This document shows positions 1 to 38,884 of a stretch of DNA of 38,884 bases, one piece after another (position 1 is the stretch's first letter; each line of letters begins with the position of its first letter). The stretch is from Actinomycetes bacterium. GTDB taxonomy: Bacteria > Actinomycetota > Actinomycetes > Nanopelagicales > Nanopelagicaceae. The position numbers and the translations under genes were made by a program. A model generated the notes under the pieces. The model was given only the letters and a program-made list of their open reading frames with translations. It was not told where the DNA came from and did no database searches. Location of the stretch: positions 1 through 38,884 of the forward strand of contig JANXZB010000091.1 in the NCBI GenBank assembly GCA_025355765.1, given 5' to 3'.

Positions 1-46
1 ATCACTCACCGGCCACCTGGTGCTATCGACCCTGCACACCAATGAG
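1..46 (+). pseudogene. Inverted fragment of the pilB/gspE ATPase gene (His-box segment)
   Basis: Read on the plus strand from base 2, this stretch encodes SLTGHLVLSTLHTN. That is the highly conserved His-box segment of PilB/GspE ATPases and normally lies about 15-20 residues after the Walker B motif DPDVVLIGEIRD. The adjacent pilB gene is on the minus strand and loses homology just after DPDVVLIG, at about bases 38-49. The two pieces are therefore consecutive parts of one gene joined head to head, sharing a short overlap near ACCAATGA. This is a broken piece and not a gene. It is more likely an inverted chimera at a contig end than a natural gene product. Confidence 0.75.
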
Positions 47-1192
47 AACGACATCTGGGTCGCTTCGCAGAATCGAGCGGAGTGCGCTTGCAAATGTCAG
101 ACCAGCTTTTGGATTTACTTGAACCTGGTTGATGCCTTCCATCCTGTATTCGACAGGATCTTCAACCGTGATGACATTGATTTCTGGTTTCGCAACAGCG
201 CTAAGCGTTGTATATAGCGTCGTCGACTTTCCCGAGCCTGTTGGACCAGTAACCAGAATCATTCCATAAGGTTTTGTGTATGAGGTTTCATAGGCTTTGA
301 AGTTGCGATCAAGCAAAGCTAAGTCGCGAACGTCAAGACTTGAGTTCGGGTTGTCAAGAATGCGCATGACGATTTTCTCGCCCCAGACAGTGGGCAACGT
401 CGCAACACGCAAATCAATCTTGCGACCACCGTGTCGCACAGACATGCGACCATCTTGGGGCTTACGTCTTTCGGCAATATCAATATCGCTCATGATCTTT
501 AAACGCGAGATGACGCCGTTCTGAATACTCTTAGGCGCATTCTGCATTTCATGTAACACGCCGTCGATGCGATAACGGACTCGAACATCATGCTCGGCTG
601 GTTCGATGTGAATATCAGATGCATGATCTTGAATCGCTTGGCTGACAAGCAAATTTACAAAGCGAACGATTGGTGCATCTCCCTCGGGAGATTCCATGAT
701 GCCGTAGTCATTTGTTTCGGCAGGCGCATTGGTTTCAAGCAGCGCCGATGTTAGGTCATTCAATTCATCGTCTGCACGCAAATAGCGATCAATTGCACTT
801 AGTAAGTCACTTCGTGTAACTCCAACTGCTTCTACTTGGATCCGTGCCGCCGCGCGTACGTCGTCAATGGCAATGACGTTTCCAGGATCAGCCATCGCCA
901 GCACGAGGCGGCCATTGTGAATTCTTAGAGGTAGAACTTCATGTCGGCGACAAATGGCGGCAGAGACCAATGAGATTGAGGTGCGATCAATCGGATAATC
1001 AATTAATTCAACGAACGCGATTCCGGCCATTGCCGCCAGAGTCTTCGCATAATCCAGCTCTGTGAGAGCTGCAGAATCTTTGACAAGAACAAGGGCCGGC
1101 CCCGGCGGTGTTGGCGCAGGCGCAACTCCCTCGGCTGTGCTCTTTTGGGGAGGAAGGATCTCAAAGGAGGGGGAAATCTCCGTTATGGACAT
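23..1192 (-). CDS. pilB: Type IV pilus assembly / type II secretion ATPase (PilB/GspE family), 3' end lost
   Basis: Cytoplasmic hexameric ATPase that powers pilin or pseudopilin polymerisation. The 389-residue frame shows a T2SSE N-terminal domain (about residues 40-140), then the core: the ASDIHIEP segment near 191-198, the Walker A motif GPTGSGKS at 316-323, the Asp box ITVEDPVE at 341-348, and the Walker B motif DPDVVLIG at 378-385. After that, only four unrelated residues (VQGR) precede a stop. The expected EIRDRET, the His box and the C-terminal domain, about 150 or more residues, are missing. The His box appears inverted at bases 1-46. The ATG at 1192 has a GGGGGTGA-type ribosome site about 8 bases upstream. 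PilB and GspE cannot be separated with certainty here; no other pilus genes are in view. Confidence 0.85.
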   Translation of the reverse strand: MSITEISPSFEILPPQKSTAEGVAPAPTPPGPALVLVKDSAALTELDYAKTLAAMAGIAFVELIDYPIDRTSISLVSAAICRRHEVLPLRIHNGRLVLAMADPGNVIAIDDVRAAARIQVEAVGVTRSDLLSAIDRYLRADDELNDLTSALLETNAPAETNDYGIMESPEGDAPIVRFVNLLVSQAIQDHASDIHIEPAEHDVRVRYRIDGVLHEMQNAPKSIQNGVISRLKIMSDIDIAERRKPQDGRMSVRHGGRKIDLRVATLPTVWGEKIVMRILDNPNSSLDVRDLALLDRNFKAYETSYTKPYGMILVTGPTGSGKSTTLYTTLSAVAKPEINVITVEDPVEYRMEGINQVQVNPKAGLTFASALRSILRSDPDVVLIGVQGR

Positions 1193-1302
1193 CTCAAATC
1201 ACCCCCACCCTTTTTGGGGTAGGCAAAACGCCAGGGAAGTTCTTTTCACGTTGCTCAGTATGTTCACGCTCGCATAGCACCGACAGAGGTCGTTCGGGGG
1301 AC

Positions 1303-1350
1303 ATATCCACAGGTCGGGCGAGTCGAGGTTGCATATGTTACTGACCAGTA
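1303..1350 (+). promoter_or_regulatory. Candidate control region of the acyl-CoA dehydrogenase gene
   Basis: The 200-base gap between pilB and the acyl-CoA dehydrogenase gene must hold both divergent promoters. It contains a short inverted repeat, TACTG-AC-CAGTA (1339-1350), 42 bases before the chosen ATG, which could be a repressor half-site pair. It also has one DnaA-box-like nonamer, ATATCCACA (1303-1311), with one mismatch. No convincing -35/-10 pair was identified. Both are short enough to occur by chance. Confidence 0.2.
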
Positions 1351-1392
1351 GCATCCTTGGGCTCTATCCAAACGTACTGGGGGAATCACCTG

Positions 1393-3219
1393 ATGGGCCA
1401 CTACACCGCCAACCTGCGCGATATCGAATTCTGTCTTTTTGAGCTCCTTGGGCGAGGTGAAATTCTTGGCAAGTCCGTCTATAAGGATCTTGATCGCGAT
1501 ACCGCGATGGGCATGCTTGAGGAGATCAAACGATTATCAGAGAATGACCTGGCCGCCTCTTTTGTGGAAGGCGATCGTCTAGGTGTGGATTTCGATCCGA
1601 CAACCGGAGATGTGAAAGTTCCAGCGTCTTTTAAAAAATCCTATAACGCCTACATCCAAGGTGAGTGGTGGCGCGTTGATACACCTCCTGAGCTCGGCGG
1701 AACAAAGATTCCATCCTCTCTACGTTGGGCCATTGCCGAAATGGTTCTCGGTTCCAATCCTTCCATCCATATATATGCCTCGACATACGGATTTGCCCAC
1801 GTCGCTTACATGCTCGGAACCGACGATCAGAAGAAAATTGCAAAACAGATGGTCGATCACCATTGGGGCGCCAGCATGATGCTCACTGAGCCAGATGCCG
1901 GCAGTGACGTCGGCGCCGGCCGCGCGAAGGCAGTTCAGCAAGGCGATGGCACATGGCATATCACTGGTACAAAAAGATTCATCACATCAGGGGATAGCGA
2001 CCTCAGTGAGAACATTGTGCACTTTGTTCTAGCACGACGCGAAGGTGGTGGAGGCGGCACAAAAGGATTGAGTCTCTTCCTTATTCCAAAATTCATGTTT
2101 GATTTCGAAACTGGTGCGCTTGGAAAGCGTAACGGAGTCTTCGTCACTAAGGTTGAACACAAGATGGGACTCAATGTCTCTTCAACGTGTGAGATGAATC
2201 TTGGCGAGAAGGAACCAGCAGTTGGTTACTTACTTGGAGATGTCCATGAGGGCATTGCGCAAATGTTTAAGATCATCGAATTTGCACGGATGATGGTCGG
2301 TACCAAGGCGATCGCAACTTTGTCTGCCGGCTACCAACAAGCCCTTGCATACGCGAAGACTCGTGTTCAAGGTGGCGACATGAAGTTCATGAGCGACAAG
2401 ACCAGCCCCCGCGTCACGATCATCAATCACCCAGATGTTCGTCGTTCGCTTATGGTACAAAAAGCCTATTCCGAAGGTATGCGAGCGCTAGTTCTATACG
2501 CGGCCTCAATCCAGGATGAAGTAGCCATTGCCCGCGCTGAAGGAATGGAAAAAGATAAGCAGGACGACCTAGATGCCCTTGCCGACCTGCTTCTTCCCGT
2601 CGTTAAAGGCTATGGCAGTGAAAAGTCATGGACCCTCCTTGGTACCGAATCGCTCCAGACTTTCGGTGGTTCTGGCTTTACGCAAGATTGGCCGATAGAA
2701 CAGTACGTGCGCGATGCCAAAATCGACACGCTCTACGAAGGCACAACTGCCATCCAGGGATTGGATTTCTTCTTCCGCAAGATCATCAAGGACCGCGGCC
2801 GTGCGATTGGCCTTCTCAGCAAGGAGATCGGCGCTTTCGCCAAATCTGGCGGCACCCATCTTGAAGAGAAGCTTGCGCTCCAAAAGACGCTCGAAGACCT
2901 CAATGCAATCATCAGTGTCCTGGTTGGCCACGCTATGGCTTCACAGTCCGATCCGGCAGAGATATACAAAGTTGGTCTCAATGCGTCCAGATGCCTGATG
3001 GCGGTGGGCGAGACCATCACTGCCTGGTTATTACTTCGACAAGCCGACATCGCAGCGAGCAAGTTGCCCACCGCCGGCAAAGACGCCGACTTCTACTCTG
3101 GGAAGATTGCCACGGCCAAGTTCTTCGTTCGCAATTACTTGCCGCACATTTCGGCCGATCGCGCAATCGTTGAATCAACTGACAACTCGATCATGGAGAT
3201 TCCCGAGTCCGCTTTTTAA
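1393..3219 (+). CDS. Acyl-CoA dehydrogenase, long (~600-residue) type
   Basis: FAD-dependent enzyme that introduces the alpha-beta double bond in acyl-CoA in the first step of beta-oxidation. The 608-residue product has the usual order of N-terminal helical domain, middle beta domain (MMLTEPDAGSDVGA, then WHITGTKRFITSGD) and C-terminal helical domain, plus the extra C-terminal helical region found in the roughly 600-residue FadE-like subgroup. The likely catalytic base is Glu449 in LYEGTTAIQ. I chose ATG 1393 (MGHYTANLRDIEF), which matches the usual family N-terminus and has a GGGGGA site about 9 bases upstream. An in-frame TTG at 1357 would add 12 poorly matching residues. Chain-length preference cannot be read from the sequence. 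Confidence 0.93.
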   Translation: MGHYTANLRDIEFCLFELLGRGEILGKSVYKDLDRDTAMGMLEEIKRLSENDLAASFVEGDRLGVDFDPTTGDVKVPASFKKSYNAYIQGEWWRVDTPPELGGTKIPSSLRWAIAEMVLGSNPSIHIYASTYGFAHVAYMLGTDDQKKIAKQMVDHHWGASMMLTEPDAGSDVGAGRAKAVQQGDGTWHITGTKRFITSGDSDLSENIVHFVLARREGGGGGTKGLSLFLIPKFMFDFETGALGKRNGVFVTKVEHKMGLNVSSTCEMNLGEKEPAVGYLLGDVHEGIAQMFKIIEFARMMVGTKAIATLSAGYQQALAYAKTRVQGGDMKFMSDKTSPRVTIINHPDVRRSLMVQKAYSEGMRALVLYAASIQDEVAIARAEGMEKDKQDDLDALADLLLPVVKGYGSEKSWTLLGTESLQTFGGSGFTQDWPIEQYVRDAKIDTLYEGTTAIQGLDFFFRKIIKDRGRAIGLLSKEIGAFAKSGGTHLEEKLALQKTLEDLNAIISVLVGHAMASQSDPAEIYKVGLNASRCLMAVGETITAWLLLRQADIAASKLPTAGKDADFYSGKIATAKFFVRNYLPHISADRAIVESTDNSIMEIPESAF

Positions 3220-3233
3220 AGTACTCTATCTGA

Positions 3234-4172
3234 GTGCTCAAATCACTCCGCGCCGAGGCCTTCTTAGTCTTCGGAGCAGTGGCTTTTGCCTTCAATGGCG
3301 TTATTTCAAAATTGGTACTTGCAGGTGGACTGTCGGCCTGGCGATTAACTCAGGCTCGGTGCACTGGCGCATTCTTGATCCTTCTTCTATTCGTACTCGC
3401 ACGTAAAGGTGATTCGCTGAAGACCACTCGCCGTGAGTTGCCTTGGCTTGTTGCATACGGAGCGATCGGGTTTGCAGCTGTTCAGGTGGGTTATTTCATT
3501 GCAATCGCACGTATGCCAATCAGCATTGCTCTCATCATCGAATTCACCGCGCCGATTTGGATAGTTCTCTATATCCGCTTCATTCTCAAGCTTCATGTCC
3601 CATCCATGATGTGGCTCTCCCTCGGACTTGGATTCTCTGGTTTGTTGCTCGTGGGGCAAGTTTGGCGTGGGCTCACACTCAATGGAGTTGGCCTGATTGC
3701 CGCCTTTATCGACGCCTTCGCCCTGGCCGCCTATTTTCTTCTCGGGGAAAAATTGGTGGCTCAAAGATCCACGAGCACTTTGACGCTCTGGGGTCTGGGA
3801 ATCGCCTCTTTGGTCTGGGCAATTTTCACTCCTTTATGGAGTTTTCCTACCCAGATATTTAGCCAACACATCAACCTGCAAGGGACATTTAAGAACTACA
3901 CCTTGCCCGGCTGGGTGCTCTTACTCTGGATTATCGTGATGGGCACGATCCTGCCCTACGTCCTTGTCCTCAATGGCCTAAAACTTCTATCGGCGTCGAC
4001 AAGCAGCGTTATCGGAATGCTCGAACCAGTAGTAGCAGGAGGATTTGCCTGGTGGTGGTTGGGTGAAATCTTGACACCAACACAATTGGTGGGAGGCGCA
4101 GTAGTAATTGCGGGGATCATCCTTGCCGATCGTGTTCGCAGACAAGTGCATGTTCCCAAAAACTTGATCTAA
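3234..4172 (+). CDS. EamA/DMT-superfamily transporter
   Basis: Integral membrane protein of 312 residues, mostly hydrophobic, with about ten predicted transmembrane helices arranged as two EamA repeats. The second repeat ends with the typical VIGMLEPVVAGGFAWWWLGE segment. Relatives include RhtA-like amino-acid exporters and many permeases of unknown substrate; nothing here fixes the substrate. The start is GTG at 3234, 14 bases after the acyl-CoA dehydrogenase stop, so co-transcription with that gene is likely. The stop codon overlaps the dnaB stop on the other strand by four bases, leaving no room for a terminator between these convergent genes. Confidence 0.88.
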   Translation: MLKSLRAEAFLVFGAVAFAFNGVISKLVLAGGLSAWRLTQARCTGAFLILLLFVLARKGDSLKTTRRELPWLVAYGAIGFAAVQVGYFIAIARMPISIALIIEFTAPIWIVLYIRFILKLHVPSMMWLSLGLGFSGLLLVGQVWRGLTLNGVGLIAAFIDAFALAAYFLLGEKLVAQRSTSTLTLWGLGIASLVWAIFTPLWSFPTQIFSQHINLQGTFKNYTLPGWVLLLWIIVMGTILPYVLVLNGLKLLSASTSSVIGMLEPVVAGGFAWWWLGEILTPTQLVGGAVVIAGIILADRVRRQVHVPKNLI

Positions 4173-5566
4173 TTATTGTCTCCACGCTGTTGCGTGTAAT
4201 CAGTAGGTGCCGAACTTTGCGGCATGTCGACGAATCGAGCAAAGTGAAGTTGTGCCGACACGGTAATAGTGCGGGTTGGACCGTTACGGTGTTTGGCAAT
4301 AATGAGGTCAGCTTCACCGGATCGGTTCTGACTGTCGTAGAGATCATCGCGGTGTAACAAGATAACGACGTCTGCATCCTGTTCGATCGATCCTGATTCA
4401 CGAAGGTCCGAGAGCATCGGCTTCTTATCCGAACGCTGCTCGGGAGATCGGTTCAACTGTGAGATCGCGATAACAGGAACGTCGAGTTCTTTGGCTAGTA
4501 GCTTCAATTGGCGAGAGAACTCAGATACTTCTTGCTGACGGCTTTCAACGCGCTTTCCACTCGTCATCAACTGCAAATAATCAATAACTATCAGCTTTAA
4601 ATCATGCCTTTGCTTGAGACGTCTCGCCTTTGCCCTGATCTCCATAAGGGAGAGGTTGGGTGAATCATCGATAAAGAGAGGAGCTGCGGAAATCTCGCCC
4701 ATGCGGCGCGCCAAGCGCGACCACTCTTCATCACTGAGGTTTCCTGCACGGATATTGTTCAATCCAACTCGAGCCTCGGCCGACAACATACGCATCGTGA
4801 TTTCAGATCGGCTCATTTCAAGAGAGAAAATCACCGAGGTGTTTCCACCGTGGATGGATGCATAACGGGCGATATCCAGACCAAGAGTTGATTTACCCAC
4901 CGCAGGACGCGCTGCAAGAACAATCATGTTTCCTGGGTGAAGACCGTTGGTCAGAGTGTCGAGATCTTTGAATCCAGTTTTCACTCCTTCTGCGCCGACG
5001 CCCTTTGAGATCGCTTCGATCTCATCAAGTGCTTGTGGAAGCAGGGTGCTCAGTTGCACGTAATCTTCGTTGGCGCGACGTTCGGTTACGGAGTAGACCT
5101 CTGCCTGTGCCTGATCCACGGAATCATCGACATCGCCTTCGGCGCTATATCCGAGTTGGACAATTTTTGTTCCGGCTTCGACTAGACGGCGCATGATTGC
5201 GCGTTCGCGTACGATCTTGGCGTAGTAGCCGGCGTTGGCCGCAGTTGGAACCGATGAGATAAGAGTGTGCAGATATGGGGCGCCACCTGCACGGGCTATC
5301 TCACCCCTCTTCGTGAGTTCGGCAGAGACGGTAACCGCATCAGCGGGTTCGCCGCGGCCGTACAAATCCAAGATCGCGTCATAAATAGTTTCGTGCGCTG
5401 GTCGATAGAAATCGCGCTCGCGGAGAATTTCAATAACATCGGCGATTGCATCTTTACTGAGCAACATTCCGCCGAGAACACTCTGTTCGGCAATCAGGTC
5501 TTGAGGTGGGGTTCGTTCAAACTCGGGTTCGGATCGAGGTCGTTGGGGAAGTTCTGTAATGCTCAC
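4169..5566 (-). CDS. dnaB: Replicative DNA helicase DnaB
   Basis: Hexameric 5'-3' helicase of the replication fork. The N-terminal DnaB domain opens with TPPQDLIAEQSVLGGMLLSKDAIADV. The RecA-like C-terminal domain has Walker A ARPAVGKST with Lys225, the Walker B region LIVIDYLQLM and the DLRESGSIEQDADVVILLHR segment. No intein interrupts the motifs, although inteins are common in DnaB. The start GTG 5566 (VSITELPQ) is chosen because remembered Streptomyces DnaB proteins begin with Met-Ser-Ile and an AAGG-type site lies just upstream; a GTG at 5590 would add eight residues. The gene lies downstream of rplI in many actinobacteria, but here an FAD/GcvT gene and a kinase gene separate them. DciA, the probable loader of DnaB, is encoded at 33545-34015. 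Confidence 0.96.
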   Translation of the reverse strand: MSITELPQRPRSEPEFERTPPQDLIAEQSVLGGMLLSKDAIADVIEILRERDFYRPAHETIYDAILDLYGRGEPADAVTVSAELTKRGEIARAGGAPYLHTLISSVPTAANAGYYAKIVRERAIMRRLVEAGTKIVQLGYSAEGDVDDSVDQAQAEVYSVTERRANEDYVQLSTLLPQALDEIEAISKGVGAEGVKTGFKDLDTLTNGLHPGNMIVLAARPAVGKSTLGLDIARYASIHGGNTSVIFSLEMSRSEITMRMLSAEARVGLNNIRAGNLSDEEWSRLARRMGEISAAPLFIDDSPNLSLMEIRAKARRLKQRHDLKLIVIDYLQLMTSGKRVESRQQEVSEFSRQLKLLAKELDVPVIAISQLNRSPEQRSDKKPMLSDLRESGSIEQDADVVILLHRDDLYDSQNRSGEADLIIAKHRNGPTRTITVSAQLHFARFVDMPQSSAPTDYTQQRGDNN

Positions 5567-5668
5567 ATCCACCACCTTCCCAGCCACCACCGACAGTCAC
5601 CATTGTTATGGCGCGTGGGTGAACGGTAGGCAGTAGCCCGCCAAGACACCAGAAACCACCTCCCGCCC

Positions 5669-5806
5669 TTGTGGATTGCTTGTGGAGAAGACGGGAATAA
5701 CTGCCCTATTCCTGTGTAATGCCCTGTTGATGAATTGTGGATAACCGTTCTTGAATCTCCACGCGTTGGCTAAGAGGGCAGGTCAGCGTCAATTCGCTCA
5801 TCCACA
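5669..5806. promoter_or_regulatory. DnaA-box-like cluster upstream of dnaB
   Basis: The 283-base gap between dnaB and the FAD/GcvT gene holds one exact DnaA box in reverse orientation, TGTGGATAA (5736-5744). It also holds two one-mismatch boxes, TGTGGAGAA (5681-5689) and TCATCCACA (5798-5806), and a weaker one starting at 5669. The gap is upstream of dnaB, so these could be a DnaA-responsive control region or a DnaA titration site. No clear -35/-10 pair or terminator was recognised in the rest of the gap. Confidence 0.5.
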
Positions 5807-5849
5807 GCGTGTGAAGAAAAGTTTATTTCTACATCTCATATATTGATAT

Positions 5850-8297
5850 CTAAGAACGAATTCTCGAACTCGTGGGATCAAAGAGTGGTTCGGCGGCAAT
5901 GACTCCGCTTCTCCAGTCACCGAAGAATTCGACGTCTACCCTCGTTCCAATCCCGCTGTGTTCGATGGGTAGGTAGGCGTATGCGATGGCTTTGTTGATC
6001 GTGTAGCCCTGGCCGCCGCTCTTAACTCTGCCGACGATCTCTTCACCGATTCGAATTGGTTCATTTCCCAGAGGGACTTGCCGAATATCATCGAAGAGAA
6101 TCGGGACGAGCTTCCTTCTAAGATCCTCTTCAGCCTTGAGTAGAAAACTCTTTCCGATAAAAGATTCCTTCTTCAAGGCAACTGCAAAATCAAGCCCGGC
6201 CTCAAAGGGATTTGTCTCGGTGGAAATTTCCACGCCCCATGCCCTGTATCCCTTTTCAAGACGCAGAGATTCAATTGCCCGATAGCCGCAGACTTTCATT
6301 CCGAATTTCTCTCCGGCATCAATCAATGCTCGCCACACGACTTCGCTGTCTGCAACTGGAACATACAGTTCCCAACCAAGTTCGCCGACGTATGTAATTC
6401 TTGTCGCTCGCACAGTCACATTGGCGATCACAATCTCACGCGAATGCATGAAAGGGAAATTTGTATGACTCAAATCGTATGACGTGAGGGCCTGCAAAAT
6501 TTCGCGGGCGCGCGGCCCCCAAATGCCAAAACATGACAGAGTTGAAGTGATATCGGAAATTTCGACTTCAAAGTCATGCTCCCGCCGAATCTTCTCCAAC
6601 CAGCCCATATCGTGAACAAGAAATGCGGTGCCCGTGACGATCATAAACTCGTGTTCAGAAATTTGTGTCACCGTGTAATCGGATTCAATTCCGCCCCGGG
6701 AGTTCAACGCCTGGGTGTAGACCGTACGCCCCATACCTTTAACTACGTCATTGGCACACGCAAAGTTAAGGAATGACGCTGCTTTTTCGCCTTTTACAGT
6801 GATCTTCGCAAAACTCGATTCGTCAAATAATCCGGCACTCTCCCGTGTTGCAAGATGCTCGGCCCTTACCGCGCTAGACCAATGTTTAGCAGCCCAACCG
6901 TAAGGCGCGAACTCATCATTGCTCTCGTTATCTGCGTAATAATTCACTCGCTCCCAACTTGCCTTTTCTCCAAAGACTGCGCTGTGCGATTTGTGCCATT
7001 CATAAACTGGCGACTTCTTCAATGGACGAGCGCTCTTGCGTTCTTCGCCGGGATAGTGAATATCGTAATACTCCTCATAGTTCTCTGTTACGCGTTCGAG
7101 AGTGAATTTGGCAGATTTGTAGGCCTGCCCGAATCGTCGGATATCCATGTGCCAGAGATCCATGGTGGGCTCGCCAGCGACAATCCATTCGGCCACGACC
7201 TTGCCGATTCCGCCTGCTCCTGCGATTCCATGTGCGCAAAATCCTGCCGCGACATAGAAGCCGCCAATCGAAGTTTCACCTAAACAAAATTCGTTATCCG
7301 GAGTAAATCCTTCAGGACCGTTGATAAAATTCTTAACTCCCACTTCGCCCATTTTTGGCACGCGTCGCTGAGAATTCTCGGCGATCTCCTCAAATCGATC
7401 CCACTCCTCTGGTAACAATCTTCCATTGAAGTCGGCCGGAATATTGTCGAGATGTTCGTAATCCGCAGTCCATGCTCTGGAATTGCGTTCATAACCGCCC
7501 ATGAGAAGTCCGCTCACCTCTTGACGGAAATAGATAAGCAAATCCGGGTCCCGAAGCGAGGGAAGATAAGGCGCTCCTGCTGGCAGGAAGTTCTCTGTAA
7601 TCAAGTACTGGTGGCTCATCGGAATGATTGGAATTCGAACATCTACCATTCGCCCGAGTTCGGCAGCAAACATTCCACCACAATTAACGACGATCTCGCA
7701 CTCAATGCTTCCTTTATCTGTTTGGACGTGCGTAACGCGTCCGTCCTTTGTTGTTATTCCAAGAACTCGCGTGTGGGTGAAGATCTGCACCCCGCCGCGC
7801 CTTGCCCCGGAGGCGAGGGCCTGAGCGAGCTGCGAGGGGTCAACCTGACCATCGGATGCCATATAACAGGCCCCCACCACGCCTTCCAGATCCATCAGTG
7901 GGAAGAGATCTTGGGCTTCTTTCGGCGATATTTCCTTCAAATCCAACCCGAATGTCCGAGCCCAACCGATCTGACGACGAATTTCTTCCATGCGTTCAGG
8001 CGATGAGGCAAGTTTGATGCTCCCGCACTCTTTCCAACTAGGAGGAGTCTGCGTTGCCTCCAGTTTTCTGTAGAGGTCTACAGAGTGCATGTTCATTTTC
8101 GTCAAGGTCGGGTCTGCCCGCAATTGCCCCACTAAGCCAGCCGAATGGAATGTTGATCCGCTAGTGAGATCACTTCGATCTAGCAATATGACGTCTTTCT
8201 CGCCAAGTTCGGCCAGATGATAGGCAACCGATGTGCCACCCACTCCGCCACCGATAATGACGATCTTCGCTCTTTCTGGAATTGCTGACGTAGCCAT
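5850..8297 (-). CDS. FAD-dependent dimethylglycine/sarcosine dehydrogenase-like protein with GcvT domain
   Basis: Two-part enzyme of 815 residues. The first half is a DAO-type FAD domain with the dinucleotide motif GGGVGG at 16-21 and His51 in STFHSAGL, the position where dimethylglycine and sarcosine dehydrogenases carry covalent FAD. The second half (about residue 430 on) is an aminomethyltransferase-like GcvT fold with its C-terminal domain. By family knowledge, such proteins oxidatively remove an N-methyl group from dimethylglycine or sarcosine and pass the one-carbon unit to tetrahydrofolate. The exact substrate is not settled by the sequence. The ATG at 8297 lies two bases from the start of the divergent kinase gene. 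A TACATT hexamer on the minus strand (8305-8310) sits close to the ATG, so a leaderless or very short mRNA is possible. Confidence 0.9.
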   Translation of the reverse strand: MATSAIPERAKIVIIGGGVGGTSVAYHLAELGEKDVILLDRSDLTSGSTFHSAGLVGQLRADPTLTKMNMHSVDLYRKLEATQTPPSWKECGSIKLASSPERMEEIRRQIGWARTFGLDLKEISPKEAQDLFPLMDLEGVVGACYMASDGQVDPSQLAQALASGARRGGVQIFTHTRVLGITTKDGRVTHVQTDKGSIECEIVVNCGGMFAAELGRMVDVRIPIIPMSHQYLITENFLPAGAPYLPSLRDPDLLIYFRQEVSGLLMGGYERNSRAWTADYEHLDNIPADFNGRLLPEEWDRFEEIAENSQRRVPKMGEVGVKNFINGPEGFTPDNEFCLGETSIGGFYVAAGFCAHGIAGAGGIGKVVAEWIVAGEPTMDLWHMDIRRFGQAYKSAKFTLERVTENYEEYYDIHYPGEERKSARPLKKSPVYEWHKSHSAVFGEKASWERVNYYADNESNDEFAPYGWAAKHWSSAVRAEHLATRESAGLFDESSFAKITVKGEKAASFLNFACANDVVKGMGRTVYTQALNSRGGIESDYTVTQISEHEFMIVTGTAFLVHDMGWLEKIRREHDFEVEISDITSTLSCFGIWGPRAREILQALTSYDLSHTNFPFMHSREIVIANVTVRATRITYVGELGWELYVPVADSEVVWRALIDAGEKFGMKVCGYRAIESLRLEKGYRAWGVEISTETNPFEAGLDFAVALKKESFIGKSFLLKAEEDLRRKLVPILFDDIRQVPLGNEPIRIGEEIVGRVKSGGQGYTINKAIAYAYLPIEHSGIGTRVDVEFFGDWRSGVIAAEPLFDPTSSRIRS

Positions 8298-8299
8298 GG

Positions 8300-9238
8300 G
8301 TGCAAATGTATCCTGAGCGCGTGATCGACTCCACTACTTCATTAGAAGAGATTTATGGGTCGCTCCTTGATCAAGTTCCCTGCCTAAGAGATCGAATCGC
8401 AGTGACCGAACTTTCCGGCGGTCTGACAAATAGAAATCTGTTAGTTCAGGGTGCAGGAAAGAAGTACGTTGCTCGTATTTCTAGCAACAGTTCTTCGTTG
8501 CTTTCAATCGATCGCGAATCCGAATATCAGAACTCATTATTGGCCGCCCAAATCGGAATTGCACCAGAAGTTCATTGCTACCTCCCGGGGCAGGGCGTGT
8601 TGGTCATCGAGTATCTCAACGGTCGCACCTTTTCTGCCAAAGACGTGTTGGCAAATTTGCCACGAATCGCCCAGAGTTGCCGCGTCCTTCACTCGGCTAA
8701 GCCCTTCGTCAGGGATTTCAACATGTTCGATATTCAGAAGTCATATCTGGGTATCGTGAAAGAGCGTGGATTTCGCTTGCCGGATAACTACCTAAGTTAT
8801 GCACCGCAGATTGATCAAATGTTTGCGGCGATGAAGATTCTCGATGATGGAACAGTGCCGTGCAATAACGACCTCCTGCCTGGAAACTTCATTGACGACG
8901 GAGAGAAAATTTGGATCATCGATTATGAGTACTCCGGTAATAACGATGCTTGCTTCGAATTAGGCAACATTTGGGCAGAATCCTTCTTGGACCTTGCGGC
9001 GCTGGAAGAACTTGTCGATACGTACTACGGAGCCCACCGCCCGGAGAAACTTGCGAGGGCCTGGCTTCAAGCACTTCTGGGCAAATATGGGTGGACTCTC
9101 TGGGCTTCAATTCAAAGCTCGGTCTCCGAATTAGATTTTGACTTCTGGGCTTGGGGTATGGAGAAGTATGAATTGGCTCAAGCAGAATTTGCCAGCCCGT
9201 ACTTTTCGAAGATGCTGACCCAGGTCACGGGAAAATAA
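8300..9238 (+). CDS. Choline/ethanolamine-kinase-like phosphotransferase (APH/LicA family)
   Basis: Protein of 312 residues with the protein-kinase-like phosphotransferase fold. The family-typical LSGGLTNRN segment lies at 38-46, the catalytic loop is NNDLLPGN (189-196) with Asp191 and Asn196, and the metal-binding Asp208 is in IIDYEYSG. In most choline-kinase relatives the first loop residue is His; here it is Asn189. Possible substrates are choline, ethanolamine or another small alcohol or sugar. The start is GTG 8300 or ATG 8306. It is divergent from the dimethylglycine-dehydrogenase-like gene with almost no gap, which hints at a shared role in methylated-amine metabolism; that link is inference. 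Confidence 0.8.
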   Translation: MQMYPERVIDSTTSLEEIYGSLLDQVPCLRDRIAVTELSGGLTNRNLLVQGAGKKYVARISSNSSSLLSIDRESEYQNSLLAAQIGIAPEVHCYLPGQGVLVIEYLNGRTFSAKDVLANLPRIAQSCRVLHSAKPFVRDFNMFDIQKSYLGIVKERGFRLPDNYLSYAPQIDQMFAAMKILDDGTVPCNNDLLPGNFIDDGEKIWIIDYEYSGNNDACFELGNIWAESFLDLAALEELVDTYYGAHRPEKLARAWLQALLGKYGWTLWASIQSSVSELDFDFWAWGMEKYELAQAEFASPYFSKMLTQVTGK

Positions 9239-9267
9239 AACGGGCCCGCTGTAATCAGCGAACCCGT
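9232..9267 (-). terminator. Intrinsic terminator of the rpsF-rplI operon
   Basis: A 12-base-per-arm stem (9240-9251 with 9256-9267, ten pairs and a two-by-two internal loop) has the loop TAAT. Read on the minus strand it is followed by a T-rich tail (TTTTATTTT) at 9231-9240, as expected for a Rho-independent terminator after rplI. On the plus strand there is no T-run, so it probably acts mainly for rplI, though the stem also follows the convergent kinase stop at 9238. Confidence 0.7.
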
Positions 9268-9282
9268 TCTAAATCTGTCTAC

Positions 9283-9732
9283 TTAAGCTGCAGCGACCAC
9301 CGAGATGGAGACGCTTGCTACGACCTGGTGAGCAAGTGAGACCTTTACCGCATGGGTACCGATCTTCTTGATATGCCCAGCCAATTTGAGGTTATGTCGG
9401 TCGATATCCAATCCAGTCGCAGCCTTAATGGCAGCGGCTACATCTTTATCGGTAACAGAACCAAAGAGACGACCGGAAGTTCCAACTTTGACCGAAACGG
9501 TCACGGTTGCGGCTTCCAATGTCGCCTTGATTTCCTTTGCATGATCTAAGTCGCGAACTTCACGCGAAGCGCGTGCCCGACGAATGCCTTCGATCTGCTT
9601 TTCTCCACCAAGGGACCAGGCAATTGCATTGCCACGTGGAAGAAGGAAATTGCGAGCAAAACCATCTTTAACGGTTACGACATCGCCGGCTTGACCAAGA
9701 TTTGCTACTTCACGAGTGAGGATAAGTTTCAT
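9283..9732 (-). CDS. rplI: 50S ribosomal protein L9
   Basis: Ribosomal protein of 149 residues, the usual family length. The N-terminal domain starts MKLILTREVANLGQAGDVVTVKDGFARNFL, which contains the L9 signature (G..G..V.VK.GYARN.L), followed by the long connecting helix and the C-terminal rRNA-binding domain. It is the last gene of the rpsF-ssb-rpsR-rplI operon and is followed by a clear intrinsic terminator. The gap to rpsR is 15 bases. Confidence 0.97.
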   Translation of the reverse strand: MKLILTREVANLGQAGDVVTVKDGFARNFLLPRGNAIAWSLGGEKQIEGIRRARASREVRDLDHAKEIKATLEAATVTVSVKVGTSGRLFGSVTDKDVAAAIKAATGLDIDRHNLKLAGHIKKIGTHAVKVSLAHQVVASVSISVVAAA

Positions 9733-9747
9733 TTGTCTCAGATCCCC

Positions 9748-10035
9748 TTATCGCGCTGTCGAGGTGTAAGGCAAGAGAGCAACTTCTCGGCTGTTCTTTA
9801 CAGCAGTTGCAATCGAGCGTTGGTGTTGGGTGCAGGCTCCTGTGACACGGCGAGCGCGGATCTTGCCACGATCGGAAATGTACTTACGCAGAGTCGCAAT
9901 ATCCTTGTAATCGATATAGCTAACTTTGTCGCGACAGAAGCTGCATGGCTTCTTCTTGAACTTCTTGTTGAGCGCCGCAGCCTTAGCAGACTTATTCTTC
10001 GGCTCCTTGAGCGCTCTGTTATTACGTGCTCCCAT
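9748..10035 (-). CDS. rpsR: 30S ribosomal protein S18, zinc-ligand (C+) type
   Basis: Protein of 95 residues with a lysine-rich N-terminus and the S18 core [20 protein letters not shown] followed by [12 protein letters not shown]. It has a CxxC pair (CSFC) and a later Cys and His in GACTQHQR, so it is the zinc-binding C+ form; many actinobacteria also carry a zinc-free paralogue used under zinc limitation, which is not in this window. It lies between ssb and rplI in the normal order. Confidence 0.96.
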
Positions 10036-10089
10036 TGTGGTGCTCCTTTACGGGTGCCCTGCTAACGCAGGAATGGATGGATGGTGGAT

Positions 10090-10590
10090 TTAAAAAGGTG
10101 GCTCGTCGTTGGTGGTGGTTGCCCATCCGCCGCCGGCCGGTGAAGTCGATGCAGCAGCCCATGGATCGTCATTGAAGGTTTCAGATGCTGGGGCCGAGAA
10201 CCCACCGCTTGCTCCTGCTTGGCGAGTGGTCTTTGTAACCTTCGCTGTCGCATTTCGCAATGATGGTCCGACCTCGTCAACTTCTACTTCAAAGACGGTG
10301 CGCTTTTCGCCCTCTTTGGTTTCGTATGAACGTTGTTTTAGGCGACCAGAAAGAATGACTCGCATCCCCTTGGTCAGTGACTCAGCAACATTTTCTGCTG
10401 CTTGACGCCAAATTTGGCACTGGAGGAAGAGGCTGTCTCCGTCTTTCCACTCGTTCGTATTCTTATCCAAATAACGAGGTGTGGAGGCAACACGGAATTT
10501 CGCAACTGCTGCACCTGATGGGGTGAAGCGAAGTTCTGGATCATCGACAAGATTGCCGATCAAGGTGATGTTTGTATCTCCTGCAGCCAT
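10090..10590 (-). CDS. ssb: Single-stranded DNA-binding protein
   Basis: Protein of 166 residues. It has an OB-fold domain over about residues 1-110, starting [26 protein letters not shown] in part, followed by a Gly/Pro/Ser-rich flexible tail. It ends with the acidic-hydrophobic tip DEPPF, the docking peptide that SSB uses to recruit replication and repair partners. A GAGAAGAG-type ribosome site precedes ATG 10590. The position between rpsF and rpsR is the standard operon order. It acts with DnaB and gyrase at the fork. Confidence 0.97.
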
Positions 10591-10652
10591 TTTTTTCTCT
10601 TCTCTTAAGTGTTTTGCGGACGCTGAAAATTATTCGCTAAATAATTCGAAGA

Positions 10653-10937
10653 TTATTCGGGACGTATAACTTTTGTGCGTAGAACCGCTTCGTTCAAATT
10701 GAGTTGACGATCCAACTCTTTGATCGCAGCTGGCTCGCAGTGCATATCAACCACGGCATAAATTCCTTCAGACTTCTTTGAAATCTCAAAAGACATGCGG
10801 CGTTTTCCCCAAACGTCGAGCTTGTCGACGCGGCCACCACTTTCTTTGATGATTTTGAGATATGTCTCAAGGCTTGGTGTGACCGTGCGTTCTTCTAGTT
10901 CTGGATCAAGAATGACCATTAATTCATAGTGACGCAT
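10653..10937 (-). CDS. rpsF: 30S ribosomal protein S6
   Basis: Protein of 94 residues with the S6 fold. It starts [16 protein letters not shown] and has the central [24 protein letters not shown] segment used in rRNA and S18 binding. It is the first gene of the rpsF-ssb-rpsR-rplI operon. An AGAGGAGG ribosome site lies upstream on the minus strand, at a rather long spacing. About 90 bases separate it from the upstream GT87 gene, so the operon promoter may lie there, but no clear promoter was recognised. Confidence 0.97.
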
Positions 10938-11027
10938 GCGTTAACCCGACCTCCTCTGGACTAAAGCGGCCACGGTATCTCCGTGACAGGAGTGTTAGTG
11001 CTCCCCGCACCTGTTGGCGAGGGGAGG

Positions 11028-12266
11028 CTAAGGGTAACTTGCCCCAGCACTGAATAGAAAATCAGCCAGACGGCCGCGAGAGATTTGAGCCTGTGGGGAT
11101 GGGGTTTTGAGCAAATACCTGACAAAAACGGCGATGAGATAGATCGAGGTGGCAATGCGGCCCAAGCTGGCCAGGGCATAGCCCAGATCGGGCAGACCAA
11201 AATGAGAACCCGAGACTGAGGCTAGATGTTGCCAGATCGCCACGTGATAGATCATTTCCCCGATCTGCCAGAGCCAGAAGGCGAAAAGCTGACTCCGGTC
11301 TTTGAGGGCGATGACGGCCAATGGGGCCAACCAGAGAACATATTGCGGGGAATAGACCTTCCCTATGCACAATGTTGCCGCCATGAGAATGAAGCTCACC
11401 TCGGCAAGTGTTGGAGTGTGCTCAATCTCCAGGAGAAAGACCATCATCGCCGAGAGAACGAGAAGCAGGGTCAAGATCGTCAGGTAGTTCAGAAACCGAA
11501 TGTGCACTCCCATCAAGGAGAGCGAATACCAGAGCGAGCCCCAATCAGAACCACGATCCAAATTTAACTTGTAGAAATGCCACCACCCTTGAGGCGTCGT
11601 TAACATCACTGGCGCATTGATCGCGAGCCACACAGCAGCAGTTGTCACCAAATACTTGGCTATCGCTTTGATGTCCTCTCTCCTCCAAAGTATGAAGACG
11701 ATGGGGAGGAGGAGAAAAACGGGAAAGAATTTGGTCGCGATCGAAACGGCAAGGAGAATCGCACTGACGTTTAGTCTTCGTCGATCGAAATAGTAAATTG
11801 CCAATAGCATCGTCGCGATACCCCAGAGATCCCAATTAATGTAAAGCGCGACTATCACACCTGGAGATAGGGCAGAAAGGTATGCGTACTCCGGTCGGAT
11901 CTTCCAGACAATCAGAACAGAAAAGATAAATAAGAGTGCGATAAGCAGGGCATTGAAATCGAAGTAACCTCTGAGCGAATGCGATCCACTCGGTGCGATC
12001 CACGAAGTTGCCCACATGACGGCGCCCATGACGACGGGATATTCAACAGCGTTGGTGCCGCCTTTGTAGGCCCACTGATGAGAGTCGAGGGAGCGAGCAC
12101 TGAAAAGAATCGGGATATCGGAGTAGCAGGCGTGCACGTAAGAGTCTGGCGCGGCCCAATTTGTATTACGGCAATGGTCGAATTTGGCAAATGATAGAAG
12201 ACTGGTGAGAACCGCTAAAAGGACCAAGGTTTTTGCTAATGAACCTGATCGGATGGTCGCAAACAT
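11028..12266 (-). CDS. Polytopic membrane glycosyltransferase, GT87/DUF2029-like
   Basis: Integral membrane protein of 412 residues with roughly ten or more hydrophobic helices. It has an early extracytoplasmic acidic segment (CYSDIPILF), typical of GT-C polyprenyl-phosphate-sugar transferases such as the mycobacterial alpha-mannosyltransferases of the DUF2029 group. A membrane protein of this type sits between ponA and rpsF in mycobacteria (Rv0051 region, from memory), the same place as here. Substrate and acceptor are unknown; a role in lipoglycan or cell-wall glycan assembly is plausible. The ATG at 12266 is 21 bases after the PBP stop, so the two are probably co-transcribed. Confidence 0.75.
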   Translation of the reverse strand: MFATIRSGSLAKTLVLLAVLTSLLSFAKFDHCRNTNWAAPDSYVHACYSDIPILFSARSLDSHQWAYKGGTNAVEYPVVMGAVMWATSWIAPSGSHSLRGYFDFNALLIALLFIFSVLIVWKIRPEYAYLSALSPGVIVALYINWDLWGIATMLLAIYYFDRRRLNVSAILLAVSIATKFFPVFLLLPIVFILWRREDIKAIAKYLVTTAAVWLAINAPVMLTTPQGWWHFYKLNLDRGSDWGSLWYSLSLMGVHIRFLNYLTILTLLLVLSAMMVFLLEIEHTPTLAEVSFILMAATLCIGKVYSPQYVLWLAPLAVIALKDRSQLFAFWLWQIGEMIYHVAIWQHLASVSGSHFGLPDLGYALASLGRIATSIYLIAVFVRYLLKTPSPQAQISRGRLADFLFSAGASYP

Positions 12267-12286
12267 GAGATCGACTCAGCGGGATC

Positions 12287-14272
12287 TCAAGGTATGGGTG
12301 TTGCGGTACTAGTAGGACCAGAAGGACCAGTGACACCCGAAGGCCCTGATGTCCCCGAAGGTCCCGAAGGAGTTGGCGTCGGAGTCATGAGAGATGGCGA
12401 CATGGGGATTGCGCCCATGCCACCAATATGTACGGGTTTGGGAAAATACATCTTGGGCTGGCCAAGTAGAGCGCCTTTCATAAAAGCCGTCCACACTTTG
12501 GCAGGGAACGTTCCGCCCGTCACGGAGTTCAACCCACCTATTCCATTGAGGGATTGCGAGGCGTTCTCTCTGAAGAAAGCTACCGAGGCGGCTAATTGCG
12601 GTGTGTATCCACTGAACCAAGCCGAAGCGTTCTGCTCACTCGTGCCCGTCTTACCCGCGGCCGGACGACCCAACCCTGCAGTTCCGTACGCGGCAGTACC
12701 TCTCTGAACTACTTCAGTTAATGCATACGTTAAATCGGCCATGACGTCCTTTGCGAAAACTTCTTGGCCTTGAGGTTTTGCTTGATAGAGCACCCCTTTA
12801 TTTGCACCGAAAACTTGGTTAACAAGGAATGGTTTGGCATAAACGCCCTGTGCCGCAAAGGTGGCAAATGCTGCCGCGACATCGATGACGTGTGGGCTTG
12901 CAACGCCCAAGACAACCGAAGGTGTTGGCATCATTGCAACGCTTTGTGGAATTCCCGCGCGGCGGGCGGCGTCGACAACCGCGTTCGGTCCAACTTTAAT
13001 TCCCAACGGGACATAAACAGTATTTACAGAATGGGCCGTTGCAATGAGAAGTGAGACTTTCGGGAATTGCTCATTGCCATAGTTGGAAACTTTGTAAGGC
13101 TTACCCGCATCGTCAAATGTTTGCGGAGATCGCCCGTCCCACATTGACGTCAGCGGTATTCCTTGTTCGAGCGCGGCCGCCAGTGCAAATGGCTTGAAAG
13201 TGGAACCTGCAAGCGCGATTGATTGAGTGGCATCGCTGAGTTGTCGCACTACATAATCTTTTCCGCCGTATAGCGCGATGATTTCTCCGGTGCCCGGACG
13301 TATTGCAACCAACCCAACGTGCAAATTGCTTGGAGCTTGCCTCGGCGTCTGCTTATTGACTGCGTCCACCGCAGATTGCTGTGCCTTCTGGTCAAGGGTC
13401 GTTTTGATAACAAGACCACCAACCAACAACTGATCATCTGAGAAGCCCAGCGCATTCAATTCTTTCTGTGCGAGCGCTATGACATAACCCTTAGGGCCCG
13501 ATAGAGATCCGGATGCCACCCGCGGACTCACTGTGGGGAAGGTGGCCTTGGCAGCCTGCTCCTTGGTAATCCATCCGGCCCCGAGCATTCCGTTGATGAC
13601 GTATGTGAATCGAGCGCGCAGACGTGCCTCATTGGCTGCGGAGTATGAAGGATCGTAATAGCCAGGAGAGCGCAGAATGCTTGCTATGACGGCGGCCTGG
13701 GCAAGACTCAATTGGCTTGCATCACGATTGAAATACTGTTGTGCAGCGGTCTCCACACCGTAGGAACCACGTCCGAAATAAATCGTGTTCAGATAATTCT
13801 CGAGAATCTGATCTTTTGAAAGCTGCCGTTCAAGTTTGATCGCGATAACAAGTTCTTTGATTTTTCGCTGAATCTTTCGATCGGGCGTCAGGAAGGCTGT
13901 CTTCGCATATTGCTGGGTGATGGTGGAGCCTCCCTGCAGAGCGCCTCCGCGCAAATTATTCAGCACTGCGCGCCCAATGCCCGTGATGCTAAATGCATGT
14001 TCGGAGTAGAAATTCCTATCCTCTGCAGCTAAGACCGCCCGTCGGACATTGAGTGGAATATTTGCCAATGGAAGGCTCGTACGGTTCTGTGCACCAATGC
14101 GTCCTATCTCCACTCCGTTTGAGTACTCGATGATCGTGGATTGACTATTTACGTAGGCCTTCGGATTCGGAATATCTACCGTGAAATAGGCGTAGATGAA
14201 GAGGCCGCCCACAGCCACAAAGCCAAGGCCAGCAATGAAAATTGCGGTTCTCAGGAGAATTTTGCGAGTCAC
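12287..14272 (-). CDS. Class A penicillin-binding protein (transglycosylase/transpeptidase)
   Basis: Bifunctional peptidoglycan synthase of 661 residues anchored by one N-terminal membrane helix (about 6-30). The GT51 domain shows EDRNFYSEHAF, GGSTITQQ and NYLNTIYFGRG. The transpeptidase domain has the catalytic serine in STFK (Ser357, Lys360), an SVN motif (AHSVNTV) and KTGTS starting at Lys541. The C-terminal tail is Pro/Thr/Ser/Gly-rich and includes six Gly-X-Y triplets. The start is GTG 14272. It corresponds in position to ponA1/Rv0050 of mycobacteria, between the DUF5318 gene and the GT87 gene. No PASTA domain is seen. Confidence 0.95.
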   Translation of the reverse strand: MTRKILLRTAIFIAGLGFVAVGGLFIYAYFTVDIPNPKAYVNSQSTIIEYSNGVEIGRIGAQNRTSLPLANIPLNVRRAVLAAEDRNFYSEHAFSITGIGRAVLNNLRGGALQGGSTITQQYAKTAFLTPDRKIQRKIKELVIAIKLERQLSKDQILENYLNTIYFGRGSYGVETAAQQYFNRDASQLSLAQAAVIASILRSPGYYDPSYSAANEARLRARFTYVINGMLGAGWITKEQAAKATFPTVSPRVASGSLSGPKGYVIALAQKELNALGFSDDQLLVGGLVIKTTLDQKAQQSAVDAVNKQTPRQAPSNLHVGLVAIRPGTGEIIALYGGKDYVVRQLSDATQSIALAGSTFKPFALAAALEQGIPLTSMWDGRSPQTFDDAGKPYKVSNYGNEQFPKVSLLIATAHSVNTVYVPLGIKVGPNAVVDAARRAGIPQSVAMMPTPSVVLGVASPHVIDVAAAFATFAAQGVYAKPFLVNQVFGANKGVLYQAKPQGQEVFAKDVMADLTYALTEVVQRGTAAYGTAGLGRPAAGKTGTSEQNASAWFSGYTPQLAASVAFFRENASQSLNGIGGLNSVTGGTFPAKVWTAFMKGALLGQPKMYFPKPVHIGGMGAIPMSPSLMTPTPTPSGPSGTSGPSGVTGPSGPTSTATPIP

Positions 14273-14281
14273 GCGTGAAGG

Positions 14282-14695
14282 TTACCGCTTAACCCAATCT
14301 TCATCTTCCAAAGTCCGCTGCCGTCTTGGCGCTTTTCTGGTCACCCCATCACCTAGGACAAAGGAGGCACACAGGTGATTCCAAGAACATTCTCTGCACA
14401 CTTCGACCACGTAGACCCGAAATTCACCGAACTCATTCTCCATCTCCTTGAGCTCGGCTGTGGATTTAATCCGCCCAGAATATTGCCCAAGTTGATCCCC
14501 GAAGGTGTACTGAAGTTCGACAAGTGATTTCTTCTTACATACTGGGCAGGCCCGGTTCGCGGGGGATCCATGAAATTTAGCTGCCTTCAACAAATACGGG
14601 TCAGCATCGCAGGCATCAGTTTTCCCACGATAAAGAGCCATCAACGTCGCACGCTTGTCCAACGTGTAGTCGACATAGGCCCTCTGCGAATTCAT
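14282..14695 (-). CDS. DUF5318 family protein with paired CxxC motifs
   Basis: Protein of 137 residues of unknown function, found almost only in actinobacteria and typically next to a class A PBP gene. The chosen start ATG 14695 gives MNSQRAYVDYTLDKRATLM, the family N-terminus. The open frame continues upstream, but that part is arginine-rich, unlike the family, and overlaps the divergent MFS gene. Visible motifs are CPVC and CREC, possible zinc ligands, and a conserved VYVVEVC segment. It ends ten bases before the PBP GTG and is likely co-transcribed with it. Confidence 0.82.
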   Translation of the reverse strand: MNSQRAYVDYTLDKRATLMALYRGKTDACDADPYLLKAAKFHGSPANRACPVCKKKSLVELQYTFGDQLGQYSGRIKSTAELKEMENEFGEFRVYVVEVCRECSWNHLCASFVLGDGVTRKAPRRQRTLEDEDWVKR

Positions 14696-14745
14696 AGCGA
14701 CAAGAGTAACGAGACTAATGAAGTTAAAGAAACTATTCTTCCAAG

Positions 14746-16038
14746 ATGCAATCTTTGAGTTTTCTGAGACTTGTCCGCCATCCCAGGCTCTCAAGGCTCT
14801 TTGCATTGCGCTGGACTGGACAGGCCGTCGATGGTGTATTCCAAAGCGCCCTCGCCTCCTTCGTCCTTTTCTCCCCTGAACGCCAAGCAAGCGCACTCGG
14901 AGCCGCCCTCGCCTTTGCAGTCGTACTTCTGCCGTACTCACTGGTTGGCCCATTTGTCGGAACAGTTCTTGATCGCATCTCGAGGCAACGCGCTTTATTC
15001 GCGGCCAACCTATTTCGAGCAGTAGATCTATTCATAGTTGCCTTGCTGGTATTTCAAGGAAGAACCGGCGTCGAGCTCACCGTGGCTGTGCTCGTCGCCT
15101 TTGGAATTAACCGATTGATACTTGCGGGGCTATCGGCCGGACTTCCATTGGTTATTGATTCCAAATCACTGATCGCTGCCAACGCTTTAGCGGTGACAGG
15201 TGGCTCGCTCCTGGTAGTTCTAGGCGGCGGAGTCGGTCTTGGTATTCGAAAAATTCTTGATTCAATGCACAATGCAAATCATTCGGATGCTTCTTTAATG
15301 CTCATTGCATCGATCGGCTACTTCGCGGCGGCGATGCTGACACTTCGCATCAGGCGACAAGAGATCGGACCACTAGAACATGAGAAAGTGAAAGCAAGTC
15401 TCGTTGAAGGCCTAATCGAAATGCGCGAAGGTTTCACTTATCTATTTAAACATGCGGATGCAGCGAGAGGAATTCTTGCAACTGCAATCCAACGCGGAGG
15501 ACTGACGGCCCTTGTGCTGATAGCGCTACTGCTCGAGCGAAACTCTTTCCACCATTCTTCCAAACCGGAGGCGGGTTTGGCCGGGTTAGCGGTCGCACTC
15601 TCCATCGTCGGAGTAGGCATTACCTTCGGTGCGTTGGTTGCCCCAAATGGAGTTGCTCGCTTCGGTCGACATACGTGGATTCGTTACATGATGGCCGGAA
15701 GTGCGACCTCGCCTCTTTTTCTCGCAATCTCATTCTCCCCGATTTCACTTTACTGCGCTGCATTTCTTACAAGTTTCTTCGGTCAAAGCCTCAAAGTCAC
15801 CAACGACGCCTTAGTACAGGCGAAAATCGATGACATATTCCGAGGGAGGGTCTTTGCCGTCTACGACGTGCTGGTAAACGCAGCGATTGTCTCGGGCGCA
15901 GTCCTTGCAGCTCTTGCCCTGCCAACATCAGGCAAAGCCCCGCTCGTGCCTTTGGCAATCTCCCTCGCCTACCTGGCTACCTTTGTATTCGTACTACGAT
16001 CTTCGAAATTTAAGGCTGATCTGCCCACCACTTCATAA
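14746..16038 (+). CDS. MFS transporter
   Basis: Membrane protein of 430 residues with about twelve hydrophobic helices and the MFS loop LDRISRQRA between helices 2 and 3 (motif-A-like). The overall pattern resembles the MFS_1/MFS_3 permeases encoded near pcnA in other actinobacteria. The substrate cannot be read from the sequence. ATG 14746 starts 50 bases from the divergent DUF5318 start. Its 3' end overlaps the CCA-adding enzyme gene on the other strand by 29 bases. Confidence 0.83.
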   Translation: MQSLSFLRLVRHPRLSRLFALRWTGQAVDGVFQSALASFVLFSPERQASALGAALAFAVVLLPYSLVGPFVGTVLDRISRQRALFAANLFRAVDLFIVALLVFQGRTGVELTVAVLVAFGINRLILAGLSAGLPLVIDSKSLIAANALAVTGGSLLVVLGGGVGLGIRKILDSMHNANHSDASLMLIASIGYFAAAMLTLRIRRQEIGPLEHEKVKASLVEGLIEMREGFTYLFKHADAARGILATAIQRGGLTALVLIALLLERNSFHHSSKPEAGLAGLAVALSIVGVGITFGALVAPNGVARFGRHTWIRYMMAGSATSPLFLAISFSPISLYCAAFLTSFFGQSLKVTNDALVQAKIDDIFRGRVFAVYDVLVNAAIVSGAVLAALALPTSGKAPLVPLAISLAYLATFVFVLRSSKFKADLPTTS

Positions 16039-17443
16039 GTTCTTCGGTGGCACGAGCCTCTCCCAGTGGACCATTCTCGAGACGAAGTTCGAGAAGAAAA
16101 TCAAGAGCTCTACCTACGGTGGCAGAAGGTTTGACGTTCAACAACGTCATAACCTGTGCTCCATCTAGATCCGGGCGGATCTTCGACAACTCTTCCTGCT
16201 GCATCAATTCATCTATTCGCTCTTCCAGGCTGTCGTACACCGCTGCAAGTGAATCGGCCTTCCGCTTATTTCGCGTCGTGCAATCTGCTCGAGTCAGAAC
16301 ATGCAAATGCACAAGTAAGTCGCCCGCATCACGGACGTATCTCCTAACCGCTGAGTCCGTCCATTCTCCTTGACCATATCCATGGAAGCGAAGGTGAAGA
16401 GCGATGAGTTTTTCAACTTCCTCAATCGTGTCACCATCAAACCTAAGTTTCTTCAAACGCTCCCGTGCCAGGCGAGCGCCGACGACTTCGTGGTGATGAA
16501 AGGAAACTCCACCGCCTGCAATAAGGCTTCGCGTCTTTGGTTTACCAATGTCGTGCAGAAGAGCTGCTAGACGAATAACCAAATTGGGGCCATTAAGACG
16601 ATCCTCTAGGGCAATTGCCTGTTCGAGCACTGTTAAGGAATGCTCATACACATCCTTGTGATGATGGTGTTCATCTATCTCAAGTTTTAGTCTTGGAATC
16701 TCGGGCAGAATTATGTCGGCCAAGCCAACTTCCACCAACATCGTGATTCCAGTTCGAGGATTCTCAGACATGAGAAGTTTCGTAAACTCATCGCGGACGC
16801 GTTCGGCAGATATTATGGAAATGCGCCCGGCCATTTCTCGCATTGCTTGGAGGACGTCATCGGCCACAGTGAAATTCAATTGGCTAGCAAATCTTGCAGC
16901 ACGCATCATCCGCAGCGGATCATCGGAAAAAGATTGTTCGGCACTGCTGGGGGTTCTAAGTAGGCGATCGCCAAGATCCTTTAGCCCACCGTGTGGGTCT
17001 ACGAAGATCGGCGCACCTTGGGTTAGTTCCAGGGCCATCGCATTGATCGTGAAATCGCGTCGAGATAAATCCCCTTCGAGCGAATCCCCGTATTCAACAT
17101 TTGGGTTGCGGCTATCTATCTCATAACTTTCGCTACGGTAGGTCGTCACCTCGACGGTTGTGTCCCCGCGCTTTCCGACCACAGTCCCAAAGGCAATCCC
17201 CGTGTCCCAAACATTCTCTGCCCATTTGCTAAGAATCTTCTTGGAGACCGCGGGCTTGGCATTGGTTGTGAAATCTAGATCGTTGCCCAATCGCCCCAAG
17301 ATCGCATCTCGCACCGAACCGCCCACGAGTGCCAAGTGGAATCCGGCGCCCTTGTAAGCATCGGCAAGGGAACTGGCTAGAGGGGCTCGGTCGATCAAGG
17401 ATCTGATGGCAAGTTCTCCCGCGGCGCCCAATGCTCTCTTCAT
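16010..17443 (-). CDS. cca: CCA tRNA nucleotidyltransferase (PcnB/Cca family)
   Basis: Adds or repairs the 3' CCA of tRNAs. The 477-residue protein has the nucleotidyltransferase core LVGGSVRDAILGR with the metal-binding pair in NDLDFTT, the DPLRMMRAARFASQL motif, and a C-terminal HD domain (HHHHKDVYEH and LLHDIGKP). Mycobacterial Rv3907c (annotated pcnA) sits in the same place relative to the NUDIX gene, also divergent. At least the complete tRNA-Ile in this window lacks an encoded CCA, so the enzyme is needed. The last 29 bases overlap the convergent MFS gene. Confidence 0.93.
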   Translation of the reverse strand: MKRALGAAGELAIRSLIDRAPLASSLADAYKGAGFHLALVGGSVRDAILGRLGNDLDFTTNAKPAVSKKILSKWAENVWDTGIAFGTVVGKRGDTTVEVTTYRSESYEIDSRNPNVEYGDSLEGDLSRRDFTINAMALELTQGAPIFVDPHGGLKDLGDRLLRTPSSAEQSFSDDPLRMMRAARFASQLNFTVADDVLQAMREMAGRISIISAERVRDEFTKLLMSENPRTGITMLVEVGLADIILPEIPRLKLEIDEHHHHKDVYEHSLTVLEQAIALEDRLNGPNLVIRLAALLHDIGKPKTRSLIAGGGVSFHHHEVVGARLARERLKKLRFDGDTIEEVEKLIALHLRFHGYGQGEWTDSAVRRYVRDAGDLLVHLHVLTRADCTTRNKRKADSLAAVYDSLEERIDELMQQEELSKIRPDLDGAQVMTLLNVKPSATVGRALDFLLELRLENGPLGEARATEELMKWWADQP

Positions 17444-17476
17444 AATGGGATAAGGCTAGGGCAGTACGCTTGCTCC

Positions 17477-18073
17477 ATGACCCCTGCACCTGGTGCGGGC
17501 AGCGAAAGTACGAAAAAGAGGAGGCGGCGCAAACGCTCCGCCAATCGCGCCCCCCAATCTCAAGATTTGAAGACTGAAACACCCCCCTCGCGCAAGCCTG
17601 TCCAAAGCAAGCCCGTCGAGAGAAAGGACCGACCGGCATTTGCAAAACGAGTTGATGAGGTCAGTGCAGGGGGCCTGGTCATCGATTTCAGTGGCACTCA
17701 GGGTCTTCTCATTGGTCGAATCGACCAGAAGGACACAGCGAGGACGCGTCTGCTCTGGTCATTGCCCAAGGGACACATTGAAATAGGTGAAACTCCTGAA
17801 GAGGCCGCCTTGCGTGAGGTAATGGAAGAAACCGGAATCGAATCTCAGATCTCCCGTTCTCTTGGAATTATTGATTTCTGGTTTATGGCCGGTGGCAAGA
17901 GGATCCATAAAACGGTCCACCACTATCTCTTTCGCGAAGTCGGGGGCTTGCTCGCACCGCAAGTTACCGAAGTTGACGAAGTCGCCTGGTTCCCACTCCA
18001 TGAAATCATCGAAAGACTTGCCTACCCGGATGAGAAGAAGTTGATAGCTCGTAGTGGAGAACTAAAGCTATGA
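17477..18073 (+). CDS. NUDIX hydrolase, MutT4-like, with basic N-terminal tail
   Basis: Protein of 198 residues. The first ~55 residues are strongly basic and low-complexity (KKRRRRKR near 13-20), followed by a NUDIX domain starting at SAGGLVID. The NUDIX box runs from Gly99 to Ile121 with the REVMEETG core. It closely resembles mycobacterial MutT4 (Rv3908), which also has a basic tail and the same neighbours. Substrates of this group are nucleoside diphosphate derivatives, but the true substrate is not settled. Its TGA overlaps the ATG of the next gene (ATGA), so it leads the operon NUDIX-DUF6049-murJ. Confidence 0.9.
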   Translation: MTPAPGAGSESTKKRRRRKRSANRAPQSQDLKTETPPSRKPVQSKPVERKDRPAFAKRVDEVSAGGLVIDFSGTQGLLIGRIDQKDTARTRLLWSLPKGHIEIGETPEEAALREVMEETGIESQISRSLGIIDFWFMAGGKRIHKTVHHYLFREVGGLLAPQVTEVDEVAWFPLHEIIERLAYPDEKKLIARSGELKL

Positions 18074-19158
18074 GGGCGCCCATCCGCTCGGCAATTCTGG
18101 CTTTCTTTATCGCTTCTATTTCGCTTTTCGTATCTCCAATTGCCGCACAGGCCGCTGACTCGAAAATAATTTTATTGGATTCACCTCACACCGATCTTCT
18201 GGGCGTATCCCTCAACACCGAATTGAGTGCGTCCCTTCAACCCACTGGTCGTTTAGGTCAATTGATCTACACGCCAGTTTCCAAACCACGTACCTGGTTA
18301 ATTGACGCCGCCTTGATGGATGAAATCAACGCACTCGCAGTTAAAGATATTTCTGCACAAAACTGGCTGGCGCAACTAAAGATAGAAAGCGTGGACGACA
18401 CGGTCGTTGCCATTCCATACGGACATCCAGAACTTTCACTCATCAGACGACTGGCTCCAAGTGAACTGGCGTACTACTACGACTCAAGCCAGACAAAACT
18501 GGAGCTGGCCCTTGGTCGGGCAGTTCTGGTTGAACGAGGTGCCAGATGGACGACAACTGGAACCAAAATTGCCGCTGATGCGATTCATTCCTACACATCA
18601 AATCGTCACGCGATTGCCCTTCTCAGCACGGCGGTCCCACCGAAGCAATTGGATGAATTACGCTCAAAACTTGCCCTTCTGCTCTCATCTGGTTCCACCA
18701 CAAACCTTCAACTCTATTTGGCCCACAATGCGGACCTGGCCGTCGCTGCGGCAAACCACAAACTGAGAATCGTTCCTGGAAAGTATCGGTTGACCTCTGA
18801 ACATGAAAAGGTCCCAATTACCCTGGTCAATGACTTCGCCGAACCAGTCAAGATCACACTTCAACTCACCCCGCTCAACTCCCGAATTAGAGTGGGCCGA
18901 CCCGAGACGCTTTCACTTGCCGCCAATTCAAAAACTCAGCTCAGCGTCCCCTTCACGGTCGTTGCTCCGGGATCAACTGCGGTCCTCGCCGAATTTCGAA
19001 ATTCCGCCGGCAGACCTTTAGGCGATTCAGTAATTTTATCTTTGAGTCTCTCCGTTATTAGTCCAGCTGTTGCGTGGTTTACAACAGGTGCAGCCATACT
19101 CCTCTTCTTGGCAGCAACGACCCAGAGTGTGCGCCGAGTTCGGAGGTCTCGTAAATGA
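18070..19158 (+). CDS. DUF6049-like secreted/membrane-anchored protein, short form
   Basis: Protein of 362 residues with an N-terminal signal peptide ending near AAQA (about residue 27), an extracytoplasmic region, a beta-rich part near the C-terminus that looks immunoglobulin-like (KVPITLVNDFAEPVKITLQL), one transmembrane helix (SPAVAWFTTGAAILLFLAA) and a short Arg/Lys tail. Position between the MutT4-like gene and murJ matches the DUF6049 family (Rv3909 in mycobacteria), which is typically about twice as long. Function is unknown; context suggests cell-wall lipid II export or assembly. It overlaps both neighbours by ATGA, so translation is probably coupled. Confidence 0.7.
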   Translation: MRAPIRSAILAFFIASISLFVSPIAAQAADSKIILLDSPHTDLLGVSLNTELSASLQPTGRLGQLIYTPVSKPRTWLIDAALMDEINALAVKDISAQNWLAQLKIESVDDTVVAIPYGHPELSLIRRLAPSELAYYYDSSQTKLELALGRAVLVERGARWTTTGTKIAADAIHSYTSNRHAIALLSTAVPPKQLDELRSKLALLLSSGSTTNLQLYLAHNADLAVAAANHKLRIVPGKYRLTSEHEKVPITLVNDFAEPVKITLQLTPLNSRIRVGRPETLSLAANSKTQLSVPFTVVAPGSTAVLAEFRNSAGRPLGDSVILSLSLSVISPAVAWFTTGAAILLFLAATTQSVRRVRRSRK

Positions 19159-20819
19159 AACCCAATGAACTTCTTCATGCCTCCAGCATTATGGCGGTCG
19201 GAACAATCATCTCCCGCGTTACCGGTTTTATCCGAAATATTCTGGCTGCCGCAGTTCTAGGAACAGCACTGTTGGCAGACACATACAACGTCGCCAACAC
19301 GATGCCAAATATTCTCTACAACCTCTTAGTAGGCGGAGCACTTACTGCCATCTTCGTCCCTCAATTGATTCGCTCCTTCAGCGACTCCGACGGCGGACAT
19401 GCCTTTGCATCCAAATTGGTGACAACAATCAGTTCGGTGCTACTCGCGCTTGTAGTAATTGGGGTTATATTCGCACCTGTTCTCGTCCGCATCTATGCCC
19501 CAGAATTTGCCACTAAAGGTTTTGAAAATGAATACCACCTAGCAATTGCCTTCACCCGTTACTGCCTTCCACAGATATTTTTCCTTGGGTTGTTCACAAT
19601 GCTTGGGCAGGTCGCCAATGCGCGCGGTTCATTTGCGCCACTTATGTGGGCGCCAATCGTAAACAACCTCACCGTAATTGCCGTCTTCGTCATCGTTTTG
19701 ATAAACGCCCCTCACCTCTCAACACACAGCATCACCGCGGCGCAAACACGGTTCTTGGGGTGGGGCACAACCTTGGGGGTCGTCATACAGGCGCTCATTC
19801 TCATTCCCGTGGTGAAACGAACCGGGATGAGTTTGCGGCCCAAGTTTGGATTGCAGGGGCTTGGTAAATCCTTCTCACTTGCAGGTTGGACCCTTATATA
19901 TGTTCTTATCTCTCAACTCGGATATCTAGTAACCGTTAACGTCTCCACCAGTGCTGCGGTCCGAACTGCCAAGGAAGGCGTTAATACTGGAGTCGGTTTC
20001 ACGCCCTTTGTTAACGCATATTTGATCATGATGCTTCCATACTCGATCGTCACAATATCTATCGTGACCGCGTTGCTTCCTCACTTGTCAAAATTGGCGA
20101 TTGAAAAGAAGCGCGAAGAGGTTCGCGAACAATTGATCCGCGCAATAAAAATGGTCGGCGTACTAACGATTCCATCTGCTGTGGCATTCATGTTCTTTGG
20201 GCCACTGATCACTCGTGTCCTTTACGTCGGAATCAGCAAGGCCGACGCCATTTACGTTGGACAGGTGTTGGCAGCCCTCGGGCTCGGTCTGGTGGCCTTT
20301 AGCATCAACATCATTTTGATCCGTGGGTTTAATGCCTTCGAAGATACGAGAACCCAAGTTCCCTCAATCTTGCTCATCAATATCATCGCTGTCGGGTTGT
20401 CTTATCTCTCTTTGGTGCTACTCCCAAGCCAGTGGGTGACTGTTGGCCTTGGCGTTGCCTTCTCCATTAGTTACATACTTGGCCTGTTCTACACGTTGAT
20501 TCTCCTTGATCGGCACACGGGAAGAATCCGTATTCGAGATTTTCTTGGACAGCACGTCCGTGTCTTTGCTGCATCCGCCATTGCAATGTTGCCCTTATTC
20601 GCCGTATCTCAATACTTCGCCTGGGCCAATTCGGATTCGGGTGGTCTCATCAGATTTGCAGAACTCGTACTTATTATGGTGCTCGGTTTTATCGGGTATT
20701 TCTTCGTCGCCCACAAAATCGGTGTTTCAGAAATTGCGCTGTCGGGTGAACTCGCTAAAGCCCAGCTCGCCCGCGCTATTGGCTCTCGTCGAATACCACC
20801 ATCCGCGGGTGGGGAATAA
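19155..20819 (+). CDS. murJ: Lipid II flippase MurJ
   Basis: Polytopic MOP-superfamily protein of 554 residues, about fourteen hydrophobic helices, with typical MurJ segments: SRVTGFIRNILAAAVLG near residues 20-36, then ADTYNVANTMPNILYNLLVGGAL. It flips the peptidoglycan precursor lipid II across the cytoplasmic membrane. Unlike the long mycobacterial MurJ (MviN), there is no C-terminal pseudokinase region; the protein ends soon after the last helix. The ATG overlaps the DUF6049-like stop. Confidence 0.95.
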   Translation: MKPNELLHASSIMAVGTIISRVTGFIRNILAAAVLGTALLADTYNVANTMPNILYNLLVGGALTAIFVPQLIRSFSDSDGGHAFASKLVTTISSVLLALVVIGVIFAPVLVRIYAPEFATKGFENEYHLAIAFTRYCLPQIFFLGLFTMLGQVANARGSFAPLMWAPIVNNLTVIAVFVIVLINAPHLSTHSITAAQTRFLGWGTTLGVVIQALILIPVVKRTGMSLRPKFGLQGLGKSFSLAGWTLIYVLISQLGYLVTVNVSTSAAVRTAKEGVNTGVGFTPFVNAYLIMMLPYSIVTISIVTALLPHLSKLAIEKKREEVREQLIRAIKMVGVLTIPSAVAFMFFGPLITRVLYVGISKADAIYVGQVLAALGLGLVAFSINIILIRGFNAFEDTRTQVPSILLINIIAVGLSYLSLVLLPSQWVTVGLGVAFSISYILGLFYTLILLDRHTGRIRIRDFLGQHVRVFAASAIAMLPLFAVSQYFAWANSDSGGLIRFAELVLIMVLGFIGYFFVAHKIGVSEIALSGELAKAQLARAIGSRRIPPSAGGE

Positions 20820-20849
20820 ACCACTTTGGGTTTGGGTTATGGTGATGCC

Positions 20850-21794
20850 ATGATTTCCATAGAGAAAATCCACGATTTAGTGATTGTCGGTTCGGGACCG
20901 GCAGGCTACACAGCCGCCATCTACGCCGCACGCGCCCAGTTGTCACCTATTGTCTACGAAGGTTCGGTCACCGCTGGCGGGGCTCTCATGAACACCACTG
21001 AGGTTGAGAATTTCCCTGGCTTCACCGACGGGGTTATGGGACCAGATTTGATGGATTCGATGCGCAAGCAGGCAGAACGCTTTGGTGCCAATCTCATCAC
21101 CGATGACATCGTGGAAATGAATCTCGTCGGACCGATAAAGATTTTAAAGGATGGTTCAGGAAACACCCTCCAAGCTCGGGCCGTAATTCTCGCGATGGGC
21201 TCTGCCTTTCGCGAAATTGGTATCCCAAATGAGAAACGCCTCTCGGGCAAAGGTGTCTCCTGGTGCGCAACATGCGACGGATTCTTCTTCCGCGACCAAG
21301 TTATCGCTGTCGTGGGTGGAGGCGACTCGGCCATCGAAGAGGCAACATTCTTGACTCGGTTTGCCACGAAGGTCGTCCTCATTCATCGACGCGATAGTCT
21401 GCGCGCATCAAAAATTATGGCTGAGCGCGCATTCGCAAATCCAAAGATTGAATTTCTCTGGAACCACGAAGTTGTGGACGTGCTGGGCGAGATCAAAGTG
21501 CAGGGGCTCCAGTTGAAGAACACTCTGACTGGTGAACTCTCTACGCGCGAATTTTCCGGTCTCTTTGTAGCCATTGGGCATGATCCCCGCAGCGAACTTG
21601 TCCTTGGCCAAGTCGACGCGGATTCTGAGGGGTACGTAACTGTCGACGGGCGATCCACACGCACAAACCTGGAAGGGGTCTTTGCCTGCGGGGACCTGGT
21701 TGATCATACGTACCGTCAGGCGATCACTGCAGCGGGGACCGGCTGTCAAGCAGCACTAGATGCTGAGAGATTTTTATCGCACCACAAGGCCTAA
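20850..21794 (+). CDS. trxB: Thioredoxin reductase
   Basis: FAD/NADPH flavoprotein that keeps thioredoxin reduced. The 314-residue product has the FAD motif [14 protein letters not shown] near the N-terminus, the redox-active pair in CATC (Cys139, Cys142), the NADPH motif [10 protein letters not shown] and the C-terminal [19 protein letters not shown] segment. I chose ATG 20850, which places IVGSGPAGY at the normal distance; an in-frame TTG at 20826 would add eight unlikely residues. It is followed by trxA after 73 bases and preceded closely by murJ. The sigM and anti-sigma genes usual at this place are absent. Confidence 0.96.
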
Positions 21795-21867
21795 CGGCAA
21801 CAATCACGCAGTTACCGGATTTTCGACAGTATTGTTGGAAATTGGAAAACATGAGTAGGGGTAGAAA

Positions 21868-22191
21868 ATGAGCGCATCACAGCCAGTTACAGCATCGACT
21901 TTCGATGAAGTTGTATTGAAGAGCACCAAGCCGGTGTTGGTAGATTTTTGGGCCGAGTGGTGTGGGCCTTGCCGCGCGGTTGCCCCAATTCTCGAGGAAA
22001 TCGCCAAAGAACACGGCGACAAATTGACGATTGTGAAACTCAACACCGATGAAGAATCAGCAATCGCAATTAAATATGGCATTACATCGATCCCGACACT
22101 TAATGTCTTTGTTAATGGCCAGGTGGTTAAGACGATCATCGGAGCAAAGCCAAAACCAGCACTTTTGCGGGAACTTGAAGCCTTTATTTAG
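21868..22191 (+). CDS. trxA: Thioredoxin
   Basis: Small disulfide reductase of 107 residues with the thioredoxin fold and active site WCGPC (Cys32, Cys35), a cis-proline segment ITSIPTLNVF and the usual length. It is reduced by TrxB, encoded immediately upstream. The ATG at 21868 is preceded by a GGGG-type ribosome site. The gene is followed after six bases by cwlM, the same order as in mycobacteria. Confidence 0.96.
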   Translation: MSASQPVTASTFDEVVLKSTKPVLVDFWAEWCGPCRAVAPILEEIAKEHGDKLTIVKLNTDEESAIAIKYGITSIPTLNVFVNGQVVKTIIGAKPKPALLRELEAFI

Positions 22192-22197
22192 CATGTA

Positions 22198-23331
22198 ATG
22201 GAAGAACTCTCGGTCGGTAAAGGTGCAAGCGGGGATGTTGCGACCCACATTATTAACATCCTCAACCGACTAGGGCTTCTCGTTTCACATCCGAGTGTGA
22301 TCGATGAAGGTGTCGTCAACGCGATCCGGAGTTTCCAGCAGACTCGTGGTTTGAGTGTAAGTGGAAGTGTTAACTCTGTAACTTTGCGAGCGCTGGAAGA
22401 GGCCCAGTGGAAATTGGGTGATCGTTCTTTATACCTGCAACCCGCTCCACTTCTTCGCGGTGATGATGTCGCAACACTCCAATCTCGTCTTACCGAGATG
22501 GGATTTGATTGTGGCCGAGTGGATGGCGTTTTCGGCGGCAAGACAGAGAACGCGGTTCGGGAATTTCAGAAATCTGTTGGAGTAGTCGCAGATGGCAAGT
22601 GCGGGCCTGCCACGATTACTGCGCTTATTAGGCTCACTCGCACGGTCTCTGGTGGCACACCGTCGATTCTTCGTGAGAGCGCCAACCGTAAAGATCGCGG
22701 GCCCTCGCTAGCCAACAAGATCATCGTCTTAGATCCAAGTTGCGGTGGCAGTGACCACGGAATTAGCGTAAACGGAGTTGAGGAATCAGAAATTGTTTAT
22801 GACATTGCCCAGCGTCTTGAAGGCCGGTTGCTCGCATTAGGGGTAAGTGTTTTTCTCACCCGAGGAGCCAATAATTCGCCAGCGGAATCAGAACGTATTG
22901 CTTTCTCAAACGGTACCAACGCCGATTTAATACTTTCTTTCCACACCGATGAATACGTTAATGAAAAAGCGCACGGGGTAACCACTTACTACTACGGGGC
23001 GCAGGCACATGGAATTCACTCCGTAGTCGGTGAGCGATTTGCCTCCCTAGTCCAACGCGAAATTTGCGCCCGTACCGACCTGCTCAACTGCAGAACCCAC
23101 CCAAAGACCTGGGATCTTCTCCGCCTGACAAAATCACCGACAGTCCGAATAGATGTTGGATACCTAACCAACCCCGGCGATGCCGAACGGTTGGCCAGAC
23201 CCGACTTTCGAGACGTTATCGCCGAAGCAGTTGTCATCGCCATCCAAAGGCTCTACTTAGCATCCGAAGATGATGCGAAGACTGGAACGCTTCGTATTGC
23301 CGATCTACAGAAGGCGGGCCTTCGAAGGTAG
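22198..23331 (+). CDS. cwlM: CwlM-like peptidoglycan-amidase homologue, probable cytoplasmic regulator
   Basis: Protein of 377 residues without a signal peptide. It has two peptidoglycan-binding-1 repeats (about 10-70 and 85-147, the second with DGVFGGKTENAVREFQ) and an Amidase_3 domain (about 174-356). Expected zinc/catalytic residues are changed: Cys182 in PSCGG instead of the His of PGHGG, and Asp319 in RIDVGYLTN instead of the usual catalytic Glu; Glu196 and His249 remain. Mycobacterial CwlM is a PknB-phosphorylated activator of MurA rather than an amidase, and the same gene context (trxA upstream, parB region downstream) supports that role here. Enzyme activity is unlikely but not excluded. 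Confidence 0.88.
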   Translation: MEELSVGKGASGDVATHIINILNRLGLLVSHPSVIDEGVVNAIRSFQQTRGLSVSGSVNSVTLRALEEAQWKLGDRSLYLQPAPLLRGDDVATLQSRLTEMGFDCGRVDGVFGGKTENAVREFQKSVGVVADGKCGPATITALIRLTRTVSGGTPSILRESANRKDRGPSLANKIIVLDPSCGGSDHGISVNGVEESEIVYDIAQRLEGRLLALGVSVFLTRGANNSPAESERIAFSNGTNADLILSFHTDEYVNEKAHGVTTYYYGAQAHGIHSVVGERFASLVQREICARTDLLNCRTHPKTWDLLRLTKSPTVRIDVGYLTNPGDAERLARPDFRDVIAEAVVIAIQRLYLASEDDAKTGTLRIADLQKAGLRR

Positions 23332-23369
23332 GGCGTCATCAGAGCATCTAGGTGTGGGAGACTTCGCTA

Positions 23370-24638
23370 ATGCCTAACATCATTGCGCGCCATCAGACCG
23401 GAGAACCTCAAAATCTTGAGGAGCGCTTTGCCGCGCGCGCAGCCGGGATGCAGGCCAGCGAGATCCGCTCACTTTTTGCAGTTGCCTCACGCCCGGAGAT
23501 TGTCTCCTTGGCCGGAGGCATGCCTAACCTTTCTGCCCTGCCCATGGAGATGATGGCATCGGTTGTAAATCAACTGATTCTGACAAATGGCGCAGAGGCT
23601 CTTCAGTACGGAAGCGGACAAGGCCACCCCAAACTCCGTGAACAAATTTGTGAAGTTATGGCTCTTGAAGGAATCCGCGCCAATCCTGATGACGTCATCG
23701 TCACCACAGGTTCACAGCAAGCCTTGGATCTTATTTCTCGAATCTTCATCGATCCAGGCGATGTCGTTCTCGTGGAAGCGCCCTCCTATGTCGGGGCTCT
23801 TGGAACCTTCAAGCAATACGAAGCTCAGGTTGTCCATGTCGCCCTCGATGATCAAGGGCTTGTCCCGGATGCTTTGAGAGAAGCAATTGCTTCGGTCCGC
23901 GCTACCGGGCGAAAAATCAAGTTCTTGTATTTGATTCCGAACTACCAAAATCCAACAGGCGTTCTTCTTCCAGCAGATCGCCGGACCGAAATTTTAGATA
24001 TATGCCGTGAAGAAAGTATCTTCATTGTTGAAGACAATCCATATGGATTGTTGGGTTTTGACCGCCCATCTCCTAATGCCATGCGCGCTGAAGATAGCGA
24101 GAATGTTATTTATCTGGGTTCATTCTCAAAAACAATTGCGGCCGGACTTCGTGTTGGTTGGGCGTTGGTGCCACCATCGCTCAAAGAGAAATTAATAATC
24201 GCGAGTGAATCTTCCATCCTCTGTCCTTCCAACTTCACACAACTAACGATCTCAAATTATCTGGCAGACCAACCATGGAGAGATCAGATTGCATCGTTTG
24301 TGGAACTTTATAAAGTTAGACGCGATGCAATGTTGGAATCACTCGAACAGTATTTTCCTGCTTCAGCTACTTGGACCAAACCTGGCGGAGGATTTTATGT
24401 TTGGGTAAATCTTCCACCTGAAATCGATACAAAACTTATGGTTCCAAAAGCCATTGTTGCCAAGGTCGCCTACGTGCCTGGCACTGCCTTCTATGCTGAT
24501 GGCTTTGGTACCTGGGCAATGCGCCTGTCTTATTGCCATCCAACCCCAGAGCGAATTCGTGAGGGAGTTAAGGCACTTGGCGGTGTAGTTAAACAGGAAA
24601 TCGCCCGCCGAAGTAGCGGATTCGAAATTACAGAATAA
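23370..24638 (+). CDS. PLP-dependent aminotransferase, class I/II (LysN/MocR-type catalytic domain)
   Basis: Fold-type I PLP enzyme of 422 residues. It has the early SLAGGMPN segment, the YGSGQGHPKLREQI motif, the IPNYQNPTG segment that binds PLP and substrate, and the Schiff-base lysine in YLGSFSKTIAAGLRVGW. There is no N-terminal GntR DNA-binding domain, so it is an enzyme and not a MocR regulator. Relatives include 2-aminoadipate and valine-pyruvate type aminotransferases; the substrate is open. ATG 23370 has a GGGAG site nine bases upstream; a GTG at 23352 is less likely. It converges on parB with only two bases between the stops. Confidence 0.9.
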   Translation: MPNIIARHQTGEPQNLEERFAARAAGMQASEIRSLFAVASRPEIVSLAGGMPNLSALPMEMMASVVNQLILTNGAEALQYGSGQGHPKLREQICEVMALEGIRANPDDVIVTTGSQQALDLISRIFIDPGDVVLVEAPSYVGALGTFKQYEAQVVHVALDDQGLVPDALREAIASVRATGRKIKFLYLIPNYQNPTGVLLPADRRTEILDICREESIFIVEDNPYGLLGFDRPSPNAMRAEDSENVIYLGSFSKTIAAGLRVGWALVPPSLKEKLIIASESSILCPSNFTQLTISNYLADQPWRDQIASFVELYKVRRDAMLESLEQYFPASATWTKPGGGFYVWVNLPPEIDTKLMVPKAIVAKVAYVPGTAFYADGFGTWAMRLSYCHPTPERIREGVKALGGVVKQEIARRSSGFEITE

Positions 24639-24640
24639 CC

Positions 24641-25501
24641 CTATTTCTCAAGCATTCCCAACAACCGCTCTAGATCATCTGTTCCCGAGAATTCAATGAC
24701 GATCTTGCCTTTGGATTTTCCCGATTGAACCTGAACTCTAGTGTCGTAGTAATCAGAGAGCCGGTCAGCGATTTCTGTCATTTGCGGAGCATGATGCGTA
24801 GGGTTTTTACGCTTCGTCTTCGCGGTAGATAGGCCAGCTGCGACAATTTCTTCTGTAGATCTAACACTTAGACCTTCAGCAACAATGCGGTTTGCTAGAT
24901 GCTCGATGTCGGTCTCGTTGCTAAGTCCCAATAGTGCACGCGCATGTCCTGCGGACAAGACTCCTGCTGCTACTTTCCTTTGTACCGTTGCAGGCAAATT
25001 CAATAACCGTATAGTGTTTGAAATATGTGGACGAGATTTTCCAAGCTTTTGTGCTAATTCTTCATGCGTGCAATTGAAATCATTTAACAAATCTGTATAT
25101 GCAGCGGCTTCTTCCAATGCATTCAATTGACTTCGGTGAATGTTTTCAATCAGTGCGTCGCGAAGTAAATCGTTGTCATTCGTTTGGCGAATAATCACCG
25201 GGATGGAAGTAAGCCCTGCTGCTTTGGCCGCTCGATAGCGTCGCTCTCCCATTACTAATTCGTAACGGCCGTGTGAAGTTTCCCGAACCACTGGAGGTTG
25301 CAGCAATCCAACTTCTTTAATAGACGCTGTTAACTCGCGGAGTGCATCTTCGTCGAATACCGTACGGGGCTGCCGTGGATTCGGAGAAATTGAATCAATG
25401 GATACTTCGTTCTGTTGAGCAACTTCCCTACCCTCAAGGGTCAACGATGTAGGAATTAGCGCGTCGAGATTTGTCCCGAGGCCTCCACGTTTGACGCTCA
25501 T
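24641..25501 (-). CDS. parB: Chromosome-partitioning protein ParB
   Basis: CTP-dependent DNA clamp of 286 residues that loads at parS. It begins with the typical RGGLGTNLDALIP, has the CTP-binding box GERRYRA, the helix-turn-helix region (THEELAQKLGKSRPHISNTIRLLNLP in part), and a C-terminal dimerisation domain after a Lys-rich linker. Its ATG overlaps the parA stop (ATGA), so the two are co-translated. Two parS sites lie about 0.9 and 1.5 kb upstream within the same gene run. Confidence 0.97.
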   Translation of the reverse strand: MSVKRGGLGTNLDALIPTSLTLEGREVAQQNEVSIDSISPNPRQPRTVFDEDALRELTASIKEVGLLQPPVVRETSHGRYELVMGERRYRAAKAAGLTSIPVIIRQTNDNDLLRDALIENIHRSQLNALEEAAAYTDLLNDFNCTHEELAQKLGKSRPHISNTIRLLNLPATVQRKVAAGVLSAGHARALLGLSNETDIEHLANRIVAEGLSVRSTEEIVAAGLSTAKTKRKNPTHHAPQMTEIADRLSDYYDTRVQVQSGKSKGKIVIEFSGTDDLERLLGMLEK

Positions 25502-26418
25502 GCGCTCTCCCCTTTTTTGTAATTGATACTTACAACATTGGAGTCAAAAGGTTTGCCGCGTTCTGATATTTCGCGTGCAATCTGCATATATGCAACTGCT
25601 CCCGGTGATACTGGGTCATAAGTCATAACGGTCTGTCCATACGAAGGTGCTTCAGATATTCTCACTGCGCGCGGAATCGGAATATCAATTAATTCATTCG
25701 GAAAATGCGAACGAACACTCGCGGCTACATCATTTGCAAGACGTGTTCGACTATCAAACATGGTGAGGACGATTGTGGTGAGTTTGAGGTCTGCGTTGAG
25801 CCTTTTGCGAACAATGGAATAAGTTTCCAATAATTGTGTGAGTCCCTCGAGGGCGTAATACTCGCACTGAATTGGAATCAACAATTCTTGCGCCGCTGCT
25901 AGAGCATTTACGGTGAGCAGGCCCAAACTTGGCGGGCAATCAATGAGGATGTAGTCATAGCCAATTCCTGCATTTTCACGCGTTTGGACTAGTTCTGTAA
26001 TGGCTTCCTTAAGCCGTAACTCACGGGCAACCATCGAGACCAAGTTGATTTCAGCCTGAGCCAGCGCCGTATTTGACGATATGCACTCGAGGTGGGCAAA
26101 TCCGGCCACCTTTTGCACGACAGATTCGATGGAAGCCGAGCCCATGAGGACTTCATAAATACCCTCGTTGGCTTGATGCTCAACACCAAGGGCGGTACTG
26201 GCATTTCCTTGCGGATCCAAGTCAATAACGAGGGTGCGCAGGCCCCCCATTGCAAGAGAGGCGGCGATATTAACCGTTGTAGTAGTCTTTCCGACTCCGC
26301 CTTTCTGGTTGGAGACAGAAAAAATGCGCAACCGTGCCGGTTTGGCCATCGCCTCTTTGAGGCGGCGCACGCCAATAACGGTTCTACTCTGAGTAGGTGT
26401 TTCACGTGAATCCGTCAC
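25498..26418 (-). CDS. parA: Chromosome-partitioning ATPase ParA
   Basis: Deviant-Walker ATPase of 306 residues that moves origin-bound ParB complexes. The P-loop is KGGVGKTTT at 39-47 (Lys44), followed by VIDLDPQGNAS and ILIDCPPSLGLLTVNAL. The start GTG 26418 gives a 30-residue N-terminal extension before the core, as in many actinobacterial ParA proteins; an internal ATG at 26349 is an alternative. A parS site overlaps codons near 2-7 if the GTG is used. The gene is followed by parB and preceded by rsmG. Confidence 0.96.
   Translation of the reverse strand: MTDSRETPTQSRTVIGVRRLKEAMAKPARLRIFSVSNQKGGVGKTTTTVNIAASLAMGGLRTLVIDLDPQGNASTALGVEHQANEGIYEVLMGSASIESVVQKVAGFAHLECISSNTALAQAEINLVSMVARELRLKEAITELVQTRENAGIGYDYILIDCPPSLGLLTVNALAAAQELLIPIQCEYYALEGLTQLLETYSIVRKRLNADLKLTTIVLTMFDSRTRLANDVAASVRSHFPNELIDIPIPRAVRISEAPSYGQTVMTYDPVSPGAVAYMQIAREISERGKPFDSNVVSINYKKGESA
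26398..26413. promoter_or_regulatory. parS site in the 5' end of parA
   Basis: TGTTTCACGTGAATCC matches the consensus parS TGTTTCACGTGAAACA at 14 of 16 positions, with the CACGTG core and the whole left half intact. It is expected to load ParB-CTP clamps near the origin, about 3 kb from dnaA. It overlaps the first codons of parA and encodes part of DSRETP. Confidence 0.88.
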
Positions 26419-26427
26419 AGGGGCTAG

Positions 26428-27018
26428 TTAACCAGCCTTTGGAAGTGAAATAACCCGTCCGAGCGGCAAGCCCTCGAGTTCAATTTCATAAAGGTGGGCT
26501 CCGCTGACCGTTTCAACTTCCTGTACGGCGCTCTCCCCTTTGATTGCCAGGAGGGCCCCTCCTTTCTTGACCAGATGCCAGCTTATTTTCTTCAGTTTTT
26601 CTAGAGGGGCCACGGCCCTAGCTGTCACAAAATCGGCCTTGAGTTTGAAATCTTGAGCTCGTCCCCGCAATACGGTGATATCCAGGCCCTCCACGGCCTC
26701 GCCCAGAAAATCTACTCTCCGCTGCAATGGCTCTATTAGAGTCACCTGCAAATCCGGACGAGCTAGAGCAATGGGAATTCCAGGTAGGCCCGCCCCTGAG
26801 CCGATATCAATAACCGAGGACCCTTCCGGAATCAGCGAGGTGACAGGAAGGGAGTTGAAAATGTGTCGGTCCCATATTCGCTCGGCCTCACGCGGTCCAA
26901 TGAGCCCGCGCTCAATGCCAACCGTCGCGAGGAGCTCGGCATAGCGTTCAATCTCTGCCTTTTTCATCGGGAAATAGAGGTCAAGAAGGGTTTCACGTGA
27001 AACCGGTACGAAGGTCAA
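26428..27018 (-). CDS. rsmG: 16S rRNA (guanine-N7) methyltransferase RsmG (GidB)
   Basis: SAM-dependent methyltransferase of 196 residues that methylates G527 (E. coli numbering) of 16S rRNA. It has RGLIGPREAERIWDRHIFNS, the SAM-binding motif VIDIGSGAGLPGIPIAL and the later TARAVAPLEKL segment. The start is TTG 27018, one base after the jag stop; the next in-frame ATG (26970) would cut into the N-terminal helix, so the TTG is favoured although the ribosome site is weak. A parS site lies within codons 5-10. Loss of this enzyme gives low-level streptomycin resistance in other bacteria. Confidence 0.94.
   Translation of the reverse strand: MTFVPVSRETLLDLYFPMKKAEIERYAELLATVGIERGLIGPREAERIWDRHIFNSLPVTSLIPEGSSVIDIGSGAGLPGIPIALARPDLQVTLIEPLQRRVDFLGEAVEGLDITVLRGRAQDFKLKADFVTARAVAPLEKLKKISWHLVKKGGALLAIKGESAVQEVETVSGAHLYEIELEGLPLGRVISLPKAG
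26989..27004. promoter_or_regulatory. parS site in the 5' end of rsmG
   Basis: GGTTTCACGTGAAACC is a perfect 16-base palindrome and matches the parS consensus TGTTTCACGTGAAACA at 14 of 16 positions, differing only at the two outermost symmetric bases. It lies 591 bases from the parA site and encodes VSRET in RsmG. Confidence 0.9.
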
Positions 27019-27019
27019 G

Positions 27020-27520
27020 TTAGTTAGGGAAAATTACTACACAGCGATCGGGGTCTTCCCCTTCAGATTCACTGGTAAGTCCAAGATCTTGAATAGTGTC
27101 GTGAATAATCTTCCGCTCAAAGGCATTCATGGGGGCCAACTTGAGGGAGCTCTTGGTCGAGGTCACCTCTTCAGCGCTCTCTTTGGCAAGTTTGCGGAGT
27201 TCATCCTTCCGTCCTGCCCGGTATCCATCAATATCAAGCATAAGACGGCTGCGATCGCCTGTGGATGTTTGAACTGCTAGGCGAGTGAGTTCTTGAATGG
27301 CGTCGAGTACTTCGCCTGATTTACCCACAAGGTGTCCGAGTTTCCCGCCAACAATGGCCAGGGCGGCCCGGTCGTTCTCGACGTCGATATCAATATCTCC
27401 GTCCAGATCGGTGATATCCAGCAATCCCTCAAGATAATCTGCGGCGATATCGCCCTCCTCCTCTAATTTGGCAACTAGAGAGGTTGTTGGCTCCTCGGCC
27501 TTCTTTGTATCAGTCATCAT
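27020..27520 (-). CDS. khpB: Jag/KhpB RNA-binding protein (KH and R3H domains)
   Basis: Protein of 166 residues with a KH domain (GxxG loop in VGKSGEVLDAIQELTRLAVQ) and a C-terminal R3H domain (LAPMNAFERKIIHDTIQD, ending with DRCVVIFP). The first ~35 residues are acidic, in place of the separate Jag_N domain of Firmicutes. By family knowledge it binds small and messenger RNAs and affects cell division and elongation, with KhpA as a partner. It lies between yidC and rsmG, the standard order. Confidence 0.94.
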   Translation of the reverse strand: MMTDTKKAEEPTTSLVAKLEEEGDIAADYLEGLLDITDLDGDIDIDVENDRAALAIVGGKLGHLVGKSGEVLDAIQELTRLAVQTSTGDRSRLMLDIDGYRAGRKDELRKLAKESAEEVTSTKSSLKLAPMNAFERKIIHDTIQDLGLTSESEGEDPDRCVVIFPN

Positions 27521-27583
27521 CTGCTCCTCACACCCTTGTTTTAACCCTTTTGTCGGGTTTACCCTAATTTAAACCTTTTTGTC

Positions 27584-28516
27584 CTACTTTGATTTCTTCT
27601 TGGACTTCCCTTGGGGCTTCTTCTTTGGTTGTTGGCGTTGACCTTTGGTTTCACCGGCGCCTGGTTCGGCAGTGATCTCCGGGGTGGTGGAATCCAGAAT
27701 CGGTCCACCGAGTTTGCGAGCCTTCTTGGCTTGGAGCTCTATGAAGGCCGGTGAGCCGGGAGTTGGATTTCGCTTGATCACGTAGAACTGCTGGCCCCAT
27801 GTCCAAAGGTTTGTTGTCGACCAATAAATCAGGACACCGATTGGGAAATTCACACCGGAAATCGCAAAAATAACTGGGAATGCGTACAACATAATCTTTT
27901 GCTGCTGCAACATCATGTTGTTGCTGGAATCCATCTTAGGCATGCCCTTGACCATCAATTGTCTCTGCGTGGTGAAGGTTGTAGCCGACATGAAAACAAT
28001 CAGTAGAACGGTAACAAGTTTTACGGCACCACTCGTTGAATTCAGGAACGTTGCAGAAATTGGAGCACCGAAGATGGTTGCATGCGCCGCGTTAATTACA
28101 TCGGCTTGAGTTAGAACGCCGTGAGCAACTGGTGGCTTCTTTCCGATTCCGTTTAAAACTGTAAAGAGGGCAAAGAATATTGGCGCCTGCGCCAATATTG
28201 GAAAGCATGAAGCCAAAGGATTTGTCTTGTGCTCTTTGTAGAGCTTCATCATCTCTTCAGATTGCTTCTGTCGATCGTCCTTATGCTTTTTTTGAATCTC
28301 TTTTAGATGTGGTTGAAGGGCAGTCAATGCTCGCTGGCTTTTGATCTGTTTTACAAAAAGCGGAATGAGAAGGATACGGATAAGAATTACCAGGCCGATA
28401 ATAGATAAGGCCCATGAAAGTCCGCTGTCGGCTCCAAACATAGGGGAGACCAATTTATGGATGGAAACAATCACCCAAGAAACAGCGATATATAAGGGTT
28501 TTAGGATAGAACTCAT
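27584..28516 (-). CDS. yidC: Membrane protein insertase YidC
   Basis: Oxa1/YidC/Alb3 insertase of 310 residues with five to six hydrophobic segments, the conserved arginine-containing first core helix ([19 protein letters not shown]) and the [13 protein letters not shown] helix. The C-terminal ~50 residues are Lys/Gln-rich (ending [13 protein letters not shown]), a basic tail that can contact ribosomes. It inserts membrane proteins alone or with SecYEG. Its start overlaps the yidD stop by four bases (ATGA). A perfect 11-bp inverted DNA repeat lies inside the gene at 28176-28199. Confidence 0.96.
28176..28199. repeat. Perfect inverted repeat inside yidC
   Basis: The arms AATATTGGCGC (28176-28186) and GCGCCAATATT (28189-28199) are exact reverse complements with a two-base spacer. 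In the mRNA this could fold into a ten-pair stem with a four-base loop. It encodes the near-symmetric peptide PILAQAPI of the conserved YidC helix, which explains part of the symmetry but not the matching third codon positions. Confidence 0.9.
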
Positions 28517-28785
28517 TGAGCAACGCCCCCGTTTATGTGTGATCTATCTATGGGTTGGAAAGTTGTTTTCTTGATTTTCGCCGGCACATAATCAACCCCG
28601 CCATGTGACCAAGGGTTGCAACGCACTAAGCGCCACAGAGCCATACCTAGCCCTTTGAGCCCATAAGTGGATATCGCCGTCACTGCGTAGGACGAACAAG
28701 AAGGGTAGTACTTGCACCTCGGCGGGAACATCGGGGAAATCCATTTCTGATACAGCTTGATAAGTTGCACAGCCAACGTTTTCAC
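28513..28785 (-). CDS. yidD: Membrane insertion efficiency factor YidD
   Basis: Small protein of 90 residues with the diagnostic pattern [18 protein letters not shown] and RCNPWSHGG, including three conserved cysteines. It begins with an amphipathic helix and assists YidC-dependent insertion at the inner face of the membrane. The start GTG 28785 overlaps the rnpA stop (GTGA), and its own stop overlaps yidC. Confidence 0.95.
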
Positions 28786-29126
28786 CTCAGCGCCATGGCT
28801 TTCTCTACAAGTTTAGGGATTAAAGAATTGAGGTCTTTTTTAAGGTCTTGGCCGGCTGAACCCATCAGCGCACGTACAACAATGTGTGATCCTGACGGAA
28901 GGACGTCCAAGTGCTCCCGAAGGGAGTGCCGGAGTTGGCGGGCGACTCTGTGGCGCACAACGGATCCACCTACGCTTTTGCTAATTATTAATCCCGCTTG
29001 GGCAGGGGTACTCGTCATGGTTGGGTTGAGATACACAACAAGAAATTTACTCGATACTCGAAAACCACTTTTTGTTGTTCGCGCGAAATCATTCGGCGAA
29101 GTGAGCCGTGCGTAGCGTGGTAGCAC
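28782..29126 (-). CDS. rnpA: Ribonuclease P protein component
   Basis: Protein subunit of RNase P, 114 residues, which with the RNA subunit (not in this window) matures tRNA 5' ends. It begins [21 protein letters not shown] and contains the RNR-type motif as [21 protein letters not shown], with His in the middle position as in many actinobacteria. The start is GTG 29126, nine bases after rpmH. Its stop overlaps yidD. Confidence 0.95.
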
Positions 29127-29135
29127 GTGAGGTTG

Positions 29136-29276
29136 TTACGCGGACAGGCGTGCGCGACCCTTTGCGCGGCGAGCTCCGAGAATTGCTCGACCTGCTCGAG
29201 TTGCCATACGGGCGCGGAAACCATGTTTCTTCGCTCGCCGACGTACGTTCGGCTGGTAGGTGCGCTTGGTCGACAT
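29136..29276 (-). CDS. rpmH: 50S ribosomal protein L34
   Basis: Very basic protein of 46 residues. It starts [20 protein letters not shown] and ends [11 protein letters not shown], the full L34 pattern, with one extra residue near the N-terminus compared with the common 45. An AAGGAG ribosome site lies about eight bases before ATG 29276. It is the first gene of the leftward rpmH-rnpA-yidD-yidC-jag-rsmG-parAB run and divergent from dnaA. Confidence 0.97.
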
Positions 29277-29404
29277 GAGAGGGCTCCTTGAAAATTCTTA
29301 TATTTCGATTAATTGGAACAAGGAGGTAACGGTAGAGGTCTGGGGATAAGAGGGTCAAACTGGGGTCCGAGGGATGAGGTGGCACCCCTTCCGCTGGTTA
29401 TAGT

Positions 29405-29520
29405 TGTGGATAACTACTTGCTTTTATCCGGTAACCCCTCTATTTTTTCATCCTCCCTACAGGGCACTTGAGCCTCAACCTTTGGTTTAGACCACAGCCT
29501 GTGGATAACGTTGTGGATGA
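29405..29520. promoter_or_regulatory. DnaA boxes in the rpmH-dnaA gap
   Basis: The 263-base gap between rpmH and dnaA holds two exact DnaA boxes in reverse orientation, TGTGGATAA at 29405-29413 and 29500-29508, and one one-mismatch box, TGTGGATGA at 29512-29520. They lie directly upstream of the dnaA start (29540), so DnaA autoregulation is likely; they may also form part of a two-part origin. The rest of the gap must hold the dnaA and rpmH promoters, but no confident -35/-10 pair was found. Confidence 0.8.
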
Positions 29521-29539
29521 ATTTTGAGAGGTTAGGTTT

Positions 29540-30946
29540 ATGACCCTAGTTGAGAATGACCTGGCCGAACTCTGGACCCGAGTCATCACAGACGTCGAGA
29601 TCGACACCCCTCAACACAGGGCTTTTCTCTCCCTCACTAAACCGCTGGGTCTACTGAAGGGCAACGGGGTCACCAACCTCTTGGTCGCGGCCCCAAACGC
29701 TTTTGCTAAGGATGTCCTAGAGACCCGCCTTCGAAATGTGGTGAGTGAAGTTCTCTCGCGCGAGCTTGGAGAGAAAACAAATATCGCCGTGACTATTGAT
29801 GAGGCTTTGGAATTGCCCAATCCACCGCAGCCGGAGATAGAAATTGAATTTATCGCACCTAAGGTGGGCACTGGTCGAGATGATCGCGCCTCCAACAAGA
29901 GCAGCGAGGTCTCACAATTAAACCCTCGCTACATTTTTGAAACATTTGTTATCGGCGCCTCAAACCGTTTTGCCCATGCAGCGGCGGTGGCGGTGGCCGA
30001 GGCGCCAGCCAAGGCATATAACCCGTTATTTATATATGGTGAATCAGGATTGGGTAAAACCCACTTGTTGCACGCTATCGGCGCATACGCCAAAGAGTTA
30101 TATGGCGGAGTCCGAGTTAGGTACGTCTCGAGTGAGGAATTTACCAACGACTTTATTAACTCTATCCGTGACGACAAGGCATCCGTCTTTCAAAGACGGT
30201 ATAGAGATCTCGACGTATTGTTAGTTGATGACATTCAGTTCTTGGAGAACAAAGAACGCACCCAGGAAGAGTTTTTTCACACTTTTAACACTTTATACAA
30301 CGCCAATAAGCAGATCGTTATTTCAAGTGATAGGCCGCCTAAACAACTCACCACTTTAGAGGACCGGCTTCGCTCTCGTTTTGAGTGGGGGTTAATTACT
30401 GACATCCAGCCTCCTGAGCTTGAGACTCGAATTGCCATCCTTAGAAAGAAAGCTGCTCAGGACAAATTGAATGCACCAGATGATGTTCTTGAATACATTG
30501 CCAGCAAGATTTCGACCAATATCCGCGAATTAGAGGGTGCTCTTATCCGTGTGACGGCATTCGCCAGTTTGAACCGGCAAGGCGTCGATTTGAGTTTGGC
30601 TGAGATTGTTCTTAAAGATCTCATCCCTAATGAATCTTCTCTAGAAATCACTAGCGCCACCATTATGGCTCAGACGGCCGCTTATTTCAGTTTGACCTTG
30701 GATGACCTTTGCGGAACTTCTCGTTCGAGGGTTCTGGTCAATGCCCGCCAGATTGCAATGTATTTGTGCCGAGAACTCACCGAACTTTCACTTCCTAAAA
30801 TTGGGCAGCTTTTCGGTGGTAGGGACCACACCACTGTGATGCATGCAGATCGCAAGATCCGCCAACTTATGGCCGAGCGCCGTTCTATCTACAACCAGGT
30901 CACCGAACTCACCAACAGGATAAAACAGCAGGCTAAAAATGGTTGA
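29540..30946 (+). CDS. dnaA: Chromosomal replication initiator DnaA
   Basis: AAA+ initiator of 468 residues. Domain I is at about 1-85, a short linker follows, and domain III begins at [22 protein letters not shown] in part, with Walker A GESGLGKT (167-174) and Walker [11 protein letters not shown]. Domain IV ends with the DNA-binding signature [11 protein letters not shown]. The linker (domain II) is short, much shorter than in Streptomyces, which fits a compact genome. ATG 29540 has an AGAGG site about nine bases upstream. Confidence 0.98.
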
Positions 30947-31315
30947 TTTGAGCGAGATGTCCTTTTTGCGGGTATTTACCCCCAGGGTGTGCAAAAACTG
31001 TGGATAACTGTGGATGAATTCCCTTTCCTTGTGGGTTTAGCTCGTTTTTACAACTTTTAAAGGTTGGGGCAAGGTCTGAAGTTCTTGGTTTTGTCAGAGT
31101 TATCCAGATGAGAAGGCAGGTTATTAACAGGCTAGGAAAGAGGAAACGCTGAGGCGATGAGGGGTTTTACCTCTTTCCCACAGATTCAGGCTCTGGTTAC
31201 TACGACTATATATAACTATTTAAAGGTTGAAGGTGGAGAACTTTATGAAAGACTTGAAAGCACAGGCACCTCTGTTAGAGGTTAGCGAGCGACTAGACGT
31301 TACGAGAGGTGCGGC
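30947..31315. other. Probable origin of replication (oriC), dnaA-dnaN gap
   Basis: This is the longest gene-free stretch in the window (369 bases) and has the position of oriC in most actinobacteria. It contains an exact DnaA box TGTGGATAA (30999-31007), a one-mismatch box TGTGGATGA (31009-31017) and the one-mismatch TTATCCAGA in the opposite orientation (31100-31108). An AT-rich run at 31205-31224 (ctatatataactatttaaa) is a candidate unwinding element. The 11-mer TTTAAAGGTTG occurs twice (31056-31066 and 31219-31229). A short hairpin ACCTCT-GTT-AGAGGT (31268-31282) lies before dnaN. Far fewer boxes are visible than in Streptomyces origins. Confidence 0.82.
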
Positions 31316-32446
31316 GTGAAATTTACCGTCGAGCAACAAACCCTGGCAGATGCCGTAAGTTGGGTTTCCAGAAGTCTTTCAAATCGACCCATAATGACGG
31401 CCCTTCTTGGAATTGTTATTGATGTTGAGAAAGATCAAGTTTTTCTTTCAGGCTCTGATTTAGAAACATCAAGCAAAGTTCATTTCTCCGCCGATATTAA
31501 TCAGACCGGAAAAGTACTTGTACCCGGGAAACTTCTCGCTGAAATTTCGCGCTCCTTGCCAAACAAACCAGTAACAGTGCAACTGGATGGATCCAGGGTG
31601 TTGGTTACCTCAGGCACGGCCAAATTCACATTGCCGACACTTTCTTTAAATGATTACCCAACTTTGCCGGAACTGCCAGAAACTACCGGAATGATTCCCA
31701 GTGACATTTTTGCGACAGCCGTAGCGCAAGTTGCTGTAGCCGCCGGTCGAGATGATTCACTTCCAACACTCACAGGCATCCATGTTGAGATCAACCACGA
31801 CACAATTACTTTGGCTGCGACAGATCGTTATCGCTTAGCAGTCAGGGAAGTTCAATGGCAGGCAACTACGCCAGACTTAGAGACATCTGCGTTGCTGCGG
31901 GCAAGGACTCTGGCCGAAGCTGCCAAATCCTTAGTAGGAATAAAAACACTTTCAATTTCGCTAACTCCTGCAGCATCACATGATCGTTTGGTTGGATTTA
32001 TTAGCGACGGCAAATCAATGACTTCAAGAATGCTAGATGGGACCTTCCCTCCCTATAGGCATCTACTCCCACAAAATATTACGACGACTGCAGTCGTTGA
32101 AGTTGCCCTGTTGCTAGATTCAGTCCGACGTGTCGCGTTAGTGACTGACAAAACGGTTCCACTTCGGCTTTCCTTTAACGAATTCACACTAGAGCTTGAA
32201 GCAGGCGCCGGGGAAGAAGCTCAAGCAACTGAAGTTTTGGATATTTCATTAATAGGCGAGCCAATATCGATAGCTTTCAACCCAACATTCCTAGCGGACG
32301 GGTTGCAGGCTGTTGGAACCCCATACGTCCAGATTTCATTTACTGGATCTAATAAGCCAGCAATTCTTACAGGGAAGCAAGAGAGAGATGGTGAGCCGAT
32401 AGAGAACTATCGGTACCTCCTAATGCCGATGCGCTACGCCTCATAA
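31316..32446 (+). CDS. dnaN: DNA polymerase III sliding clamp (beta subunit)
   Basis: Ring-forming clamp of 376 residues with three repeated clamp domains (about 1-120, 128-245, 250-376). It starts MKFTVEQQTLADAVSWVSRSL and ends YRYLLMPMRY, both typical of the family. The start GTG 31316 has a GAGAGGTG ribosome site five bases upstream. recF follows after four bases; the gnd gene that separates dnaN and recF in Streptomyces is not present. Confidence 0.97.
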   Translation: MKFTVEQQTLADAVSWVSRSLSNRPIMTALLGIVIDVEKDQVFLSGSDLETSSKVHFSADINQTGKVLVPGKLLAEISRSLPNKPVTVQLDGSRVLVTSGTAKFTLPTLSLNDYPTLPELPETTGMIPSDIFATAVAQVAVAAGRDDSLPTLTGIHVEINHDTITLAATDRYRLAVREVQWQATTPDLETSALLRARTLAEAAKSLVGIKTLSISLTPAASHDRLVGFISDGKSMTSRMLDGTFPPYRHLLPQNITTTAVVEVALLLDSVRRVALVTDKTVPLRLSFNEFTLELEAGAGEEAQATEVLDISLIGEPISIAFNPTFLADGLQAVGTPYVQISFTGSNKPAILTGKQERDGEPIENYRYLLMPMRYAS

Positions 32447-32450
32447 ATGG

Positions 32451-33545
32451 ATGCGAATAAACCAACTCTCCCTTACAAGTTTTAGGTCCTACCCTCAACT
32501 AGACCTAACCTTCCAACCTGGCGCCACGACTTTTATTGGCGACAACGGTTCCGGTAAAACCAATATCGCCGAAGCAATTATTTACCTCTCATTTCTCTCC
32601 TCGCACCGCGTCTCGCAGAATCAACCACTAATTGCATTAGGAGCGGAACAGGCCGTGATCCGAGCAGAAATAACACGGGATGATCGAACCCTCCAAGTGG
32701 ATTTAGAAATCAATTCCAATAAAGCAAACAGAGCGCGTCTAAACCAAAACCCAGTAAGAAGCCAAAGGGAGATATTGGGGGCATGCCAGAGCGTCTATTT
32801 TTCGCCTGAAGATTTGGATTTAGTTAAAGGTGAACCAACAACAAGACGAGATTTTCTAGACAAGCTTCTCATTACGAGATCTCCCAGACTTGCCGGAGTG
32901 ATGAGTGATTACGAAAGAATTATCAAGCAGAGAAATGCTCTTTTAAAAACCCGTTCCCCACAAAGCTCATTGATTCCTTGGAATGAGCAACTAATCTCCG
33001 TCGGTTCAGCGCTAACTACCGAACGAATAAGACTTTGCGAGGCTCTCAACCCTTGGGCTGCTGAAAACTACGCGAATTTGAATGAGGTTAGACCGATGGA
33101 AATCTCATATAAGTCATCTACCAAGGAACTTTCAAATAGCCTAGAAGAGAATAAAATCATTTTAGAGAGGAAACTAGAGGAGGTTCAATATCAAGAAGTC
33201 GAGCGCGGAGTGACTCTTGTAGGACCACATCGAGATGATCTACATCTGCAACTCGGGCAATTTCCTGCAAAGGGCTATGCCAGCCACGGCGAATCTTGGT
33301 CCATAGCAATTTCATTGCGGTTGGGAGCTTTCAACCTTTTGAAAAGCGAAGGGGCAGAGCCAATACTTATTCTCGATGATGTATTTTCTGAACTAGATAC
33401 CTACAGACGGATGCAATTGATGAAAACCACTCAAATTGCCGAACAGACGATTATTACTGCCGCAGTTGAGAGTGATCTCCCGCCCGGCCTAGAGACCCAG
33501 CGCCTCTATGTTCAACCAGGTCGAGTTTTCAGCGCGAGGCAGTGA
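32451..33545 (+). CDS. recF: DNA replication and repair protein RecF
   Basis: SMC-like ATPase of 364 residues acting with RecO/RecR to load RecA at gaps. It starts MRINQLSLTSFRSY, has Walker A GDNGSGKT (30-37), the YFSPEDLDLVKGEPTTRRDFLD segment, and near the end a Walker B with ILILDDVFSELD. It is tightly placed between dnaN and dciA; its TGA overlaps the dciA start (TGATG). Confidence 0.96.
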   Translation: MRINQLSLTSFRSYPQLDLTFQPGATTFIGDNGSGKTNIAEAIIYLSFLSSHRVSQNQPLIALGAEQAVIRAEITRDDRTLQVDLEINSNKANRARLNQNPVRSQREILGACQSVYFSPEDLDLVKGEPTTRRDFLDKLLITRSPRLAGVMSDYERIIKQRNALLKTRSPQSSLIPWNEQLISVGSALTTERIRLCEALNPWAAENYANLNEVRPMEISYKSSTKELSNSLEENKIILERKLEEVQYQEVERGVTLVGPHRDDLHLQLGQFPAKGYASHGESWSIAISLRLGAFNLLKSEGAEPILILDDVFSELDTYRRMQLMKTTQIAEQTIITAAVESDLPPGLETQRLYVQPGRVFSARQ

Positions 33546-34015
33546 TGGCAAAGCGGGATTTAGCATTGGATCTTTTCCATTCTTTCCAAAATGGAAAAAG
33601 AAAAACCAAAAAACCAATACGTGAGAGCGAACCGTCGACAAATAATCCGGATCTATCCAACGGGCCACAACTTCTTAAAGATGTTCTCGCCCAGGTAATT
33701 CGAGAGCGCGATTGGAAAGGCGGGATCGCCGAAGGAACACTTTTTTCCACGTGGGCAGAGGTTATAGGTCCTGAAATTTCCCTTCACGCCACCCCGATTT
33801 CATTACTTGAGGGCGTGTTGACGATCCAGACCTCATCAACTGCCTGGGCAGTCCAACTCCAACTTATCGGACCCGATCTTCTGTCCACGATTCGGGCCAG
33901 TTCTCCGGGGGCGTTGGTGGATTCGCTCTCGATCATCGGGCCCCATGGACCCTCCTGGAAGAAGGGAGTCCGAACAATCCGGGGAGCAAAAGGCCCACGC
34001 GATACCTATGGATAA
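33545..34015 (+). CDS. dciA: DUF721 protein, probable DciA helicase operator
   Basis: Protein of 156 residues with a basic N-terminal third and a DUF721 domain (about 45-125: LLKDVLAQVIRERDW, TLFSTWAEVIGPEISLHATP, then LTIQTSSTAWAVQLQLI). DUF721 proteins are the DciA family, which interact with and load DnaB in bacteria lacking DnaC/DnaI; position between recF and gyrB (Rv0004 in mycobacteria) agrees. ATG 33545 is preferred to GTG 33542 because a GAGG site then has a better spacing. Confidence 0.9.
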   Translation: MAKRDLALDLFHSFQNGKRKTKKPIRESEPSTNNPDLSNGPQLLKDVLAQVIRERDWKGGIAEGTLFSTWAEVIGPEISLHATPISLLEGVLTIQTSSTAWAVQLQLIGPDLLSTIRASSPGALVDSLSIIGPHGPSWKKGVRTIRGAKGPRDTYG

Positions 34016-34151
34016 AGCCCTATCACACCCCACTCCCAATAGGAACCTTCACCCCTGGTAACTTCTCGCCTCTACACCCACTTCTAAGGCTTATCTGCGC
34101 TACAAGGAATCTGAATTCAAAGTAGGATGGCGGGGTGCTCACAGGGATATT

Positions 34152-34174
34152 CTCCCTAGAAGGCCGCTAGGGAG
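34152..34174 (+). promoter_or_regulatory. Perfect hairpin in the gyrB leader
   Basis: The 208-base dciA-gyrB gap contains an exact 8-bp inverted repeat, CTCCCTAG (34152-34159) and CTAGGGAG (34167-34174), with a seven-base loop, ending 49 bases before the gyrB GTG. No T-run follows, so it is not a standard terminator. It could be an mRNA structure or an operator. A weak TAGGAT -10-like hexamer lies at 34123-34128, which would place the hairpin in the 5' leader. Nothing else is recognised in the gap. Confidence 0.45.
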
Positions 34175-34214
34175 CCCTTCCTTATTTGAGGCTGGGTGAA
34201 CGCAAGGCAAGTAA

Positions 34215-36185
<1,971 letters not shown>

Positions 36186-36215
36186 CGCAGAATAACAAAA
36201 GGTAGATAGGTAAAA

Positions 36216-38687
36216 ATGGACGAGCTCAGTAAAGATTTCGATCGTCAAGAGGTTGTGGATCTCCAAGTGGAGATGGCGCGCTCTTATCTCGATTATGCGA
36301 TGAGCGTCATTGTCGGCCGTGCTCTGCCCGATGTTCGAGATGGTTTAAAACCCGTGCATCGCCGAGTGCTCTACGCAATGTTTGACGGTGGTTACAGACC
36401 AGATAAGGGTTACTACAAATCTTCTCGCATCGTCGGTGATGTGATGGGTAATTACCACCCCCACGGTGACACGGCGATTTATGACACTGTGGTTCGACTT
36501 GCGCAATCATGGTCGCTTCGTTATCCATTGGTGGATGGAAACGGAAACTTCGGTTCCCCCGGAAACGATCCCGCAGCGGCAATGCGTTATACCGAAGCTC
36601 GACTCTCTCCTATCGCCATGGAGATGATGCGAGATATCGATGAAAACACAGTGAACTTCTCGCCTAACTACGATGGCCGTTCGCAAGAGCCAGACGTACT
36701 TCCAAGCCGTTTCCCCAATCTTCTAGTCAATGGCAGTGCGGGCATTGCCGTGGGCATGGCGACAAATATCCCGCCGCATAACTTGCGCGAGATTGCCGAA
36801 GGCGTGGACTGGGCACTTGCTCACCCAGAGGCCAAGCCAGAGGAACTCCTTGCACAACTCTTGAAGTGTGTGAAAGGTCCAGATTTTCCTACCAAGGCAC
36901 TCATTGTTGGTCGATCTGGCATTGAATCTGCATATCGGACAGGTCGCGGTTCGATCACGATGCGCGCTATTGTCAACGTTGAAGAGATTAACAAACGCAC
37001 CTGTCTCGTCGTCACCGAACTGCCATACCAAGTTAACCCCGACAACTTGGCCTTGAAGATCGCCGAATTAGTCAAAGACGGAAAAATAAAAGGCATCGCT
37101 GACGTGCGCGATGAAGGTAACGAGCGATTGGGCCAGCGCCTCGTCATTGTCTTGCGCAATGACGCGATTCCAAAAGTTGTCCTTAATAATCTTTATAAGC
37201 AGACGCAGTTGCAGGACACCTTTGGCGCCAACATGTTGGCATTGGTTGATGGAGTGCCCCGGACCCTTCGCCTGGATGAGTTTGTCCGGTACTACATCGA
37301 TCACCAGGTTGAAGTTATTGTGCGCCGCACAACATTCAGACTTGCTGAAAAAGAGCGCCGCGCGCACATCCTGCGCGGTTATCTAAAAGCCCTCGATGCT
37401 CTAGATGCTGTGATCGCCTTGATCCGTGCCAGTTCGACTCCCGAAGAGGCGCGCACCGGTTTGATGAAGTTGCTCGACGTTGATGAGATCCAAGCAAACG
37501 CAATTTTAGATATGCAACTGCGTCGCATCGCCGCTCTCGAGCGTCAGAAGATCAATGATGAGTACGACGGGCTTATGGCCGACATCGTCGAGCTCACAGC
37601 GATTCTTGCAAGCGATGTTAAGCAGCGTGAAATTATCAAGACAGAGCTTTCAGATTTGGTTGCCAAGTATGGGGATGATCGCCGCACACAGATTGTTGCC
37701 AGTGAAGGTGATTTCTCTGCCGAGGATCTAATTCCTGATCAAGACGCAGTCGTGACAATTACCCACACCGGGTATGCCAAGCGAACCAAGGCAGATCTTT
37801 ATCGCTCACAGAAGCGCGGTGGCAAGGGAGTTCGAGGCGCTGCGCTAAAGCAGGATGACGTAGTTGATCACTTCTTTATTGCTTCAACCCATGACTGGCT
37901 TCTCTTCTTCACCAATCAAGGACGGGTTTACCGATCCAAGGTTCATGAGTTGCCAGATGCTGGACGCGATGCCCGCGGTCAGCACGTCGCGAATCTGATG
38001 GCGTTCAAGCCTGACGAGCAGATTGCGCAAGTACTGTCGATTAAGAATTATGAAGTTGAGCCTTACCTGGTTCTTTCAACAAGAAACGGATTGGTCAAGA
38101 AGACTTCATTGAAAGAGTACGACTCGCCTCGTGCGGGTGGCCTGATTGCCATTTCCCTAAGGAATGGCGATGAGGTTGTCAGCGCTTCCCTTGCAAAAGG
38201 TGATGATGAGTTGCTCCTAGTTTCCAGAAAGGGAATGTCGACGCGTTTCTGCGCCGATGACGAATCTCTTCGTCCGATGGGTAGGTCGACAAGCGGCGTT
38301 ATTGGAATGAAGTTTCGACAAGGCGATGAACTTCTCACGATGGCCCGGATTAACGCAGAAGATTCCAATCTCTTGGTTTTCACCGCAACCGATGGTGGAT
38401 ACGGCAAAAAGACTCCGCTAGATGAATACAGGCTGCAAGGCCGCGGCGGAATTGGTATCAAAGCCGCCAAGATCGATGAGGATTCCCGTGGAGTCCTGGT
38501 AGGCGCCCTGGTCCTGCGTGAAGAGGATGAGGTGCTTGTAATTACTTCTGCCGGTACCGTCATGCGCACGCCAGCCTCGCAAGTTCGTCAAACTGGTCGA
38601 GATTCCATGGGTGTTAGGCTGGTAAATCTTGCAGATGGGGTTACGGTCGTCTCCGTGACTAAGAGCGCGGAGGTGGAAACAGAGTAA
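36216..38687 (+). CDS. gyrA: DNA gyrase subunit A
   Basis: DNA-cleaving subunit of gyrase, 823 residues. The catalytic tyrosine is Tyr125 in [11 protein letters not shown]. The quinolone-resistance region reads [10 protein letters not shown], with Thr86 at the position of E. coli Ser83 and Asp90 at that of Asp87. The C-terminal half carries the six-bladed DNA-wrapping domain with the GyrA box ([10 protein letters not shown]), so it is gyrase and not topoisomerase IV. ATG 36216 follows gyrB after 30 bases. No DUF3566 gene follows; tRNA-Ile starts 57 bases later. Confidence 0.98.
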
Positions 38688-38720
38688 AGACCGATCTCGG
38701 TTTGGGGTCTACCTCCACTT

Positions 38721-38744
38721 ACCTGTAGCCTTACGCAGGTTTTC
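38721..38744 (+). terminator. Weak candidate terminator after gyrA
   Basis: ACCTG and CAGGT (38721-38740) can pair around a ten-base loop that may fold further, followed by TTTC. The stem is short and the T-run poor, and it abuts the tRNA-Ile 5' end, so it may instead be leader sequence of the tRNA transcript. Confidence 0.3.
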
Positions 38745-38819
38745 GGGCCTTTAGCTCAGCCTGGTTAGAGCGCTTCCCTGATAAGGAAGAGGTCGGAGGT
38801 TCAAGTCCTCCAAGGCCCA
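38745..38819 (+). tRNA. tRNA-Ile (anticodon GAT)
   Basis: All cloverleaf parts are visible. The acceptor stem is GGGCCTT with AAGGCCC, the D stem GCTC/GAGC, the anticodon stem CTTCC/GGAAG with loop CTGATAA (anticodon GAT), and the T stem GGAGG/CCTCC with TTCAAGT. The length is 75 bases with discriminator A. CCA is not encoded, so the Cca enzyme must add it. tRNA-Ile followed by tRNA-Ala after gyrA is common in actinobacteria. Confidence 0.97.
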
Positions 38820-38833
38820 CTCCCGTTAACCAC

Positions 38834-38884
38834 GGGGACTTAGCTCAATTGGTAGAGCACCGCCTTTGCAAGGCGGGGGTTAGG
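38834..38884 (+). tRNA. tRNA-Ala (anticodon TGC), cut by the window end
   Basis: The 5' part is clear: acceptor GGGGACT, D stem GCTC/GAGC with loop AATTGGTA, anticodon stem CCGCC/GGCGG with loop TTTGCAA (anticodon TGC). The sequence ends in the variable-loop/T-stem region. It starts 14 bases after tRNA-Ile. Confidence 0.95.

Follow-up and report, generated by a model that had tools for sequence, protein, structure and literature searches.

In a genome of the family Nanopelagicaceae, several boxes for the replication initiator DnaA lie just upstream of dnaB, the gene for the replicative helicase. Do these boxes place the supply of helicase under the control of the initiator, do they serve another role of DnaA, or did they gather by chance? 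We addressed this question in a stretch of 38,884 nucleotides (hereafter, the window), which is contig C54 of a metagenome bin comprising 1.70 Mb in 138 contigs. The closest named relatives of the window's DnaB come from freshwater actinobacteria, namely SCGC AAA044-N04, Actinobacteria bacterium IMCC25003 and a Candidatus Nanopelagicaceae MAG. Equally close are four MAGs (L061, L065, L066 and L068) that bear the title Bifidobacterium breve; their DnaB is 83-85% identical to that of the freshwater lineage, whereas named Bifidobacterium species share only 57-58% identity with the window lineage, and these titles are apparently wrong.

DnaA boxes in the gap upstream of dnaB

The likely start of dnaB is the GTG at position 5566 rather than the start at 5590 given in the ORF list, judging from the conserved N-terminus S-I-[A/T]-E-L-P of its relatives. 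From this end, the non-coding gap extends to the stop codon of a FAD-oxidoreductase/GcvT-like gene (5850-8297; Pfam); the gap length used for box statistics was 259 bp, measured between the listed ORFs. The cluster described in the original prediction is real, with TTATCCACA, TTCTCCACA, TCATCCACA and the weak CAATCCACA all present (Table 1). A single exact box had been counted, which is correct for TTATCCACA, but the perfect actinomycete DnaA box is TT(G/C)TCCACA according to passages of PMC4285127, so that TTCTCCACA is itself a perfect box, and TTCTTCACA had been missed. By this consensus, the gap holds two perfect boxes, two one-mismatch boxes and weaker ones in addition.

Table 1. Features of the dnaB locus, with oriC for comparison and a box pair beyond dnaA
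Feature	Position	Strand	Remarks
dnaB, replicative helicase	4169-5566	-	Pfam DnaB and DnaB_C
PafBC-like promoter core	5574-5595	-	Ends 7 bases before the likely start codon
Weak box CAATCCACA	5670-5678	-	2 mismatches; in phase (+66)
Box TTCTCCACA	5681-5689	-	Perfect by actinomycete consensus; in phase (+55)
Weak box TCATCAACA	5725-5733	-	2 mismatches; in phase (+11)
Exact box TTATCCACA	5736-5744	-	Taken as phase 0
Conserved non-box element CTGACCTGC	5778-5786	-	Read in the sequence and the genus alignment
Opposing box TCATCCACA	5798-5806	+	Found in the box scan
Distal box TTCTTCACA	5810-5818	-	One mismatch from TTCTCCACA; in phase (-74)
AT-rich stretch beside distal box	5819-5849	.	Least stable 30-base stretch of the gap
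oriC half upstream of dnaA	29341-29520	-	Comparison only; 4 boxes
oriC half between dnaA and dnaN	30999-31240	.	Comparison only; 4 boxes
Box pair beyond dnaA	L334 3923-3954 (G003); L336 3818-3849 (G019); L327 1450-1471 (G067); L328 1537-1558; L330 1437-1458		

Read along the direction of dnaB, the gap contains the AT-rich stretch, TTCTTCACA, the opposing box, CTGACCTGC, the exact TTATCCACA, the weak TCATCAACA, TTCTCCACA, the weak CAATCCACA and, at the start codon, the core TGTCGG-N10-GAAGGT. All dnaB-strand boxes of the window's array with up to two mismatches fall at -6.9, 0, 1.0, 5.1 or 6.1 helical turns. The distal position is occupied by TTCTCCACA in many relatives and by TTCTTCACA in the window, and the opposing box recurs at the same place in the two nearest relatives (G112 and G003) and rarely elsewhere. 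The element CTGACCTGC, situated between the distal and central boxes, is conserved in the genus alignment. If one mismatch is allowed, 36 of 90 family loci have it, compared with 5 of 60 loci across the class, so that it is unsupported as a class-wide element.

The number of boxes in the gap considerably exceeds the background of the window: four are present where 0.16 are expected (TT[A/G/C]TCCACA with up to one mismatch; Poisson P = 2.3e-5), and elsewhere in the window, oriC excepted, any 259-bp stretch contains two at most. For TTATCCACA with up to one mismatch, the window as a whole holds 16 occurrences compared with 6.7 expected. Across the genome, one-mismatch boxes occur at background level (197 places, and 190 for a reversed control), and exact boxes are rare, with seven in 1.70 Mb, three of them in oriC and one in the dnaB gap. 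Among the 100 of the 197 matches that were listed, at least three boxes within 150 bp were found only in the two oriC halves and the dnaB gap; the genome scan proposed with the original prediction therefore revealed no similar cluster outside oriC within this set. A scan of 17 genomes for tandem pairs, using a pattern that misses the window's own dnaB boxes (55 bp apart), recovered 57 pairs compared with 18 for the reversed control. By position, 27 were at oriC, four at dnaB, three about 10-13 kb beyond dnaA and 23 elsewhere, the last number being near that of the control.

Two further sets of boxes were observed away from dnaB. A close pair lies about 10 kb beyond dnaA in five of ten fetched stretches, past the right end of the window. 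In L334, this pair is located between a rhomboid gene and crgA (Pfam), which in M. tuberculosis is Rv0011c. Binding of M. tuberculosis DnaA at Rv0010c-Rv0011c is described in PMC7738170. In addition, an exact box lies upstream of a sigma-70 gene (L006 1501-1509; C79:18307-18315 on its own contig), which looks like the principal sigma factor gene; an exact TTATCCACA or TTGTCCACA box on the opposite strand is kept in 22 of the 26 family loci read (30 returned).

Conservation, direction and helical phase of the array

A search of the family for dnaB yielded matches in 142 of 151 genomes. For 90 of these, covering 16 of the 17 genera met, the DNA upstream of dnaB was read (30 loci of the first search and 60 fetched stretches); some of the other 52 matches are weak or cut. 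At least one, two and three boxes were found in 90, 88 and 83 of the 90 loci, respectively, compared with 40, 8 and 0 for the reversed control; the boxes are thus kept in relatives. Their orientation, described at first as mixed, proved to be nearly uniform in the lineage, with 371 boxes along dnaB and 13 opposite. The most frequent type is TTACCCACA (88 of 371), while the exact TTATCCACA and TTCTCCACA account for 23 and 46; most boxes are non-consensus, and their affinity is assumed.

The spacing of the boxes is equally restricted. Distances of up to 110 bp between boxes of the same direction fall only at 9-12, 20-24, 31-34, 42-45, 52-56, 63-67, 73-77, 86-87, 96-98 and 106-110 bp, that is, near multiples of about 10.7 bp, which corresponds to one face of the helix. 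When a single locus was taken per genus, R reached 0.84-0.87 for periods of 10.70-10.75 bp, a value attained by none of 2000 random placements in which the span of each array was kept. Due to shared descent, the family loci are less independent than they appear, yet one genus uses other distances than the next and all retain the phase.

Beyond the family, we examined 30 other families of the class, represented by 60 loci (20 of the search and 40 fetched stretches, taken from a larger set of matches). At least one, two and three boxes were present in 58, 55 and 45 of these, compared with 21, 5 and 0 for the reversed control; five loci had fewer than two boxes, and two of the five had none. Direction was less uniform than in the family (170:50) and phasing looser (R of 0.70-0.75), although none of 2000 simulations reached it. 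Of the 102 spacings counted once per family, 85 deviated by no more than 2 bp from a multiple of 10.8; those that did not fit include 13, 60, 70, 90 and 103. In 65 named non-freshwater genomes, which include Streptomyces, Nocardioides, Microbacterium, Bifidobacterium, Glycomyces and others and may overlap the 60-locus set, box density was 10.95 per kb at -500 to -251 from the dnaB match, 3.75 per kb at -250 to -1, 2.04 per kb at -750 to -501 and 0-0.43 per kb in the remaining 250-bp bins. In 15 freshwater loci, it was 15.65 per kb at -250 to -1, compared with 0-1.5 per kb elsewhere. For these 80 named loci together, the excess within about 9 kb was limited to the DNA immediately preceding dnaB. 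Among 25 loci of other classes, boxes were not clearly in excess (19 versus 12 for the control), and two boxes occurred in seven of the 25, some of them suggestive; conservation in the whole phylum is thus unsupported.

The gene beyond the gap varies, being GcvT/FAD-oxidoreductase-like, CorA or rplI in freshwater relatives and MatE in Cellulomonas, according to nine ORFs sent to Pfam, of which five, possibly in wrong frames, had no match. A tie between the array and this neighbouring gene is therefore unsupported. Taken together, the array looks to have been inherited within the class Actinomycetes, staying with dnaB as the neighbouring gene changes. For a dnaB region controlled by DnaA as in Mycobacterium, one expects a box excess upstream of dnaB and an arrangement kept across the lineage, and both were found.

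Probable regulation of dnaB and alternative roles of the array

Conservation and the published binding in mycobacteria strongly support a DnaA-binding locus tied to dnaB. In M. tuberculosis, five regions were enriched by DnaA in vitro, one of them 'Rv0057 (upstream of dnaB)', and ChIP-seq in M. smegmatis found the homologues of the same five regions; the DnaA mutant I282T binds this site more weakly and is accompanied by lower dnaB expression in mycobacteria (passages of PMC7738170). The coupling of dnaB to DnaA that was originally proposed thus stands as far as the binding locus is concerned, while the evidence distinguishes only in part between regulation, titration and a second initiator site. 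We consider it reasonably likely that the gap regulates dnaB in response to DnaA. Such regulation is probably activating, a sign that rests on the one mycobacterial mutant, and the supply of helicase is probably tied to the start of replication. In mechanistic terms, DnaA molecules would bind the array cooperatively along a single face of the helix, and since most of the array boxes are off-consensus, the array would respond when much active DnaA is present. Expression of dnaB would then be activated and helicase made as replication starts.

A second input to dnaB may reside at its start codon. The promoter motif of PafBC (RecA-NDp) is TGTC[A/G]G-N10-TAnnnT, and dnaB of M. tuberculosis is classified as partially dependent on PafBC (passages of PMC8151990). 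Among the 90 family loci, 80 carry TGTC[A/G]G, and 79 of those 80 have nAnnnT at the 10-base spacer, compared with 0-3 loci at the other spacers tested; TAnnnT occurs in only three. The core resembles the PafBC motif and could alternatively be a ribosome-binding site. As a promoter, it may add DNA-damage-driven transcription of dnaB and would yield a near-leaderless transcript; two neighbouring WYL-domain genes on contig C96 of the same genome could be pafBC. A family-wide -10 element between array and gene is unsupported, as TANNNTT was found in 36 of 90 loci and in 31 of 90 after shuffling; within the genus of the window, an alignment of 16 loci shows a conserved TA...TT block in this interval. 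An RNA leader is likewise unsupported: Rfam at gathering thresholds detected only two tRNAs in the window, neither of them near dnaB.

Alternatively, the array might mainly serve to titrate or reset DnaA, being replicated early after initiation owing to its place near oriC, with an outcome like that of datA or DARS and its place at dnaB secondary. The original description of the locus as far from oriC does not hold, given that dnaB lies 24.0 kb from dnaA in the window, or 24 kb of 1.7 Mb. This distance is 20.4-23.5 kb in 15 of 16 single-contig relatives, as titration would have it, and near-origin box clusters of S. coelicolor reportedly lower initiation frequency (Smulczyk-Krawczyszyn 2006). 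However, it is 50.2 kb in the remaining relative (G009), where the array still adjoins dnaB, and elsewhere the array stays with dnaB despite differing neighbours; moreover, a pure sink needs neither fixed phase nor fixed direction. We regard a mainly titrating role as unlikely.

Less probable still is that DnaA represses dnaB, with the array limiting the supply of helicase. DnaA does repress its own gene in several bacteria (passages of PMC8203912), but the weaker-binding mycobacterial mutant has lower, not higher, dnaB expression, and the boxes stop about 75 bp short of the conserved core at the start codon.

A second or auxiliary origin, copied from half an oriC, could in principle account for a DnaA-box cluster phased as in the dnaA-dnaN gap and adjoining one of the least stable 30-base stretches in the window. 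Such instability is reached by only 0.01% of all 30-base stretches in the window, compared with 0.03% for the dnaA-dnaN gap, and the dip in stability persists on average among family and class relatives. Over 50 bases, however, instability is much greater in the dnaA-dnaN gap (0.03% versus 0.27% for the dnaB gap). In the window, the unstable stretch lies on the opposite side of the same-direction boxes from that of the dnaA-dnaN gap, an arrangement that is not that of oriC, and every one of the 23 loci read has two normal, box-bearing halves of oriC around dnaA. GC skew, suggested earlier for placing the origin, has no clear turn at dnaB, although over the 38.9 kb of the window it says little about where replication starts. 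Given the side taken by the AT-rich stretch and the normal oriC around dnaA, we rank a second origin as very improbable.

A chance cluster of degenerate 9-mers, for which one could cite the background frequency of one-mismatch boxes genome-wide, is rejected with near certainty by conservation, direction, phasing and the excess in the gap; coincidence had rightly been considered less likely, although the argument lies in uniform orientation and phasing rather than in mixed orientation.

Significance and comparison with known systems

The array upstream of dnaB, positioned at the level of single boxes, spacing and phase, allows one to ask whether DnaA activity sets the supply of helicase. The phasing found class-wide suggests a basic part of the Actinomycetes replication programme, shared by Streptomyces, Bifidobacterium and freshwater actinobacteria, and the core preceding the start codon may supply dnaB with a further, damage-linked input. 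More speculatively, and with considerable doubt, the region upstream of dnaB might throughout Actinomycetes be an oriC-like sensor: a one-way phased chain of mostly weak boxes, alongside an AT-rich stretch, on which a DnaA filament would form only at high active DnaA, turning on the helicase at initiation, with PafBC adding a damage-induced leaderless transcript. If true, dnaB would be a meeting point of initiation control and the damage response.

DnaA upstream of dnaB was previously known in mycobacteria, as one of five peaks. Within the literature searched, the class-wide conservation, the one-directional phasing and the PafBC-like core at the dnaB start are new; PMC7738170 was the sole report found of DnaA upstream of dnaB in actinobacteria, and as the search mostly did not cover subscription literature, wider conservation may be in print.

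The closest known counterpart is the Rv0057 site of M. tuberculosis with its M. smegmatis homologue, which shares the gene, the DnaA boxes upstream of it and the class Actinomycetes. Binding was measured there and is predicted from sequence here; phasing and class-wide range do not appear in the passages of PMC7738170 on that site. PPE proteins, used as a marker to find a Mycobacterium for direct comparison, gave three weak matches in 12 and singled out no genome. In the distant phylum of Caulobacter crescentus, dnaB is reported to belong to the DnaA regulon and to be DnaA-dependent, and it likewise has predicted boxes upstream (passages of PMC8203912). Compared with actinomycete oriC, represented by the dnaA-dnaN gap, the array upstream of dnaB has the same box types and the same helical phasing, but the boxes of oriC run both ways (74 minus and 54 plus in 23 loci), whereas those upstream of dnaB run one way. 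The near-origin clusters of S. coelicolor and datA and DARS of E. coli are, like the dnaB array, clusters of DnaA boxes outside oriC.
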